Shown here one piece after another: positions 1-64,000 of a stretch of DNA of 64,000 bases; position 1 is the stretch's first letter, and each line of letters begins with the position of its first letter. The DNA is from Bacteroidota bacterium (GTDB lineage Bacteria > Bacteroidota > Bacteroidia > Flavobacteriales > Flavobacteriaceae). The notes beneath the pieces are model-generated. The model had not been told where the DNA came from. It saw only the letters and a program-made list of their open reading frames with translations, and made no database searches. A program made the position numbers and the translations under genes. The stretch covers positions 1 to 64,000 of the forward strand of contig JAJRRO010000122.1 of assembly GCA_024279425.1 (NCBI GenBank). Reading direction: 5' to 3'.

Positions 1-141
1 GGATAGAAACTTGGTACAACAGAAGAAGAACACACTCCACTTTGGGGTATAAAACTATAGAAGAATCTGAAATGGGAATGTTCAATCAAAAAGTAGCAGC
101 ATGACTCTTAACTAAATGTCCACTTTTTTGTTGCAAGTCCA
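1..141 (+). mobile_element. Right end of an IS3-family insertion sequence (cut by the window edge)
   Basis: The window opens inside an IS3-type element. A transposase tail ends at 104, and it is followed at 117-141 by a T-rich segment beginning TGTCCACTTTTTTG and ending TCCA, which has the position and look of the right terminal inverted repeat. The left end and the target duplication lie outside the window. A short odd palindrome (arms ACTTCAA/TTGAAGT, 141-155) sits exactly at the junction. Family assignment comes from the transposase tail; the IR boundary is inferred. Confidence 0.7.
3..104 (+). CDS. IS3-family transposase OrfB, C-terminal fragment
   Basis: Only the last 33 codons are visible. 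The frame reads IETWYNRRRTHSTLGYKTIEE and then a short tail to TGA at 102-104. The WYN-RRR-HS-LGY pattern is the hallmark of the C-terminus of IS3-family DDE integrase-type transposases, just after the catalytic Glu region. Partial only because the window starts here; whether the full element is intact cannot be judged. Confidence 0.8.
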   Translation: METWYNRRRTHSTLGYKTIEESEMGMFNQKVAA

Positions 142-266
142 CTTCAAATTGAAGTAAGAAGTCTGTTCAGAAGAATGAAATCAAATGTACAAACCCACTA
201 TTAAAAAAACTGTATGTAAGGTAAAAAAGGAGTACCTTAAACGAGATAAACAATAAAAAAACCTAG

Positions 267-274
267 TATTTTGC
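267..274 (+). promoter_or_regulatory. Candidate -7 box upstream of the serine dehydratase gene
   Basis: TATTTTGC fits the Flavobacterium-type -7 element (TAnTTTGC). It lies 37 bases before the ATG at 311, which would give a leader of roughly 30 nt. No convincing -33 TTG is seen at the right distance, so this is weak. Confidence 0.3.
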
Positions 275-310
275 AAACGGGAGGGAGCTGTAGGATTAAA
301 ATATAAATAG

Positions 311-1888
311 ATGAAAAATCCAGATATTTTTAATGATGTCATCGGACCTGTAATGCGCGGTCCTTCCAGCTCACATACAGCTGCTTCATGGCGTATTGCT
401 AAAATTGGTTTGGACATATTGAATGAACCACTTAAAAAGGCAATTGTTGATTTTGACAGGAACGGAGCCTGGGCGCCAAACTATAGAGAGCAGGGTACAA
501 CACTTGGTATTGACGGAGGTTTGTTAGGATTGGAAATGACCGATAATCGTATGAAAAATACGGAACAAGTGGCTAATGAAATGGGCATTTCTATACGCTA
601 TGAAATAAATTCGTTTAAAACCGACCATGTAAATACAGTTCGTTTAAAACTGGAGGGAATCCATGGAAATACAGTTCAGGTTTTGGCGGTTTCCTTGGGA
701 GGTGGTTCTTTTGAAATTCGTGAAATCGATGGTTTTGAAGTGAAAATAAATGGAGATTTTTATGAATTACTTCTTACTAGTAAAAGTGATGATACAATTG
801 CGGGAAAACTCAATGCATTGTTTCCCCAAAGCCAATCAATAACTGAATCCGTTAATGGAGATAGTACGTTGGTTAATTTAAAATTCTCAAATAAAATATC
901 GGTTGACACCCTTCAAAAATTAAATGGATTGACTTCTTTGGAAAAGCAAATCATTGTCAATCCTGTACTGCCTGTTATTGCGGGGAATGGCACTAAGTTG
1001 CCATTTACTTCTGTGGCATCCCTTTTGGAATACGCTTTAAAGGAGAATCTTGATTTAGGTGAACTCGGGCTGATTTATGAAAAATGTCAAAGTGGATTGC
1101 CAGGTGCCATTGTAATCGACAGGATGAAAAACCTTGTGGGAATCATTGAAAATAGTATCAAAACGGGTTTGGCAGGTACCGTATATAAAGATCGTATTTT
1201 ACCACAACAATCACATTTAATTCAAAAGGCACAAAATAGCGGGAAAATCCTTCAGAATTCTATTGTAAATCAAATTGTTGCTAATGTTTCAGCTATTATG
1301 GAATCCAAAAGTGCCATGGAAGTTGTTGTAGCAAACCCGACAGCTGGTTCGTGTGGAACGGTTGGTGGAGTTTTAAGAGCAGTGGCTGATGATATAAATG
1401 CTACAGATGAGGAATTGACCCAGGCTTATTTTGCGACGGGGATTATAGGTGCATATTTTGCAATGGGGCCTGGGTTTTCTGCTGAAGAACATGGTTGTCA
1501 AGTTGAATGCGGAGCGTCTGCCGGGATGGCTGCGGCAGGGATTGTTCAATTGTTCGGGGGAACGGCGAAACAGGCCATAGATGCGGCATCCATGGCAATT
1601 CAAAACATGATTGGTCTGGTATGTGATCCAATAGCCGATCGTGTTGAAGCTCCTTGCTTGGGGAAAAACATAAGTGCTGCAGTTAATGCGCTTACTTCGG
1701 CAACTATGTCCTGTGCCGGATTTAATGCATTGATTCCTTTAAATGAGGTTATTGAAACAGTTTCATCGGTTAGTCAACAAATGCCTACCTGTGTAAAGTG
1801 CACGGGAAAGGGAGGTCTTGCCATGACGAAAACCGCTTGTGATTTAAAAGAAAAACTCAAATTAAGAAGCACAGCGGCAACTTCTTGA
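311..1888 (+). CDS. sdaA: L-serine ammonia-lyase, iron-sulfur dependent (single-chain)
   Basis: Deaminates L-serine to pyruvate and ammonia in the cytoplasm using a [4Fe-4S] cluster instead of PLP. The 525-aa chain carries the beta domain first (GPSSSHTAASWR near residue 20, the family's N-terminal signature) and the alpha domain second. Conserved cysteines fall in AGSCGTVGG, HGCQVECGASAG, CDPIADRVEAPCLG and PTCVKCTGKGG; some of these are the cluster ligands in characterised homologues. Length is normal for the fused type II enzyme. It converges with the TauE-family gene downstream. A second, PLP-type serine/threonine dehydratase is encoded at 11437-12372. Confidence 0.9.
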   Translation: MKNPDIFNDVIGPVMRGPSSSHTAASWRIAKIGLDILNEPLKKAIVDFDRNGAWAPNYREQGTTLGIDGGLLGLEMTDNRMKNTEQVANEMGISIRYEINSFKTDHVNTVRLKLEGIHGNTVQVLAVSLGGGSFEIREIDGFEVKINGDFYELLLTSKSDDTIAGKLNALFPQSQSITESVNGDSTLVNLKFSNKISVDTLQKLNGLTSLEKQIIVNPVLPVIAGNGTKLPFTSVASLLEYALKENLDLGELGLIYEKCQSGLPGAIVIDRMKNLVGIIENSIKTGLAGTVYKDRILPQQSHLIQKAQNSGKILQNSIVNQIVANVSAIMESKSAMEVVVANPTAGSCGTVGGVLRAVADDINATDEELTQAYFATGIIGAYFAMGPGFSAEEHGCQVECGASAGMAAAGIVQLFGGTAKQAIDAASMAIQNMIGLVCDPIADRVEAPCLGKNISAAVNALTSATMSCAGFNALIPLNEVIETVSSVSQQMPTCVKCTGKGGLAMTKTACDLKEKLKLRSTAATS

Positions 1889-1919
1889 AACGCGAATTTT
1901 ATTAAAATCACCCGACCTA

Positions 1920-2792
1920 TTAAGCTTGTACTTCAACTTTTCTCTTTAAGGCTGATTTGAACATTACAAAGGAAGTGTAGATTATCACCACAATTACGAC
2001 CCATCGAAGTGTACCCAGTGGCAAGGATTTTACCAGAAACGCAGCGATTAAGACGGCAATAATACCTGGAATTGCCATAGATACAGCGGCTTTTCTGTTG
2101 TAGGCTCCTTCTTTTATAAATTTTGCCGATGCCGGGGGCATTAAGAATGCACAGGAACCCATCATGATTGGGAAGGCGACTATAGGGGACATTCCCAAAG
2201 CATAGATTAGTGCCATGCAAGGAGCATACAATCCTATTCCCACGGTCATGAGGGCACCAAGAATAAAATTGGCTCCAACTGCCAGGGCTAATTTCCAGCC
2301 AGTCAGACCAATCGCTTCTCCACCACCTTGTATCCACTCCATTTGCCCTGATAGCATGAAAAATGCTGTAACAAGCAAAGCAAAGCCCATAGTTAGCTGA
2401 ATTTTCCTTACAGCTAATTTAGCAACTATTCCTGCACCTAGAACGGCACCTCCTGCTGCCGATAACAACATGGTTAATAAAGTAATAGGCTCAACTTCAA
2501 CAATTCGAATAAATATCAAGGCCTGAATTAAAACGGGAATAGTATTGGCTACATTCAATGTTCCAGGCAATACCCGATCTTCTGTCTGTTTTGTGAATTT
2601 TAGCAAAGCGGTTTGAGGAGCAAAAGCACCAATGCCAAGTACATCAAAAAAATTAACAACAAAACCTATGCATGCCGTTTTTACAACGCTAACGTTTTCT
2701 AAAACGTTAAGGTGCTTGATAAAGTCTTTACTCAATATGTAAATGAAAAACAGTGATAAAATAACAAGGGCAATCCAAATGGCTACAGTCAT
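1920..2792 (-). CDS. TauE/SafE-family sulfite/anion exporter
   Basis: An integral membrane protein of about 290 aa with roughly eight hydrophobic segments and the two-fold repeat typical of the TauE/SafE (TSUP) family, whose members move sulfite, sulfoacetate or other small organosulfur or carboxylate anions. I take the ATG at 2792 (MTVAIWIALV) as start. The frame is open further upstream to 2903, but that part is basic, not membrane-like and would delay the first helix. A cytoplasmic loop contains GAFAPQTALLKFTKQTED. The substrate is not visible from sequence; sulfite released from sulfated or sulfonated compounds is one possibility. Confidence 0.8.
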   Translation of the reverse strand: MTVAIWIALVILSLFFIYILSKDFIKHLNVLENVSVVKTACIGFVVNFFDVLGIGAFAPQTALLKFTKQTEDRVLPGTLNVANTIPVLIQALIFIRIVEVEPITLLTMLLSAAGGAVLGAGIVAKLAVRKIQLTMGFALLVTAFFMLSGQMEWIQGGGEAIGLTGWKLALAVGANFILGALMTVGIGLYAPCMALIYALGMSPIVAFPIMMGSCAFLMPPASAKFIKEGAYNRKAAVSMAIPGIIAVLIAAFLVKSLPLGTLRWVVIVVIIYTSFVMFKSALKRKVEVQA

Positions 2793-2990
2793 AATCGGAT
2801 GGTTCTTGTCTAAAAATAAGAAATAAAAAGGACGAGACAATTGTATCGACTTTTTTAGGGCGGGACAGACACTCGTCGCATGTTCGACTTTGAACAAGTA
2901 CAAGGGCCGAAATGGGTCTGAATGTAATTATTACGTCCGAGCTTGTTTGAAAACAATTTAACCGTATTTTTAGAGTATATCAAAATAGTT

Positions 2991-4100
2991 ATGAGTTCAA
3001 GAAGAGAGTTTTTAGAAAAATTGACCGTTTCAGCGGTTAGTCTACCAATATTATATAGCCCAGCAAGTGTGTTAGCCGCTTGTGATGGGCAACCATATAA
3101 GGGTCCAGTGCTTCGGGTGGCAATTATGGGCCTTGGAAGTTATGGGAACAGGGTTGCTAGAGGAATGGAATCCTGCAAACGTGCAAAATTAGTTGGAGTG
3201 ATCAGCGGTACGCCATCAAAAGTCATTGATTGGCGAAAAAAGTATGATATTCCTGAAAAGAACTGTTATAATTATAAGAACTTTGATCAAGTAAAGAACA
3301 ATCCTGACATAGATGCAGTTTATGTCATTACCCCAAACGGGCTTCATTGCGAACAAGCCATTCGAGTTGCCAAAGCAGGTAAACATGTGATATGTGAAAA
3401 GCCCATGGCTATCAATGCAGAAGAAGGTGAACGAATGGTTAAAGCCTGTAAAGCTGCTGGAGTGAAATTGTTGGTGGGGTACCGCATGCATTTTGAGCCT
3501 AAGACCGTTGAGGTTATACGAATGCGAAAAGCTGGTGAATTTGGGAAGACGAAATTTTTTCAAGGACAATCGGGTTTTGTCATCGGAGACCCTACACAAT
3601 GGCGTTTGAACCCAAAACTTTCAGGAGGTGGCGCCATGATGGATATTGGTGTTTATTCTATTAATGGGTCTCGGTATATGCTTGGCGAAGAACCGATATG
3701 GGTAACCGCCCAAGAGGTTAAAACAGACTCCGTAAAATTCAAAGAGGGGATTGATGAAACCATTACCTTTCAAATGGGATTCCCAAGTGGTGCAATTGCA
3801 TCATGCCTTTCTACCTATGCGATGAACAATTTGGATCGGTTTTTCTTGAATGGGGAAAAGGGATTTGCAGAAATGCAACCTTCAACAGGATATGGGCCTA
3901 TTGAAGGAAGGACACATAAAGGTAAATTGACCCAACCGCATATAACACACCAGACCCTTCAAATGGATGGAATGGCACAGTTGATATTTGAAGGGGTTCA
4001 ACCCATTGCGCCTGTGGATGGTGAAGAAGGCCTTAAGGATTTAAAAATCATCGACGCCATATTCTTGGCAGCCAAGACAGGTAAAAAAGTGGAATTGTAG
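2991..4100 (+). CDS. Gfo/Idh/MocA-family oxidoreductase with Tat signal
   Basis: An NAD(P)-dependent sugar oxidoreductase exported through the Tat system. The N-terminus MSSRREFLEKLTVSAVS has the twin-arginine motif, followed by a Rossmann fold (VAIMGLGSYGNRVARG), the EKPM motif of the family (catalytic Lys) and the C-terminal alpha/beta domain with GGGAMMDIGVYSING. It resembles glucose-fructose oxidoreductases. Start at 2991 is chosen because it begins the Tat signal; an upstream in-frame ATG at 2943 adds 16 unrelated residues. It converges on the minus-strand SDR gene with an 11-base gap. Such exported enzymes often oxidise glycosides at C3, which would fit the DUF1080 lipoproteins nearby. 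Confidence 0.85.
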   Translation: MSSRREFLEKLTVSAVSLPILYSPASVLAACDGQPYKGPVLRVAIMGLGSYGNRVARGMESCKRAKLVGVISGTPSKVIDWRKKYDIPEKNCYNYKNFDQVKNNPDIDAVYVITPNGLHCEQAIRVAKAGKHVICEKPMAINAEEGERMVKACKAAGVKLLVGYRMHFEPKTVEVIRMRKAGEFGKTKFFQGQSGFVIGDPTQWRLNPKLSGGGAMMDIGVYSINGSRYMLGEEPIWVTAQEVKTDSVKFKEGIDETITFQMGFPSGAIASCLSTYAMNNLDRFFLNGEKGFAEMQPSTGYGPIEGRTHKGKLTQPHITHQTLQMDGMAQLIFEGVQPIAPVDGEEGLKDLKIIDAIFLAAKTGKKVEL

Positions 4101-4111
4101 TAGTTAAAGGG

Positions 4112-4864
4112 TCAACCCCTACCCATATAAGGCATTTGATTGGCCATAAGGGTCAGGAATGGGATATTGGTATCGTGGGGCAAACTTGCCATATAGGCTA
4201 TTGTGCGACCCACATGATTCACGTCCATGGTCGGTTCAATTTTTTGAGAGCCATCGGCCTGGATTATTCCTCCCTCCATTTTTTTGGTCATTGAACTGGC
4301 TGCATTTCCAATATCAATTTGTCCACAGGCGATATTAAATTCACGGCCATCCAAGGAGGTTGATTTGGTCAATCCGGTAACAGCATGTTTGCTCGCGGTA
4401 TAAGGTGCCGACTGCGGACGGGGCACATGTGCCGAAATGGAACCATTGTTAATGATTCGTCCGCCTATTGGTTTTTGCCTTTTCATTATTTTGAATGCCT
4501 CTTGTGTACATAAAAAAGCCCCGGTCAAATTCGTGTCAATGACGCTTTGCCATTCATCCAACGTTAAATTTTCCAAGGGTTTCGAAGGAGCTCCAATACC
4601 GGCGTTGTTGAACAGGAGATCCAATCGCCCAAATACCTTCTCCGTTTGGGCAAAAAGGTGTTGTACGCTTGTGGGGTCGGTAATATCTGTGGGGACTACC
4701 AAAATTCGCTCATTATTGCATTTTTCAGCTGTTTCAAGCAGTGGTTTTTTCCGCCTGCCAGCGAGTGTAATGGACCATCCTTCTTTATATAGAGCCATCA
4801 CAACAGCTCGCCCAATGCCTGAACCAGCTCCTGTTACTATTGCAATTTTCTGATTTTCTCTCAT
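4112..4864 (-). CDS. Short-chain dehydrogenase/reductase (SDR)
   Basis: Classical SDR of 250 aa: [10 protein letters not shown] cofactor loop near residue 12, NNAG motif near 87, and the Ser-Tyr-Lys triad with YTASK near residue 156. Likely oxidises or reduces a hydroxy/keto sugar or sugar acid. Last gene of the minus-strand operon, starting one base after the stop of the DenD-like gene, so the two are probably translationally coupled and act on the same pathway. The substrate cannot be read from sequence. Confidence 0.85.
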
Positions 4865-4865
4865 T

Positions 4866-5840
4866 TTAATTTAATACATTCGTTATACCTTCTTCTTCAA
4901 TATACGACCTTATAATTTCTTCGGAAGAGGTATCGGACACAAATCCCAATTGAAGGGCTCTTTGGGTATCAAAATTCGGTGGCCAAGTCAGCACGATGCT
5001 TTCCAGAAAGGCATCCGGTTCGTAGGATATTAATTTGGTTACTTCGGGATTGGTCATTTGCCCAAGACTAAGAATCATTTCCTGGATCGAGGTAGTCAAT
5101 CCAGGTAGATTGAAAACTCTGTCATCGGCAAGTATTTTTTCATCAATATTGGCGGCGTGGATGAAGTTTTGGATTACCCGCTTTGGGGATTGGATCCATA
5201 CATCGGTCTCCAAGGGTACTGGATAGGAAGCTTTTTTTCCATGTAACGGCTCGCGAATGATGGAACTTACAAATGAGGATGTAGCCGCATTTGGTTTGCC
5301 AGGTCGGATGGCAATGGTAGGCAATCTCAAACTTCTGGCATCAACAAACCCTCTTCGGCTATAGTCATTCATAAGAAGTTCTACCATGGCTTTCTGGGTG
5401 CCATAAGAACTGCGCGGCTTGGGGCCTGTTTCATCAATTATAGTCTTGGACACTTCACCTCCAAAGACCGCAACGGAACTGGCAAATACAATCCGTGGAC
5501 AAAAAGCGAGGGATCTACACATTTCCAAAAGTTGTAAGGAAGCGTGGAAGTTTATTTGCATTCCCAAATCCAGATTTTTTTCCGCCTCCCCACTTACGAT
5601 GGCGGCGAGATGGAATATCACATCGGGTTGCTGCCCAAGCACCTTTCCAATGACCTTTTCATCACTGAAATCTGCTTCAATGCACTCAAGTCTTGCATCT
5701 TGGGGCATACCCATTGGAAACGCTCGATCCACTAGTGTTAACTTGATGACATCACCCTGGGCCAAACCCCCTTTTTCCAACAATTCTTTGGCCAACCTTC
5801 TTCCTATAAAGCCTCCACCACCTGTAATAAGTATGTGCAT
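4866..5840 (-). CDS. denD: D-erythronate dehydrogenase-like NAD-dependent epimerase/dehydratase
   Basis: Extended SDR of 324 aa with [15 protein letters not shown] at the N-terminus and the [12 protein letters not shown] active-site Tyr/Lys. The segment [20 protein letters not shown] is very like the DenD group, which oxidises D-erythronate to 2-oxo-tetronate. It sits between a GntP permease and a second SDR, which agrees with four-carbon sugar-acid catabolism. The usual partners of that route (OtnK kinase, OtnC aldolase, OtnI isomerase) are not in the window, so the exact acid is inferred. The gene symbol rests on similarity only. Confidence 0.7.
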
Positions 5841-5889
5841 ATGAATAAATTAAAATAGTATTGATTCTTTGTAAAGATGCGATAAAACG

Positions 5890-7260
5890 TTATACCAAAG
5901 GTAATATCCAAGACATTAACAAAACCTGAAAAAGTCCGACCAAGGCCAATATCCCCAATAAGACGGTCCAGGTCTGTAACGCTTCCCGCTCCGTAAATCC
6001 ACTCATCCGTGCCACCACCCAAAAACCGCTGTCGTTCATCCAAGATATAAAAAGTGATCCAAATCCTATCGAAAGTAAAATGTAGATAGGATGGTAGGGA
6101 AGCTGTGCATTAGGTCCAATCAAAGCCGCCATGATTGCTGCCGTGGCAATCATTGATACCGTTCCCGAACCTTGGGCAATTTTCATGGCGGCGGCAATCA
6201 TCCATGCCAAGAGGATATAGTTCACATTAAATCCCGCTGTTGTAAGACTAATTGCATCGCCAATACCGCTGTGTTTGATCATGGCGCCGTATGCTCCGCC
6301 GGCACTGGTGATCAAGATAATGACGCCAGCTATTTCCAAGGGTTTGGCAATGCCTTCCCAAAGGTCTTTTGATGTCAATTTTTGGGTCTTTGACCAAAGA
6401 TAAAGCGCAAGAACGGCTCCGGTACCCATGGCAATATTTTTATTTCCCTGGAAAGCGATCCAATCGGGAACATTTCCAGTAATGGATGCTACTATAGATG
6501 CCAGGCTAATCATTAAAAGTGGGACGATAACAGGAAGTGTTGAAAGTATCAGGGAAGGTGGATTTTGAACAGAGGTCACATGCTTGTCCGCCACCCTAAC
6601 GGGGATATTCAATTTTTTATTTAGCCATTTTGCAACGCCAAACACCGCGATGGCCGGAATAATTCCGGCCACAAGACCTACCAATATAACTGTACCCAGT
6701 TCAATATTAAGTATTTCGGCCATGATAAGGGGTCCCGGTGTTGGGGGAACTATGCTATGGGCGATGACCGCACCACCGCCAATAGCAACAACATAAAGGA
6801 CAAAATCTTTTCCCGTCTTAAGTGCCAAGGTGATGCCCAGAGGAATCAATAAGAAAAATACGGTATCAAAAAACACCGGTATAGATAATACAAACCCACT
6901 GATGATCAAGGCCAAGGCCGCCCGTTTTTCCCCTAGTGTTTTCAATAACCGGTTTACAATCTGTTCTGCTGCCCCACTTTCCATCATTGCCGTACCTATA
7001 ATAGCGGCCAGCGCAATAACCCAGGCTATTTTTCCGGCCATAATTCCAAATTCCGACATGGGTAATTCTACCGCGGTGGTAAGCGGGTTTTGTCCTGGTA
7101 CCTTAGGTAGGTCTGTGGATATGAGCCCCACGAATATGGCAGATAGCATAAGCGCAACAAAAGGATGGAACCGCAATCTCGTAATCAAGATTACCACCAT
7201 AGCCACGCTTAGTAGAAGCACTATAAAGGGCCAATAATCAGAATGAAAAACCACTTCCAT
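5890..7260 (-). CDS. GntP-family gluconate/sugar-acid:H+ symporter
   Basis: Inner-membrane permease of 456 aa with about twelve hydrophobic segments. Family landmarks include the long conserved PPTPGPL loop (SIVPPTPGPLIMAEIL), a mid-protein GSGTVSM segment (IAQGSGTVSMIATAAIM) and SWMNDSGFW near the C-terminus. GntP proteins import gluconate and related aldonates with protons. It lies 49 bases upstream of the DenD-like gene on the same strand and most likely brings in that enzyme's substrate. Confidence 0.85.
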   Translation of the reverse strand: MEVVFHSDYWPFIVLLLSVAMVVILITRLRFHPFVALMLSAIFVGLISTDLPKVPGQNPLTTAVELPMSEFGIMAGKIAWVIALAAIIGTAMMESGAAEQIVNRLLKTLGEKRAALALIISGFVLSIPVFFDTVFFLLIPLGITLALKTGKDFVLYVVAIGGGAVIAHSIVPPTPGPLIMAEILNIELGTVILVGLVAGIIPAIAVFGVAKWLNKKLNIPVRVADKHVTSVQNPPSLILSTLPVIVPLLMISLASIVASITGNVPDWIAFQGNKNIAMGTGAVLALYLWSKTQKLTSKDLWEGIAKPLEIAGVIILITSAGGAYGAMIKHSGIGDAISLTTAGFNVNYILLAWMIAAAMKIAQGSGTVSMIATAAIMAALIGPNAQLPYHPIYILLSIGFGSLFISWMNDSGFWVVARMSGFTEREALQTWTVLLGILALVGLFQVLLMSWILPLV

Positions 7261-7302
7261 AAGGTAACTATTATATTAAAAAGAAAAAGCTCCGATGCCT
7301 TA

Positions 7303-8259
7303 CTATACCAAGTTGCTCAAAGGCTTTCCATTGAAAAATTGAATGATATTCACGGCCGCGAGCCTCGACATTTCGTCTCGTGCCTCAATGGTGGCCGACC
7401 CTATATGTGGCACTACCGCCACGTTCTCCATGCTCAATAAGGGATTGTCCCATTTCATGGGTTCGGGATTTGTGACATCCAGTCCGGCCCCCCATATTAC
7501 ATTGTTCTGTAAGGCTTCAATAAGATCATTTTCGTTATGAATGTCTCCTCTGGCAGTATTTATAAAAATAGAGGAAGGTTTCATTTTGTCAAAAGTCAAG
7601 CTGTTGAACTTTTCTTTGGTGTGCTCGGTAAGCGAACAATGAACAGAGAGGATATCACTTTTTTGCAACAATTCCTCAAAAGAAACATAAGTGGCATTAA
7701 GGTTGTTTCTGGGATCAAGCTTTTGGGAGCGGTTGTGGTATAACACTTTCATGCCATAGGCCCCGACACATCGTTTGGCAAACTCGGTCCCGATCCGGCC
7801 CATACCCAGAATACCCAAGTTCTTCCCTTTTAATTCTATTCCCAAATTGGCCTGCGGGCGAAAATGCCCCCACTCATTACTGATAATTTTTTTATGCATA
7901 TAGAGCATCTTTCGCGATACTGCCAAGAGCAGACCAAAGGCAATATCGGCGGTGGCATCGGTCATGGCATTGGGGGTGTTCGTAACCGGAATATCCAATG
8001 TAGCGGCTTTTTTTAAGTCAATATTGTCATAACCCACTGCAAATTGAGAAATTAGTTTGAGGTGCTTGTTGTAATCCAGGAAGTCGGCATCGATATTATA
8101 ATTACTTGAAGAGAGCAGAATATCATGTTGTTGTGTGGCTTTCATAAGTTGTTCCCTGCTCATGGGGAGGTCACTGGTCCATGTGGTTACCTCTAGACCT
8201 TCCTTGTGAAGCATATCGATACCAATTTTGGGAATATTTATAGAAATCAATACTTTCAT
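7303..8259 (-). CDS. D-2-hydroxyacid dehydrogenase (glyoxylate/hydroxypyruvate reductase type)
   Basis: An NAD(P)-dependent enzyme of 318 aa in the D-isomer-specific 2-hydroxyacid dehydrogenase family. The sequence shows QFAVGYDNIDL, the GMGRIG nucleotide loop, the catalytic Arg in NTARGD, the Glu in the following EP segment and the catalytic His in VVPHIGSAT. It resembles glyoxylate/D-glycerate dehydrogenases (GhrB-like). The ATG at 8259 (MKVLISINIP) is taken; the frame remains open to 8322 but that part overlaps the DUF1080 gene's 3' end. Within the sugar-acid operon it may interconvert a 2-keto and a 2-hydroxy acid. Confidence 0.82.
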   Translation of the reverse strand: MKVLISINIPKIGIDMLHKEGLEVTTWTSDLPMSREQLMKATQQHDILLSSSNYNIDADFLDYNKHLKLISQFAVGYDNIDLKKAATLDIPVTNTPNAMTDATADIAFGLLLAVSRKMLYMHKKIISNEWGHFRPQANLGIELKGKNLGILGMGRIGTEFAKRCVGAYGMKVLYHNRSQKLDPRNNLNATYVSFEELLQKSDILSVHCSLTEHTKEKFNSLTFDKMKPSSIFINTARGDIHNENDLIEALQNNVIWGAGLDVTNPEPMKWDNPLLSMENVAVVPHIGSATIEARDEMSRLAAVNIIQFFNGKPLSNLV

Positions 8260-8287
8260 ATACCGAAATTTAAAGTTTTTTTTGGGA

Positions 8288-9106
8288 TTAATACGCCAAG
8301 AGCTCAATACTTCTGAAATCAATGGGGTGACTGTTGGACTGCAAAGAAATATAGCCCTCTTTTACTGAAGTATCCCCATGCTTTATCAAGGTCTTAGATA
8401 TCTCATTGTTCGGGTCATAGGTGGGATTGCCATAATGTAAGATTTCCACGCCATTGACAAAGTGGGTAATGTTACCATCTTTAACCTCGATTTCCAGGGT
8501 TACCCATTGGTCGCCATGAAAGGTTTTATTTGTTGTGGGAGGTGTGCAATAAGAAGAATTTTTCACTCCATGTATTTCAACGAACATACCATTGGCACAA
8601 ATTTGACCCACAGGCCTTTCATCAGTTCCATTTCCCCCATGGAGATTATATTCAAGGCATACAGGGAATGATTGGTCCAACCCAATCGATGCGGGGGCTT
8701 GGCCATGAAATTGAACGCCACTATCTCGATAGCCCCAATCTGGTGCTCCGGGAGCTGTTTTGCCAACAAATCTATAGTCAACTTTTAATCGGTAATTCGA
8801 TAACTTTTGGTCATAGTATAATGCCCCAAACCTGTTATTAAAATCATCTCCGTAGGCATCATAACGAATACTGAGGATTTTATCCGCTACCCTAAATGTA
8901 TTCCCAAAATTATCGCCCAATGGATATCCCTTTATTTTCATGGTCCAGCCTTCTAAATTGGCTCCATTGAAAAGAGAAACCCAATCGTTTTTTTGTTTAG
9001 TCTCCGTTTGGGCAAGGTCAGTTTCTTTTTGGTCACTGGTTTTCTTTTGGCCACAACTTGATAGAAGCACAAGGCACAAGAAGGCCATAATTCGATAAGA
9101 TTTCAT
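8288..9106 (-). CDS. DUF1080 (3-keto-glycoside hydrolase-like) lipoprotein
   Basis: First gene of the minus-strand operon. A 272-aa lipoprotein: the signal ends in LLSSCGQ, followed by a low-complexity linker and one concanavalin-like DUF1080 domain starting at WVSLFNGANLEGW. Conserved features include GALYYD, WGYRDSGVQFHG and the C-terminal GYISLQSNSHPIDFRSIEL. Members of this family have been connected with cleavage of 3-keto-glycosides in the periplasm. It would pair naturally with the exported Gfo/Idh/MocA oxidoreductase at 2991-4100. It is divergent from the GH43-like gene. Confidence 0.85.
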   Translation of the reverse strand: MKSYRIMAFLCLVLLSSCGQKKTSDQKETDLAQTETKQKNDWVSLFNGANLEGWTMKIKGYPLGDNFGNTFRVADKILSIRYDAYGDDFNNRFGALYYDQKLSNYRLKVDYRFVGKTAPGAPDWGYRDSGVQFHGQAPASIGLDQSFPVCLEYNLHGGNGTDERPVGQICANGMFVEIHGVKNSSYCTPPTTNKTFHGDQWVTLEIEVKDGNITHFVNGVEILHYGNPTYDPNNEISKTLIKHGDTSVKEGYISLQSNSHPIDFRSIELLAY

Positions 9107-9170
9107 AATGGTGAATTGATTAAAATAAAGGTAGGGATATTATTTCTTTACATGAGTCAATGCAGTCGTA

Positions 9171-9205
9171 TTGCTTTTAATTGGCACTCAGATATAGTAT
9201 CTTTG
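9171..9205 (+). promoter_or_regulatory. Candidate promoter of the GH43-like lipoprotein gene
   Basis: A -7 box TATCTTTG (9198-9205; TAnnTTTG consensus) with a TTG at 9171-9173 as possible -33. Spacing (24 bases) is a little long. It supports a start of the gene near 9297 rather than further upstream. Confidence 0.4.
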
Positions 9206-9296
9206 ATAGGAGTTGAATGTATCGATTTAGGCCATGGGGGAGTGGTACTTTTCAATAGGGCTGTACACCTCATTGAATATCTGAAAAATGTAAAAT

Positions 9297-10273
9297 ATGA
9301 AGAATTTGTCTGTTTTATGTATTGTTGTTTTTTCTTTGTTTTTTGGGTCTTGTGCCCAAAAAACAAAGAAGGGGGATTAGTAGTGCCGAGGCAGGCCAAT
9401 AAATTTACATGGCTCTATAAACCTGTTGGGGATACGTACCCTGGTCCTTCTACCAAGCAATTGGAGGCGGGTAAGTTTTATGATGATTGGGTGCCCAATG
9501 ATCATGGTTTTATCAAAGGTCTCAAGGTAGAATGGCATATTTTTGGGATTACACACCCTAACACGGGAATGGAAAATGTACATGAGGGAGAGTTCTTGTC
9601 GTTCCATGCCTTGGAGCCTGAAAGTGGATTCTTTACAGAAAAAGGGTGGTTGGATTTACCCAAGGTATTACCCCCTTCGGAACGACCAAATGAGCCTTTG
9701 GCGAACCATGCCCCTTTTATTGTAAAAAAAGAAGATCTATATTATATGATTTATGGACCAAGCCCTATGCGGTTGGCAGTTTCAGAGGATCTTTACAAAT
9801 GGGAGTTGAAAGGGGAATTGTTTTCGGAAGCAAAGGGTGCTAGGGATCCAAGCATCATTTTTTACGACGATCGGTATCATATTGTTTATTGTACGGAACG
9901 AAAAGTAAATATGCGTACATCGACTGATCTGATAAACTGGTCCGAACCGAAAACCATCTTTGAATCCACAACTACTGACCCTGAATCACCTTCGATTGTT
10001 CAATACAATGATTCATTCTACCTTTTTATGTGTGGGTGGAATGGCATCTGGGACAAGAAAGACGTTCAGGGAGCCTATCAGCATGACACTTTTGTATATC
10101 ATTCTGGGCAAATCGATGATTTTCGCAATAAGGAATCCATTACCAAATTGAATGCACATGCCCCTGAGATATTTGAATATCAAAACAAATGGTATATCTC
10201 AAGTGTAGAGTGGCCCAAACGGGGGGTAAGTGTAGATATTCTTGAATGGAACTCTATGAGTCCCATGGATTGA
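9297..10273 (+). CDS. GH43/GH32-like five-bladed-propeller lipoprotein with a frameshift after the signal peptide
   Basis: The catalytic domain (about 300 aa, from WLYKPVGDTYPGP on) has repeated propeller blades of the glycoside hydrolase family 43/32/68 superfamily: HAPFIVKKEDLYYMIY, ARDPSIIFYDDRYHIVY, ESPSIVQYNDSFYLF and HAPEIFEYQNKWY, with an acidic residue at each blade start. Its open frame has no signal peptide, but frame 9297-9380 encodes a perfect lipoprotein signal, MKNLSVLCIVVFSLFFGSCA, and ends at TAG 9378. One extra G in the G5 run 9371-9375 would join the two. Either a real mutation, phase-variable tract or sequencing error. Exact substrate unknown. Confidence 0.65.
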
Positions 10274-10332
10274 TCTCACTGAAAATGGGTTAGAATTCTT
10301 TAAAAGAACCTGATGCAGAAATGAAATGTAGC

Positions 10333-11238
10333 TTATTGCTTAATGCTGATCAATACAGCTTCGCAACTTTTTAAATCGGAATTCAGAATGATATTTTCGG
10401 AAGTTTTTCCATCCGAAATTTCCACAGATACCGTATTTGGGGCAAATTCCCCGAGATTATGGGCATAAAGAAACAAATCATTCTTCTTTGCAGGATCCAA
10501 TTTAATTCTGATCAATCTTTTGTGATAAGTCAGCAAGTGTTTTGAGATTACGGTAAAACCGTTCAGATAGACAGATACAATATCGCCATCCTGTCTGCCA
10601 TGGTCCCAAATGTTGACTTTGATTTCCTCACTATCAAATACCAACTCTTTCACATAGGTAATATTTCTTCCGTTAAACTCCATTCTTTTGGGAACTTCGG
10701 GTTTTTTGGTTACAGGGGCATTTGCAATTTTCGCCCTATTCTTACGGGCATCTGATTCTTTGTTCCTAATTGAAAAGTAGGGAGTGGCAAATTTTGCGAT
10801 TTGAAATTTATCATCGGGAAATAATTCGATGCCGACCACTTGATAATTGTCGCCCGAACCAATATTCTTGGCCAAAACAATACCATTTGCCTTTCCCGTA
10901 TTTGGAAAAGTGCCAAGCTCTTGAACAACCATGTCATCTTTGGCCAAAAAGAAGCGAATCGATTTCGAGGAACCAATGTTCATGGTGTTCCATTCCAATT
11001 TCGCAGGATCGGGAATAATCCAAACTGTACCACTATCGGGACTTGATATGCCAATTGATGATTTAAGGGTAGTTTGCTTTTCAAAACTCCCTGCAACCTC
11101 AAATTTCCGGGTATTAAGAACTGAATTATGGGTGTCGGAAATCTCAATGGTACCATTGACTAAACTATAATTATAGGAATGCCCTTGCGCCGAATGGCAC
11201 AGCAACAAACCACAAAAAAGAACGAATAAGTTTCTCAT
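10333..11238 (-). CDS. Secreted protein of unknown function
   Basis: A 301-aa exported protein with a signal peptide (MRNLFVLFCGLLLCHSAQG). The N-terminal half is beta-rich. The C-terminal half has VFDSEEIKVNIWDHGRQDGD followed by IVSVYLNGFTVI and FLYAHNLGEFAPNTVSVEI, a beta-sandwich-like module seen at the C-termini of exported Bacteroidota proteins. No catalytic motif is recognised. It converges with the GH43-like gene (59-base gap). I do not assign a function. Confidence 0.7.
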   Translation of the reverse strand: MRNLFVLFCGLLLCHSAQGHSYNYSLVNGTIEISDTHNSVLNTRKFEVAGSFEKQTTLKSSIGISSPDSGTVWIIPDPAKLEWNTMNIGSSKSIRFFLAKDDMVVQELGTFPNTGKANGIVLAKNIGSGDNYQVVGIELFPDDKFQIAKFATPYFSIRNKESDARKNRAKIANAPVTKKPEVPKRMEFNGRNITYVKELVFDSEEIKVNIWDHGRQDGDIVSVYLNGFTVISKHLLTYHKRLIRIKLDPAKKNDLFLYAHNLGEFAPNTVSVEISDGKTSENIILNSDLKSCEAVLISIKQ

Positions 11239-11391
11239 TCCAAAATAAATAGTATCAATATTAATTGGTTTAATCCCGAATCAAAGGACAGTGTAATGGT
11301 ATATTAACGAAAATTTTTGACAAAAATTTTGAATCGCTCTCTATTTGTTTGAGATGGCATGGCGCTCAATGAGATTTCTTTGTAGTTTTAG

Positions 11392-11420
11392 GCGTAGTAT
11401 TTTGGTTTAAAATACTACGC
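11392..11420 (+). promoter_or_regulatory. Perfect 12-bp inverted repeat upstream of the PLP dehydratase gene
   Basis: Arms GCGTAGTATTTT (11392-11403) and its exact complement (11409-11420) around a 5-nt loop GGTTT, ending 16 bases before the ATG at 11437. It could be an operator for a dimeric regulator or a 5'-leader hairpin. There is no T-run after it, so it is not an intrinsic terminator. Confidence 0.55.
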
Positions 11421-11436
11421 TATTTTACCTTTAGAT

Positions 11437-12372
11437 ATGCAAAAAGATGATTTGTTGGAATGCCATAAAAGAATAGCTCCCTTTGTACATAGAACTCCTG
11501 TGCTTTCCTCCCAATTATTGAATAAAATAGCGGATACAACAGTATTTTTTAAATGCGAAAATTTTCAAAGGATGGGTGCGTATAAAATGCGAGGTGCCAC
11601 CAACGCCATTCTGCAATTGACCAAAGAACAGAGAAATAAGGGCGTGGTTACCCATTCTTCAGGTAATTTTGCCCAAGCCCTTTCCCTAGCTGCAAAAAGT
11701 CTGGGTGTCAAGGCGTATATCGTGATGCCATCATCGGCTCCCCAAGTGAAGAAAGATGCCGTCAAAGGATATGGTGGAAACATCATTGAATGTGAGCCAA
11801 CATTAGAGGCACGGAATGCCACTGCCAAGAAAATTGGAGTTGAGACCGGGGCGACTTTCATTCACCCTTCCAATGATTTGGAAGTGATTGCGGGGCAAGG
11901 AACGGCTTGTATGGAATTGTTGGAAGAACAGCCTAATCTAGATGTTGTCGTGGTGCCTGTTGGTGGTGGTGGACTTATTGCCGGCACTGCCCTTGCGGCC
12001 CATTATTTTGGGAACGATTGCAAGGTAATTGGTGCGGAGCCTTTTGAGGTCGATGATGCTTACAGGTCTTTGCAAAGTGGTAAGATCGAATGCAATGCAA
12101 CGACAAACACTATTGCAGACGGACTCAAGACCCAATTGGGCACTAATACCTTTCCCATTATGCAAAAGTATATAGACAACATTATTCGGGTCACAGAGGA
12201 AGAAATCGTCACTGCCATGCAATTGGTTTGGGAACGTATGAAAATTATTATTGAGCCTTCCAGTGCCGTGGCTTTTGCCGCTGTGTTGCGGGAGAAAGAG
12301 AAATTCAAAGACAAAAAAACAGGGGTAATCGTTTCCGGAGGCAATGTTGATTTAGAAAAACTTCCTTTTTGA
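11437..12372 (+). CDS. PLP-dependent threonine/serine ammonia-lyase (TdcB/serine-racemase-like)
   Basis: Fold-type II PLP enzyme of 311 aa. The Schiff-base lysine is in the motif GAYKMRGA near residue 50 (GSFKIRGA in most relatives); the cofactor-binding SSGNFAQAL follows near 76 and the phosphate-binding glycine loop GGGGLIAG near 177. It deaminates threonine or serine to the 2-oxo acid, or may act on 3-hydroxyaspartate. There is no C-terminal ACT domain, so it is a catabolic rather than isoleucine-feedback enzyme. A long perfect inverted repeat lies directly upstream. Confidence 0.88.
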   Translation: MQKDDLLECHKRIAPFVHRTPVLSSQLLNKIADTTVFFKCENFQRMGAYKMRGATNAILQLTKEQRNKGVVTHSSGNFAQALSLAAKSLGVKAYIVMPSSAPQVKKDAVKGYGGNIIECEPTLEARNATAKKIGVETGATFIHPSNDLEVIAGQGTACMELLEEQPNLDVVVVPVGGGGLIAGTALAAHYFGNDCKVIGAEPFEVDDAYRSLQSGKIECNATTNTIADGLKTQLGTNTFPIMQKYIDNIIRVTEEEIVTAMQLVWERMKIIIEPSSAVAFAAVLREKEKFKDKKTGVIVSGGNVDLEKLPF

Positions 12373-12487
12373 CCCATATGCTGCTATTTAGCCGAATTTT
12401 TAATCTCTTGGGCTAAAAAAACCTTGTTTTCCTAAACACGGAACAGGCTTTGCAATCCTATTTAGTATTAATGCTAAATATTGAATT

Positions 12488-12658
12488 ATGAAAACAACAC
12501 TACTTATCAAGGAGATTTATTTAGAAGGATTCAAAAATTTAGGAAACATTATTGTTAAAAACTATTTCAAACTTTTCGCTTGGTTCAGCTTTATACTGTT
12601 CTTTGTGGTCCTTTATGCTTTTATTTATAGAGTATATACAGGTTTTGCTTTTGATTAG
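12488..12658 (+). CDS. 56-aa membrane microprotein, DUF6747-like
   Basis: A short gene with ATG at 12488 and TAG at 12656-12658. The product starts MKTTLLIKEIYLEGFKNLG, then has a single hydrophobic helix (FAWFSFILFFVVLYAFIY) and ends in RVYTGFAFD. I recall a family of similar size and pattern (KEIYLEGF-NLG, one membrane helix, TGFAFD end) in Flavobacteriaceae, named DUF6747. The high conservation of such a small protein argues for a real gene. Function unknown; it probably sits in the inner membrane. Confidence 0.75.
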   Translation: MKTTLLIKEIYLEGFKNLGNIIVKNYFKLFAWFSFILFFVVLYAFIYRVYTGFAFD

Positions 12659-12738
12659 AGGTTTGTAACTGCAAAATACCATGGAAATAATCCAAATAAT
12701 GGGAAATATTCCATAAATTAGCTATCCCTTTTTGGATA

Positions 12739-13956
12739 GTGATGAAGAAGACGATACTGCATTTAGATTTGGACACTTTTTTTGTGTCCGTAGAACGATT
12801 AATAGATAGTCGTTTACAGAATAGGCCTTTGCTTGTGGGCGGTATAAGTGATCGTGGTGTGGTAGCTGCCTGTAGTTATGAGACCAGGGGTTTTGGTATC
12901 CATTCCGGGATGCCCATGAAAATGGCGCGGGAATTATGCCCCGAAGCAACCGTTATTAAAGGCAATGCGGGAACCTATAGCAAACATTCCGACGTGGTTA
13001 CCGATATCATCAAAGAACAGGTGCCGTTATTCGAGAAGTCAAGTATTGATGAGTTTTATGCCGATCTCTCAGGGATGGACCGTTTTTTTGGGTGCTACCA
13101 ATATGCTTCTGAATTGCGGGAAAAAATCATCAAAGAAACAGGCTTACCCATTTCGTTTGGGCTTTCGGTGAATAAAGTGGTCTCCAAAGTGGCCACCAAT
13201 GAGGCCAAGCCCAACAACCAACTTAAGGTCGATTTTGGATACGAGAAACCTTTTTTGGCCCCACTTTCCATTAAAAAAATACCCATGGTGGGTGATAAGA
13301 CCTACCAGACCCTTCGGAATTTGGGATTACGAAAGGTAAAGACGGTTCAAGAAATGCCGATGGACCTTATGCAACGGGTATTGGGCAAAAACGGAATCGT
13401 AATCTGGAAACGTTCCAACGGGGTGGATCATACGCCCGTGATTCCCTTTTGTGAGCGCAAGTCCATTTCCAATGAACGCACCTTTGATAAGGATACCATT
13501 GATGTGGTAAAGCTTAGGGGCATTCTTATGGCCATGGCTGAAAATTTGGCCTACCAGTTGCGTAGGGGAGAAAAGTTGACGGCCTGTATTACCGTAAAGA
13601 TCCGGTATTCGGATTTCAACACCTATTCCAAACAAATGCGGATTCCGTATACCAGTGCTGACCATATTTTGATTCCCAAGATTTTAGAATCGTTCAAATC
13701 CTTGTACAATAGAAGATTGTTGGTGCGGTTGGTGGGGGTGCGGTTCAGTCATCTGGTATCGGGCAATTATCAGATCAATCTGTTTGATGATACCGAAGAA
13801 GCCTTGAACCTATATGCGGCTATGGATCATATTCGGGAACGCTATGGGGATAAAAGTGTAATACGTGCCTCGGCCATGGGGGCAAGGACCATTGGTAGGA
13901 TGCATAACCCGTTCAACGGGCAACCGCCAATAGTATTGGCACATCGAAAACAATGA
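12739..13956 (+). CDS. dinB: DNA polymerase IV (Y-family translesion polymerase)
   Basis: A 405-aa Y-family polymerase. It shows the DLDTFFVSVE metal-binding block with the FF steric gate near residue 14, SSIDEFYADLSG (catalytic Asp-Glu) near 103, the thumb helix-hairpin-helix (VGDKTYQTLRNLGLRKV) and a little-finger domain. There are two adjacent ATGs (12739, 12742). It is the first gene of a mutagenesis-type cassette with the short DnaE at 14414. The LexA/UmuD-like S24 gene often found before such pairs is absent. The 60 bases upstream contain ATGGAA/TTCCAT arms (12681-12714) that could bind a regulator, but this is weak. Confidence 0.92.
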   Translation: MMKKTILHLDLDTFFVSVERLIDSRLQNRPLLVGGISDRGVVAACSYETRGFGIHSGMPMKMARELCPEATVIKGNAGTYSKHSDVVTDIIKEQVPLFEKSSIDEFYADLSGMDRFFGCYQYASELREKIIKETGLPISFGLSVNKVVSKVATNEAKPNNQLKVDFGYEKPFLAPLSIKKIPMVGDKTYQTLRNLGLRKVKTVQEMPMDLMQRVLGKNGIVIWKRSNGVDHTPVIPFCERKSISNERTFDKDTIDVVKLRGILMAMAENLAYQLRRGEKLTACITVKIRYSDFNTYSKQMRIPYTSADHILIPKILESFKSLYNRRLLVRLVGVRFSHLVSGNYQINLFDDTEEALNLYAAMDHIRERYGDKSVIRASAMGARTIGRMHNPFNGQPPIVLAHRKQ

Positions 13957-13957
13957 T

Positions 13958-14401
13958 AAATTCCAAATTCCAAAAATTATGACAAAACAAAAGGTTTACA
14001 ACTTAGAAGAAAGAACGTATTTATTTGCGAAGCAAAGCCGTTTTTTTATAAAGGCATTGCCCAAGGCTTTGAATACTATTGAAGACGGAAAACAGCTTAT
14101 AAGGTCTTCAGGTTCAGTAGGGGCAAATTATATTGAGGCTAATGAAAAGCTTGGGGATAAAGATTTTGTAATGAGGGTCAAAATTGCAAGGAAAGAAGCT
14201 AAAGAAACTCAATATCGGTTAAAACTATTGAAAGATTTGAATCAGCACTGTGCGCCAAAAGCGGAAGAGCTCATTCAAGAAGCTATTGAGCTGAGAAACA
14301 TTCTATCTTCAATTATCAATAAAAGGCTTCCTTAAAAACTAAATGATGAATGATTTTCATATGCATACCATTTGGGTTTTGGGTTTTGGAATTTGGAATT
14401 T
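13958..14401 (+). repeat. Four-helix-bundle gene cassette bounded by a perfect 18-bp inverted repeat
   Basis: AAATTCCAAATTCCAAAA at 13958-13975 is the exact reverse complement of 14384-14401. Both arms are built from a 7-nt unit (AAATTCC / TTTGGAA), and the right arm is preceded by two variant units TTTGGGT (14371-14384). The cassette starts two bases after the dinB stop and ends 13 bases before the dnaE-type start. In RNA the arms would close a long stem around the small ORF, just like the ends of 23S rRNA intervening sequences that carry the same protein family. Confidence 0.8.
13979..14335 (+). CDS. Four helix bundle protein (S23 / 23S rRNA intervening-sequence protein family)
   Basis: A 118-aa, almost all-helical basic protein with the family signature LIRSSGSVGANYIEANEKLGDKDFV and a later KEAKETQYRL stretch. 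This family was first seen as ORFs in intervening sequences of 23S rRNA genes and is related to the Avd accessory protein of diversity-generating retroelements, which binds nucleic acid as a pentamer. It is a guest between dinB and dnaE, enclosed by inverted repeats. No reverse transcriptase or variable repeat is near, so a role in retroelement diversification is not supported here. Confidence 0.9.
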   Translation: MTKQKVYNLEERTYLFAKQSRFFIKALPKALNTIEDGKQLIRSSGSVGANYIEANEKLGDKDFVMRVKIARKEAKETQYRLKLLKDLNQHCAPKAEELIQEAIELRNILSSIINKRLP

Positions 14402-14413
14402 GGTGCTTGTACC

Positions 14414-17400
14414 ATGTATTTAAATTGCCACACATATTACAGCATGCGCTTCGGGACTTTTTCCGAGCTGGAACTCTTGCAACTGGCCCAGGAAAACCAT
14501 GTTACCCAATTGGCCCTGACCGATATCAACAATACGTCGGCAGGCCTCAATTTTGTACGAAAGGCCAAGCAATACAATGTAAAACCTATTTTGGGGATTG
14601 ATTTCAGGAATGGGACGAATTCCTGTTTTGTGGGTATTGCCAAAAACAATGAGGGGTATCAAGAATTGAATGGCTTTCTATCAGAGCATTTGCATGCGGA
14701 CAAGGAATTCCCTGTCCTTGCCCCGTATTTTGAACACGCCTATGTTATTTATCCTTTTGAAAAGGTAGTGCTGAATGAGCAAATCACCTTTGCAGACTAT
14801 GAATACATTGGTATTTCCATTGCCGACTTACGGCGGTTGCCTTTTTCAAGGTTGAAGGAGTTAAAAGCCAAATTGGTGGTATTACAACCCGTGACGTTTC
14901 GCAATAAACGCGATTTTAATGCACATCGGTTGTTACGTGCTATTGACAACAATGTACTGTTGAGTAAGCTCCTCCAAAGTGAGCAGGCCTCCGAGGATGA
15001 AAAGATGTTCCCTATACAAAATTTGGCTGTGGCCTTTTCGGAATACCCTTTTATTCTGGAGAATACCGAAAAGTTGATGAATTCCTGTGGCATACATTTC
15101 GATTTTTCAGAAGGCCGGGCTCCCCAGAACCTAAAAACCTATTTGAAGACGAAAGAGGAAGATGAAAGGTTCCTTGAAAAATTATGCCAAGAAGGGTTGC
15201 CCTATAGGTATCTTGATATCGGGAGTCATATTATGGAGCGGCTGAATAAAGAGTTGGACCTTATCAAGAAAATGGGGTTCGTGTCTTATTTTCTTATCAA
15301 TTGGGATATTATCTCATATGCCAGGGAGCAGGGTTTTTTTTATGTGGGGCGTGGTAGTGGTGCCAATAGCATTGTGGCCTATCTGTTGCGGATTACCGAT
15401 GTGGATCCTATAGAGCTGGACCTGTATTTTGAACGCTTCATTAATTTGTATAGGGTAAATCCGCCTGATTTTGATATCGATTTTTCGTGGAGGGATAGGG
15501 AAGAGATGACCCAATATATATTCAAAAGGTTTGAAAACGTAGCCCTTTTAGGCACCTATGTTACGTTTAAGCGAAAAGGGGTCGTTCGCGAGTTGGGAAA
15601 AGTATTCGGACTTCCCAAGGCCGAAATCGATGTTTTATCCGAAGGAGGATACCAAAAGGCAAGATTGGATGAGGTTTCCCAACTGGTCATAAAATATGGC
15701 GAACTGATCGAGAATATGCCCAATTATTTGAGCATACATGCCAGTGGCCTGTTGATCAGTGAAAGACCCTTGCATTATTTCTCAGCAACCCACCTGCCTC
15801 CTAAGGGATTCGAAACCACACAATTTGATATGGTCATTGCCGAGGATGTGGGACTCTATAAATTCGATATTTTGGCCCAACGGGGATTGGCAAAGATCAA
15901 AGAGACCTTGACGATTTTGGAACAGAGCCGACCGGATGAGTTTTCAAAGTTCGATATTCATGATATAAAGAAATTCAAAGAAGATCCACGAATCAATGAG
16001 CTTATAAAAACGGCCCGATGTATGGGGTGTTTTTATGTAGAATCGCCGGCCATGCGTATGCTGCTTAAAAAGCTGGAGGTGGACAATTATTTAGGACTGG
16101 TGGCGGCGAGTTCCATTATTCGTCCCGGGGTGGCCAAAAGTGGTATGATGCGCGAATACATTTTACGACATCGAAATCCGGGTAGGGCAGAAGAAAAAGG
16201 GCATCCCGTAATGCTTGATATTATGCCCGACACCTATGGAGTTATGGTCTACCAAGAAGACGTAATCAAAGTAGCCTACCATTTTGCCAATCTTAGTTTG
16301 GGGGAATCAGATGTATTGCGTAGGGGCATGAGTGGCAAGTTCCGGTCACGCGAAGAGTTTCAAAAAGTAAAGGAAAAGTTCATCGAGAACTGTAGGAAAA
16401 GAGGAGAGGATGACAAGATTATTTTTGAGGTATGGGAACAGATTGCCAGTTTTGCTGGCTACGCCTTTGCTAAAGGACATTCCGCTTCCTATGCCGTAGA
16501 GAGTTACCAAAGCCTATTTTTGAGGGCCTACTATCCGTTGGAATATATGGTGGCCGTACTCAATAACGGAGGCGGATTTTATCGTTCCGAATTTTATGTG
16601 CACGAGGCCCGTATGTTGGGAGCAATGATACATGCACCTTGTATTAACAAAAGCTTTGGCAGCAATGTGATTTACGGCAAGGATATTTATCTGGGTTTCG
16701 GATATCTGCGCGATTTGGAAAGCCGTGTTTCTGACCGTATCCTAAAAGACAGGATAACAAATGGAGCCTATGGCTCCTTAGATGATTTTCTGGATCGGGT
16801 CACCATATCCATAGAACAGGCAAGTATCCTAATCCGGATAAATGCCTTTAGGATTACCGAGGTCAATCAGCACGAGTTGTTGTGGCAGGCACATTTGTTC
16901 CTTTCTAAAGGGACATTGATAGAGCATCCAAAATTGTTTCCACCAAGACACGCGAAGTTTAAGATTCCGAAATTGTATACGACTGATATCGAAACCGCAT
17001 TTACGCAATTGGAATTGTTGGGGTTTTGCCTGTGCAGTCCTTTTGAATTATTACAGGAGCTGCCAAAAAATAATCGCGGTAGTAAGGACTTGGGGCGTTA
17101 TTTAGGAAGGCATATAGATATTTATGGCTATTTGGTCACGGTCAAGAATACCAGCACCCATAGCGGAAAACGCATGCATTTTGCAACCTTGATCGATCAG
17201 CAGGGTGAGGTGTTTGATACGGTACTGTTCCCGCCGGTGGCCGCCAAATATTATTTTAGGGGCAGGGGCGTGTACCGTTTTTATGGTAAGGTGGTAAGCG
17301 AATTCGGTTTTTTGAGCATAGAGGTCATTAAAATGCAAAAGCAGGATTATATGCAAGATCCACGCTATGCTGAGATGAAGACGGCGAATAGAGTATGGAA

Positions 17401-17488
17401 ACAGAAAGAGGCCAAAACTATTGGCACAGATAAAGAGGAGGCAGGAAGAAAGGTAGACGTCATTACGAATCCCGATAGGTCGGGATGA
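14414..17488 (+). CDS. DNA polymerase III alpha subunit, short error-prone type (DnaE2-like)
   Basis: C-family polymerase of about 1024 aa. It has an N-terminal PHP domain (YLNCHTYYSMRFGTFSELEL), GRGSGANSIVAYLLR, the catalytic Asp motif PPDFDIDFS near residue 351, and a C-terminal OB-fold (DIYGYLVTVKNTSTHSGKRM). Unlike the replicative enzyme at 57677 it lacks the fused exonuclease. It pairs with dinB, as in inducible mutagenesis cassettes. ATG 14414 is chosen; the open frame upstream to 14372 only translates the inverted repeat. The last codons (VITNPDRSG and TGA) come from a dispersed repeat beginning at 17459, so the C-terminal tail is not native to the family. Confidence 0.9.
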   Translation: MYLNCHTYYSMRFGTFSELELLQLAQENHVTQLALTDINNTSAGLNFVRKAKQYNVKPILGIDFRNGTNSCFVGIAKNNEGYQELNGFLSEHLHADKEFPVLAPYFEHAYVIYPFEKVVLNEQITFADYEYIGISIADLRRLPFSRLKELKAKLVVLQPVTFRNKRDFNAHRLLRAIDNNVLLSKLLQSEQASEDEKMFPIQNLAVAFSEYPFILENTEKLMNSCGIHFDFSEGRAPQNLKTYLKTKEEDERFLEKLCQEGLPYRYLDIGSHIMERLNKELDLIKKMGFVSYFLINWDIISYAREQGFFYVGRGSGANSIVAYLLRITDVDPIELDLYFERFINLYRVNPPDFDIDFSWRDREEMTQYIFKRFENVALLGTYVTFKRKGVVRELGKVFGLPKAEIDVLSEGGYQKARLDEVSQLVIKYGELIENMPNYLSIHASGLLISERPLHYFSATHLPPKGFETTQFDMVIAEDVGLYKFDILAQRGLAKIKETLTILEQSRPDEFSKFDIHDIKKFKEDPRINELIKTARCMGCFYVESPAMRMLLKKLEVDNYLGLVAASSIIRPGVAKSGMMREYILRHRNPGRAEEKGHPVMLDIMPDTYGVMVYQEDVIKVAYHFANLSLGESDVLRRGMSGKFRSREEFQKVKEKFIENCRKRGEDDKIIFEVWEQIASFAGYAFAKGHSASYAVESYQSLFLRAYYPLEYMVAVLNNGGGFYRSEFYVHEARMLGAMIHAPCINKSFGSNVIYGKDIYLGFGYLRDLESRVSDRILKDRITNGAYGSLDDFLDRVTISIEQASILIRINAFRITEVNQHELLWQAHLFLSKGTLIEHPKLFPPRHAKFKIPKLYTTDIETAFTQLELLGFCLCSPFELLQELPKNNRGSKDLGRYLGRHIDIYGYLVTVKNTSTHSGKRMHFATLIDQQGEVFDTVLFPPVAAKYYFRGRGVYRFYGKVVSEFGFLSIEVIKMQKQDYMQDPRYAEMKTANRVWKQKEAKTIGTDKEEAGRKVDVITNPDRSG

Positions 17489-17700
17489 CAAATAGAAATA
17501 AAACATCAATAATAATTGACCTGTTTAATAGAAGGAATCCTTATCCACAGAATAGCGCTTGAAAGCTCCGAAATCAGGAACTGAAGAATGAAGTGACGCG
17601 GAGTTTCAAGCTCGGTTTTTCAATTTGCGAATTGAAAAAATTCCTTGGATAAGTGGCCCTTTTCTTTGTTTCGTTTCTTTTGGGTAATCAAAAGAAATGA
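17489..17700 (+). repeat. Dispersed structured repeat, copy A
   Basis: About 210 bp that recurs at 30303-30515 with high identity. It contains nested self-complementary arms: CTTATCCA with TGGATAAG, GCTTGAAA-CTCCG with CGGAG-TTCAAGC, and TTTTTCAATT/AATTGAAAAA around a 4-nt loop. The end carries a TTTCTTTTGGG…CAAAAGAAATGA motif, repeated alone at 17784-17818. No ORF. The rest of the gap up to 18110 holds a GTCATTCCGTG…ACGGAATCC hairpin (17855-17880) and nothing else I can support. Confidence 0.8.
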
Positions 17701-17854
17701 AAAAACTCACCCACTTAGAAGAAGGCAAAAAATACGGACGCTTTGACTGGCTCTTCAAAACAAGCGTATACTATATACCCTTGTTTTTCAGCCTTGGGCA
17801 AGCAAAAGAAATGAAAACCCAATTCCAATACTTTTGAAGACCAAAATCCTTCCT

Positions 17855-17880
17855 GTCATTCCGTGCTTGACACGGAATCC
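17855..17880 (+). repeat. GTCATTCC…GGAATCC dispersed hairpin repeat
   Basis: A short palindromic element (outer arms GTCATTCCGTG / CACGGAATCC). Related elements lie at 28016-28041, 30557-30622 and around the GIY-YIG gene at 52376-52805, always between genes. Confidence 0.6.
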
Positions 17881-18110
17881 ATATGGATCCAAAACCCCAT
17901 GCATCAAAAGTTGATAACTCCTCATAAGCCGCATAAGAAATTTTAATAGTTATGACTAACATTAGTTCTTAATGCCTTACCTTACTACAATTTTTGGCAA
18001 AAAAGGGATGGGGACCACACCAATGGATACTGTTGTCAAAATAAAATATTGGGTAAAAGAACAAGGGCGACCCATATGATGAATTTACCGTGAGTAAAAG
18101 ATATGCAAAA

Positions 18111-19643
18111 ATGAAAATACCAATACATATACTTTTATTGATTATTGCTTTGACAATTGTCAGTTGCTCCGAAGCGGAAAGCAAACGACCGAACATTGTA
18201 ATCATCTATGCCGATGATATGGGCTATGGAGACCTAAATTATCAGAATAAAAACTCGAAAATTCCAACTCCAAACCTCGATAGACTTGCTTCTGAGGGCA
18301 TGCGTTTTAGTGATGCGCATAGTTCTTCGGGAATTTGCTCCCCCAGCCGATATGCATTGCTTACAGGAACATATCACTGGCGTCGGCAGCATGGTATCGT
18401 GGGAGCTTTTGGTAAACCCTTTTTTAAGGATGCCGATATCACCTTACCCCAGGCACTAAAGACAGCGGGGTACACAACTGCCTGCATCGGAAAATGGCAC
18501 CTGGGCTGGGACTGGGAATTTAAAAATGAACCCTCTGGGGAAGTGATGCAATGGGGGCAACTACGAAAAGTATATCTTCCGGAAGATGTGGATTGGAGTA
18601 AATCGATTGCCGGAGGCCCCTTGGAAAGAGGGTTCGATTACTATTTTGGTGATGGCACCATTAATTTCCCTCCTTATGCATGGGTTGAAAATGACCGGAT
18701 TATTGAAGCGCCTACAAAAGCGATGGATATTGAGAATATTGGTTTTGATACCAAAGAGGGAGCATGGGAATTTCGTCCGGGACCTAAAGTTGAGGGTTGG
18801 AACCCGTACAATGTCCTCCCCACATTGACCGATAAAACGTTGGAATGGGTGAATAAGCAAGACGAAAACCAGCCTTTCTTTCTCTATTTTGCTCTACCAT
18901 CACCCCATGCACCGATTATTCCCAATGATGGGTTTGACGGAAAATCGCAGGCCGGGGCCTACGGTGACTTTGTGTTTCAAACGGATTGGATTGTAGGGCA
19001 GGTTTTAAATGCACTTAAAGAGAAGGGCGTGGAAGATAATACCATTGTCATTTTCAGTTCCGATAATGGACCAGAAGCCTATGCCTGGCAACGGGCCAAA
19101 GACTATGGGCATTTTAGCATGGGAGATTTTCGTGGCCTCAAACGAGATGTATGGGAAGGTGGGCATCATGTACCTTTCATTGTGAAGTGGCCGGGAAAGA
19201 TAGCTGCCGGCGCTGTTTCAGACGAGGTAATTTCCCAGGTTGATATTATGGCTACCTTGGCAAAAGCCTCGGGAATCGAATTAGCTGATAATGCCGCTCC
19301 GGATAGTTATAATTTTCTTCCCCTCTTAAAAGGCAAAAAACACAAATCTCCCTATAGAGAAGCTACCGTGCATAACACATACGCCAATAGATGGGGTATC
19401 AGAAAAGGAGATTGGCTTTATATAGATGGTCCGACGGGAGGACATAGAAAAATCCCTGAATTTTTTAAAAAACTGAAAGGATACGTAGATTTTAATACGA
19501 AAGGACTACTCTTCAATATGAAAGAGGATCCTGAACAACATCTGAACCTTTATGAAAAATATCCGGAGAAAATTAAGGAAATGGATATTGTACTCCAGAA
19601 ATATCGAGAAGGAGGTCGCTCTGTAAAACATATAGAAAAATGA
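18111..19643 (+). CDS. Sulfatase (formylglycine type I) lipoprotein
   Basis: Removes sulfate esters from carbohydrate or aromatic substrates, outside the cytoplasm. The 510-aa protein has a lipoprotein signal (TIVSC, Cys19), metal-binding YADDMGYGD near 33-41 and the sulfatase signature [11 protein letters not shown] with Cys76 as the residue to be converted to formylglycine. GKWHLGW follows. I prefer ATG 18111; a GTG at 18090 adds seven residues that are not part of the signal. The next gene overlaps by 4 bases (ATGA), so the pair is translationally coupled. The S1 subfamily is not determined. Confidence 0.88.
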
Positions 19644-21880
19644 AAACACGAATAACAATTATTTCACTGGTACTTTCCTTTATTTTTGGATTGAACACAT
19701 TTGCCCATGATGGCCACAGTGACCCCGTTCTTGCAGAATTGAATGACTACCTTATGGCCATACAACTGATGCGGATCGACGATGCCCGGGCCGCTGACAT
19801 TTTCAAAACCTGGCAAGAACTCAAATTCGAATCCTGGGAAATACGCAGATTAACGGATGACCAAAATTTACTGATCAATTCCAAAGACGTGATGGAGCAG
19901 ATTGGCAAGACCAAGGCTAAGCAAAAGCAGCTCTTACAGGAATGTCGTGCATACTTTGCAGAATTGGTCAAGCAAGGGCCTGCAGTACGTTTTAGCATAG
20001 ACCAATCCATTGTCAGTATTTGGGATGCTCCTCCTATCGCAGTTCAAGTGCAGCATTCCAAAGTCTTGTTGGTGGAACTACAGAACAAAAGAAATTCGAC
20101 TACCAATGTAAGTTTGAAAAGCGATGCGAGTGATGAAATATTATTTTGGAACAAGCAGATTGTATTAGCAGCCAATTCCATTCGATATACCTTTGTGGTA
20201 CTGGTTCCATTGCAAGAAGGACAATTGACAAATACACTTCAAGTCAGTGGCGGACAGGGTGCTACGGCATCAGCGGTCATTGAGCTAAAAGGCATCCAAA
20301 TGCGCGATGCCAGGTACACTTTGCGGCGAGCAAACGATAACATGACCCGTGTAACACTGCCTACGGAGGTTGCCCCAGCTCCAAAAGAAGGTTCGACCTT
20401 TACGAAGGCCATTGATTTTTCCGTTATCGATAAAGAAACCGGAAAGCCTTTGGCAGTTCAGGTTGAGGTTAGTGATACCCAAGGCCATAGGTATTGGGCC
20501 CCGATCAAAGGGGCATCCTATGCCGTTGATCGGGATAGAAAAGTGGGCTGGCAAACGACCCTTTGGGACAATCAGCCGGGCCCTTTTTTCTATTTGGGCG
20601 GCGAAGGAAGATTAGGGGTCGATCCCAAAGGGAAAACGGCCAAGATTTATCACGGATTTGAATACAGGCCCGTGGAATTGAAAATTCCCGATGATGGAAA
20701 AGTACATATCGCTATGGAGCGGTGGATCAATATGCCAAAATTGGGTTGGTATTCCGGACAAACGCACATACATACCACAGATTTGGGAAGTCCGGTGCAA
20801 TTCAGTGCGTATTGGCCCTTGGTTTCCCAAGCGGAGGATTTGCATGCTTCCTACATTCTAACCCTTAAGGGCGAATGGGATACCCATGCCATCTATGCCG
20901 ATGAATTTCCAATGGGCCTAAGGAAGGCCTTTAGCACTTCGGATCATCATATAGCCTATGGGGAGGAGTTTCGAAACAATCCCTATGGGCATTTGGCCTT
21001 TCTTGGCCTTAGCTCTCTGATCCAGCCCATTAGCACAGGGGCATTGGGCGAATTGGGAGGGCCGGACTACCCATCCAACGCTGCTATTTTGGACGAAGCC
21101 TTGGCCCAGGGTGCGAATACCATTGCCGCGCATTTCGGTAATTTCAGGGCGGCTAAGGTAGAACAGATCAAAGTGGGTTGGCCTTCTACCGGATTTGAAA
21201 TGCCCGTTGATATGGCCTTGGGCAAGATTCAATTGGCCGAAATTGAAGGTAATGGTGGACAGACCGATGTATGGTACGATCTTCTCAATTGCGGGTTTAA
21301 AATACCGGCCACAGCAGGCCCCGACTGGTTTATCAAAAATACGCCACGGGTATATGTAAATTTGGGTGATGCCCCGTTTACCTTGGATAACTGGAGAAAT
21401 GGGTTAAAACAGGGCAATAGTTTTATCACCCGCGGTCCTATGTTATTTTTTAACGTGAACGGAGAACAACCCGGAAGTACCTTGGAGGTAAAAAAAGGAC
21501 AGATAGATGTTCAAGTAGCGGCCAAGGCCCTCACCCCAGATGGCCCAATTCCGGTGGAAGTCGTTTACAATGGGGAGGTCATCTTAAAAACTTCGGAAAC
21601 TTCTTTTCAAGTTACTGTGGAGGATTCAGGATGGTTAGCGGTACGCTGCGAAGGTGCACACTCTAATCCGGTATACATCAATGTTGAAGGTAGACCTGCG
21701 GGACAGGCCGAACCTGCCCAAAAGTTTATCACGATTATTGATCGCTTGTCTGATTGGGTTCAAAAGAAAGGACTTTTCGATACTAAAACTCAAAAAGAAG
21801 AAGTACTTAAAGTGATTGGCGAAGGACGGACCGTTTATGAGCAAATCATTGCAAAGGCCAAGGAGTTAGGAAGGGAGTAG
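19640..21880 (+). CDS. CehA/McbA-family exported metallohydrolase
   Basis: A 746-aa exported protein (signal peptide ending near [10 protein letters not shown]). The first 370 residues are helical then beta-rich. The C-terminal part holds the PHP-like metal centre of the CehA/McbA family: [12 protein letters not shown] near residue 372, [12 protein letters not shown] near 433 and TIAAHFGNF near 495, each supplying His or Asp ligands. Known relatives hydrolyse esters or carbamates. Its start overlaps the sulfatase stop, so the two likely act on the same sulfated or esterified substrate. Confidence 0.8.
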
Positions 21881-21922
21881 CAAGTTAGTACACCCGAAAA
21901 TGATTAAAAAAAATTGATGTCC

Positions 21923-21962
21923 AACGTCATTACGAATCCCGGGCATTCGGGATGAAGCAATC
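21923..21962 (+). repeat. GTCATTACGAATCCC-type dispersed repeat
   Basis: AACGTCATTACGAATCCC followed by a self-complementary CCCGGGCATTCGGG and GATGAAGCAATC. Related to the tract at 17459-17488, which supplies the stop codon of the short dnaE, and to 30646-30732. Lies in the 378-base gap between the CehA-like and YitT genes. Confidence 0.6.
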
Positions 21963-22066
21963 TGTTTTATTATTGTAAGTAGTGCCGACTGGTGAGGCAC
22001 TGCAATTTATACTCCCAATTTCGCGAAATTGACAAGATACGGCCGACATGCAGCCTTCTTGACAAC

Positions 22067-22117
22067 CTATCATTGGGAATCGACAACCCCATATAAAGAC
22101 AGTTTCCCCAATGATAG
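22067..22117 (+). repeat. Hairpin with perfect 11-bp arms
   Basis: CTATCATTGGG (22067-22077) pairs exactly with CCCAATGATAG (22107-22117) and the stem continues inward with one bulge. No T-run follows, so it is a repeat or processing hairpin rather than a clear terminator. The remaining bases to 22258 show no gene. Confidence 0.5.
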
Positions 22118-22258
22118 TTAATTCGATTTCACTATATTTCCGTAGAAATCACAGCACGGAACCCGTCCCGAAGTAGTGAGGGGTTTAGCGCTGTAGTTGT
22201 GTGACATTGTAAAAAAACACTAAAAAAGAAAAGATCAATAGTAATAACAAAAAATGAA

Positions 22259-23230
22259 ATGAAATCATTTTTTCAACAAATAATTATTGCGATGGTAAAA
22301 CATCGGCTTAAAAAAAAGAACAAGCAGATTGATGATGAAAAATTATCGAATGAAGTTCAAATTTTTAAAGTTAATATCACTCATATTGCCCAAGACATTG
22401 TTTTTATCTTAATAGGTATTGCTTCTGCCGGTTTTGGACTCAAAGGATTTTTATTACCTAATTCATTTATTGATGGTGGTGCTATGGGTATTTCATTGTT
22501 AATATCTGAAACCACCAGTGTGTCGTTATCCATACTTATTGTTGTTATCAATTTTCCATTTATAATTCTTGGATTTTCGCAAATTGGGAAACAATTTGCT
22601 TTCAAGAGTCTTTTAGCAATTATTGCACTTGCCTTAATTGTTCACTTTATACCTTATCCCTTAATAACATCTGACAAATTACTTATAGCTGTTTTTGGAG
22701 GGTTTTTCTTAGGGGTAGGAATAGGAATGGCAATTCGTGGAGGTGCTGTTATAGATGGAACTGAGGTCTTGGCAATTTATTTGAGTAGAAAAACAGGACT
22801 AACGATTGGAGACGTGATATTAATTTTTAACATTATAATATTCTCATTCGGTGCTTACATTTTGTCCGTAGAAATTGCTTTATACGCAATACTAACATAT
22901 ATAGCTGCTACAAAAACTGTAGATTTTATAATTGAAGGCGTTGAAGAATACACAGGTATAACGATCATATCAGATAAAAGTGAAAAAATAAGGATAATGA
23001 TTACTGAAAAGTTGGGAAGAGGAGTTACCATTTATGACGGTAAGGGTGGGTATGGAACAAAGGGCCATAATTTAAAAAAATTCGACATTCTTTATACTGT
23101 TATAACTAGACTTGAAATTGCAAGACTGCGCACAGAGATTGATAAAATTGACACTGATTCATTTATAATAATGCATAGTGTAAAGGATACAAAAGGGGGA
23201 ATGATAAAGAAACGACCATTAGAAAAATAA
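22259..23230 (+). CDS. YitT-family membrane protein (DUF161 + DUF2179)
   Basis: A 323-aa protein: a charged N-terminus, then about five membrane helices (DIVFILIGIASAGFGLKGFLLPNSFIDGG is the family's opening signature in long form), and a cytoplasmic C-terminal DUF2179 domain (GVEEYTGITIISDKSEKI, GRGVTIYDGKGGYG). YitT proteins are widespread and their role is unsettled. Codon use is markedly more AT-rich than neighbours, as is the flanking DNA, which may point to recent acquisition or simply a different expression class. Confidence 0.88.
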   Translation: MKSFFQQIIIAMVKHRLKKKNKQIDDEKLSNEVQIFKVNITHIAQDIVFILIGIASAGFGLKGFLLPNSFIDGGAMGISLLISETTSVSLSILIVVINFPFIILGFSQIGKQFAFKSLLAIIALALIVHFIPYPLITSDKLLIAVFGGFFLGVGIGMAIRGGAVIDGTEVLAIYLSRKTGLTIGDVILIFNIIIFSFGAYILSVEIALYAILTYIAATKTVDFIIEGVEEYTGITIISDKSEKIRIMITEKLGRGVTIYDGKGGYGTKGHNLKKFDILYTVITRLEIARLRTEIDKIDTDSFIIMHSVKDTKGGMIKKRPLEK

Positions 23231-23380
23231 ATCAGCGGCACACAACAATGGCTCCTATAAAAAATCCTAGTCCAGTTCTCCTTTATAGCAAAGAAGAAAA
23301 TAACAAGTTACAATAAGGTATACGTGGTATTGAAATGACCATTTATGTGTAGTTTGGCAATATATAGAATTAATATTTCC

Positions 23381-24628
23381 ATGAAATACGCGCTTATTTT
23401 TGTCTTGTTTTTTTCCTTCCTTCCTAAGGGACAGGCCCAAAACACCTTTTGGAAAAGACATGTGATAGATGCTTCCTTTAGCGGTGCAGACGGGGTACGG
23501 CTAGCCGATGTAAATAACGATAATTTAATGGACATTGCCACAGGCTGGGAAGAAGCGGGCTTTACCAAGGTATATCTCCACCCGGGATACGAGCAGGTAC
23601 GGCAAAAATGGCCCTCCGTTATTGTTGGCAGAACCCCTTCTGTAGAGGATGCCGTTTTTATGGATATAGATGGCCAAGGGGGCATCGATGTCATCAGTAG
23701 TACAGAAGGGAAAGATAGAAAAGTATATATCCATTGGGCACCTGCCCATCCCGATGACTATTTGGATCAAAACCAATGGACCATGGAGGCACTTCCGGCC
23801 TCTGACAGTCTAAAACAGTGGATGTTCGCCAATCCCGCCCAAATTGATGGAACCAACGGCCTTGATATTGTCGTGGGCACAAAAGGGTACGATGCCCAAA
23901 TAGGATGGTTTAAAGCACCCAAAGACCCTAAAAATCTTGCCAGCTGGACTTGGAATCCCATAAGTCCGGCCACCTGGGTCATGTCTATATTTATCAGAGA
24001 TATGGATCAAGACGGGGACCTTGATATTGTTGTTTCAGACCGTAAACGGGGCAAGACCAACGGGGTACGATGGTTGGAAAATCCGGGGAGTATAAAGAAA
24101 CAAAAACAGGAATGGGAAAACCATTTTATGGGAGGTAGGGGTTTACAGGTGATGTTTATGGATATGGCCGATTTGGATGGTGATGGACTTGAGGATGCTA
24201 TAGTTACGGAATATACCAACCAACAAATTGTGTATATGCGAAGGTTGGATAATAGTGGTCTTAAATGGCAGCCTTATACCATCAATATTCCTGAAATCAC
24301 GGGTAGGGCCAAGGCCGTCAAGGTGGGTGATATAAACGGGGATGGAAGGTTGGACCTGGTGCACAGTACCAATACCTTAGGGGATACTGACAAAGCGGGA
24401 TTAATTTGGTTGTCGTATACAAATGAACCAACAGAACAAGTGTGGGAATCGCACCCATTAAGCGGCCCTGAAGGATTTAAATTTGATCGAATCGAACTGC
24501 TGGATTTGGATGGGGATGGCGATTTGGATGTACTTACCTGTGAAGAAAATTACGGAACCGATAGCCGAGGCCTTGGGGTGATATGGTATGAAAACCCATT
24601 GGGTGACAAAGCAACGAACAAGAGGTAA
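23381..24628 (+). CDS. Secreted FG-GAP/VCBS-repeat protein
   Basis: About 415 aa with a signal peptide (MKYALIFVLFFSFLPKGQAQ, start at ATG 23381). The mature protein is a seven-bladed-type beta-propeller whose blades carry calcium-binding loops of D-x-D-x-D-G form: DVNNDNLMD, DIDGQGGID, DMDQDGDLD, DLDGDGLED, DINGDGRLD and DLDGDGDLD. Such exported proteins usually bind carbohydrate or protein partners; no catalytic site is evident. An in-frame ATG at 23345 precedes the signal and is not preferred. Confidence 0.82.
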   Translation: MKYALIFVLFFSFLPKGQAQNTFWKRHVIDASFSGADGVRLADVNNDNLMDIATGWEEAGFTKVYLHPGYEQVRQKWPSVIVGRTPSVEDAVFMDIDGQGGIDVISSTEGKDRKVYIHWAPAHPDDYLDQNQWTMEALPASDSLKQWMFANPAQIDGTNGLDIVVGTKGYDAQIGWFKAPKDPKNLASWTWNPISPATWVMSIFIRDMDQDGDLDIVVSDRKRGKTNGVRWLENPGSIKKQKQEWENHFMGGRGLQVMFMDMADLDGDGLEDAIVTEYTNQQIVYMRRLDNSGLKWQPYTINIPEITGRAKAVKVGDINGDGRLDLVHSTNTLGDTDKAGLIWLSYTNEPTEQVWESHPLSGPEGFKFDRIELLDLDGDGDLDVLTCEENYGTDSRGLGVIWYENPLGDKATNKR

Positions 24629-24677
24629 ATGTGTAGCCTTCCCTAAAAAAGAAGAGGATAGCAATACTATATATAAC

Positions 24678-25964
24678 CTATAGCGTTTTTAACCCTTCTT
24701 CGATAATCGCCAATCCTTTTTCCAAGGTTTTATCGTCAACCGTAAAGGGAACCAATACCCGTACCACATTGGAATACGTCCCTGCGGTAATCATAGAAAG
24801 TTTATGTTTACGACAATACTGTGCAAGTTTTGCAGTCAATTCAGTAGCAGGAATTTTACTTTCCCTGTCTTCAATCAGTTCAAAGGCCAACATGGCCCCA
24901 ATACCTCGTACGTCACCAATATAAGGGGATTGTGCTTCCATTTTTTTAAAAGCGGTATATATTTTTTCGCCTATCCTTTTTCCTTGGGCCAAGAGCCCAT
25001 TTTCCAAAATATCGATGGTGGCCAATGCTGCGGCGCAAGCAAGGGGATTGCCCCCATAAGTTCCACCGAGCGCACCTACTTGGGAAGCATCCATAATGGC
25101 AGACCGTCCCGTTATGGCGCTTATGGGCATTCCCGATGCCATGGATTTGGCCATGATCATAATATCATAATCAATGCTAAGGCTATCCGCAGCAAACATC
25201 TCTCCGGTGCGACCGAATCCGCATTGAACTTCGTCTATAATGGTAAGAATGCCGTAGGACTTTGTCAATGCCCGGAGTTCGCTGTAAAAAGCCGCATCAG
25301 CATGGATGAATCCACCTTCCCCTTGTATGGGCTCATAAATTATGGCAGCAATAGATTCAGGATCAACGGTATCTTTAAAACATTTTCGTAGCGCCTCAAG
25401 CGATATGACATTGGCTCTCGCCTGATCACCATTACTTAATCGATAGGCATTGGGAAAAGGAATACGATAAATGTCGTTCAGCAGTGGTCCAAACCCCTTT
25501 TTATAGGGATCAACTTTCGACGTTAAGCTCATACCCATATGAGTACGGCCATGAAAGGCATTGTCAAAACAAAGAATTCCAGGTCTGCTGGTATAGCGCC
25601 TTGCAATTTTGATGGCGTTCTCCACCGCTTCAGAACCCGAATTTGCCAGCATGGTCTTCTTTGTAAAGGTTCCTGGCGTTATTTGGTTGAGTTTGTCCGC
25701 AAGCTTTATATAGCCTTCATACATGGAGACATGAAAGCATGAATGGATCAATTTATCCGCTTGGTCTTTGATCGCACTCACTACCTCTGCATGACAATGA
25801 CCGACATTTAGAGCACCGATGCCACCGGCAAAGTCTATCCATTCGCTACCATCCATATCCTTTATCAACGCCCCTTTGGCAGACTCAACCATAGAGTCAC
25901 TTAGGTTAAAGACCCCCTGTGGAATGGCCTCTTTTCGTAAGGCAAGCAGTTCTTTTTTGTTCAT
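24678..25964 (-). CDS. gabT: 4-aminobutyrate aminotransferase
   Basis: Class-III PLP aminotransferase of 428 aa that moves the amino group of 4-aminobutyrate to 2-oxoglutarate, giving succinate semialdehyde. The sequence shows SGSEAVENAIKIAR (PLP phosphate), FHGRTHMGMS, EPIQGEGGF, IIDEVQCGFGRTG and the Schiff-base lysine in MIMAKSMASGMPISA near residue 268. The start is 10 bases downstream of the stop of a decayed amino acid permease tail, suggesting a former permease-gabT operon. No succinate semialdehyde dehydrogenase is in the window. Confidence 0.9.
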   Translation of the reverse strand: MNKKELLALRKEAIPQGVFNLSDSMVESAKGALIKDMDGSEWIDFAGGIGALNVGHCHAEVVSAIKDQADKLIHSCFHVSMYEGYIKLADKLNQITPGTFTKKTMLANSGSEAVENAIKIARRYTSRPGILCFDNAFHGRTHMGMSLTSKVDPYKKGFGPLLNDIYRIPFPNAYRLSNGDQARANVISLEALRKCFKDTVDPESIAAIIYEPIQGEGGFIHADAAFYSELRALTKSYGILTIIDEVQCGFGRTGEMFAADSLSIDYDIMIMAKSMASGMPISAITGRSAIMDASQVGALGGTYGGNPLACAAALATIDILENGLLAQGKRIGEKIYTAFKKMEAQSPYIGDVRGIGAMLAFELIEDRESKIPATELTAKLAQYCRKHKLSMITAGTYSNVVRVLVPFTVDDKTLEKGLAIIEEGLKTL

Positions 25965-25973
25965 GACTATAAA

Positions 25974-26165
25974 TTAATTTGATATATGTTCGTCCATATT
26001 GTCTTTTATGCTATTTCTACCATACCGTCGAGTGGACCAGAAATAGAATACCAGGCCTATTAGGAGCCAACACCCAATAATAAACCACTCAACCCGAAAA
26101 GTTACCAGGCAGGTACAGGTAAATTAAACCTGAACTAAATGAATAAGGCTCTAATATGAACAGGA
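25974..26165 (-). pseudogene. Relic of an APC-family amino acid permease (C-terminal end)
   Basis: Two adjacent minus-strand frames read as one membrane-protein tail. One gives LFILEPYSFSSGLIYLYLPG and stops; the other gives VEWFIIGCWLLIGLVFYFWS, then TRRYGRNSIKDNMDEHISN and a stop at 25974-25976. The second is typical of the last helix and charged tail of APC permeases. The two are in different frames and nothing permease-like remains upstream (26166-26202 leads straight into another gene), so this is a truncated, frameshifted remnant. By position it was probably the GABA or amino-acid importer paired with gabT. Confidence 0.7.
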
Positions 26166-26202
26166 TATGATTTCTATATTTTTGTAAGTGTTAAATAATA
26201 GC

Positions 26203-26910
26203 TTATTCTGTTTTGGGCTTGGTAGGTTCTTCCTCAGCTGTATACCCGTACAAATTTTGCTTCTCTTCAAGGTCAATGGCATGATACATGGAGGCAAAAG
26301 CCGTGGAAATCCAAATGATGGCAAATACAATACCTACAATAAAACAGAGGAGACCCCCAATGACGATGGGAACGGCCAGCAATGCCATTCCAAAAATCTG
26401 CCACCCATGGCCTTTGGTCATTTCCCAGCTTTTTTCAACGGCGGCAACGGGTTCCATATTCTTGTCCATGACCAAATACGAAACAAATACCAATCTACAG
26501 GCCAAAATAATTCCCGGAATGATTAGAAAAAGAAATCCGAATCCGATAATGGCGAAGGTTAGTAAATTGGCCAATATAATATTGACATAGTTCTTTTTAA
26601 AACCATTGAACATCTCACTGATTTCAATTTTTTCATTGCGCATGGCTCGTAGGACCATTAAATCTCCCCCATATTTGATTACTGAAAAAAAGAGCAGCCA
26701 ATAGGCGGTGGCCAATATTTGCAAGATGATCATACCGGGTGAGCCAAACGTCTCGGAATCCCGAACAATGGAAGCCGGGGATTCAGCAATTCCAACAATG
26801 ACCAGTACCAGAAACAGGTATAAAAATTGTTTCCACATCTGTTGCCATCCATAACCATAGCTTCCTGATATGGTTGCTTTGGGTCTTCTTTCTTCTTTTA
26901 CGATTTCCAT
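26203..26910 (-). CDS. Multi-pass membrane protein, DUF975 / GDPD-membrane-domain-like
   Basis: A 235-aa protein with about five to six membrane helices, including GYGWQQMWKQFLYLFLVLVI, NIILANLLTFAIIGFGFLFL and a proline-glycine kinked LIIPGIILACRLVFVSYLV. The segment ending in EKSWEMTKGHGWQIFG resembles the internal repeat of DUF975 and glycerophosphodiester phosphodiesterase membrane domains. The C-terminus is acidic. It is divergent from a membrane-bound LuxR-type regulator with a palindromic site between them, so it may be that regulator's target. Confidence 0.65.
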   Translation of the reverse strand: MEIVKEERRPKATISGSYGYGWQQMWKQFLYLFLVLVIVGIAESPASIVRDSETFGSPGMIILQILATAYWLLFFSVIKYGGDLMVLRAMRNEKIEISEMFNGFKKNYVNIILANLLTFAIIGFGFLFLIIPGIILACRLVFVSYLVMDKNMEPVAAVEKSWEMTKGHGWQIFGMALLAVPIVIGGLLCFIVGIVFAIIWISTAFASMYHAIDLEEKQNLYGYTAEEEPTKPKTE

Positions 26911-26971
26911 GTGTTTTTATTTAAATCCATATAAATGTAAAGAGGTCATATTTAAATACCTTCCAACTTTA

Positions 26972-27003
26972 GTAGTGATTTTAAAATCACTACCAAGGTA
27001 GTG
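26972..27003. promoter_or_regulatory. Operator candidate: overlapping palindromes with half-site GTAGTG
   Basis: A perfect 22-bp palindrome (26972-26993; half GTAGTGATTTT) is followed by a second inverted pair CACTACC-AA-GGTAGTG (26988-27003) that shares its right half. Three alternating copies of GTAGTG thus lie between the divergent starts at 26910 and 27053. The arrangement suits cooperative binding of a dimeric regulator such as the adjacent LuxR-type protein. Confidence 0.6.
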
Positions 27004-27052
27004 GTTGGGATCCATCTCATTTTCATACTTTTAAACTATAACATTACAATAC

Positions 27053-28000
27053 TTGCTCAGTTTAGCCTTCATAGTCGTTTTCATTTTTTGCGCTGCCATA
27101 GCGGTCGCGAGCTTATTGGTCGGACACCAATTCATTACCACCTACAATACCGAATTTCATAGAAATTATTTTTATTACCTAGTGACCTTTTTTTCGTTTG
27201 CCTTTTATGGCATTTGGGCACCGATCATTACGCGAGCGCTACTTGCCCCCATAGAAAATACGGATAACGTCATTGAGGCAGTCGCAAATTTTTTGCCGGT
27301 TCTTGGCGTTCCATTTTTGATCATTTCTTGGATCATGTTGGTGAAAATGGGATTTTCACTGGTTGGGGTATCATCAAAAAATAGGGTATTTTACATGCAC
27401 CTTGTTTTTTTGGTGCTGGTCATGGCCGCTATTTTAGGGGTATACTTTTTTGCAGACTTAAAGGATTGGTTTTTTGGGGAGCAATTCGCTTATGTTGAAA
27501 TGGGAATATTCATGGGGTTGGAACTGGGGTATATGCTCTTATTTGTAGGCGTTGTTTGGTACTATTCCAAAAAACAAAAACAAAGAAATAAAAAAATCAT
27601 AAGACCTTTTGTACAGTTGATGCTATTGGCACTTTTGGTGCGCATTACGGTATTGCCTTTCGCCTTTAGTGGCCCATGGATTCTTGCACTGTTGATATTG
27701 CTTTATTTTCTCTCTAATTTTCTCCCCCTGTTTTATTTGAAACTCAATTCACATACGGTTTTTGCACCCCTGTACGCCGAGCATCCAAATGAGGCAAAAA
27801 AGAAATTTATCTATCGTAAATACCTAATCTCCAAACGTGAAAAGGAAGTCGTGGAACAGATTTGCCTAGGAAAGACCAACCAACAAATTGCGGATGAACT
27901 ATTCATTAGTCTGCAGACGGTTAAGGACCATACGCATCGAATATATACCAAAATCGGCATTAACAGTCGTATGAAGTTGGTACAGATGGTGAATGGGTAG
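27053..28000 (+). CDS. Membrane-anchored LuxR-family transcriptional regulator
   Basis: An N-terminal half of six to seven membrane helices (LAFIVVFIFCAAIAVASLLV onwards) and a C-terminal helix-turn-helix of the LuxR/GerE type: ISKREKEVVEQICLGKTNQQ followed by IADELFISLQTVKDHTHRIY. The protein of 315 aa would therefore sense in the membrane and bind DNA. There is no ATG between the upstream in-frame stop (27032) and the first helix, so a TTG start at 27053 is assumed. Likely controls itself or the divergent membrane gene through the GTAGTG palindromes. Confidence 0.75.
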   Translation: MLSLAFIVVFIFCAAIAVASLLVGHQFITTYNTEFHRNYFYYLVTFFSFAFYGIWAPIITRALLAPIENTDNVIEAVANFLPVLGVPFLIISWIMLVKMGFSLVGVSSKNRVFYMHLVFLVLVMAAILGVYFFADLKDWFFGEQFAYVEMGIFMGLELGYMLLFVGVVWYYSKKQKQRNKKIIRPFVQLMLLALLVRITVLPFAFSGPWILALLILLYFLSNFLPLFYLKLNSHTVFAPLYAEHPNEAKKKFIYRKYLISKREKEVVEQICLGKTNQQIADELFISLQTVKDHTHRIYTKIGINSRMKLVQMVNG

Positions 28001-28015
28001 AGCACCTTTCATTCG

Positions 28016-28041
28016 GTCATTCCGTACTTGATACGGAATCC
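28016..28041 (+). repeat. GTCATTCC…GGAATCC dispersed hairpin repeat
   Basis: Stem arms ATTCCGTA and TACGGAAT close this short element, which starts 15 bases after the LuxR-type gene. Same family as 17855-17880. Confidence 0.55.
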
Positions 28042-28237
28042 ATAGAAATAAATAGGTTTCCTTCCGCACCAAAATCAATTCCAGTTTCCTCCAATAGTCA
28101 TTGTTTTATTTTACTGCCCATGATATTATAACTATCTTAATAAACTGTTTTGGATATCTCCCAATCAGGCATGAAAATGGGTGTCAGGATATGGTAAATA
28201 TTACATTGAATAATTAGGCATAAAATCAAAAATAGGA

Positions 28238-29524
28238 ATGAAAGAAAATGATAACAAGCGCAGGGATTTTATTAAAAAAAGCAGCCTGGGCGTAGCGGGA
28301 TTGACCATTTTACCTTCTTTGTACGGAAAGTCACCCGCTAGTGACCGTTTACGTGTAGCACATATTGGTGTTGGGGGTATGGGGAACAACCATATGAAGT
28401 GGTTTTCCGGGTTAAAAGAGGTGCAGGTAGTTGCCCTTTGTGATGTTGATGAACTGCATTTGGCTCAAAGTTTAAAGACTATGGAGACCTTGCAGCCGGG
28501 AACAAAGGTTTCGGGCTATAAGGACTTTCGAAAAATTCTGGACCGCAACGATATTGATGCCATTACCTGTGCCACTCCCGATCATTGGCATGCTCAGATA
28601 GCAAATCTAGCATTTCAGGCAGGTAAGGACGTGTATGGCGAAAAACCGCTTTCCTATGATATAAAAGAGGGGCAACAATTGCTTAAAAGTCTTGAAAAAC
28701 ACAATCGCGTTTTTCAATTGGGAACGCAGATCCATGCCACGGATAATTACCATAGGGTAGTCGAACTGTTGAAGGCCGATGTCATTGGCAAGGTACATAC
28801 GGTACGTTTGTGGAAAACGGGAGCCCCACCTAATTTTGAGAACCCGTCGGTGCAAGCACCCCCGAAAACGTTGGATTGGGACATGTGGTTGGGCCCCGCA
28901 CCTTATGTAGATTATATTCCCGAAAAATGCCATATGTCATACCGCTACTTTTTGGACTATTCTGGTGGAATTTTTGCTGATTTCTGGTGCCATATTGCCG
29001 ATGTGGTCTTTTGGGCCCTACAGCCCAAAGGCTTAAAAAGTATTAGTGCCAAGGGTGAAGAAGCCGATGGTATTGCAAATACCCCTAAGTGGATCGATGT
29101 GGATTATGAATTTGATGGACTCAAACTACATTGGACCACAAAACCACCCGACGTGCCTAGAGCTGCAAAAAGGAGTATAGGAGCTTATTTTGAAGGATCC
29201 AAAGGGACTTTGATATGCGATTATGAGACTAGAGAAATTACCATAAATGGCAAAACCGTAACTGATATTCCAGAAGTGCCTCAAAGTATTGTGCGTTCTC
29301 CCGGTCACCAACAGAATTTTGTGGATGCCGTTAAATCCCGTACGTTATCTGAATCCCATTTGGCCTATGCCCGTGAGATGACATTGCCCATGCACCTCGG
29401 CTTGATTTCATGGCGATTGAATCGAAAATTGGAATGGGATGCAGCAAAAGAAAAGTGTATTGGGGATAAAGAGGCCAATGCAATGTTATCTAGAAAAGCC
29501 AGAAAAAAATGGAGGCTTGTATAG
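28238..29524 (+). CDS. Gfo/Idh/MocA-family oxidoreductase with Tat signal
   Basis: A 428-aa exported dehydrogenase: twin-arginine signal (KRRDFIKKSSLGVAGLTILP), Rossmann loop HIGVGGMGNNHM near residue 48, PDHWHAQIA, the catalytic-lysine motif GEKPLS near 138 and a C-terminal domain with YSGGIFADFWCHIADVVFWA. It belongs to the longer type common in Bacteroidota and Planctomycetes, where it is often near DUF1080 genes, as here (30736). It probably oxidises sugar hydroxyls in the periplasm with a tightly bound nucleotide. A very stable hairpin lies 28 bases after its stop. Confidence 0.87.
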   Translation: MKENDNKRRDFIKKSSLGVAGLTILPSLYGKSPASDRLRVAHIGVGGMGNNHMKWFSGLKEVQVVALCDVDELHLAQSLKTMETLQPGTKVSGYKDFRKILDRNDIDAITCATPDHWHAQIANLAFQAGKDVYGEKPLSYDIKEGQQLLKSLEKHNRVFQLGTQIHATDNYHRVVELLKADVIGKVHTVRLWKTGAPPNFENPSVQAPPKTLDWDMWLGPAPYVDYIPEKCHMSYRYFLDYSGGIFADFWCHIADVVFWALQPKGLKSISAKGEEADGIANTPKWIDVDYEFDGLKLHWTTKPPDVPRAAKRSIGAYFEGSKGTLICDYETREITINGKTVTDIPEVPQSIVRSPGHQQNFVDAVKSRTLSESHLAYAREMTLPMHLGLISWRLNRKLEWDAAKEKCIGDKEANAMLSRKARKKWRLV

Positions 29525-29551
29525 TGGATTCCTGTTGGAGTTTATCCTGAG

Positions 29552-29614
29552 CCCTTCGCCCTTGGCCTGTCCTGAGCGTAGTCGAAGGGCTCAGGACAGG
29601 CCAAGGGCGAAGGG
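29552..29614 (+). repeat. Long hairpin: perfect 26-bp arms, 11-nt loop
   Basis: Arms 29552-29577 and 29589-29614 are exact reverse complements, rich in GGCC/AAGGGCGAAGGG, with a loop that contains GTAGTCGAAGG. The TCCTGAGCG-AGTCGAAGG core belongs to a widely dispersed bacterial repeat type; relatives occur at 30250-30275 and 62076-62102. It may also stop transcription, but no T-run follows. Confidence 0.8.
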
Positions 29615-29663
29615 TAGGAATGACAAATAGACAACACCTAAGTCTTGTTGATTAAAAAATATT

Positions 29664-29671
29664 TATATTTG
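29664..29671 (+). promoter_or_regulatory. -7 box of the toxin-antitoxin operon, with adjacent direct repeat
   Basis: TATATTTG matches TAnnTTTG, with TTG at 29645-29647 as possible -33. Immediately after it GTATATAT occurs twice at an 11-base step (29671-29678, 29682-29689) just before the ATG at 29691, a plausible autoregulatory site. Confidence 0.45.
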
Positions 29672-29690
29672 TATATATAAAGTATATATC

Positions 29691-29936
29691 ATGGATAAGG
29701 TGCGCAAATTGATAGATTTAGATGAAGAAGTACTCCATATTTTGGATAAAGAAGCCAAAAAACAAAAACGTTCTTTAAAAAGCCTGTTGGAATACACTAT
29801 AGAAGAAACGGCACGTAGGTTGGAATCTCCGTCTGAAGAATATAGGACCATGATGGATTCAATGTTGCAACGATTGGAGAAAGGTGAAATCGGCTTTGAC
29901 CCAATTGAAGAAATAGAAAAGAAGTATGGCTTATAA
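29691..29936 (+). CDS. Antitoxin of a type II toxin-antitoxin pair
   Basis: An 81-aa protein with a ribbon-helix-helix-like N-terminus (LIDLDEEVLHILDKEAKKQK then RSLKSLLEYTIEETARRL) and an acidic C-terminal tail (GFDPIEEIEKKYGL) of the sort that wraps the toxin. It overlaps the toxin gene by 11 bases. The antitoxin would bind its own promoter. Repeats flank the pair on both sides, which fits a mobile or stabilising module. Confidence 0.8.
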   Translation: MDKVRKLIDLDEEVLHILDKEAKKQKRSLKSLLEYTIEETARRLESPSEEYRTMMDSMLQRLEKGEIGFDPIEEIEKKYGL

Positions 29937-30195
29937 AGTCCATATTTCCAAAGAGGCCCAAATTGAGCTTGGCACTGCCGAGTATTATTTTAGAACTAAG
30001 AATTTGGAAATGGAATTTTTATCCGATTTTTCAAGGCAACTTCGATTTTTAAGGACCACCCCAGAATCGTTTCAAATTAAATACCGTGGGATTCGAACAG
30101 TACTATTTGAACGGTTCAATTACTCCATCCACTATATTATCAAAGATAATGAAGTCTTTATTTTGCGAATATTAAACCAAAGACAAGATTTTTAA
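29926..30195 (+). CDS. RelE/ParE-superfamily toxin
   Basis: An 89-aa basic protein with the RelE/ParE fold pattern: VHISKEAQIELGTAEYYFRT at the N-terminus, then FLSDFSRQLRFLRTTPESFQ, and the late strands RTVLFERFNYSIHYIIKDNE ending in ILRILNQRQDF. The gene begins inside the antitoxin gene. ParE-type toxins poison DNA gyrase and RelE-type cleave mRNA; the sequence does not decide between them, though the F-Y-I-Y-x-I strand and absent RelE basic triad lean to ParE. Confidence 0.82.
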   Translation: MAYKVHISKEAQIELGTAEYYFRTKNLEMEFLSDFSRQLRFLRTTPESFQIKYRGIRTVLFERFNYSIHYIIKDNEVFILRILNQRQDF

Positions 30196-30227
30196 ACCTG
30201 TATAAAAGTTAAAGGCAGATACCATTG

Positions 30228-30285
30228 TCATTCCCCTCCTCACCCTTCCTTCGACTGCGCTCAGGATGACAGGGAAGGAGGGTTC
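30228..30285 (+). repeat. CCTTCGACTGCGCTCAGGATGACA-type dispersed repeat
   Basis: Contains the common interspersed core TTCGACTGCGCTCAGGAT (the complement of the core in the 29552 hairpin), with purine/pyrimidine arms CCTTCC and GGAAGG. It follows the toxin gene, so the toxin-antitoxin pair lies between two members of one repeat class. Confidence 0.55.
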
Positions 30286-30302
30286 CTGTATTCACAGCAA
30301 TA

Positions 30303-30515
30303 ACAAATAGAAACAAAACCCATTGAAATAATAGGAATGTTTAATATTAGGAATCCTTATCCACAGAATAGTGCTTTAAAGCCCCGAGATCAGGAGCTGA
30401 AGTATGAGGCGACGCGGAGTTTCAAGCTCGGTTTTTCAATTTGAGAATTGAAAAAATTCCTTGGATAAGCGCCTTTTTCTTTGTTTCGTTTCTTTTGGGC
30501 AAGCAAAAGAAATGA
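30303..30515 (+). repeat. Dispersed structured repeat, copy B
   Basis: Matches copy A (17489-17700) through almost its full length, including ATCCTTATCCACAGAATAG, the GACGCGGAGTTTCAAGCTCGG block and the TTTTTCAATT/AATTGAAAAA stem, whose loop changes from TGCG to TGAG while the stem is kept. No open reading frame. Confidence 0.8.
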
Positions 30516-30556
30516 TAAAAGCCGTTTTGACACCTCTGGAAAGTATTATTATTTCA

Positions 30557-30622
30557 GTCATTCCGTGCCTGACGCAGAATCCGCTTAGGCGGAAAATGGA
30601 TTCCTGCCTTTGCAGGAATGAC
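30557..30622 (+). repeat. GTCATTCC…GGAATGAC element with internal hairpins
   Basis: Begins GTCATTCCG and ends with its mirror GGAATGAC; inside are CCGC-TTAG-GCGG and TTCCTGC-CTTT-GCAGGAA hairpins. A full-length member of the family seen around the GIY-YIG gene. Confidence 0.6.
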
Positions 30623-30645
30623 AAATGAACCAAAAGGTAAATGCT

Positions 30646-30732
30646 CAACGTCTTTACGAATCCCTACGGGTCGGGATAAAGTAAACTATTGGCTATCTAA
30701 ATCAAAGGATTGCTTCGTAATTCACAATGACG
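30646..30732 (+). repeat. GTC(A/T)TTACGAATCCC…GCTTCGTAATTCACAATGACG repeat
   Basis: An 87-bp element with related inverted ends (CGTCTTTACGAA and TTCGTAATTCACAATGACG). It abuts the 3' end of the DUF1080 gene at 30736. The 5' half matches the tracts at 17459 and 21923. Confidence 0.55.
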
Positions 30733-30735
30733 TTT

Positions 30736-31554
30736 CTATAACTTCTTCAACCGAATATTCCGATACTCCACTTTCATGGGTGGTCCCACATGAACCTGTA
30801 CCCCTAAAAAGCCTGAAGACTTTTGGTTAACGGAATCATTATCAATTACATCGCTCATTAAAACCCCATTGATGTAATGTTGTAAACGGTTGCCTTTTAT
30901 GATGAGGTGGACTTCATTCCAATCACCTGCATGGATTTTGGTCTGTAAAGAATCTATATGGCCCAGTGACTCCACGACCTCCCTACTTTGCCAAGCATTG
31001 TTTTTTACATTGGCCCGTAAAGAACCGGGAGCATCGGGGTTTTCATGCGAAGTAATAACGGCCTTCTCACCACGATAGGCTAAAGTAGTACGTTTACGCT
31101 CCTCATAATTTTGTCCCGTATAGCGGTTTTTACCGTCTATATCGGCTTGGTAACCACGCAGGGCAAAGGGTATGGTATCTAAAAGATCACTACGATAGTT
31201 AATGCCACTGTTGCCACTTTCCGAAATACGAAACTCTGTTTTTAATTCAAAATCACCTAATTCGTCCTCATTATAAATTAAAAAAGTATTTTTTTTGAGC
31301 AGGGTCTCGGGGGTTATTTCGCCAACGATAGTGCCGTTTTCGGCACGCCAATAGGTGCTGTCACCCTCCCAATGGGTAAGTGTGGCACCATCGAAGATGG
31401 ACTCAAAACCATCGGTGTCAGGAGCCATAGTTGTGGACTGTTCTACGGCCGGCTTAGCCTGTTTTTCACGGCAGGCCTGTAAACTGCAGAGGATAATTAA
31501 CATAAACAAACTGCGCCAAAGTATATATTTTGGGGTCCAAAGGGTGGCTTTCAT
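30736..31554 (-). CDS. DUF1080 (3-keto-glycoside hydrolase-like) lipoprotein
   Basis: A 272-aa lipoprotein (signal ending LCSLQACREK) with one concanavalin-like DUF1080 domain: GFESIFDGATLTHWEGDSTY, GDFELKTEFRISESGNSGIN with the YRSD that follows, and a C-terminal GFLGVQVHVGPPMKVEYRNI. Second paralogue in the window and clearly different from the one at 8288. Downstream partner of the propeller lipoprotein 31632-32588 on the same strand (77-base gap). Likely periplasmic and active on oxidised glycosides supplied by a Gfo/Idh/MocA enzyme. Confidence 0.87.
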   Translation of the reverse strand: MKATLWTPKYILWRSLFMLIILCSLQACREKQAKPAVEQSTTMAPDTDGFESIFDGATLTHWEGDSTYWRAENGTIVGEITPETLLKKNTFLIYNEDELGDFELKTEFRISESGNSGINYRSDLLDTIPFALRGYQADIDGKNRYTGQNYEERKRTTLAYRGEKAVITSHENPDAPGSLRANVKNNAWQSREVVESLGHIDSLQTKIHAGDWNEVHLIIKGNRLQHYINGVLMSDVIDNDSVNQKSSGFLGVQVHVGPPMKVEYRNIRLKKL

Positions 31555-31631
31555 AGGTGTTGATTTAAAAGGTTGGTCTAAAAACTTAAAAGTAATGATT
31601 TTAGATTAGTGTAAAACTGTTGGATACATTG

Positions 31632-32588
31632 CTATTTGCTTTTCTGAAAATGCAGATCTACCTTATCATGCATGGTATACAGGCGAAATTGGGTTCCGTC
31701 ATCTATAAGAATACCACTTGATTTATTTTCCTTTAGTATTGGGTTTTGATTGTATTTTTTCCAGTGTATTAGGTCTTTTGAAGCCGCTATATTGGTAGAC
31801 CATTCGTGCCAGTCTTCATAGGCCGTACCATGATAGTAGGCATAATACCATCCCTTATATTTTACGATTTGATTTACCGCCAGCCCGTACCGATCATAGA
31901 TTTCTGGACCCATGGTAATTACGGGGTCGTCCTGTACATTGGTCCAAACCAAAAGGTCTTTTGAGGTGGCCAACCAAATGCCAAGGTCATTACGCTCATA
32001 AAACAAATACCAGGTATCATTCTCAAACCACGCGGTAGGAGTGCCATAGGGTCCTTCGCTCAAAGGGGAACCATTGACGCTGCGTATAACCAACGAACCA
32101 TGATCTGTCCAATGAATACGATCCACAGAAGTGAGGCGATGGGCGATATCACCTTTACCCTCAGCGAACATATGATAGGTGTCCTTTACTTTTAGGACCA
32201 TCATATCTTCCGTCCAGCTTTCATTAAAAATAGGATTGCCCGCATAACGGGTCCATATGGTGCCGTCTTGGGATGAGGCATACCCCAAGGACAACGACTT
32301 TCGTTCTGTGCGAAACCCGGTATACCACATATGATAAGTGTCCTCTTCCTTCAATATGAATCCTCTTTCCCGTATCTTTTGATCCCATGTTGCCGTACCA
32401 GTTCCCGTAAAAATGGGATTTTCAGCAAAAGACTCAAAATCCGTCAATTCCGTGGGGAAGGGTACGCTATCTAAATGGGCACTTGATTTAATAGCGCTGG
32501 TGCTATCTTTTTTAGACTTCTTGGGCGTTGTGTTGCAAGCCATTAATATTATAGTTGCCATTAGAAATAGAGTGATAGGTGTTTTCAT
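31632..32588 (-). CDS. Five-bladed beta-propeller glycosidase-like lipoprotein (GH43/GH32 superfamily)
   Basis: A 318-aa lipoprotein (MKTPITLFLMATIILMACNT). Blades are visible as DTYHMWYTGFRTERKSLSLG, DTYHMFAEGKGDIAHRLTSV, DTWYLFYERNDLGIWLATSK and GWYYAYYHGTAYEDWHEWST. Such YHMWYTG repeats occur in GH43-, GH32- and GH130-like proteins. Which sugar it cuts is not evident. Start of a minus-strand pair with the DUF1080 gene and divergent from the MDR dehydrogenase gene; the intergenic region has a small palindrome. Confidence 0.78.
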   Translation of the reverse strand: MKTPITLFLMATIILMACNTTPKKSKKDSTSAIKSSAHLDSVPFPTELTDFESFAENPIFTGTGTATWDQKIRERGFILKEEDTYHMWYTGFRTERKSLSLGYASSQDGTIWTRYAGNPIFNESWTEDMMVLKVKDTYHMFAEGKGDIAHRLTSVDRIHWTDHGSLVIRSVNGSPLSEGPYGTPTAWFENDTWYLFYERNDLGIWLATSKDLLVWTNVQDDPVITMGPEIYDRYGLAVNQIVKYKGWYYAYYHGTAYEDWHEWSTNIAASKDLIHWKKYNQNPILKENKSSGILIDDGTQFRLYTMHDKVDLHFQKSK

Positions 32589-32615
32589 CTGATGTTTCTT
32601 ATTAAAATACGAGTG

Positions 32616-32631
32616 ATATTCAAATGAATAT
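32616..32631. promoter_or_regulatory. Small palindrome in a divergent intergenic region
   Basis: ATATTCA-AA-TGAATAT lies between the divergent starts at 32588 and 32695. It could be an operator for both transcripts; AT-rich palindromes also arise by chance, so this is tentative. Confidence 0.3.
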
Positions 32632-32694
32632 ACGAATTAATGACCTGTAATCTTCTTTTAAAGTACATTTATGTTTCAAGAAGAAGCCATTGCT

Positions 32695-33720
32695 ATGAAA
32701 TCTATTGCAGTTGTAAATTTTGCACCTGAGAAGGGGAGCGTTGAAATTCGGGAAATAGCGAAGCCAACCCTAGGGGAAGAAGACGTTTTGCTCGAAGTGG
32801 TCAATGTCGGCGTTTGTGGGAGTGATCTTCACCAATGGACTTCCGACCATAGTTGGCCCGTGAATTACCCTGTGGTTTTGGGGCACGAATTCGGGGGTCA
32901 TATTGTTGAGGTGGGAAGTAAGGTAAATGGATGGAAAGAAGGAGATAAGGTCGTTAGTGAAACCGCTGCGGTAATCGATGCGAACAACCCCTTATCAAGA
33001 GAAGGACTTTATAATTTGGATCCTACCAGAAAAGGATTTGGCTATGGCGTCAATGGTGCAATGACACGTTTTGTGCGCGTACCTGCCCGATGCCTGCACC
33101 GAATACCGGAAGGCTTGCCTTTTGAAGAGGCTTGCTTGACCGAACCTTGCTGCGTAGCCTATAATGCAGTGGTCGTAAATTCAAAAATTCGTCCAGGAGA
33201 TCGAGTCATTGTCTTGGGTCCAGGTACTATTGGCATTTTATGTGCTGCCATGGCCAAATTATGTGGTGCTGAAGTGGCACTGGTCGGTTTGGAAGTGGAC
33301 AAGGGTAGATTGCAGATTGCCCGTCAATATGGTTGTGAACCTATTGTACGGGATGCTACTGAATGGGCAATGCAAAGCGACGGTCTTGGCGTTGATTGTG
33401 TCATTGATGCGGCGGGTGTAAGTGCCACCTTGCAACTTGCACTACAGTGGGTTAGACCTAACGGTCATATTACAAAAGTAGGTTGGGGTCCGCAACCTTT
33501 GAATTTTTCCTTGGATGCCTTGGTGCAAAAAAACGTGACCTTACAGGGTAGTTTTAGTCATAATTGGCCCATTTGGGAAAAAGTGCTTTCGCTTTTGGGC
33601 AGCGGGCGTTTGAATGTAAAACCGATTATCGGGGGCGTCTGGAAGATATCCGATTGGCACGAGGCCTTTGAGCAAATGTATTCCGGGAAGGTGGTTAAAA
33701 GTGTATTGACCCCTAATTGA
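32695..33720 (+). CDS. Zinc-type medium-chain dehydrogenase (sorbitol/threonine dehydrogenase-like)
   Basis: An NAD(P)-dependent alcohol or polyol dehydrogenase of 341 aa. Catalytic-zinc ligands are present (Cys41 in GVCGSDLH, His64-Glu65 in GHEFGG), as is the Rossmann loop VLGPGTIGILCAAMAK. The structural-zinc lobe, normally four cysteines, is replaced by ETAAVIDANNPLSREGLYNL without any cysteine. ATG 32695 is preferred; an in-frame ATG at 32671 adds eight residues. It is followed after 6 bases by the TIM-barrel isomerase gene, forming a sugar-oxidation operon. Confidence 0.82.
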   Translation: MKSIAVVNFAPEKGSVEIREIAKPTLGEEDVLLEVVNVGVCGSDLHQWTSDHSWPVNYPVVLGHEFGGHIVEVGSKVNGWKEGDKVVSETAAVIDANNPLSREGLYNLDPTRKGFGYGVNGAMTRFVRVPARCLHRIPEGLPFEEACLTEPCCVAYNAVVVNSKIRPGDRVIVLGPGTIGILCAAMAKLCGAEVALVGLEVDKGRLQIARQYGCEPIVRDATEWAMQSDGLGVDCVIDAAGVSATLQLALQWVRPNGHITKVGWGPQPLNFSLDALVQKNVTLQGSFSHNWPIWEKVLSLLGSGRLNVKPIIGGVWKISDWHEAFEQMYSGKVVKSVLTPN

Positions 33721-33726
33721 TTGTTT

Positions 33727-34620
33727 ATGCCAAAACTAGCTGTTTTCCCAAAAGCCTTTATGCAGGAATTGTGCAAGACGGGGACGATGAAAATATCCGA
33801 ATGGATCGATTTAACGGTTGCCTTGAAGGTTGATGGTTTGGAATGGTATGCTGGATTCCTGGAAATGGCCGATGAATCGTCCTGGCCTACATTTAGAAAG
33901 CAAGTAAATGATTACGGCAAAGTGATACCCATGCTATGCTGTTCGCCTGATTTTACGCATCCTGATGCGGCCTTTCGCGAAAGGGAAATCCAAAAACAGC
34001 ACCATTGGATAAAAATGGCCCATAGCTTGGGTGCCTCCTATTGTAGGGTATTGTCGGGGCAACGGCGTCCGGAGCTTTCCATGGAAGAGGGAATTGAACT
34101 GGCCGCCGACTGTATTGAACGTTGTTTGCCGTATGCGCAGGAATTGGGTATTACCTTGATTTTGGAAAATCATTATAAAGACGATTTTTGGGAGCATCCC
34201 GAATTTGTCCAGCATATGGATGTCTTTTGCAGATTGGTAGAACGCATAGATCATCCTAATTTTGGAGTAAATTACGATCCGAGTAATGCTTTTTTGGCTG
34301 GAGAGGATCCCCTGGAATTACTCTATCGGGTTTCCCACAGGGTGGTAACCATGCATGCCAGTGACCGTTATCTTAATGAGGGGACCATTGAGGATTTACG
34401 CAGGGAGGAAGATAATGCCCTAGGGTACGCAAAAAGACTTAGCCATGGCGAAATAGGAAAGGGATTGAATGATTATGATGCGATATTCACCGAACTGAAA
34501 CGCGTGGGTTTTGATGGCTGGATCAGTATTGAAGATGGTGTGGACGGTATGGATCAGTTGAAACGTAGTGTGACCTTCTTACGCCAAAAGATGGTTCAAT
34601 ATTGGCCGGATTTCACCTAA
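33727..34620 (+). CDS. Sugar phosphate isomerase/epimerase family protein (xylose-isomerase-like TIM barrel)
   Basis: A 297-aa cytoplasmic TIM barrel. Family signs include DGLEWYAGF near residue 38, LGITLILENHY with a metal-binding Glu, NFGVNYDPSNAF, VVTMHASDRY with Asp/His ligands, and SIEDGVDG near the end. Such enzymes isomerise or epimerise keto sugars, including 3-keto and inosose compounds. ATG 33727 is taken over a TTG at 33721. It lies between an MDR dehydrogenase and a phosphotriesterase-family gene on the same strand, so the three probably make one pathway. Confidence 0.82.
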   Translation: MPKLAVFPKAFMQELCKTGTMKISEWIDLTVALKVDGLEWYAGFLEMADESSWPTFRKQVNDYGKVIPMLCCSPDFTHPDAAFREREIQKQHHWIKMAHSLGASYCRVLSGQRRPELSMEEGIELAADCIERCLPYAQELGITLILENHYKDDFWEHPEFVQHMDVFCRLVERIDHPNFGVNYDPSNAFLAGEDPLELLYRVSHRVVTMHASDRYLNEGTIEDLRREEDNALGYAKRLSHGEIGKGLNDYDAIFTELKRVGFDGWISIEDGVDGMDQLKRSVTFLRQKMVQYWPDFT

Positions 34621-34655
34621 GAAGAGATAATAGGAAAAAGTAAAATCTTGATACA

Positions 34656-35684
34656 ATGAAATGTAAAATTGGGGTGCTGGTTTGGGTGTTGCTAAATTTT
34701 GGAGGGGCTCTTGTTTCTGCCCAAGGAGAGAATGGCGCACATATTATGACGGTAAACGGCAAATTGGCCGTTGAGGACATGGGAAAAGCACTGATCCATG
34801 AGCATATTGTGACCAATTTTGGGAGTACGGAATACCCGAACCAACCTTTTGAGGGCGACCAAAAAGTCATTGAAACAATCTTACCTTATTTACTGCATCT
34901 AAAATCTTTGGGATTTACAACCCTGTTCGAATGTACCCCGAGCCATATCGGTAAAAACGTGGGTTTGCTTCAAGAACTTTCCAAACGTTCAGGCATACAT
35001 ATAGTTACGAATACCGGGTATTATGCGGCGGTGGACAAAAAGTACCTACCAGAACATGTTTACACGGAATCTTCAGAAATATTGGCGGAAAGTTGGCTGA
35101 CCGAATGGCAAAAAGGCATTTCGGATACGGGGGTGTACCCTGGATTCATAAAATTAGGGGTAGGCAAGGGAACGCTGGATAGCATTGAGCAAAAAATAGT
35201 CAAGGCCGGATTTATAGTCAGTAAAAAAACAGGTATGGCCCTTGCGATCCATACAGGAGATGGGGCAAGTATCAAAAGCCAGTATCAGCTGGCATTGGCC
35301 AACAATTTTAATGTAAATAGGCTCATTTGGACACATGCCCAAAATGCAACCGATGACGAGCGTATAAGCATGGCGCAAAAGGGCATATGGATAAGTCTCG
35401 ACGGCGTCAATGAGACCAAGCTGGAAGCATACGTGGCTATGGTAGTAAAACTCAAGGAACGTTCGTTGCTGAACAGACTATTGCTGTCCCATGATGATGG
35501 TTGGAGCATTACCCATTTGAATGGCCAACCTAAACTTGAGCTATTTAAAAATGGAAATAGCAGGCCCTACCGAACCATTTCTGAAAAATTAATGAAAAGG
35601 CTTTTCGAAAAAGGATTTACCCAAGATCAAATGGATATGATCTTGGTTGAAAACCCTAAACAAATAATGGCTATTCAAGACTAA
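34656..35684 (+). CDS. Phosphotriesterase-family exported metallohydrolase (lactonase-like)
   Basis: A 342-aa member of the amidohydrolase superfamily with a signal peptide (VLLNFGGALVSAQ). All metal ligands are visible: His48-x-His50 in HEHIV, the carbamylated Lys166 in GFIKLGVG, His199 in AIHTGDG, His227 in WTHAQN and Asp280 in SHDDGW. Relatives are lactonases or phosphotriesterases; with sugar dehydrogenases upstream, a sugar-lactone substrate is the simplest guess. It follows the isomerase gene after 35 bases. Confidence 0.85.
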   Translation: MKCKIGVLVWVLLNFGGALVSAQGENGAHIMTVNGKLAVEDMGKALIHEHIVTNFGSTEYPNQPFEGDQKVIETILPYLLHLKSLGFTTLFECTPSHIGKNVGLLQELSKRSGIHIVTNTGYYAAVDKKYLPEHVYTESSEILAESWLTEWQKGISDTGVYPGFIKLGVGKGTLDSIEQKIVKAGFIVSKKTGMALAIHTGDGASIKSQYQLALANNFNVNRLIWTHAQNATDDERISMAQKGIWISLDGVNETKLEAYVAMVVKLKERSLLNRLLLSHDDGWSITHLNGQPKLELFKNGNSRPYRTISEKLMKRLFEKGFTQDQMDMILVENPKQIMAIQD

Positions 35685-35890
35685 ACTCAACAAATTACCC
35701 AGCGGGCAATTAATGATTTGCCGATATATTCTATGCCCAATAATAGTTGTTTTCCCTGGGCCTGTGTGCTTTCAATAGGCTTAAATGGTAGGATATGACT
35801 GTTTGTGCGAGATTTGAACCAAGGTATAAATCGCAATTGTTTTGTTTGGGTTTTTTACCGTACTTTTTTTGAATTTACTATCTTCGAGTA

Positions 35891-36065
35891 AGAGACTGTA
35901 TTGAATTTTATGATTGGTCCCGATAGCTATCGGGATTATAAGCCATTTTTGATGCAACATGAGGTAAAATAGATGATATTAGCAGGGCTACTTGAAGATA
36001 TTTTAACAAAATGGTGCGCAAAAAGAGTTATAGAAAAACAATTGATAGAATTCAACACAGTCTCT
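35891..36065 (+). mobile_element. MITE-like element with imperfect 21-bp terminal inverted repeats
   Basis: The ends AGAGACTGTATTGAATTTTA (from 35891) and the complement of 36045-36065 match at 19 of 21 positions. Inside are a perfect palindrome TCCCGATAGCTATCGGGA (35918-35935) and a short open frame without recognisable content. The AGAGACTGT termini resemble ends of DDE-type insertion sequences. It ends 14 bases before the DUF7009-like gene's ATG, so it must carry or displace that operon's promoter. No clear target duplication is seen. Confidence 0.55.
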
Positions 36066-36079
36066 AATATCAAAAAACA

Positions 36080-36451
36080 ATGAAAATAAGGATTAGAGGA
36101 AATTCAATACGATTTAGACTGACCCAAAATGAGGTCAAGGAACTCAGTGAAACAGGGAGGTGTGAAGAACGTTGTCATTTTAGCGAAACGGTATTGATCT
36201 ACGCTCTTGAATTGCAGGACGATATAAGTGAGCTTCAAGCGGATTTCAAGGCGAACACGGTTACATTAGGCGTGCCTAAAACGCTAGGGAGTGATTGGCA
36301 TACAAATAATAAGGTGGGTTTTGAACATACTATGACCCTGACCGATGGCAGTGGACTGTTTTTGCTGTTGGAAAAAGACTTTGCCTGCTTGGATAACGCC
36401 ATTGAAAATCAGTCTGACAATTATCCGAACCCCAAAGGGGATGTATGTTAA
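36080..36451 (+). CDS. DUF7009-like small protein, partner of the FdhF/YdeP gene
   Basis: A 123-aa soluble protein beginning MKIRIRGNSIRFRLTQNEVK and containing CEERCHFSETVLIYALEL and FEHTMTLTDGSGLFLLLEKD. A cysteine pair near residue 30 and a C-terminal Cys are notable. I recall a family of this size (DUF7009) lying next to FdhF/YdeP molybdoenzyme genes. Here the two are 41 bases apart on the same strand. Function unknown; a maturation or regulatory role for the molybdoenzyme is a guess from the neighbourhood. Confidence 0.7.
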   Translation: MKIRIRGNSIRFRLTQNEVKELSETGRCEERCHFSETVLIYALELQDDISELQADFKANTVTLGVPKTLGSDWHTNNKVGFEHTMTLTDGSGLFLLLEKDFACLDNAIENQSDNYPNPKGDVC

Positions 36452-36492
36452 TGCCATACGGTTTCCATAACAACACCATATAATTTTTAAGC

Positions 36493-38814
36493 ATGGACAA
36501 CGATTTTCGCAGAAATGTTTCGTCTAGCGGGTCACACGATTTTAGTGGAATTAGACTAGAGGAGCCTGTCCGCCATGCTGCGGGTCTATTGGGGGTAAAA
36601 GCAGCATTGCAACATGGTTTCAAGGAAATGGGTGTTGTACGATCCATGCGTGCTATGCTGAACATGAACCAGAATCATGGGTTTGAATGCCCTAGCTGCG
36701 CTTGGCCAGACCCGGATAAACCTTCAAAAATTGGTGAATTTTGTGAGAATGGGGCCAAAGCATTGGCCGATGAGGCTACCCTTCAAAAGGTAGGTAGGGA
36801 TTTTTTTAGGAAACATTCAGTAGAGGAGCTTTCCCAACGTACTGATTTTGAACTAAATAAATTCGGAAGAATTGTTGAACCTTTGGTGCTCCGACCAGGA
36901 AACATACATTACGAACCTATTACATGGGAGGAAGCGTACCAGCTTATTGTCAAGGAACTGCAAAAATTGAATTCGCCCCATGACGCCATTTTTTACACTT
37001 CGGGACGATCCAGCAACGAAGCCGCCTTTTTATATGGGATGTTTGCCCGAGCTTTTGGCACCAACAATATGCCCGATTGTTCAAATATGTGCCACGAAAG
37101 TAGTGGAGTTGCATTAAGTGAAACCTTGGGTATTGGCAAAGGTTCCATAAAACTCGAAGACTTGTATGAAGCTGAGGTCGTTATCGTGACAGGACAGAAC
37201 CCAGGTACCAATCACCCGCGCATGCTTTCCGCTCTTGAGAAATGCAAAGAAAATGGGGGGAAGATAATCAGTATAAATCCTTTGGAGGAATCAGGTCTGG
37301 TTCATTTTAAAAACCCACAAAGTATTAAGGGTTTGTTGGGCGGCGGCGAAGATTTGACAAATATCCATTTGCCAGTACACATTAATCAAGATATTGCCCT
37401 GATTAAATTAATCATCAAAAAATTGGTTGCCTTGAACGAGGCTGACGATTCAGTCTTCGACCATGGGTTTTTAAATACGTATACTGAAGGTTACGATGTA
37501 CTGATGGAAGATCTTCGAAAGCATGACGAGAGCCAACTTTTGCAATTGTGCGGTGTTCCAGAAAATAAAATTGATGCCACCGTTGCTCTTTTGGCAACCA
37601 AATCAAAGATCATTGTGTGTTGGGCCATGGGACTTACACAACATAAGAACGGAGTGGAAACCATTAGGGAATATATTAACCTATTGTTGCTCAAAGGGGC
37701 TATTGGAAAACCCAATGCCGGAACGTGCCCGGTTCGGGGACATAGCAATGTGCAAGGAGATCGAAGCGTAGGGATTATACACCATGTTGATGAAAAATTA
37801 AATGAACGCATTAAAGAACACTTGGGATTTACACCACCGTCAAAAGAAGGTCTTGATACCATAGGTGCTATGCGTGCTATGTATGAAGGGGAAGCAAAGG
37901 TTTTTATCTGTTTGGGTGGCAACTTTCTAATGGCCGCTTCCGATACAGAATATACAGCCGAGGCCTTGCAACGCTGTGACCTTAGCGTACAAATCAGTAC
38001 AAAATTAAACCGTACCCATCTGGTCACGGGAAAGACAGGGTTGATCTTACCCACTTTTGGCCGATCAGAGAAAGACTTGAAAAATGGACAGCAGCGATTT
38101 ATTACCATTGAGAACAGTATGGGCCGTGTACGGCAATCACGTGGCCTGTTAAAACCCATTTCCGAAACCATTAAAAGTGAGCCTGATATCATCGCAGAGC
38201 TGGCGGATGCCTATTTTAAAGGGAACCATCCCGTTAATTGGAAGGCTATGGGAGAGGACTATGATTTGGTGCGTCAAAGCATTGATAAGGTGGCCAAGGG
38301 CTTTAGCAATACTGCCGAAAAATCAAAAGGGTCGGGCTATTATTTACCCAATAATGTACGGGAGCTGGACTTTAGCATGTTGCCCAATGGAAAAGCCCAA
38401 TTGACCTTGAATACACTATCCGATCATACATTGGCCAATGATGAATTTATGTTGATGACCATTCGTTCCCACGATCAGTTTAATACAACTATTTACGGGT
38501 TGAATGATCGGTACAGGGGAATCTATAATGAAAGAAGGGTGCTTTTCATGAATAAAAGGGATATGGAGATGCATGATCTGAAAAAGATGGACGTCGTGGA
38601 CATTAGCAGTCATTATGATGGGATCCACCGTAAGGCGCCAAAATTTTTGGTAATTCCGTATAAGATTCCAAGGCGGAATCTAGCCGCCTATTTTCCAGAG
38701 ACAAATGTACTGGTTCCCTATAACCACTATGCGGACAGAAGTAAAACACCTATTAGTAAGTCGATAAAGGTTACTCTGAAGAAAGTTACGATGAAGAGCT
38801 ATAATAACCTTTAA
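36493..38814 (+). CDS. FdhF/YdeP-family molybdopterin oxidoreductase
   Basis: A 773-aa molybdenum-dependent oxidoreductase related to E. coli YdeP. It has an N-terminal cysteine motif FECPSCAWPDP near residue 60, FYTSGRSSNEAAFLYGMFAR, PDCSNMCHESSGVAL around the site where relatives carry the Mo-ligand region, and GTCPVRGHSNVQGDR. The C-terminal molydopterin dinucleotide-binding domain has MTIRSHDQFNTTIYGLNDRY. There is no selenocysteine codon and no complete 4Fe-4S motif of the formate-dehydrogenase kind. Substrate unknown; YdeP has been tied to acid resistance in E. coli. Confidence 0.88.
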   Translation: MDNDFRRNVSSSGSHDFSGIRLEEPVRHAAGLLGVKAALQHGFKEMGVVRSMRAMLNMNQNHGFECPSCAWPDPDKPSKIGEFCENGAKALADEATLQKVGRDFFRKHSVEELSQRTDFELNKFGRIVEPLVLRPGNIHYEPITWEEAYQLIVKELQKLNSPHDAIFYTSGRSSNEAAFLYGMFARAFGTNNMPDCSNMCHESSGVALSETLGIGKGSIKLEDLYEAEVVIVTGQNPGTNHPRMLSALEKCKENGGKIISINPLEESGLVHFKNPQSIKGLLGGGEDLTNIHLPVHINQDIALIKLIIKKLVALNEADDSVFDHGFLNTYTEGYDVLMEDLRKHDESQLLQLCGVPENKIDATVALLATKSKIIVCWAMGLTQHKNGVETIREYINLLLLKGAIGKPNAGTCPVRGHSNVQGDRSVGIIHHVDEKLNERIKEHLGFTPPSKEGLDTIGAMRAMYEGEAKVFICLGGNFLMAASDTEYTAEALQRCDLSVQISTKLNRTHLVTGKTGLILPTFGRSEKDLKNGQQRFITIENSMGRVRQSRGLLKPISETIKSEPDIIAELADAYFKGNHPVNWKAMGEDYDLVRQSIDKVAKGFSNTAEKSKGSGYYLPNNVRELDFSMLPNGKAQLTLNTLSDHTLANDEFMLMTIRSHDQFNTTIYGLNDRYRGIYNERRVLFMNKRDMEMHDLKKMDVVDISSHYDGIHRKAPKFLVIPYKIPRRNLAAYFPETNVLVPYNHYADRSKTPISKSIKVTLKKVTMKSYNNL

Positions 38815-38995
38815 TCTTGGAACTTATATCAAATTAAGTTGATTATTTGCCCGATACAAGCTGGTCGAAGGGAGGAGGTGCGAGACAAATCTTGAATTAT
38901 CGGGATTAGGGGTGTCTTCAACGTAAATTTTTTGGGATTCCTACTTTGATTGGAAAGAAAACAAAAACGAAGGATGAAATTTAAAAAGGCCCTGA

Positions 38996-39224
38996 AACTA
39001 AAAAGAGCCCCTTCTTGTGGAAAAGGACTCTTTTACGAGAACACTATATGAAAATGAAAAAATTTTAATTCGTTTTTATTACATAGTAAATGTAGGTCAG
39101 TGTATTAGTTTGGGAAAAGAAATGATGTGTAGCAAGCAAAAGTTGTGGTGAGTAGTCCATTTTTTGTTTTTTCACTCCATTTGAGTGTTCTTGGTTTTTA
39201 TCATTAGCAACATTCAAGAAGGTA
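38996..39224 (+). repeat. Hairpin-bearing intergenic repeat, copy 1 (possible small RNA or leader)
   Basis: Closely matches 44631-44877 over the first 160 bases. It opens with a stem-loop (AAAAGAG…CTCTTTT with inner CCTT/AAGG), followed by the conserved block ACGAGAACACTATATGAAAA, TTACATAGTAAATGTA and GTTGTGGTGAG. In this copy the block encodes only a six-codon frame. It ends about 60 bases before the DUF2231/PSD1 gene. The preceding 38815-38995 shows nothing I can name. Confidence 0.7.
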
Positions 39225-39283
39225 AATGACCCATTTAAAACAGGGTGCTTTTCCATGAATAAATTTTGTTTAATTTCGAACAT

Positions 39284-42127
39284 ATGGAAGAAAGCATCGG
39301 ACAATTGATATTTCAGTTTTTAGGACGTTTACACCCTTTGGTCATACATTTTCCCATAGGGTTGTTGATTGTGGCACTTTTCCTGGAGTCACTGACCATT
39401 GGCGGAAAACGACAAGGGCTCCGGGAAGGCATCAATTGGATGGTGTATATAGGGGGAGCATTTGCTGTGATTTCTGCGATTTTGGGTTGGTTACTTCGCA
39501 CCCAGGATGACTACAGGGGTGAACTCGTTCAGGATCATCAAAACTTGGGGATTGCCACGGCGGTCTTTGCTGGTGTAACAGCACTCTTATTGCGAAGTAC
39601 GCTATTGGGCAAGTTCTCAAACTATGTATGGTATAGGTCAAGCTTATTGATAACCGCGTTGTTACTTACTCTTGCCGGACATTTGGGGGCAAACCTTACC
39701 CATGGTGAAGACTTTCTAACGGGCATTTTCCCAGACAACGAGGCCTCTTATGACGATGGAAGAGCCGCAATACTTCTAGCGCAATTCAGTCCTTTGGATT
39801 CCTTATCGGAAGAACAGCAGGATGATTTAAACTTAGGGGTAAGGGCAATCTTGGCCCATAATTGTTTCCAATGCCATAATGAGAACAAACGAAAAGGAGA
39901 GCTGGTGTTGGACAATAAGCGGGGCGTATTCAAAGGAGGGGAATCCGGTCCGATAATAGTCGCTGGCAAACCTGAGGAAAGCGAGATGTACAAAAGGATT
40001 TCACTTTCACCAAATGAGGATGGGGTAATGCCCAAAAAAGGGAAAGTACTAAAGCCCGACGAAATAGAATTGATCGAGTTATGGATAGATAAAGGAGCGC
40101 ATTGGTCCGATCGGGCATTGAAGGTTTTTCCAGAAGCGGAATTGGCCCTTTCACAACCTCCTTTACCAGAATCCAGTACTGAAAGCCATCCGGTGGATCA
40201 ATTGATCGGCGCATATTTTGAAACTCATAATGGGGATTGGACCGAGGTGGTTGATGATCATATTTTTATCAGGCGGGTTTACCTGGATATTATTGGCTTA
40301 CTTCCAGAACCAGAACAGATAGCGCAATTTGTAGGCAATCAACAGCCCGATAAAAGGGAAATACTTATTGATGGATTATTGACGGACCGTCACGGATATA
40401 CCCAACATTGGTTGAGTTTTTGGAACGATTTGCTACGCAATGACTATAGCGGCACTGGATTTATAACGGGCGGAAGAAAGCAGATTACGGGTTGGCTTTA
40501 TAAAGCGTTGGAAGAAAACAAACCCTATGATGAAATGATCAAGGAACTGGTGAATCCAGTAGAGGGTTCCGAGGGATTTATTAAAGGGATTCAATGGCGT
40601 GGTGTTGTCAATGCAAGTCAGCGTACCGAAATGCAGGCTGCGCAGAACATTGGGCAATCATTGATGGGTATGAATGTAAAATGTGCCTCTTGCCATAACA
40701 GTTTTGTGAGTAATCTCACGCTGGAACAGTCCTACGGGTTTGCCTCCATCTTTGCGGATTCCCTATTGGAACTGAATCGCTGTGACAAGCCTATTGGAAA
40801 AATAGCACAGGCGAGTTTTCTGTACCCTGAATTAGGTTCCGTCGAGGCAGAAACCTTGGAAGAAAGACTGGCATTACTTGCCGAAGTGATGGTGAAACCT
40901 GAGAACGGAAGAATATACCGAACCCTGACCAACCGTATCTGGAAACGATTAATGGGAAGGGGCATTGTTGAGCCAGTCGATGAAATGGACAACCCGCCTT
41001 GGGATGCTTCATTATTGGATTGGTTGGCCACTGATTTTATAGCGTCCGGTTACGATCTAAAGCATTTGATAAAGCGAATTTTAACCTCAAAGGCCTATCA
41101 ACTGCCCACTGCGATCTATAAGAAACAAGAAGACCTTAAAGCAAAATACGTTTTTAAGGGGCCTATACCCAGACGGATGACCGCAGAGCAATTTACCGAT
41201 GCGGTAAGTCAGATCATTGCCCCTATGTATCATTCGGTGGCCTATGACCCAACCGACAAAGGACTCAATTCAAAACGAATATGGCATCAGGAGATGAAAT
41301 TCGATAGAGTGGTATTGCCGGATCCCGGCGAGCGGTATTTCCGTCGACAATTGACCTTGTCCAATACCGAAATTGAAAAGGCCAAAGTCCTGATTTCAGT
41401 CGATCATTCGTATACCCTATATATAAATGGCAAAAAGGTCTCTGAAGGGGTGGATTGGAGAAAAGTGGACAAACTAGATGTAAAGGAATTACTTACCGAA
41501 GGTGAAAATGTAATCGCCATAGAGGGAATAAATGAAGGAAGCATCGCCAATCCTGCTGGGATATTGTTCGTCATGCAGATTGATTATACCGATGGGGAGC
41601 AGATTATCATAAATTCAGATAAGCAATGGAAAAGCACTGCTGATACCTCCGACGAAGGATGGACCCAAGTGGATTTCAACGATGAGACCTGGGATGAAGT
41701 CCGTAATTATGGATCGGTACACTGGGGCAAATTGGTAGACTTTGCCTTTGGGGATGAAGGTCTAAAATTTGCCAGGGCGAGCCTTGTAAAGCAACATCCA
41801 TTTATGAAGGCCATGGGCAGGCCGAGCAGGGAAAATGTAGCTACAACAAGGGATGACCAGGCCACCTTGCTTCAGGCGCTGGAGTTGACCAACGGGGTAT
41901 ATTTCAATAGTGTTTTGGAAGAAGGCGCAAGTCAATGGCTCGAGAAGTATGGTGCCGAAAATGAGGAAATTGTTGAGACCCTTTATACACGATCTTTTGG
42001 TCGAAAACCAACCACCCAAGAAAGGAAAATAATGCTTGCGGCATTGGACGATGTTCCCCAAAAGGAGGCCTTGCAAGATTTATTTTGGTCTACTTTGATT
42101 TTGCCTGAATTTCAATTTATATACTAG
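39284..42127 (+). CDS. PSD1/DUF1549-DUF1553 protein with DUF2231 and cytochrome c domains
   Basis: A 947-aa multidomain protein. Four membrane helices (DUF2231, HPLVIHFPIGLLIVALFLE) come first, then a planctomycete-type cytochrome c with a heme site CFQCH at residues 194-198, then DUF1549, which has a second CASCH motif, and DUF1553 split by a beta-sandwich insert (SVDHSYTLYINGKKVSEGVD, carbohydrate-binding-like). The C-terminus ends in the family's typical FWSTLILPEFQFIY. ATG 39284 is used instead of a TTG at 39266. It is followed after 5 bases by the DUF1501 partner. Probably a periplasmic redox or carbohydrate-processing complex anchored in the membrane. Confidence 0.85.
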   Translation: MEESIGQLIFQFLGRLHPLVIHFPIGLLIVALFLESLTIGGKRQGLREGINWMVYIGGAFAVISAILGWLLRTQDDYRGELVQDHQNLGIATAVFAGVTALLLRSTLLGKFSNYVWYRSSLLITALLLTLAGHLGANLTHGEDFLTGIFPDNEASYDDGRAAILLAQFSPLDSLSEEQQDDLNLGVRAILAHNCFQCHNENKRKGELVLDNKRGVFKGGESGPIIVAGKPEESEMYKRISLSPNEDGVMPKKGKVLKPDEIELIELWIDKGAHWSDRALKVFPEAELALSQPPLPESSTESHPVDQLIGAYFETHNGDWTEVVDDHIFIRRVYLDIIGLLPEPEQIAQFVGNQQPDKREILIDGLLTDRHGYTQHWLSFWNDLLRNDYSGTGFITGGRKQITGWLYKALEENKPYDEMIKELVNPVEGSEGFIKGIQWRGVVNASQRTEMQAAQNIGQSLMGMNVKCASCHNSFVSNLTLEQSYGFASIFADSLLELNRCDKPIGKIAQASFLYPELGSVEAETLEERLALLAEVMVKPENGRIYRTLTNRIWKRLMGRGIVEPVDEMDNPPWDASLLDWLATDFIASGYDLKHLIKRILTSKAYQLPTAIYKKQEDLKAKYVFKGPIPRRMTAEQFTDAVSQIIAPMYHSVAYDPTDKGLNSKRIWHQEMKFDRVVLPDPGERYFRRQLTLSNTEIEKAKVLISVDHSYTLYINGKKVSEGVDWRKVDKLDVKELLTEGENVIAIEGINEGSIANPAGILFVMQIDYTDGEQIIINSDKQWKSTADTSDEGWTQVDFNDETWDEVRNYGSVHWGKLVDFAFGDEGLKFARASLVKQHPFMKAMGRPSRENVATTRDDQATLLQALELTNGVYFNSVLEEGASQWLEKYGAENEEIVETLYTRSFGRKPTTQERKIMLAALDDVPQKEALQDLFWSTLILPEFQFIY

Positions 42128-42132
42128 CAAGA

Positions 42133-43572
42133 ATGAAAAAGAATATATTAAACGGTAAATCCCGAAGAGATTTTATAAAGAAAATGACGGCGGCCAGCTT
42201 GTCTGCGGCATCCACTACGATTCCGCTGAGCAGTTTTCTGAGTTCTTGCAGTGTTACCCCTAAAATGGTTTCAAAAGCCGATACCGTGATATTGCTCTGG
42301 ATGGCGGGAGGCATGGCGCATACCGAAACTTTTGACCCCAAGGCCTATGTTCCCTATGAAAAAGGAGTGGAAAGCAAAAGGGTACTGAGTACTTTTCCCA
42401 AAACCCCGACCATTGTTGATGGGCTTGACTTTTCAAAAGGATTGGAATCCATAGGAGGTGTTATGGACAAAGGGGCTATTATTCGCTCCTATAAATCTGC
42501 AGATTTGGGTCATATTTTACATACGAGACATCAGTACCACTGGCATACTTGTTATGAGCCACCACAATCTGTACAAGCTCCCCATATAGGGGCATGGATC
42601 GCCAAGGAGATGGGTCCGGGGAACCCAGTGATTCCACCTTTTATTGCCATGGGGCAACGCTTTACGGTTGGTGAGGCCGAGGAGTTGAAGGCCTTTCATT
42701 CGGCCGGATTTTTAGGTACCGAATATGGCCCCTTTCTCATACCAGATCCATCCAGCGGATTGGATAGTGTCCGACCTCCCCAAGGGATGTCTATGAAACG
42801 GTTCGAGGCACGGTATAAGCTCTATAAGGAACTGGCCAATAAAAGTAAGGTCATGGAGAGGGGTAGTGATTACCAGCGGGAATCCCTCATGCGATCCATG
42901 GAGCAATCCTATCGCTTGTTGAACTCACCGGAAGCCAAAGTATTTGATTTGTCGCAAGAACCCAAAGAAGTATATGACACCTATAATACGGGCCGCTTTG
43001 GTTTGGGATGCCTTTTGGCCAAAAGATTGGCTATGAATGGCGGCAGATTTATTAGCGTTTCTACGGAATATGAGCCTTTTTTGGGTTGGGATACGCATGA
43101 AAATGGACATTTGCGCGCTGGGAAAATGAAGGAGTTGATCGATAGGCCTATTGCCCAATTGATCAAGGATTTGGATGAATCCGGGCATTTGGATCGAACA
43201 TTGATAATATTGGCCAGTGAGTTCAGTCGTGACGCCATCATGGAGGGACGGCCTGGTGCGATAGTAAAAGACCAAGTGAACCAGCCCGATATTATTGAAG
43301 ATGAGAAATTCTACGGAATGCATCGGCACTTTACAGATGGCAGTTCCGTATTAATGTGGGGTGGGGGTATTAAAAAAGGATTGGTCTATGGGAAGACTGC
43401 GGATGAAAGACCTTGTTCCTCCATTGAGAATCCTGTAGTAATTGATCAAGTGCATCAATCCATTTATCATGCCTTGGGCATGCACCCCGAAACAAATTAC
43501 ACCATTGAAGGGAGACCGTTTTATACCACGCCTGACGGCCAGGGAAAACCTATTTTGGATTTGTTTGCGTAA
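42133..43572 (+). CDS. DUF1501-family exported protein (sulfatase-fold-like) with Tat signal
   Basis: A 479-aa protein of the alkaline-phosphatase-like DUF1501 family. The N-terminus has the twin-arginine motif SRRDFIKKMTAASLSAAS, and SFLSSCSV adds a possible lipobox. Conserved segments are ILLWMAGGMAHTETFDPK, HTRHQYHWHTCYEPPQ and SVSTEYEPFLGWDTHENGH, followed by ILASEFSRDA, which supply metal-ligand-type Asp/His. DUF1501 and PSD1 genes nearly always come as a pair; here the gap is 5 bases. Substrate not established. Confidence 0.87.
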   Translation: MKKNILNGKSRRDFIKKMTAASLSAASTTIPLSSFLSSCSVTPKMVSKADTVILLWMAGGMAHTETFDPKAYVPYEKGVESKRVLSTFPKTPTIVDGLDFSKGLESIGGVMDKGAIIRSYKSADLGHILHTRHQYHWHTCYEPPQSVQAPHIGAWIAKEMGPGNPVIPPFIAMGQRFTVGEAEELKAFHSAGFLGTEYGPFLIPDPSSGLDSVRPPQGMSMKRFEARYKLYKELANKSKVMERGSDYQRESLMRSMEQSYRLLNSPEAKVFDLSQEPKEVYDTYNTGRFGLGCLLAKRLAMNGGRFISVSTEYEPFLGWDTHENGHLRAGKMKELIDRPIAQLIKDLDESGHLDRTLIILASEFSRDAIMEGRPGAIVKDQVNQPDIIEDEKFYGMHRHFTDGSSVLMWGGGIKKGLVYGKTADERPCSSIENPVVIDQVHQSIYHALGMHPETNYTIEGRPFYTTPDGQGKPILDLFA

Positions 43573-43621
43573 AACAGGGGCTTGGCTAGGGCTTTTTATA
43601 GGAGCCGTTGTTGGCAACTGG

Positions 43622-44484
43622 CTATTTTAATTCCAATTTAGATTCTGAAACTTTAAATCCTATATTTGATAATTCCATAATACTTTTAATGTTCATTTTA
43701 GCCCAGTCCTGAGATTTGGGATGATGAACAATCTCAAAATTATACTCTTCAAAATCCAATAATTCTAGTTTAATGCCAGAGTAATTCCATTTTTCATTAT
43801 GTGAACGCTCAGTATTTTTTTATTCATATTGGGTTTGTATTTGATTTCAGGTTTTTCACGAACCATTTCTTTAGCAATTATTCTATATTCTCTTTCGTGT
43901 TCGAAACTTATGTCTTTAACAAAAACAGAGCCCAACAATTCCTCTTTGACCTTTGCACGGTTAAGGTCTGATTTTTGAAAATCTATATATCTTACAGGTC
44001 CGCACATAATTTGTAAATCAGAATCATAATTACCAACGCCTTTCTCAGAAAGTAGTTTTTTAAATTCACTGAACTTTATTTTAATTGCCAAACTATTTGG
44101 ATTACTATATAGATTCCACATAGCAACTGATTCAGAGTCATTACCTCCTAGTACCCAGCAATTGGCAAAATTAAATTCTTGAATCGTTTTTAATTCATCA
44201 TCTATTTGATTCATTTCATTTCCCAATGTGTCAATACTCATTATTTCTCGAATACTATCAAACATAGGATTGTTGTCGAGTTTTCTTTTGATATTTTGAA
44301 AGAATAAATGATTTAAAGTAATTCCTTCTTTTTTATCTTCAAACTTATCTAAACGACTTAAGCATAATGATTTCGTAAATATGAATGATAAGAATTTATG
44401 TAAGTCTACATACCTCCATAAATATACGTCTTTGTCGATTGATTCGTCATTATTGAATTGTACGTCGATTTTATAATCTCTCAT
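43622..44484 (-). pseudogene. DUF2971 protein gene, frameshifted in an A7 run
   Basis: The main frame (44484 down to 43765) encodes 239 aa with the DUF2971 pattern: YLWRYVDLHKFLSFIFTKSL, CLSRLDKFEDKKEG, FANCWVLGGNDSESVAMWNL and FEHEREYRIIAK. It ends early after MNKKILSV. The neighbouring frame continues the domain (WNYSGIKLELLDFEEYNFEI, then VHHPKSQDWAKM and FKVSESKLELK) to a stop at 43622-43624. An eighth A in the homopolymer 43815-43821 would restore one reading frame. DUF2971 proteins occur in defence and mobile regions. The gene and its flanks are very AT-rich compared with neighbours. Confidence 0.75.
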
Positions 44485-44630
44485 CTAATTCTTCGGTTGT
44501 TGCCAACTTGTTTATATAGATGCAAAATACATCTTTATGCACCTATGTTGGTATAAAACCGATGAAAACAGTTGCTTCTTACTCTATTGAAAAGTTAGGG
44601 ATTCAATGGCGCCTAAAAAGAATTCGGCGC

Positions 44631-44877
44631 AAACTAAAAAGAGCCCTTTCTTTTAGGAAAGGACTCTTTTACGAGAACACTATATGAAAATGAAAAATTT
44701 TATTTCGTTTGTATTACATAGTAAATGTACCTAACTGTTCATGTATTTGAAAAGAAATGATGCGAACCTAGCCAAAATTGTGGTGAGCGTGGCGAATTAT
44801 GATTTCTAGCTCTTTGTTTTACACTTAAATTGGTCTTTCCGGTGTTTACCTATACGCAACCAATTGTAAAGAAGGTA
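44631..44877 (+). repeat. Hairpin-bearing intergenic repeat, copy 2
   Basis: Same order of elements as 38996-39224: stem-loop with AAAAGAG/CTCTTTT arms and a longer inner CCTTTC/GAAAGG stem, ACGAGAACACTATATGAAAA, TTACATAGTAAATGTA and TTGTGGTGAG, ending about 20 bases before a lipoprotein gene. The stem is kept although its bases differ from copy 1. The preceding 44485-44630 shows no gene. Confidence 0.7.
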
Positions 44878-44899
44878 TCTTAAGATAAAGTATACAGCT

Positions 44900-45283
44900 A
44901 TGAAACGAATACTCATTGTATTGCTTATGACCGTTATGGTCGTAGCCTGCTCAAAGGACGATGATGATAACGGGAACACTGTGTTGGAAGGTAGATGGAC
45001 GCTCACTAATGTATCTTGTTTTTGTTACTTTGGGGAAAATCCTGATTTTAGTGGGAACAAACTGGTCTTTGAGGGTAATAATTTAAAAGTAGAGAACAGC
45101 GGGGATTTTAATTTTTTCGCCAACGAAGTTGGTAACTTTACCATTCAGGGTGACGTTATTACCTTCAACAATGGGCTGCAATATACTTATGTTGTTAACC
45201 CTGGTGTTCTTGAACTTACTTTTGTCGATGATCCCGGTATTGCCGATGATGAAATTTTATTTGCTTATAAAAAAGATGGTTAA
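44900..45283 (+). CDS. Small lipocalin-like lipoprotein
   Basis: A 127-aa lipoprotein (MKRILIVLLMTVMVVACSKD) with a DDDDNGN linker and a beta-strand-rich domain starting LEGRWTLTNVSCFCYFGENP, as in lipocalin-like proteins of Bacteroidota. Further strands are NKLVFEGNNLKVENSGDFNF and VGNFTIQGDVITFNN. Function unknown. It converges with the trehalase gene (16-base gap). The dispersed repeat copy 2 lies in its upstream region. Confidence 0.75.
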   Translation: MKRILIVLLMTVMVVACSKDDDDNGNTVLEGRWTLTNVSCFCYFGENPDFSGNKLVFEGNNLKVENSGDFNFFANEVGNFTIQGDVITFNNGLQYTYVVNPGVLELTFVDDPGIADDEILFAYKKDG

Positions 45284-45299
45284 TAGCGATATGCACCCA

Positions 45300-46895
45300 T
45301 CAATTCTCCTTTAAGTACGATTTCAAGGCCAAGTATACCCCATTGCTCCACCCAAATCCATCTTGTACGGGATATTCGCCGCCGCCAGCATCCAAGGACA
45401 TATCCTCTACATTGTATTTTTCCACAAATTTGCCAGTATTGGTATAGACCTTTTCATTGATGGCCACCCATCTATTGGCAATAGTCTGGGCCAATTCTTT
45501 ATGGCCATAATTTTCCAATCCTTTAATGGTCATCCATTGAAGGGGAGCCCATCCATTGGGAGCATCCCATTGTTCTCCCGTATGATATAGCGTAGTAACG
45601 ACCCCGCCTGGTTTTAAGAAGTGTTTTTTTACATATGAAGCTACATTATCGGCCTGCGCTTGATTGGCCATTTCAAAGAAAAGGGGATAGACCATGGCTA
45701 AGGATTTTAAACCTGTCTGTTTCTGTTTCACCCAATTGTAATCCTCAAAAACACCGTCTACGTCATTAAAACTATAGGTGTTCAAAAACGCTTTCCTATT
45801 GGCCATACTTGATGTAAGGCTGGCAACATAGGCAGTATCATCTTTAAAACATGTGGTTAGTATTTCTTCAAGGCCATAAAGCAGTGCATTCAAATCCACT
45901 GGAATTATGTCTGTGGTCTCTATGGTCTCAATGGAGTTGCCGTCGGAAAACCAGCGCGAACTGTAATCCCATCCCGATTCTGCTCCGGACCTCAAATCGC
46001 GGTACATTTTCTTGCCTCCTCCCATTTTCTGAACTTGGGTAAAATCTTCTCGGTAGGATTCCTGCCTTGGGGTATCGCCTAAGTCGTAATATCGGTTCAT
46101 GATTCCCGATGGGGTACTTACACAATGTTTTATAGGAGTAGTTGTGGCCGAACGACCTTCCATCCAAAAATCATATTCTTTTTTAAGCACTTCTTTATAG
46201 TTTTCATAAACGGCATCTCCTTTGTGTGTGGCCAATAACTTTACCATTTGTGAAAAGAAGGGTGGTTGTGACCGGGTTATGTAATAGGTTCTGTTGCCAT
46301 TCGGAATATGGCCTATAGTATTGATGAGGTGCGCAAAATTGTCCAGCATATTTTCAATAAGTTCAAATTCGCCACTTTCGACCAGACCCAACATGGTAAA
46401 ATAACTGTCCCAATAATACACTTCTCTAAAACGTCCGCCCGGAACAACATAGGATTCGGGAAGTGGTATCAAAGTACTGCCCTCGGTTACCGTATCCGAT
46501 TCGCGTTTCAATACGGGCCAAAGGGCATTGACATGTTCGATGGCAGATCGGTTCGGGTCAGACTTGAAGCCTGATGATATGGAAGCGGGAACCTCAAAAT
46601 ATTTCAAAACAAAAGTGGTAAGATCAAAGCCCTCTTTATTCTTTTGATTCTCATAAGAGGCCCTGATTTCTTCATATGAAAATTTTGCGGTGCAGTCCAC
46701 AAAGGTCTTGCCGTCTTCAAACACTTCGTTCAATTGTACTTCGGCAAATAACTCGCCCAATAATACATCGGGAGTAGAAAGCTGTTGTGCTGTTTCAGTA
46801 AGAACTACCGTGGCATCTGTGGATTTTTTATCTGTTTTGACGTCAGATTTACACCCTATAATAAGGATAGCCAAAAAAGCAAGAAAATATCTCAT
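45300..46895 (-). CDS. treA: Alpha,alpha-trehalase (GH37) lipoprotein
   Basis: Splits trehalose into two glucose molecules. The 531-aa protein begins with a lipoprotein signal (FLAILIIGCKSD). Both GH37 signatures are present: PGGRFREVYYWDSYFTMLG near residue 150 and QWDAPNGWAPLQWM near residue 445. The catalytic acid/base pair of the family lies in DYSSRWFSD and the C-terminal EKYN region. A lipid anchor puts it in the periplasm or on the cell surface. It is not next to a trehalose importer. Confidence 0.92.
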   Translation of the reverse strand: MRYFLAFLAILIIGCKSDVKTDKKSTDATVVLTETAQQLSTPDVLLGELFAEVQLNEVFEDGKTFVDCTAKFSYEEIRASYENQKNKEGFDLTTFVLKYFEVPASISSGFKSDPNRSAIEHVNALWPVLKRESDTVTEGSTLIPLPESYVVPGGRFREVYYWDSYFTMLGLVESGEFELIENMLDNFAHLINTIGHIPNGNRTYYITRSQPPFFSQMVKLLATHKGDAVYENYKEVLKKEYDFWMEGRSATTTPIKHCVSTPSGIMNRYYDLGDTPRQESYREDFTQVQKMGGGKKMYRDLRSGAESGWDYSSRWFSDGNSIETIETTDIIPVDLNALLYGLEEILTTCFKDDTAYVASLTSSMANRKAFLNTYSFNDVDGVFEDYNWVKQKQTGLKSLAMVYPLFFEMANQAQADNVASYVKKHFLKPGGVVTTLYHTGEQWDAPNGWAPLQWMTIKGLENYGHKELAQTIANRWVAINEKVYTNTGKFVEKYNVEDMSLDAGGGEYPVQDGFGWSNGVYLALKSYLKEN

Positions 46896-46934
46896 AACAT
46901 GTGGCTTTGGAATTATATTCCAAAATAAGGTTTT

Positions 46935-48113
46935 TTATTTAAAAGCCTGGTGTCCAGTAATATCTGCTCCGGTAATCAATAAATGAATATCATGGGTGCC
47001 CTCATAGGTAATCACACTTTCAAGATTCATCATATGCCGCATAATGCTGTATTCCCCCGTAATGCCCATACCGCCCAAAACCTGTCTTGCCTCCCGTGCT
47101 ATTGTAATGGCCATCTCCACATTATTACGTTTGGCCATGGAGATTTGGGCCGTAGTGGCCCGCCCCTCATTTCGTAATTGTCCCAAACGGAAGGCCAATA
47201 ACTGTGCTTTGGTAATTTCAGTGATCATCTCAGCCAATTTCTTTTGTTGCAATTGGGTTGCCGCTATGGGTTTCCCAAATTGAATCCGTTCTTTGGCATA
47301 CCGCAAAGCCGTATCATAGCAATCCATCGCTGCTCCTATGGCACCCCAGGCAATACCATAACGGGCTGAGTCCAAGCAACCTAATGGTGCTCCCAATCCA
47401 TTTTTCCCGGGAAGTAAATTCTCTTTAGGGACCTTTACATTATCAAAAATAAGCTCCCCTGTGGCCGATGTCCGTAACGACCATTTGCCATGGGTTTCCG
47501 GGGTTGAAAAACCCTCCATACCACGTTCCACGATCAAACCATGAATACGACCTTCTTCATTCTTCGCCCACACTATGGCAATATCCGCAAAAGGGGAGTT
47601 CGATATCCATAGCTTGGCGCCGTTCAAAACATAGTGGTCTCCAGCATCTTTGAATTTGGTTTCCATGCCAGAGGGGTCAGATCCGTGGTTCGGTTCTGTA
47701 AGTCCAAAACACCCCATGAATTCCCCAGAGGCCAATTTCGGCAAATATTTTGTACGTTGTTCTTCGCTTCCGTATTTAAAAATGGGATACATGACCAAGG
47801 AGGATTGCACTGAGGCCGTAGAGCGTACACCGCTATCACCACGTTCTATTTCCTGCATAATAAGTCCGTAACTTATTTGATCCAATCCCGCACCACCATA
47901 TTCTTCAGGAATATAAGGGCCAAACGCACCGATTTCTGCCAAACCACCGATAATTTGTTTGGGGAATTCCGCTTTTTGGGCATATTCCTCAATGATGGGC
48001 GAGATGTCACGCTTTACCCATTGACGGGCCGCATCACGTACCAAAAGGTGTTCTTCAGATAATAAATCGTCTAGATTGTAGTAGTCGGGGGCCTCAAATA
48101 AATCTGGCTTCAT
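46935..48113 (-). CDS. gcdH: Glutaryl-CoA dehydrogenase (acyl-CoA dehydrogenase family)
   Basis: A 392-aa FAD enzyme. It shows GCFGLTEPNHGSDPSGMETK (FAD/substrate loop), LRTSATGELIFDNVKVP, QVLGGMGITGEYSIMRHMMN and the catalytic Glu in VITYEGTHDIHLL near residue 370. The TYEGTHDIH sequence and the N-terminal DLLSEEHLLVRDAARQWVKR fit the glutaryl-CoA group, which oxidatively decarboxylates glutaryl-CoA to crotonyl-CoA in lysine and tryptophan breakdown. It has its own well-formed promoter at 48130-48161. Confidence 0.88.
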   Translation of the reverse strand: MKPDLFEAPDYYNLDDLLSEEHLLVRDAARQWVKRDISPIIEEYAQKAEFPKQIIGGLAEIGAFGPYIPEEYGGAGLDQISYGLIMQEIERGDSGVRSTASVQSSLVMYPIFKYGSEEQRTKYLPKLASGEFMGCFGLTEPNHGSDPSGMETKFKDAGDHYVLNGAKLWISNSPFADIAIVWAKNEEGRIHGLIVERGMEGFSTPETHGKWSLRTSATGELIFDNVKVPKENLLPGKNGLGAPLGCLDSARYGIAWGAIGAAMDCYDTALRYAKERIQFGKPIAATQLQQKKLAEMITEITKAQLLAFRLGQLRNEGRATTAQISMAKRNNVEMAITIAREARQVLGGMGITGEYSIMRHMMNLESVITYEGTHDIHLLITGADITGHQAFK

Positions 48114-48129
48114 TTCAGTGAATTTTGGT

Positions 48130-48161
48130 CAAAGATAAATAAAGAAATATAACAGAACAAA
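48130..48161 (-). promoter_or_regulatory. Promoter of the glutaryl-CoA dehydrogenase gene
   Basis: On the minus strand TTTG (48161-48158), 20 bases, then TATCTTTG (48137-48130): a full Bacteroidota-type promoter. The start codon at 48113 is 16 bases further, so the leader is very short. Confidence 0.6.
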
Positions 48162-48178
48162 GCACCTAAGTTATATTT

Positions 48179-49267
48179 TTAAGCCTCCAAAAATTGGGCC
48201 AATAGCCTATGGAAATGATGCACGCCTTGCTCTCTGGTGGGCGAGAACCTACCTGCTTTATAGAATTGGGAGCGTACCCCTTTTTGGACGCTTTCAACGA
48301 CCTCCTCATCTTCCATTTCAACCTTGTCCAAAATGGAGCCAGCACCTTTTTCCAATTTAGAGGGGTCATATACATAACTGCGGAAAGAGACTTTGGTCCG
48401 GTCAACGGCCAAAGGTTCCACTATATTGACGGAAAGCCCCCAGGGATAAAAGTTAAACATCAAATTGGGAAAAACCCAGTAGTAATAGGCAGCAATTTTT
48501 TTTCCGTAATCGATGTGCCCTTCGGGTAGGTCAAAAACCGTATCGGTACCATCGGCGTAACCAATTTGCACATTGAGATGTTCATGCAATACAGTATCGT
48601 AATTTCCATAATCCAGTACTGAATTTAGATCCTCATGCACAAAGGGTATGTGAAAGCCTTCCAAATAATTGTCGCAATAGAGGGCCCAGTGCGCATTAAC
48701 ATAATAATCTTTGGAACGGTTTTCATCAAGTTTAAATTCATCTAAAGATAAAAATCCGACACGTTCGTTCATGGTATCGATTACTTTTTGAAACTCAAAT
48801 GAGGGGTTTAGTCCAACAAATAAAAATGGTCCCCAATGTTTTAATGCAAACTTGTGCAAGCTGTCACAAGGCCTAGGGAAATCTTGGGTGTCCTTGAATT
48901 CTGGCATATGCTCAAAAGTGCCATCCAATTGAAAGCATCTACCATGGTAACCACAGATCAATTTTTTTGTTTTACCAGAGGAGTTGACCACCAAATTGCC
49001 TCTATGGGTACATACATTACTTAAACAATGCATATCTCCAGAAGCGTCTTTGGTCAAAAGTAGGGGTTCGGTCAAAAAGTTCTCCAACACAACAAACGGG
49101 TGTATTTGTTGAGGGGTTTCTACCAAATCCCTATGGCCAATCCAATGCCACGATGTAAGAAAAATTTTATTCTTAATGGCTTCAAAGACTTCAGGATCTC
49201 TATAAAAGGATGCTGGCAATGTTTCTGCTTTGGTAATATCCGGATTTACGAAGAATCTAGCTGACAT
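48179..49267 (-). CDS. Rieske-type ring-hydroxylating oxygenase, alpha subunit
   Basis: A 362-aa protein with a Rieske [2Fe-2S] domain (Cys86-x-His88 in CTHRGN and Cys105/His108 in CGYHGRC) and a catalytic domain with the mononuclear iron site (CDNYLEGFHIPFVHEDL). It belongs to the group that includes choline/carnitine/betaine-type monooxygenases as well as aromatic dioxygenases. A reductase partner is not in the window. Transcribed toward gcdH, which has its own promoter. Substrate undetermined. Confidence 0.85.
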   Translation of the reverse strand: MSARFFVNPDITKAETLPASFYRDPEVFEAIKNKIFLTSWHWIGHRDLVETPQQIHPFVVLENFLTEPLLLTKDASGDMHCLSNVCTHRGNLVVNSSGKTKKLICGYHGRCFQLDGTFEHMPEFKDTQDFPRPCDSLHKFALKHWGPFLFVGLNPSFEFQKVIDTMNERVGFLSLDEFKLDENRSKDYYVNAHWALYCDNYLEGFHIPFVHEDLNSVLDYGNYDTVLHEHLNVQIGYADGTDTVFDLPEGHIDYGKKIAAYYYWVFPNLMFNFYPWGLSVNIVEPLAVDRTKVSFRSYVYDPSKLEKGAGSILDKVEMEDEEVVESVQKGVRSQFYKAGRFSPTREQGVHHFHRLLAQFLEA

Positions 49268-49337
49268 TGATTATTAATTGTATATTGAAGCTGCTTCTAA
49301 TTTACACAATATATTAAACTCCCATAAAACAATTTGA

Positions 49338-50645
49338 ATGAATTCAAAACCTCAAAAAATAGGGTTGATTACGACCACCTCATTAGTAATAGGAAACATG
49401 ATAGGTGCTGGTATATTCCTTGTTCCTTCAACATTGGCGTCTTATGGTAGTATAAGTTTATTAGGATGGCTTTTTACGGCTGCCGGTGCCCTTGTACTAG
49501 CCAAGATATTTAGCAATATGAGTAAAATCATTGTAAATAAAAGTGGAGGGCCTTATGTTTATTCAAAGGCAGGATTTGGGGATTTTATCGGTTTTCTGGT
49601 GGCTTGGGGATTTTGGATCTCGATTTGGGTAAGTAATGCGGCTGTCGTAATTGCCATTATTGGTGCCTTGAGTCATTTTTTTCCAGTTCTAGAATCAAAT
49701 TCAATACTTGCAGTTGCCGTTGGAATGAGCATAATCTGGTTGTTGACATGGATTAATTCCAAAGGCGTCAAGTCGTCGGGTAAGATTCAAGTAGTTACAA
49801 CTATATTAAAATTGTTACCTCTTGTTTTTGTGATTTTCGTTGGTATTTTATTTTTTGATATTGATAATTTCCCTTCGTTTAATTTAACAGGTAAATCAGA
49901 TTGGCTTGCAATCACCTCTGCCGCAACAATTACACTTTATGCGTTTTTGGGTATTGAAAGTGCTTCCATACCAGCAGAAAATATTGAAACTCCTGAAAAA
50001 ACGGTACCAAAAGCCACAATGCTCGGAACCATAATCGTAACATTAGTTTACATACTTGGTTCTGTTGTATTATTCGGTATTTTACCAATAGAGACCTTAC
50101 AAAGTTCTGCTAAACCTTTTGCCGACGCCGGAACTGTTATTGGAGGTGAAGCAGCTGGGTATTTTGTGGCAGCGGGAGCCGCTATATCTGGGATTGGCTG
50201 TCTCAATGGATGGATTTTGCTTTCAGGGCAATTGCCTATGGCTACGGCAAAGGATAACATGTTTCCACGACTGTTTAAAAACGAAAATAAATATGGGGCT
50301 CCTTATATGGGCTTATTACTTGGAAGTGGATTAAGCTCAGCTCTTTTACTAATGAATTTATCAGATGGGTTGGTAGAAAAGTTTACCTTTCTTGTCACCA
50401 TAACAGTATTCACTGCACTGATTCCCTATTTATTTGTCGCCGCAGCATATGTTATTGTAGTGATCGAAAAGAATTTACACTTTAATAATGCTATTAAAAC
50501 GTTTACATTGGGTACCCTAGGGGCGACCTATTCCATTTGGGCTATTTTTGGTACAGGATCAGATACTGTTTTTTATGGGTTTTTATTACTATTGGCGGGA
50601 ATACCATTTTATGTGTTGATGCAATGGAACAAACGTGAAAAGTAA
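49338..50645 (+). CDS. APC-family amino acid permease (AdiC/basic amino acid-like)
   Basis: Inner-membrane transporter of 435 aa with twelve helices. TTTSLVIGNMIGAGIFLVPS in helix 1 is close to the substrate motif of AdiC-type arginine/agmatine exchangers, and the SGGPYVYSKAGFGDFIGFL and LYAFLGIESASIPAENIETP segments are typical. Its stop overlaps the next gene's ATG by one base (50645), tying it to an amidinohydrolase-family protein and suggesting an arginine-type or citrulline-type substrate. Confidence 0.85.
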   Translation: MNSKPQKIGLITTTSLVIGNMIGAGIFLVPSTLASYGSISLLGWLFTAAGALVLAKIFSNMSKIIVNKSGGPYVYSKAGFGDFIGFLVAWGFWISIWVSNAAVVIAIIGALSHFFPVLESNSILAVAVGMSIIWLLTWINSKGVKSSGKIQVVTTILKLLPLVFVIFVGILFFDIDNFPSFNLTGKSDWLAITSAATITLYAFLGIESASIPAENIETPEKTVPKATMLGTIIVTLVYILGSVVLFGILPIETLQSSAKPFADAGTVIGGEAAGYFVAAGAAISGIGCLNGWILLSGQLPMATAKDNMFPRLFKNENKYGAPYMGLLLGSGLSSALLLMNLSDGLVEKFTFLVTITVFTALIPYLFVAAAYVIVVIEKNLHFNNAIKTFTLGTLGATYSIWAIFGTGSDTVFYGFLLLLAGIPFYVLMQWNKREK

Positions 50646-51523
50646 TGAAGTTAACGTGCCATTCTGAATACCTTCCTTTGGCTTCGGTTTATATTAAAAC
50701 TGCTGCCGATGCCTGTATTGATGATAAGAAATTAAAGGCTGAATGGGAAACCCTCAACTATCTTTCCTGTCCTGAATTGTTGGAATCCAAGATTGAATAT
50801 ATTGCATTTGAAACCATCCTGAAAAAGGAAGGTGTTGTTATACACTATTTTCCGAGAGACAAGCATTTGTCTTTGGATTCAATGTATTGTAGAGATGCAT
50901 CAATCGCTACGAATCATGGAATGATCATCTGTACTATGGGAAAAGAAGGAAGAAGATTAGAACCCGAAGCCCAACAAAGAACATTCCAAGCCAATGATAT
51001 TCCTGTTTTAGGTGCTATTTAGGCCCCAGGCACCCTTGAGGGTGGTGATGTAGCCTGGTTGAATGAAAAAACCTTGGCCGTTGGTCATACGTATCGGACG
51101 AATGAAGAGGGAATACGACAGTTGAAGAACTTCCTTACTCCAATTGGCGTTGAAGTAATTGTGGTCGATTTACCGCATTATAAAGGAACTGAAGATGTGT
51201 TTCATCTCATGTCCATTCTAAGTCTGGTGGATAAAGATTTGGCTGTGGTGTACTCTCCCCTAATGCCGATTCGATTTCGAAATCAGTTGTTGCAGATGGG
51301 TTTTGAATTGATTGAGGTGCATGAAGATGAATTCGAAAGTCTGGGCTGCAATGTATTGGCTATAGGGTCTCGAAAATGTGTTATGGTTGAGGGCAACCCT
51401 AAGACGCAAGCGGCTCTTGAAAGTGCAGGCTGCCAAGTATTTACGTATAGTGGTTTAGAAATCAGCATTAAAGGAGGTGGTGGCCCCACTTGCTTGACAC
51501 GGCCAATAAACAGGGTAGTGTAA
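50645..51523 (+). pseudogene. Arginine deiminase/DDAH-superfamily hydrolase with an in-frame TAG
   Basis: Two open segments (50645-51022 and 51059-51523) lie in the same frame and together give a normal amidinohydrolase of 292 codons: SLDSMYCRDASIATNHGMII, then PVLGAI, TAG at 51020-51022, APGTLEGGDVAWLNEKTLAV, VFHLMSILSLVDKDLAVV with the catalytic His, and GGGGPTCLTRPINRV with the catalytic Cys. A GAG-to-TAG change (Glu) is the simplest cause, since an acidic residue commonly precedes the APGTLEGGD motif in relatives. All catalytic motifs downstream are intact. Confidence 0.78.
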
Positions 51524-51525
51524 AA

Positions 51526-52236
51526 CTACATTTTCAGATAAAAACCCCTAGTTAATTCGGTGTAAGCATCAGTATATCTATGTCGTTTAATTTCGATAGT
51601 GAGGCTATCCTGGAGAATTTCTTTTTGACCGAACGACAATTCCATCAAACTTCTTTTGACATCAGAAGTGGGATTGCCCTTTAGGTGGGTGATGCGCTCT
51701 GGGTAGAGTCCCATTTGGGCAGCCAAATCAGCAAATGGTCTTTCTTCTTTAAAAGGAATAATCGTTGAAAAGATGCCCGAGGGAGAAAGCAGTTTGGAAA
51801 CCGCATCAAGCAATTCGTCAAACGGAAGCGATTGGTTCTGCCTTGCCATATCCCGGGTAACATTTCCACTGGAAACGACTTCGGAATAGAAAGGCGGATT
51901 AGAAACAATCAAATCGTATTGATCTTCAATTTCATCAACAAACTCATCCAGCCCCGCGTGGTAACAAAAGAGTCGGTCACCCCAGGGGGATGCCTCAAAA
52001 TTCTCGACGGACTGCTCATAAGCATCTTCGTCTATTTCAATGGCATCAATGGTTTCAGTCCCACTTCGTTGTGCTAACATTAAAGCAATAAGTCCGGTTC
52101 CGGCGCCAATGTCCAAGATGGAATGTGGATTGTTTTCTAAAGAAGTCCACGCCCCCAATAGTACCCCATCCGTACCAATTTTCATGGCGCAGCGATTTTG
52201 ATGAATGGTGAATTGTTTGAATTTGAAGGGCTCCAT
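51526..52236 (-). CDS. trmN6: tRNA1(Val) (adenine(37)-N6)-methyltransferase
   Basis: A 236-aa SAM-dependent methyltransferase. It starts MEPFKFKQFTIHQNRCAMKI with the conserved KIGTDGVLLGAW, has the SAM loop LDIGAGTGLIALMLAQ near residue 42 and the N6-adenine catalytic motif NPPF at 113-116. It methylates A37 of tRNA1(Val). It ends two bases beyond the stop of the disrupted amidinohydrolase gene, converging. Confidence 0.9.
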   Translation of the reverse strand: MEPFKFKQFTIHQNRCAMKIGTDGVLLGAWTSLENNPHSILDIGAGTGLIALMLAQRSGTETIDAIEIDEDAYEQSVENFEASPWGDRLFCYHAGLDEFVDEIEDQYDLIVSNPPFYSEVVSSGNVTRDMARQNQSLPFDELLDAVSKLLSPSGIFSTIIPFKEERPFADLAAQMGLYPERITHLKGNPTSDVKRSLMELSFGQKEILQDSLTIEIKRHRYTDAYTELTRGFYLKM

Positions 52237-52375
52237 AATTAGTATTCTGTCGCGTCGAGCGGAGTCGAGACGTTTTCTAAAGGAATTATAAACCCGCAGT
52301 TCTCGACTCCTGCTTTTTCTTACATAGTAAGTATTAGTTCCCTCGATTTACTATTTTTCTATCGTCATTTTTTTT

Positions 52376-52805
52376 GTCATTCCTGTGCAGACAGGAATCC
52401 ATTCTATTCATACCAATCACTGGCTAGATCATTCCATTGTGGATTGTCTTTCTCAATAAGATTGATTTTCCATTGGCGTTTCCACTTTTTTATTCGTTTT
52501 TCTCGTAATATGGCGTATTGGACATATTGGTAACTTTCCATATAAACCAACTTATCCAACTCATATTTATTTGTAAAACCTTCAATCAACTTGTTCTTGT
52601 GTTCATATATTCTTCTTTCCAAATGATTGGTCATTCCAATGTAAAGGGTTCCATTCTTTTTGTTGGTTAGGATGTAAACATAATATTGATGTTGGATAGT
52701 GTGCATATCTTCTTACGGATTCCTGCCTTAGCAGGAATGACACCTATTGCTTTATTCTTTTACATGAGGGCCTTGATTATGGATTCCTGTCTGCACAGGA
52801 ATGAC
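52376..52805 (+). repeat. GIY-YIG gene bounded by a perfect 26-bp inverted repeat
   Basis: 52376-52401 (starting GTCATTCCTGTGCAGACAGG) is the exact reverse complement of 52780-52805. Each arm also folds on itself (TTCCTGT/ACAGGAA). A third, related copy of opposite orientation to the left arm lies at 52714-52738 (GATTCCTGCCTTAGCAGGAA). The family recurs at 17855, 28016 and 30557. Confidence 0.75.
52404..52706 (-). CDS. GIY-YIG nuclease-domain protein
   Basis: A 100-aa protein with the complete single-domain GIY-YIG pattern: YYVYILTNKKNGTLYIGMTN (Tyr and Tyr-Ile-Gly), ERRIYEHKNK with the catalytic Arg, and the Glu in REKRIKKWKRQWK. Such stand-alone UvrC/YhbQ-like proteins are frequent in Bacteroidota. 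It fills the space inside the 26-bp inverted repeat, with its stop codon three bases from the left arm. Confidence 0.88.
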   Translation of the reverse strand: MHTIQHQYYVYILTNKKNGTLYIGMTNHLERRIYEHKNKLIEGFTNKYELDKLVYMESYQYVQYAILREKRIKKWKRQWKINLIEKDNPQWNDLASDWYE

Positions 52806-52817
52806 AACCAATGGGAT

Positions 52818-54242
52818 TTATTCAACTCTTCCCGGTTCCCGGTTCTCAGTACCTTCCAATTCCAATAAGGAATCACCAAGTTTTGAACGCATTTCATTAG
52901 CAAGTACCTTTATTTCTGCCACTACTTGGGGGTTTTCATCGGCAAGGTTTTTGGTTTCGCTAATGTCGCTTTCAATGTCGTACAATTCGATTTCTTCCAT
53001 ATCAACCATCCTATAGGCTCCTGGCAGGCCATCCTTACCAGGCTCTTGTCCGTCCATGGTGCGATATCGATGAGGGAAGTACATTTTCCATTTTCCATAG
53101 CGTACCCCGAACAATTCGTTGACACGATAATAAAAGAAGTAGGCCTTTTGTGGGCTTTCGGTATTTTCCCCGCTCAATAGGTTCCAGGCACTTTTCCCGT
53201 CAATAGTTTTTTCCGGTAGTTCGGATTGTGTGACTTCAGCTATGGTGGGAAGTAGGTCAATGGCCATCATGGGAGTATCACTTATTTGACCGGCTTTTAC
53301 TTTATCGGGATATTTCATAATAAACGGTACACGCTGACCACCATCCCAACCGGTACCCTTACCTTCTCGTAAAGGGAGTGCGCTGCCTGCATGATTGCCA
53401 TAGGCCAACCAAGGACCATTGTCTGAAGTAAAGATGACGATGGTATTATCATCAATGCCATTTTTTTTCAAGGCATCCAATATCTGTCCTACGGACCAAT
53501 CAATTTCCATGATGACATCGCCATAGAGTCCTCTTTTTGATTTTCCTTTGAACTTCTCTGATACAAAGAGAGGTACATGAGGCTGAGGATGTGGTACATA
53601 TAGAAAGAAAGGATTATCCTTATTCCTGTTGATGAAATCCACACTGCGTTCCGTCAGTTGAGTAGTAAGTTGTGATTGATCGGTCAATGTATCTATAACC
53701 GTTTCGTTTTCAAATAATGGCAGGGGAGGAAAATTGAATACTTCTCCTTGCCAAGGGTGGAACGGCCACATATCATTGGAATAAGGAATGCCAAAATACT
53801 CATCAAACCCATGACGAGTAGGTAAGAATTTAGGATCGTCACCCAAATGCCATTTCCCAAAAATGGCGGTTTTATATCCGTTGGCCTTTAGCATTTCGGC
53901 CAATGTGGTCTCAGAGGCATTTATTCCGATTTTCTGGCCTGGACCCAGGGCATTATGTATGCCAATGCGATTTGGGTAACATCCCGTAAGTATACCGGCT
54001 CTGGATGCGGAACAAATAGGCTGGGCAGAATAGTAGTTGGTCAATTTAATCCCTTCCTTGGCCATTTGGTCCAGATTAGGGGTTTCGATATCCGGAGATC
54101 CAAAAACACCAACATCTTGATACCCCTGATCATCTGTAAAAATAAGAACTACATTTGGAGCTTTTTTTATTTCAGGAGCTGGCTTTTCCCCGCAGGCAAA
54201 AACTAGGAGTATACCTAAGCAAATAAAAATATTCTTTATCAT
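52818..54242 (-). CDS. Sulfatase (formylglycine type I) lipoprotein
   Basis: A 474-aa lipoprotein (GILLVFACGE, Cys17) of the arylsulfatase family. Metal site FTDDQGYQDVG near residue 35; signature CSASRAGILTG with Cys77 as formylglycine precursor, an Ala replacing the usual Pro in C-x-P-S-R; GKWHLGD and SDNGPWLAYGNHAGS follow. The final residues (GTENREPGRVE) come from a repeat-like GGTTCCCGGTTCTC tract and are not typical of the family. Similar in layout to the sulfatase at 56096, so the two may share substrate types. Confidence 0.88.
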   Translation of the reverse strand: MIKNIFICLGILLVFACGEKPAPEIKKAPNVVLIFTDDQGYQDVGVFGSPDIETPNLDQMAKEGIKLTNYYSAQPICSASRAGILTGCYPNRIGIHNALGPGQKIGINASETTLAEMLKANGYKTAIFGKWHLGDDPKFLPTRHGFDEYFGIPYSNDMWPFHPWQGEVFNFPPLPLFENETVIDTLTDQSQLTTQLTERSVDFINRNKDNPFFLYVPHPQPHVPLFVSEKFKGKSKRGLYGDVIMEIDWSVGQILDALKKNGIDDNTIVIFTSDNGPWLAYGNHAGSALPLREGKGTGWDGGQRVPFIMKYPDKVKAGQISDTPMMAIDLLPTIAEVTQSELPEKTIDGKSAWNLLSGENTESPQKAYFFYYRVNELFGVRYGKWKMYFPHRYRTMDGQEPGKDGLPGAYRMVDMEEIELYDIESDISETKNLADENPQVVAEIKVLANEMRSKLGDSLLELEGTENREPGRVE

Positions 54243-54323
54243 ATGTTTGTTGTTAATGTGTTTGTCATCTATACTTTAACGTATCTGTGTGATGCAAAAA
54301 TTAATTAAATAACATTCGCCTTA

Positions 54324-54617
54324 TCAAGAAATTGATTCATAGTCTATTTCAAGAAATTTTTCGACGCCATCCACCCAATAATCTTGTATAAATGCCTTAT
54401 GAGAGGGATGCTCATTATAGTTTTTGTAAGCTAGAGAGGTTTCGAATTCCATAGATAAGCCATAGTCAAATCTGTTTTTTTTATTCGTTTGACGGTAACT
54501 TTGAAGGTTATTTACACCAGGAATGGCTGCTAATTGATTTGCAGCCTCTAGAAAAACCTTTTCCCGCACTGAGCCTTTAGCATATTTCAATTTAAAAAGA
54601 ACGGAATGCATAATCAT
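54324..54617 (-). CDS. Dabb-family (stress-responsive A/B barrel) protein
   Basis: A 97-aa single-domain protein beginning MIMHSVLFKLKYAKGS, with IPGVNNLQSYRQTNKKNRFD and FETSLAYKNYNEHPSHKAFI, then DYWV: the typical Dabb pattern (HxxxFK at the N-terminus, HPxHxxF late). Dimeric ferredoxin-like barrels of this kind include small oxygenases and cyclases. An alternative ATG at 54611 would shorten it by two residues. Its function is unknown. Confidence 0.85.
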   Translation of the reverse strand: MIMHSVLFKLKYAKGSVREKVFLEAANQLAAIPGVNNLQSYRQTNKKNRFDYGLSMEFETSLAYKNYNEHPSHKAFIQDYWVDGVEKFLEIDYESIS

Positions 54618-54766
54618 GAATTTATTTTAAGAATGTCTGGGTTGGATTAGAAACCAATTCTGAACGCCATTTGAATAGCACAAAGCAGTTTTAAAAGTAG
54701 TGATATTTCCGCTCTTATTTGGGGTTGAATATTTTTAGGGCGAATAGGAGTATGGTTTGGTTTTCG

Positions 54767-55294
54767 TTACCCCAAATACAAATCTATCAATCCATCTGGT
54801 GCGGTGATAAAAACGGTTTTTAGATCTCGATCTACTTTGGTTATGATATTTTCGTTTATTGGAATCAGCAATTCTTTGTCGCCTTTCTCAATTTCAAAAA
54901 GTGCCTGTGAAGTGGTATCATTAATACTTTTGATAGTGCCGATATCTCCATGAATGTTATCGATTACGATAAAGTCGATAACCTCATGAAAATAGAATTT
55001 GTCCCCAGTAAGTTTAGGTAGAAAGGATAAGGGTAGAAAAAGCTCTGAACCCATAATGCGATCCGCATCGCTTTCGGTTTTCACCTCTTCAAAATCAATG
55101 CGTAGCAAGTTTGATTTATGCAAGCGGCATTTATCAATAAAAAATGGAATCAGATTGCTTCCCAATGAAACAAAAACTGATTCCATGTTTTCGTAAATCT
55201 CCGGTTCATCGGTGTCGAGCTTTACAAGCACCTCCCCTTTGAAACTATATTTTGAAACGATTTTACCTAAATAGAAACAAGCTGACTTGTCCAT
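54767..55294 (-). CDS. rimM: Ribosome maturation factor RimM
   Basis: Assists assembly of the 30S head by binding S19. The 175-aa protein has the N-terminal barrel (CFYLGKIVSKYSFKGEVLVK), DADRIMGSELFLPLSFLPKL and a C-terminal PRC-barrel with FFIDK and the family end LLIPINENIITKVDRDLKTV, FITAPDGLIDLYLG. It follows rpsP on the same strand after 14 bases, the usual rpsP-rimM order. Confidence 0.93.
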   Translation of the reverse strand: MDKSACFYLGKIVSKYSFKGEVLVKLDTDEPEIYENMESVFVSLGSNLIPFFIDKCRLHKSNLLRIDFEEVKTESDADRIMGSELFLPLSFLPKLTGDKFYFHEVIDFIVIDNIHGDIGTIKSINDTTSQALFEIEKGDKELLIPINENIITKVDRDLKTVFITAPDGLIDLYLG

Positions 55295-55308
55295 CGTTTC
55301 GATTTATA

Positions 55309-55974
55309 TTACTCTTTTTCCTTAGAGGCTGCGGGTGCTGCCTCTTCAGTAGCCTTCTCAACGGCTGGTGCTTCGGCAGCAGGAGCTTTTTCTTCAGCTA
55401 CTTTCTCTTCAACCTTTGGTGCTTCAGCTGCGGTTTCTTCGACAATCTCTACTGCCTCAGCAGCAGGGGTCTCTGCAGTGGCTTCAACTTCAGCCTCTTC
55501 TCCTTCTGGAGTTTCTGGCAATGCAGCGGCAGCAGCTTCAGCGGCTCTCTTTTCATTAACCTCTTTTTCAGCAGCCAATGCCTTAGCCTTGGCATCTTCC
55601 TTGACTTTATCAAGTCCACTTACTTTAGAAGCGACTGTGCTTTCTTTTTCTGCTAACCAAGCGTTGAATTTTTCTTCAACCTGCTCTTCCGTCAAGGCTC
55701 CTTTACGAAGTCCACCCAATAAGTGATGTTTCAATAAAACGCCTTTATATGAAAGAATAGCTCTTGCTGTATCTGTAGGTTGAGCTCCATTCTGTAACCA
55801 CTGTACAGAATTGTCAACATTAACTTCAATTGTAGCAGGGTTGGTATTAGGATTGTAGATTCCTAATTTCTCTAAAAATTTACCATCTCTTTTCGCACGG
55901 GAATCAGCGGCTACGATCCAATAAAAAGGTTTTCCTTTTTTTCCGTGTCTCTGTAATCTAATTTTAACTGGCAT
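55309..55974 (-). CDS. rpsP: 30S ribosomal protein S16 with a long Ala/Glu-rich tail
   Basis: Residues 1-80 are canonical S16 (MPVKIRLQRHGKKGKPFYWI, VAADSRAKRDGKFLEKLGIY, NPNT). The protein then continues to 221 aa, more than twice the E. coli length, with a helical EEKFNAWLAEKE segment and a low-complexity tail of Ala, Glu, Pro and Val (EVEATAETPAAEAVEIVEET). Extended tails are common in Flavobacteriia. Its role is unknown. A strong promoter lies at 56047-56076. Confidence 0.93.
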   Translation of the reverse strand: MPVKIRLQRHGKKGKPFYWIVAADSRAKRDGKFLEKLGIYNPNTNPATIEVNVDNSVQWLQNGAQPTDTARAILSYKGVLLKHHLLGGLRKGALTEEQVEEKFNAWLAEKESTVASKVSGLDKVKEDAKAKALAAEKEVNEKRAAEAAAAALPETPEGEEAEVEATAETPAAEAVEIVEETAAEAPKVEEKVAEEKAPAAEAPAVEKATEEAAPAASKEKE

Positions 55975-56046
55975 ATCACATTAATTTTGTAGGGTGCCCG
56001 ACCCTCGATTATTAATTCTTTTTATTTGTTCCCTTAAAACGGGGTG

Positions 56047-56076
56047 CAAATATACTTCAATTCTTTAAATAGACAA
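56047..56076 (-). promoter_or_regulatory. Promoter of rpsP-rimM
   Basis: On the minus strand TTG (56076-56074), 19 bases, TATATTTG (56054-56047). Predicted leader about 65 nt, containing a small GGGTCGGGCACCC hairpin that could serve autoregulation. Confidence 0.6.
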
Positions 56077-56095
56077 TAGGTTGGGGTAATTTACT

Positions 56096-57517
56096 TTACT
56101 CCCTTTCAGCAAGTTGGTCCTTGCCTTTAATTAGGTTTGATTTATGGTCTTTTACGAGTTCATTGATTTGTTCCAAAATTTCAGGATGATTGGCAGCTAT
56201 ATTAAATTTTTCCGATGCATCTTGGCTCACATTGAATAAGAGTGGAGGGTTGTGGACTTCTCTTTCCCCAAACTCTCCATAAGCCCCTTGGGTAATAAAA
56301 TGTGCTTTGAAATCTCCCAACCGGGCCGCATACAGATCAGTTCCTCTATAATAAAGAATACTATTTCTTGGGCTGGGTTTGCGATTGAGCAAAGTTTGGC
56401 TTAAATCCTTTCCATCTATAATACGGTCTTTTGGCAATTCTGCTTCGGCCAAAGAACTGAAAGTGGTAAAAAGATCCATGGTTGAACCTATATCACTGAC
56501 CAGCCCAGGTTTAATTAATCCTGGTCCCCAAAAAATACCAGGTTCGCGCATACCGCCTTCCCAAGTGGTCCCTTTCCCTGCTTTTAGCAATCCAGCACTA
56601 CCGCCGTGGGTCTTGAATGGAAGCCAAGGGCCATTGTCTGAAGTAAAGACCACAATGGTATTTTCGGCCAAACCTTCCGCTTTTAAAACATCCATTATTT
56701 TGCCCACGCCATGGTCTATTTCTTCCAGGACATCCCCATAGAGTCCGCGCTTGCTCTTACCTAAAAACTCCTTAGAGGCAAACAAGGGGATATGGGGTAG
56801 GTTGTGCGCCAGATAGACAAAGAATGGTTTGTCCTTATTTTCCTTAATGAAGGAGATGGCCTCTTCGGCATATCTTTTTGTAATAGTATTCTGATTGGCA
56901 GGGCGTTCAATGATTTTAGTATTTCGGATCAAGGGAACATTATAATCTTCCGTGTGTATAGCCGAGTGGCCTATTTTGGCCGCCTCTTTATATTCTTTTC
57001 CTGAAATCTTGTCCATATCATTGGAATATGGAATTCCAAAATAGTAATCGAAACCGTTATTGGTCGGCAAGTATTGTTCCTTATGCCCCAAATGCCACTT
57101 GCCAATACAGGCGGTACTATATCCTACTTTTTTCAATTGTTCGGCTAATGTGATTTCATAGGCAGGTAATCCGTTTTTTGAATTGGGAAAAAGCACTCTT
57201 GTTTTGTTGCTTGACATACCGCTGCGAACGGTAAGCCTTCCCGTCAATAAGGCTGCTCTACTAGGGGTGCAGACACTAGCTGCAACATAAAAGTTGGTCC
57301 ATTTTTGGCCTTCATAGGCCATACGGTCCAAGTTAGGTGTTTTGATAGTAGGATTACCATAGGTGCCCAGGTCACCATATCCCAAATCATCGGCAAAAAT
57401 AATTACGAAATTTGGGGTCCCCTTATCGTTGTTTTGTCCATGAATAACAGCGGCATTCGTAAGAAGGAATACAGTGCTTAAAAATAAAATTGATTTAATT
57501 TTTTTTGGATGCATCAT
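56096..57517 (-). CDS. Sulfatase (formylglycine type I), secreted
   Basis: A 473-aa sulfatase with a cleavable signal peptide (FLSTVFLLTNAAVIHGQNN). It has FADDLGYGDLGTYG near residue 41, the signature CTPSRAALLTGR with Cys83 as formylglycine precursor, GKWHLGH, and TSDNGPWLPFKTHGGSAG. Layout resembles the cerebroside-sulfatase/N-acetylgalactosamine-6-sulfatase group. Divergent from dnaE. Third sulfatase in the window. No dedicated maturase (anSME or FGE) gene is present here. Confidence 0.88.
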   Translation of the reverse strand: MMHPKKIKSILFLSTVFLLTNAAVIHGQNNDKGTPNFVIIFADDLGYGDLGTYGNPTIKTPNLDRMAYEGQKWTNFYVAASVCTPSRAALLTGRLTVRSGMSSNKTRVLFPNSKNGLPAYEITLAEQLKKVGYSTACIGKWHLGHKEQYLPTNNGFDYYFGIPYSNDMDKISGKEYKEAAKIGHSAIHTEDYNVPLIRNTKIIERPANQNTITKRYAEEAISFIKENKDKPFFVYLAHNLPHIPLFASKEFLGKSKRGLYGDVLEEIDHGVGKIMDVLKAEGLAENTIVVFTSDNGPWLPFKTHGGSAGLLKAGKGTTWEGGMREPGIFWGPGLIKPGLVSDIGSTMDLFTTFSSLAEAELPKDRIIDGKDLSQTLLNRKPSPRNSILYYRGTDLYAARLGDFKAHFITQGAYGEFGEREVHNPPLLFNVSQDASEKFNIAANHPEILEQINELVKDHKSNLIKGKDQLAERE

Positions 57518-57676
57518 TTACATTGGATTTTAAAGAAGACGGAAGATAATAATTAATATGTATTGTTTATCTTAAGGGTGGGGCTTAAGTTGATAACTCC
57601 TAACAACTCCCTTTTAGGGTCAAATGGTTTTTTGGTTATTTTTAACCACTGTTTTTTTTGCGAAATTCTATTTTTT

Positions 57677-60600
57677 ATGTACCTGATTTTTGATACGGAA
57701 ACCACAGGCTTGCCCAAGCGCTGGAATGCACCAATAACTGATACGGATAATTGGCCACGTTGTATTCAAATTGCTTGGCAATTGCACGATACCATGGGGA
57801 ATTTGGTAGAACATCAAGATTATTTGGTGCAACCTGACGGATTCAATATTCCGTATGATGCAGAACAGATTCATGGTATTTCTACAGCATTGGCCCAGCA
57901 AAATGGGATTTCATTGACCGAAATGCTCGAAAAATTCAATGTGGCGCTTTCAAAAGCTAAGTTCGTGGTAGGGCAGAATGTTGGCTTTGATGTCAATATC
58001 ATGGGAGCTGAATTCTATCGAATGAGCGTTGATAATCCGTTGCAGGAGCTTCGGGTATTGGATACTTGTACGGAGGAAACCGCTTTACTATGTAAAATTT
58101 CTGGAGGGCGTGGAGGTAAATTCAAACTGCCCACGCTTACTGAGTTACATAAATACCTTTTTGATGAGCCCTTTGGTGATGCGCATAATGCAACTGCCGA
58201 TGTTGAGGCAACAACGCGTTGCTTTTTGGAACTTGTTCGCCAAAAGCATTATACCCAAGAACGGCTTGATGTGCAGCCTGGTTATTTCCAGAACTTTTCG
58301 GAGTCGAATCCGAAGGAAATAGGTCTTATTGGCCTTAAGCACATCAATCTAAAAAAGGCGTCCAAGAAAATTGCTGATGCACTTTGGGAAAAGGATACAG
58401 GCGGAGTTTCAGAAGCGGAAATAAAGGAAAATATAGAAAGCCTTTCTGGTGCCCAGTTTGTTCATTTGCATAATCATTCCCAGTTTTCCGTTTTGCAGTC
58501 TACCATAAATATTAAGGATTTGGTCCGTTCGGCAGCAGAAAATGACATGCCTGCGGTTGCTTTGACCGATCATGCAAACATGATGGGAGCTTTTCACTTT
58601 GTAAAAGAAGTAAAAGCACATAACAAAGCAGTCCAGGAGAGAAATGCTGAAACCCTTGAAAAAGGAGAGGAATCTACGGAGAAAGAAATTACGCCGATCA
58701 TAGGCTGCGAATTTTTTGTCTGCGAGGACCATACCAATAAAAATGTCAAAGACTATGGTTATCAAATCGTATTGTTGGCCAAGAATAAGAAAGGCTATCA
58801 CAATCTGGCAAAAATGTCTTCCAAAGCCTATACCGATGGATTTTACTATGTTCCCAGAATTGACAAAAATGTAATTCAACAATACAAGGACGACCTTATT
58901 GTATTAACTGGAAACCTTTACGGTGAAGTTCCGGGGAAAGTTTTGAATGTGGGTGAAAAGCAGGCTGAGGAAGCGCTACTTTGGTGGAAGGAACAGTTTG
59001 GGGATGATCTGTATATTGAGATAATGCGCCATGGTCAGGAAGATGAAGATAGGGTGAACCAAGTGCTGATCGCTTTTGCCAAAAAGCATCAAGTAAAACT
59101 GGTGGCGACAAACAATACCTACTATTGTGCTAAGGAAGATGCGGATGCCCATGACATTTTACTTTGTGTTAAGGATGGCGAAAAACAGGCCACCCCTATA
59201 GGTCGTGGACGGGGTTACAGATACGGATTGCCCAATCAGGAATACTATTTTAAGTCTGCTGACGAGATGAGTGATCTGTTCAAGGATCTGCCAGAATCCA
59301 TTTTGAACATTCAGGAAGTGGTTGATAAAATTGAAGCCTATGAATTGGCAAGGGATGTATTATTACCAGAGTTCGATATTCCTGCTGAATTCCAAGTGGC
59401 TGAAGATAAATTGGATGGTGGTAAACGAGGTGAGAACTCCTATTTAAAACACATAACCTATGAAGGAGCCAAAAAACGCTATAAGGAAATAACTCCTGAA
59501 ATTAAGGAGCGCATTGATTTTGAGTTGAAGACCATCGAAAATTCAGGGTATCCAGGGTATTTTTTGATTGTTGAGGATTTTATCCGTGAAGCCCGGAATA
59601 TGGATGTGTCCGTTGGTCCCGGACGAGGTTCTGCAGCAGGTTCCGTAGTGGCCTATTGTTTGACCATTACCAATATTGACCCTCTTAAATATGATTTACT
59701 TTTTGAGCGGTTCTTAAATCCGGATAGGGTATCGATGCCCGATATTGATATTGATTTTGATGATGAAGGTCGGGGTCGGGTAATGGATTATGTAATCAAT
59801 AAATACGGAGCCAATCAAGTAGCCCAGATCATCACCTATGGCACCATGGCGGCCAAGTCATCGATTCGGGATACGGCCAGGGTACTGGATCTTCCATTGG
59901 GCGATGCAGATCGTATAGCCAAGTTGATACCTACCATGTCGAAACTTGGAAAGATATTTGGGGTTCCTGATTCCGAATTGAAGAAGAAATTCCGTGCAGA
60001 GGATTTGGAGAAAGTCAATCATCTATTGAACATTTCCGAAGGCGATGATTTAGAGGCCCAAACGGTGAATATGGCCAGGGTGTTGGAAGGTTCTCTTCGA
60101 AATACCGGTATTCACGCCTGTGGTGTAATCATTACCCCTGACGATATTACCAATTTTGTCCCAGTGGCAACGGCTAAGGATTCAGACCTTTATGTTACAC
60201 AGTTTGACAACTCGGTCGTAGAGAGCGCCGGATTGTTAAAGATGGATTTCCTTGGGTTGAAAACACTGACCCTGATCAAGGATACCGTTAAGATCGTAAA
60301 GGCTAAGCACAACATTATATTAGTGCCCGATGATTTTCCGTTGGATGATGAAAAAACCTATGAACTCTTCCAAAAAGGAGACACCGTAGGGATATTCCAG
60401 TATGAATCTCTGGGAATGCAAAAGCACCTAAAGGACCTTAGGCCAACAGTTTTCGATGACCTTATTGCCATGAACGCCCTGTATCGACCAGGGCCTATGG
60501 AATATATCCCTGACTTTATTTCCCGTAAAAATGGGATGGCAGAGATTACCTATGATCTTGCCGATATGGAGGAATACCTAAAAGAGACGTACGGTATTAC

Positions 60601-62062
60601 GGTATACCAGGAACAGGTGATGCTGCTCTCCCAAAAATTGGCTGGCTTTTCAAGAGGTGAAGCCGATGTTTTGAGAAAAGCCATGGGGAAAAAGATATTT
60701 GCCCTACTCGAGAAATTAAAACCTCAATTTTTGGATGGAGGAGAAAAGAACGGGCACCCCCGAGATGTTTTGGAAAAGATTTGGAAGGATTGGGAAGCCT
60801 TTGCCTCCTATGCATTTAATAAAAGTCACTCCACCTGTTATGCCTATATTGCCTATCAAACAGCTTACCTAAAGGCACATTACCCTGCAGAATACATGGC
60901 TGCGGTATTGTCCAATAACATGAACGACATTAAGCAGGTTACTTTCTTTATGGAAGAATGTAAGCGCATGGGGCTGGATGTTTTGGGTCCTGATGTCAAT
61001 GAATCCTATTATAAGTTTGCGGTAAACAAAGCAGGTGCGGTTCGTTTTGGAATGGGAGCTATCAAAGGAGTTGGCCGTGCGGCGGTTGAGACCATCGTTG
61101 GACATAGAAAGGAAGATGGTGCTTTTAAATCGGTCTTTGATTTGGCAAAACGCATAGACTTGCGGGCATCGAATAAAAAGGCTTTTGAAAGTTTGGCCGT
61201 GGCAGGAGGGTTTGACTCCTTCGGGACCGCTCATAGAGCCCAATATTTTCATCAAGAAGGAGACGGAGTAACCTTTTTGGAAAAGGTAATTAAATACGGA
61301 TCCAAATATCAGGAAAATGAAAATTCATCACAGGTAAGTTTGTTTGGTGAAGCTAGTGAAGTGCAGATTCCGGAGCCCGAAGTCCCACCTTGTGGGGAAT
61401 GGGGCACCATGGAAAAATTAAGACGCGAAAAGGAGGTCGTGGGCATCTATATTTCTGGCCACCCATTAGACGATTTTAAAACCGAGATCAATGCGTTTTG
61501 TAACGCTGGGGTTTCGAATGTCTATAATTTGGAAGAATTGGTCAATCGGGAACTGGCAATTGCCGGAGTCGTTACCGATGTACAACATCGCATTTCGAAA
61601 AACGGTAAGGGTTGGGCCCTGTTCACCATTGAAGATTATACAGATACGTTTGAATTCCGGATTTTTGGGGAGGAGTATTTAAAATTCCGACATTTCTTGA
61701 TGATCAATTCCTTCGTGTACCTTAAAATATTTGTTCGCGAGGGTTGGGTAAATAGAGAGACAGGTAAAAAGGGAGACCCAAGAATGCAATTCAATAGTTT
61801 TATGTTGCTCCAAGAAGTGATGGAGGCCTATGCCAAAAAATTAACCATCAAGCTGAATATTGATAAACTAAAAAAGGAAAGTATTGATGAGCTTAAAGAT
61901 ACCTTGGTTTCGCACAAAGGAAGCCATCCTTTGAACTTTATAGTATATGAGATGGAGGAAGAGATTAAAGTGAAATTATCCAGCAGGAAACAAAAGGTGC
62001 AGATTACAAGTGAGCTATTACATCAATTGGAGGAAAAGGAAGTGCATTATAAATTGAATTAA
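57677..62062 (+). CDS. dnaE: Replicative DNA polymerase III alpha subunit with fused 3'-5' exonuclease
   Basis: The chromosomal replicase, about 1461 aa. An N-terminal DEDD exonuclease domain (YLIFDTETTGLP at residues 2-13, HNATADVEATTRCF) replaces a separate epsilon subunit, as usual in Bacteroidota. Then come a PHP domain (FVHLHNHSQFSVLQS), GPGRGSAAGSVVAYCL, the catalytic SMPDIDIDFDDEGRGR near 687-700, the helix-hairpin-helix region and an OB fold (ELAIAGVVTDVQHRISKNGK). ATG 57677 is chosen because it begins the exonuclease; the frame is open upstream to 57563 but has no family match. Confidence 0.93.
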   Translation: MYLIFDTETTGLPKRWNAPITDTDNWPRCIQIAWQLHDTMGNLVEHQDYLVQPDGFNIPYDAEQIHGISTALAQQNGISLTEMLEKFNVALSKAKFVVGQNVGFDVNIMGAEFYRMSVDNPLQELRVLDTCTEETALLCKISGGRGGKFKLPTLTELHKYLFDEPFGDAHNATADVEATTRCFLELVRQKHYTQERLDVQPGYFQNFSESNPKEIGLIGLKHINLKKASKKIADALWEKDTGGVSEAEIKENIESLSGAQFVHLHNHSQFSVLQSTINIKDLVRSAAENDMPAVALTDHANMMGAFHFVKEVKAHNKAVQERNAETLEKGEESTEKEITPIIGCEFFVCEDHTNKNVKDYGYQIVLLAKNKKGYHNLAKMSSKAYTDGFYYVPRIDKNVIQQYKDDLIVLTGNLYGEVPGKVLNVGEKQAEEALLWWKEQFGDDLYIEIMRHGQEDEDRVNQVLIAFAKKHQVKLVATNNTYYCAKEDADAHDILLCVKDGEKQATPIGRGRGYRYGLPNQEYYFKSADEMSDLFKDLPESILNIQEVVDKIEAYELARDVLLPEFDIPAEFQVAEDKLDGGKRGENSYLKHITYEGAKKRYKEITPEIKERIDFELKTIENSGYPGYFLIVEDFIREARNMDVSVGPGRGSAAGSVVAYCLTITNIDPLKYDLLFERFLNPDRVSMPDIDIDFDDEGRGRVMDYVINKYGANQVAQIITYGTMAAKSSIRDTARVLDLPLGDADRIAKLIPTMSKLGKIFGVPDSELKKKFRAEDLEKVNHLLNISEGDDLEAQTVNMARVLEGSLRNTGIHACGVIITPDDITNFVPVATAKDSDLYVTQFDNSVVESAGLLKMDFLGLKTLTLIKDTVKIVKAKHNIILVPDDFPLDDEKTYELFQKGDTVGIFQYESLGMQKHLKDLRPTVFDDLIAMNALYRPGPMEYIPDFISRKNGMAEITYDLADMEEYLKETYGITVYQEQVMLLSQKLAGFSRGEADVLRKAMGKKIFALLEKLKPQFLDGGEKNGHPRDVLEKIWKDWEAFASYAFNKSHSTCYAYIAYQTAYLKAHYPAEYMAAVLSNNMNDIKQVTFFMEECKRMGLDVLGPDVNESYYKFAVNKAGAVRFGMGAIKGVGRAAVETIVGHRKEDGAFKSVFDLAKRIDLRASNKKAFESLAVAGGFDSFGTAHRAQYFHQEGDGVTFLEKVIKYGSKYQENENSSQVSLFGEASEVQIPEPEVPPCGEWGTMEKLRREKEVVGIYISGHPLDDFKTEINAFCNAGVSNVYNLEELVNRELAIAGVVTDVQHRISKNGKGWALFTIEDYTDTFEFRIFGEEYLKFRHFLMINSFVYLKIFVREGWVNRETGKKGDPRMQFNSFMLLQEVMEAYAKKLTIKLNIDKLKKESIDELKDTLVSHKGSHPLNFIVYEMEEEIKVKLSSRKQKVQITSELLHQLEEKEVHYKLN

Positions 62063-62075
62063 GATATTCGAGCAT

Positions 62076-62102
62076 GTCACACTGAGCGCAGTCGAAGTGC
62101 AC
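62076..62102 (+). repeat. CACTGAGCGCAGTCGAAGTG dispersed repeat
   Basis: A single copy of the common interspersed palindromic core (CACT…AGTG arms around GAGCGCAGTCGA) between dnaE and trxA. Confidence 0.55.
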
Positions 62103-62192
62103 GTTCGAATGAAACGAATCAATAAATTCCATCGATATCGCAATAGGTAAAACGAATCCTACCTTAGTAAGAAAATGGTAAAATAATTGACT

Positions 62193-62200
62193 AAATTTGT
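62193..62200 (+). promoter_or_regulatory. -7 box of trxA
   Basis: TAAATTTG fits TAnnTTTG and lies 21 bases before the ATG at 62222. No clear -33 element. Confidence 0.4.
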
Positions 62201-62221
62201 ATAATATTTAAATAAACGAGC

Positions 62222-62539
62222 ATGGCATTAGAAATAACAGATGCTACTTTTGACGAGGTAGTTTTAAAGAGTGATAAACCGGTAGTAGTGGATTTTTGGG
62301 CGGCCTGGTGCGGGCCTTGTAGAATGGTAGGCCCTATCATTGACGAGGTGAGCGCTGAATATGACGGTAAAGCCGTTGTTGGTAAGGTTGATGTTGATGC
62401 CAACCAGGAATTTGCCGCAAAATACGGAGTACGTAATATTCCTACCGTTTTGGTATTTAAAGGCGGTGAAATTGTAAATAGACAAGTAGGGGTTTCTCCT
62501 AAAAAAGTCTATACAGATGCAATTGATGCGCTGTTGTAA
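62222..62539 (+). CDS. trxA: Thioredoxin
   Basis: A 105-aa thioredoxin with the redox motif WCGPC at residues 29-33, followed by the conserved KVDVDANQEFAAKYGVRNIP with the cis-Pro loop and TVLVFKGGE. No signal peptide, so cytoplasmic. It is followed by a clear intrinsic terminator, so it is probably monocistronic. The dnaE-trxA order is common in this group. Confidence 0.95.
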   Translation: MALEITDATFDEVVLKSDKPVVVDFWAAWCGPCRMVGPIIDEVSAEYDGKAVVGKVDVDANQEFAAKYGVRNIPTVLVFKGGEIVNRQVGVSPKKVYTDAIDALL

Positions 62540-62565
62540 AAGGAAAATTCATTAGTTTAAGAAAG

Positions 62566-62599
62566 GTTCGGTCCCGAGTATTCGGGACCGAGCTTTTTT
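62566..62599 (+). terminator. Intrinsic terminator after trxA
   Basis: Stem TCGGTCCCGA / TCGGGACCGA (62568-62577 with 62582-62591), extended by a G-U and a G-C pair, then six T (62594-62599). Confidence 0.85.
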
Positions 62600-62628
62600 G
62601 TTTTATATTAGTTGCAAAAGATCAATTC

Positions 62629-63558
62629 ATGAATCTTAGGTCCCAATTAGACAAAGCCACACTATTCCAAAACTTGGAGCTTTTGGCACAACAGGTGGTC
62701 GAAGGTTTTATCAGCGGTATTCATAAAAGTCCGTTTCATGGGTTTTCTGCAGAATTTGCGGAACATAAAATTTACAATAGTGGTGAGAGTACTAAACATA
62801 TAGATTGGAAGTTATTTGCAAGAACAGACAAACTCTACACCAAAAGATACGAGGAAGAGACTAATCTCAGGTGTCATATGATTTTGGACAATTCAGCTTC
62901 GATGTATTATCCCGAAGTTAAAAATCTGGGCATGGACAACCTCAATAAAATTGGGTTCGGGGCATTGGCAATTGCGGCATTGATGAATGTCTTGAAACGA
63001 CAACGGGATGCTGTGGGCTTGAGTGTCTTTTCTGATGGCTATAATTTTTATTCCCCCGAAAAGGGGAGCGAAAGGCATCATCAAATGCTATTGTCAAAAT
63101 TGAGTGAGATCAGTATAGAGCTTGAACCGGCAAAACAGACCGAAATCTACACCCATCTACATTTAATTGCGGAGAATATAAAACGTAGAAGCCTTATCTT
63201 TTTGTTTACCGATATGTTTCAAACGTCAATGGAAGACGATAAGTTGTTCGACGCCTTACGACATCTTAAATACAACAAACACGAAGTGGTATTGTTTCAC
63301 CTATTGGATAGGGAAAAGGAGTTTGATTTTAACTTTGAGAACACCCCCAAACGGTTTTTGGATGTTGAGACCGGCGAGCATATCGATTTGTTTTCGGATA
63401 CGGTTAAGGCAGGGTATCACGATGCGATAAAGATATATTTTGACGAACTTAAAATGAAGTGCGCCCAGTACAAGATAAAGTATGTTGAAGTTGATGTGCG
63501 ATCCAATTTTTCAAAGGTGTTGAACACCTTTATGGTAGAGCGTCAAAAATTCCTATAG
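62629..63558 (+). CDS. DUF58-domain protein
   Basis: A 309-aa soluble protein of the DUF58 (von Willebrand A-related) family: GFSAEFAEHKIYNSGESTKH, then IDWKLFARTDKLYTKRYEEE, and a metal-site-like LDNSASMYYPE (D-x-S-x-S) near residue 87. In many bacteria DUF58 genes lie with MoxR-type AAA ATPases and VWA proteins in a chaperone-like locus; here only this member is visible. 90 bases after trxA with a terminator between, so separately transcribed. Confidence 0.88.
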   Translation: MNLRSQLDKATLFQNLELLAQQVVEGFISGIHKSPFHGFSAEFAEHKIYNSGESTKHIDWKLFARTDKLYTKRYEEETNLRCHMILDNSASMYYPEVKNLGMDNLNKIGFGALAIAALMNVLKRQRDAVGLSVFSDGYNFYSPEKGSERHHQMLLSKLSEISIELEPAKQTEIYTHLHLIAENIKRRSLIFLFTDMFQTSMEDDKLFDALRHLKYNKHEVVLFHLLDREKEFDFNFENTPKRFLDVETGEHIDLFSDTVKAGYHDAIKIYFDELKMKCAQYKIKYVEVDVRSNFSKVLNTFMVERQKFL

Positions 63559-63586
63559 CATTACAATTAATATTTTGTGCAAATTG

Positions 63587-63617
63587 TTTGTGAAATTCAT
63601 TAAGCGATGTATATTTG
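63587..63617 (+). promoter_or_regulatory. Promoter of tRNA-Asp
   Basis: TTTG (63587-63590), 19 bases, TATATTTG (63610-63617): an ideal Bacteroidota promoter. The tRNA begins 16 bases later. Confidence 0.7.
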
Positions 63618-63632
63618 CACCGCTTTAAGCAC

Positions 63633-63706
63633 GGTCTGGTAGTTCAGTTGGTTAGAATACCTGCCTGTCACGCAGGGGGTCGCGGGTTCGAGTCCCGTCC
63701 AGACCG
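63633..63706 (+). tRNA. tRNA-Asp (anticodon GTC)
   Basis: A 74-nt cloverleaf: acceptor GGTCTGG pairs with CCAGACC and discriminator G; anticodon stem CCTGC/GCAGG around loop CTGTCAC with GTC at 63667-63669; T arm CGGGTTCGAGTCCCG. No encoded CCA. Confidence 0.95.
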
Positions 63707-63718
63707 CTTAACAAAGAT

Positions 63719-63754
63719 AAGCCTTTCAAGAGATTGAGAGGCTTTTTCTTTTTT
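63719..63754 (+). terminator. Intrinsic terminator after tRNA-Asp
   Basis: Stem AAGCCTTTC / GAGAGGCTT (one G-U pair, 63719-63727 with 63736-63744) followed by a T-rich run to 63754. Confidence 0.75.
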
Positions 63755-63757
63755 ACG

Positions 63758-63777
63758 GGTACAACATAGGTACAACA
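63758..63777 (+). repeat. Direct repeat GGTACAACA x2 next to tRNA-Asp
   Basis: Two copies of GGTACAACA at an 11-base step (63758-63766, 63769-63777), about one helical turn apart, right after the tRNA terminator. They could be arm-type sites of an integrase using the tRNA as target; no integrase is visible in the window. Confidence 0.35.
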
Positions 63778-63840
63778 ATTCAAAAAACTTAATTTTCTTT
63801 TCATTATATTTAGTTAACTATCCGTCAACAACTTATAGTG

Positions 63841-64000
63841 ATGAAAAACATAATAGACTATTTTGGACGGTTATTCTTCAAATTCATAAAAGGCAGAGAA
63901 AAATTCTTTATTTCCTTACAGAAGAGTAGGTCTAAACAAATTGTTTTCCTCTTAAGTTGTCTTTCCCCTATCGCTTTACTACTCGTATTTTTTCTCCCCG
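63841..64000 (+). CDS. Start of a membrane protein gene, cut by the window end
   Basis: An open frame from ATG 63841 to the last base, 53 codons: MKNIIDYFGRLFFKFIKGRE, then a basic stretch (KSRSKQ) and a hydrophobic helix (IVFLLSCLSPIALLLVFFLP). It looks like a basic N-terminus followed by a first transmembrane segment. Nothing more can be said without downstream sequence. Confidence 0.5.
   Translation, partial: MKNIIDYFGRLFFKFIKGREKFFISLQKSRSKQIVFLLSCLSPIALLLVFFLP

Follow-up and report, generated by a model that had tools for sequence, protein, structure and literature searches.

A probable S23p intervening element with heptad arms between dinB and dnaE in a flavobacterial operon

The interval between a dinB-like and a dnaE-like gene in the window (the whole 64,000-nt stretch of Flavobacteriaceae DNA that was analysed, from contig JAJRRO010000122.1) contains a small cassette, which is very probably an S23p intervening element, as in 23S rRNA genes, sited here in a protein-coding operon. 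The proposed element would consist of an S23p gene placed between two arms of about 4–5 heptads, the arms being mutually inverted copies. We hold this identity firmly and the cleavage of the element loosely, because the mismatches between arms are strand-neutral and some host frames run open through a cassette. The account as a whole, in which element identity, operon transcript, RNA stem, cutting, and gain and loss are taken together, has in our estimate slightly better than an even chance.

The cassette lies on the forward strand, as do both host genes. The upstream host gene, a dinB-like translesion DNA polymerase (positions 12742–13956), matches PF00817 and PF11799, with DNA polymerase IV models scoring below their curated cut-offs. 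The 5′ arm (13958–13975), consisting of about 2.5 heptads of the TTCCAAA type, begins two bases on from the end of the dinB stop at 13956 and is followed by the S23p (IVP) four-helix-bundle gene of 118 aa (13979–14335). The 3′ arm (14371–14405) consists of five heptads in the order TTTGGGT, TTTGGGT, TTTGGAA, TTTGGAA, and TTTGGTG, and its segment 14384–14401 pairs perfectly with the 5′ arm, the two 18-nt sequences being 100% complementary at a separation of 408 nt. The downstream host gene, a DnaE-type DNA polymerase III alpha homologue (14414–17488; PF07733, PF17657, PF14579, and PF02811), starts with an ATG at 14414, 13 past the last base of the pairing 3′ arm (14401). Profile matches to the neighbours thus place the cassette between dinB and dnaE-like genes and not inside an rRNA gene. 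The sequence-only reading had described a four-helix-bundle gene of the 23S rRNA intervening-sequence family between these two genes, enclosed by a perfect 18-bp inverted repeat with boundaries 2 bases past one stop and 13 before the next start; gene, repeat, and boundaries are all borne out, and only the extent of the repeat needed correction, since the 3′ side is longer. Eighteen nucleotides is the longest perfect inverted match between the cassette flanks, and none of 3000 dinucleotide shuffles reached it (maximum 16). The predicted RNA fold of 13940–14420 pairs the arms (z = −2.5; 2 of 100 shuffles fold as well), which suggests that the transcribed arms can pair into a stem enclosing the S23p gene. 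Promoter and terminator scans of 12600–14600 gave no more hits than in shuffles, with none inside the cassette. Because of its sense orientation and because no promoter or terminator was recognised inside it, the cassette is probably transcribed as part of the host operon message. An Rfam search of 13700–14700 returned zero matches up to E 0.1, and the phage records searched gave no match.

Analysis of the encoded protein indicated an S23p fold. The gene scores 56.7 bits against PF05635 (cut-off 33.8) and 72.3 bits against TIGR02436 (S23p, 23S-rRNA IVP; cut-off 24). An AlphaFold model of the 118-aa protein, built on 15 sequences, has a mean pLDDT of 90.1, and Foldseek comparison of the model with S23 structures identified 2rld (E 6e-6, TM 0.82) and 2gsc (E 1e-3), both containing five chains. 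The Xanthomonas S23p is described in PMC4990558 as a ring-shaped homopentamer, and from such relatives one would expect a pentameric ring of the protein encoded here. For the three congeneric copies at dinB-dnaE, dN/dS is 0.06–0.12, and for same-site S23p genes in general the median is 0.137 (24 usable of 34 pairs), values that include several dS > 1, near saturation, and are read with no host gene as yardstick. On these ratios the S23p gene is under purifying selection, and several copies in the source genome and its congeners are broken. The model may also resemble Avd, a protein of diversity-generating retroelements (4dwl, E 0.07, TM 0.72; 8ube, E 0.1), with weak E-values, and PF05635 has been noted to resemble Avd (PMC10053308). 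Unlike Avd systems, S23p genes do not need a reverse transcriptase in the genome: two congeners (G001 and G002) carry 9 and 11 PF05635 matches with zero RVT_1 matches. In the source genome no reverse transcriptase adjoins an S23p gene, its sole RVT_1 match lying on C131, a contig without any of its PF05635 matches.

We then compared the flanks of S23p genes across the genus. The source genome has 19 PF05635 matches, two of which are pieces of one gene and were therefore counted as 18 genes; together with 11 congeneric genomes, eight of them with matches, it gave 63 loci, 62 usable, and the number of matches per genome ranges from 0 to 19. The 62 loci represent 30 distinct sites, dinB-dnaE being one, and 17 sites are common to two or more species. 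Read by eye, most S23p genes of the source genome are flanked on both sides by repeats of their own 7-nt unit, and a first statistic on its 18 loci was modest (own-arm mean 14.2 vs 10.7). For the 62 genus loci, the match fractions at lags 7, 14, and 21 were 0.378, 0.350, and 0.335 in the upstream flanks and 0.391, 0.356, and 0.336 in the downstream flanks, compared with 0.25–0.28 inside neighbouring genes, and no other lag from 2 to 22 formed a peak. Lag 7 was the best lag at 45 of 62 loci vs 2 of 62 gene-internal controls. The arms of one locus also match each other in inverted orientation, with an own-arm score of 15.35 vs 9.45 for mismatched loci (0 of 2000 permutations) and a same-locus direct score of 9.98. 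Inverted scores of at least 14 were reached by 37 of the 62 loci vs 10 of 106 control genes at equal window length, and direct scores of at least 14 by just 3 of the 62. These 106 controls, co-directional short genes that lack S23p, have no peak at lag 7 (0.294 upstream and downstream alike), and lag 7 was best in 12. Misfits, at which own arms were no better than half of the mismatched ones, numbered six of 62 by alignment and eight of 62 by duplex energy. That a chance repeat merely lies beside an ordinary operon gene draws on the simple composition of the 18-bp repeat taken alone; this explanation is refuted by the genus periodicity and permutations and by the named loci described below; the shuffles, the control genes, and the heptad consensus of paired arms in the pooled set also speak against it, and we give it practically no credence.

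The heptad sequence varies from site to site, and each locus tends to have its own heptad, repeated in inverted form in the two arms. The proposed refuting check, whether four-helix-bundle genes elsewhere lack such flanks, came out in favour of the element: most loci read have 7-nt-unit, mostly inverted flanks, although TTTGGAA is not the common unit, so that a search for it alone would have missed the flanks elsewhere. A shared terminal repeat was rejected, because TTTGGAATTTGGA is also found away from S23p genes, as at L008, with the nearest PF05635 match 4.7 kb off; the mark is therefore the 7-nt period and not the unit sequence. At L008:1500–1678 (contig C65, ~137.3 kb, source genome), orphan arrays of TTCCAAA ×4 and CTAACTG ×13 share one spacer. 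An IS element or MITE is disfavoured, since terminal repeats are not shared among copies, as the scores of mismatched and own arms indicate (9.45 and 15.35 in the genus). A strict array scan of 458.6 kb of the source genome found one array of period 7 (the window's own), one of period 6, and three of period 12, while a looser scan gave 22 period-7 arrays, four of which lie near S23p genes, and 5–17 arrays for periods 5, 6, and 8–11, none near S23p genes.

Comparison beyond the genus revealed the same anatomy in distant groups. In a draw of 61 genomes from the same phylum, source genome included, the S23p family occurs in at least 45, and the best period was 7 at 18 of 29 loci and 8 at 6 of 29. 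A named set, the best 80 of 585 confirmed loci and therefore biased to the query, had period 7 best at 36 and period 8 at 11 of 54 loci titled Bacteroidota, and period 7 best at 23 of 26 others. Own inverted scores above the 95th percentile were found at 27 of 54 and 18 of 26 of these loci, respectively, and direct scores at 11 of 54 and 5 of 26. The other titles include Chloroflexota, Acidobacteria, Ignavibacteria, Proteobacteria, SAR324, Actinobacteria, Verrucomicrobia (Opitutia), Nitrospirales, Planctomycetota, Clostridia, an archaeon, and others, about a dozen groups in all, sorted by record title (one of the 26 carries no group); since many of these records are metagenome bins, an individual title may be mistaken. 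Ignavibacteria and Fodinibius, counted here as other, are put with Bacteroidota in some taxonomies. A tblastn search of plasmids gave 29 records, mostly cyanobacteria, and at the 14 cyanobacterial loci read from them lag 7 was best at 11 (units such as GGGAACA, AGTAGGG, and GGGTGTA), with an own inverted score of 20.1 vs 11.0 mismatched. These units resemble short tandem heptamers that have long been known in cyanobacteria. The plasmid contexts include cas6-cas4, cas10-cmr3, and AAA ATPase-ParB. Heptad-flanked S23p genes lie between cas genes at L245, L251, and L252; the arms of L245 are direct repeats, and L252 has a best period of 8.

A pooled set of 139 loci (one per genus site, the 29 phylum loci, and the 80 named loci) contained clear period-7 arrays in 88 upstream and 92 downstream arms, with a median of 32 nt; the corresponding numbers were 10 and 6 for period 6 and 24 and 26 for period 8. 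In the 74 loci with arrays on both sides, the heptad consensus of the arms was 0.644 vs 0.450, and scores above the 95th percentile were inverted in 44 and direct in 6. A weak TnAG pattern is common to the heptads (2.47 bits vs at most 1.85 in permuted controls). The earlier suggestion that the element can colonise transcripts outside rRNA agrees with operon cassettes in the genus, the phylum, other groups, and cyanobacterial plasmids, and on the sequences compared it is well supported that S23p-type elements live in transcripts other than rRNA.

In each of the 62 genus loci whose two neighbours are known, the cassette is in the sense orientation between co-directional genes, the neighbours being called as long ORFs. 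In the sampled source genome, 128 of 206 spacers of 40–350 nt are co-directional, so that random sense insertion would match this placement about 31% of the time. Sense placement between co-directional genes was also found at 18 of the 29 phylum loci (4 antisense between co-directional genes, 3 convergent, and 4 incomplete), at 45 of 54 Bacteroidota and 15 of 26 other named loci (antisense to both neighbours in one of each), and at 10 of the 14 cyanobacterial plasmid loci (antisense at L244, L246, and L248, and one convergent). At L248, on a Nostoc edaphicum plasmid, a full cassette with (AGTAGGG)n/(CCCTACT)n arms sits antisense between two ribonucleotide reductase genes. In three loci of the same phylum (L085, L093, and L096), the S23p gene lies in another frame within a DNA methyltransferase-like ORF that is open throughout (homology by eye). 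These nested cassettes are at about 1450–1850 of the oriented locus, in host ORFs of 752, 728, and 1103 codons that all run off the locus start; they make up 3 of 165 loci examined for nesting in an open host frame, with 0 antisense.

The state of a given junction differs among relatives. The dinB-dnaE junction holds the full cassette in the source genome, G002, and G010 (3 of the 10 genus junctions read), a gene-less hairpin of different heptads in G006, and, by eye, a heptad stretch before dnaE alone in G001, G003, G004, G005, G008, and G009, so that the junctions with and without the cassette that the sequence-only reading proposed to look for do exist. By eye, G010 has TCCCAAA units in one arm and TTTGGGA units in the opposite one, and an odd unit, TGACAAA, stands at the matching place in both arms in G002. 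In the dnaE homologues of L029, L030, L031, L033, L034, and L035 (6 of 6 checked), the conserved N-terminus IYLNCHTYYS follows the in-frame stop without an ATG, GTG, or TTG in between, and the heptad 3′ stretch abuts the dnaE start in the same six loci. At sdhA-sdhB, the source genome carries a cassette, and in seven congeners the spacer, about 80 nt long, lacks the gene; it is a plain heptad hairpin in G006 and G011 and a degenerate one in the other five. Three further congeners have TAGGAAACCTATG from stop to start, but their SdhB start is just 70–71% alike and this is therefore perhaps not the same locus. None of the junctions compared proved to be a strict empty allele, identical to an occupied one in all other respects. 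Gene-less heptad hairpins also occur between co-directional genes at L119:850–940 and L121:5890–5965 of the source genome. Period-7 arrays were found in 14 of 128 co-directional spacers of the source genome (other periods, 2–4), 3 of the 14 adjoining S23p genes, and in 9 of 103 such spacers within 400 kb of G006, a genome lacking PF05635 matches (other periods, 2–7; less clear); divergent and convergent spacers taken together had 3 of 78 in the source genome and 0 of 57 in G006.

These states suggest that over evolution a junction may acquire the element, lose it, or retain just a heptad hairpin without the gene. A comparison of 58 genus proteins gave a median identity of 27% (maximum 66%) between copies at different sites in the same genome, vs a median of 70% for the same site across species. 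Recent transposition was rejected on this comparison, with no fresh jump seen. Since same-site relatives are closer than same-genome copies, the cassettes appear to be mostly inherited in place. Unlike genes also occur at one site (L023 vs L054, 21% identity; L052 vs the L016 group, dN about 0.8), and the arms of L023 and L054 score 16.5 when paired within a locus but 8.5 when paired between the two, suggesting occasional replacement, as at L023/L054.

Gene-less hairpins within the same genomes can also be read as targets of a regulatory module, in which S23p is an RNA-binding regulator that recognises heptad RNA, both in its own operon and elsewhere, and adjusts how much of each flanking product is made relative to the other. 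The purifying selection on S23p, the housekeeping and repair operons among the sites (assigned by eye from the flanks), and the possible fold similarity to Avd, a member of the DGR RNA-protein complex, would fit such a role. Heptads that differ by site with only a weak common pattern, the range of 0 to 19 matches per genome, and an operon that can do without the gene (sdhA-sdhB) argue against it, and we consider this explanation improbable.

The anatomy common to the cassette and rRNA intervening sequences makes RNA cleavage the leading idea for the mRNA cassette too. RNase III, whose gene was found in 10 of 12 genus genomes including the source genome, or another nuclease would be the most likely agent, cutting the stem into separate dinB, S23p, and dnaE messages as for rRNA intervening sequences. 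By this analogy we give cleavage of the cassette in mRNA somewhat less than an even chance. Pairing in the sense RNA predicts arm mismatches with more G:U than A:C, and no such excess was observed, either in the 108 loci scoring at least 14 (190 vs 180) or in the genus (49 vs 81). Own arms had no clear advantage over same-site arms of other species by alignment (p = 0.098) or by duplex energy (−36.9 vs −37.8 kcal/mol; p = 0.066), and the covariation of arms across species is only suggestive. The antisense cassettes do not favour excision either, and cutting at L085, L093, and L096 would destroy the open host frame and thus be costly. The strand-neutral mismatches suggest that the arms are kept alike by DNA copying and not by selection on base pairs.

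Such copying is the core of an explanation at the DNA level, in which 7-nt slippage and template switching keep the arms alike, the element spreads or persists in the form of DNA hairpins, folding of the RNA is a by-product, and the target of S23p is DNA or its own replication intermediate. Besides the missing G:U excess, it would account for antisense copies with good arms (inverted scores of 34 at L248 and 20 at L094) and for long heptad runs (L245, L051, and L067), and slippage has been suggested as the origin of heptamers in work cited by PMC4679880. Alone, this explanation leaves the all-sense, all-operon placement of the 62 genus loci unexplained, and the arrays centre on one gene family whereas control genes show no period 7; we regard it as possible but unlikely. 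In the S23p intervening element favoured here, the heptads may likewise drift via slippage and copying between arms.

Comparison with rRNA intervening sequences indicates how far the likeness extends. According to PMC4990558, the Coxiella 23S rRNA element carries an S23p ORF directly preceded by tandem heptamers, has a terminal stem of 28 bp, and is cleaved by RNase III in vitro, and the same source places S23p ORFs in intervening sequences of Leptospira and others. As these elements are described there, they and the dinB-dnaE cassette have in common a sense S23p gene, a length of about 430–440 nt, terminal inverted repeats, and, in Coxiella, tandem heptamers beside the gene; operon cassettes and rRNA elements are also alike in their patchy distribution among relatives. 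The cassette differs in that its host is a protein-gene operon, its heptad sequence is site-specific, and its excision is only putative.

Heptamer repeats have been described separately. The Xanthomonas and Nostoc sets of PMC4692102 (GGGAATC and GGGGA(T/C)T types) resemble the arms in having 7-nt units, four preferred, often between aligned genes, with 70 and 75 inverted heptamer pairs reported for two Xanthomonas genomes. Its main text differs in making no mention of S23, four helix, or xcc0516, and the Nostoc heptamers of its unit type, as presented there, form few inverted pairs and none on plasmids. The TAACTGA repeats of Beggiatoaceae, cyanobacteria, and Bacteroidetes (PMC4679880) are also intergenic heptamers near starts, some within operons, but are given there as almost all direct; the main text does not mention S23, intervening, or helix bundle, and TAACTGA/TCAGTTA units are nearly absent from the 14 cyanobacterial S23p loci (two occurrences in total). 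The passages of these two papers that treat the role of heptamer repeats call it open, and polymerase slippage is a published suggestion that PMC4679880 cites for their origin. PMC3936711 lists 18 PF05635 genes in cas loci. Among the literature matches listed, in a search with subscription journals and most preprints outside it, none links heptad arms to operon S23p genes.

A wider view, which we put forward tentatively, is that heptad-armed S23p mRNA elements are pan-bacterial, that rRNA intervening sequences are a special case of them, and that many heptamers and hairpins of cyanobacteria, Xanthomonas, and Bacteroidota are arms or relics. The 7-nt unit would then be the footprint of one subunit of a pentameric ring that binds the arms; five units of 7 nt make 35 nt, compared with the median arm of 32 nt. 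This view joins three separately described things: S23p intervening sequences of rRNA, four-helix-bundle genes of unknown function, and heptamer repeats. If it is true, a single kind of element would carry a large family of hypothetical genes, many phyla may have operon messages that are cut at fixed points, and what S23p does could be tested with the heptad arms next to its gene as a defined nucleic-acid partner.
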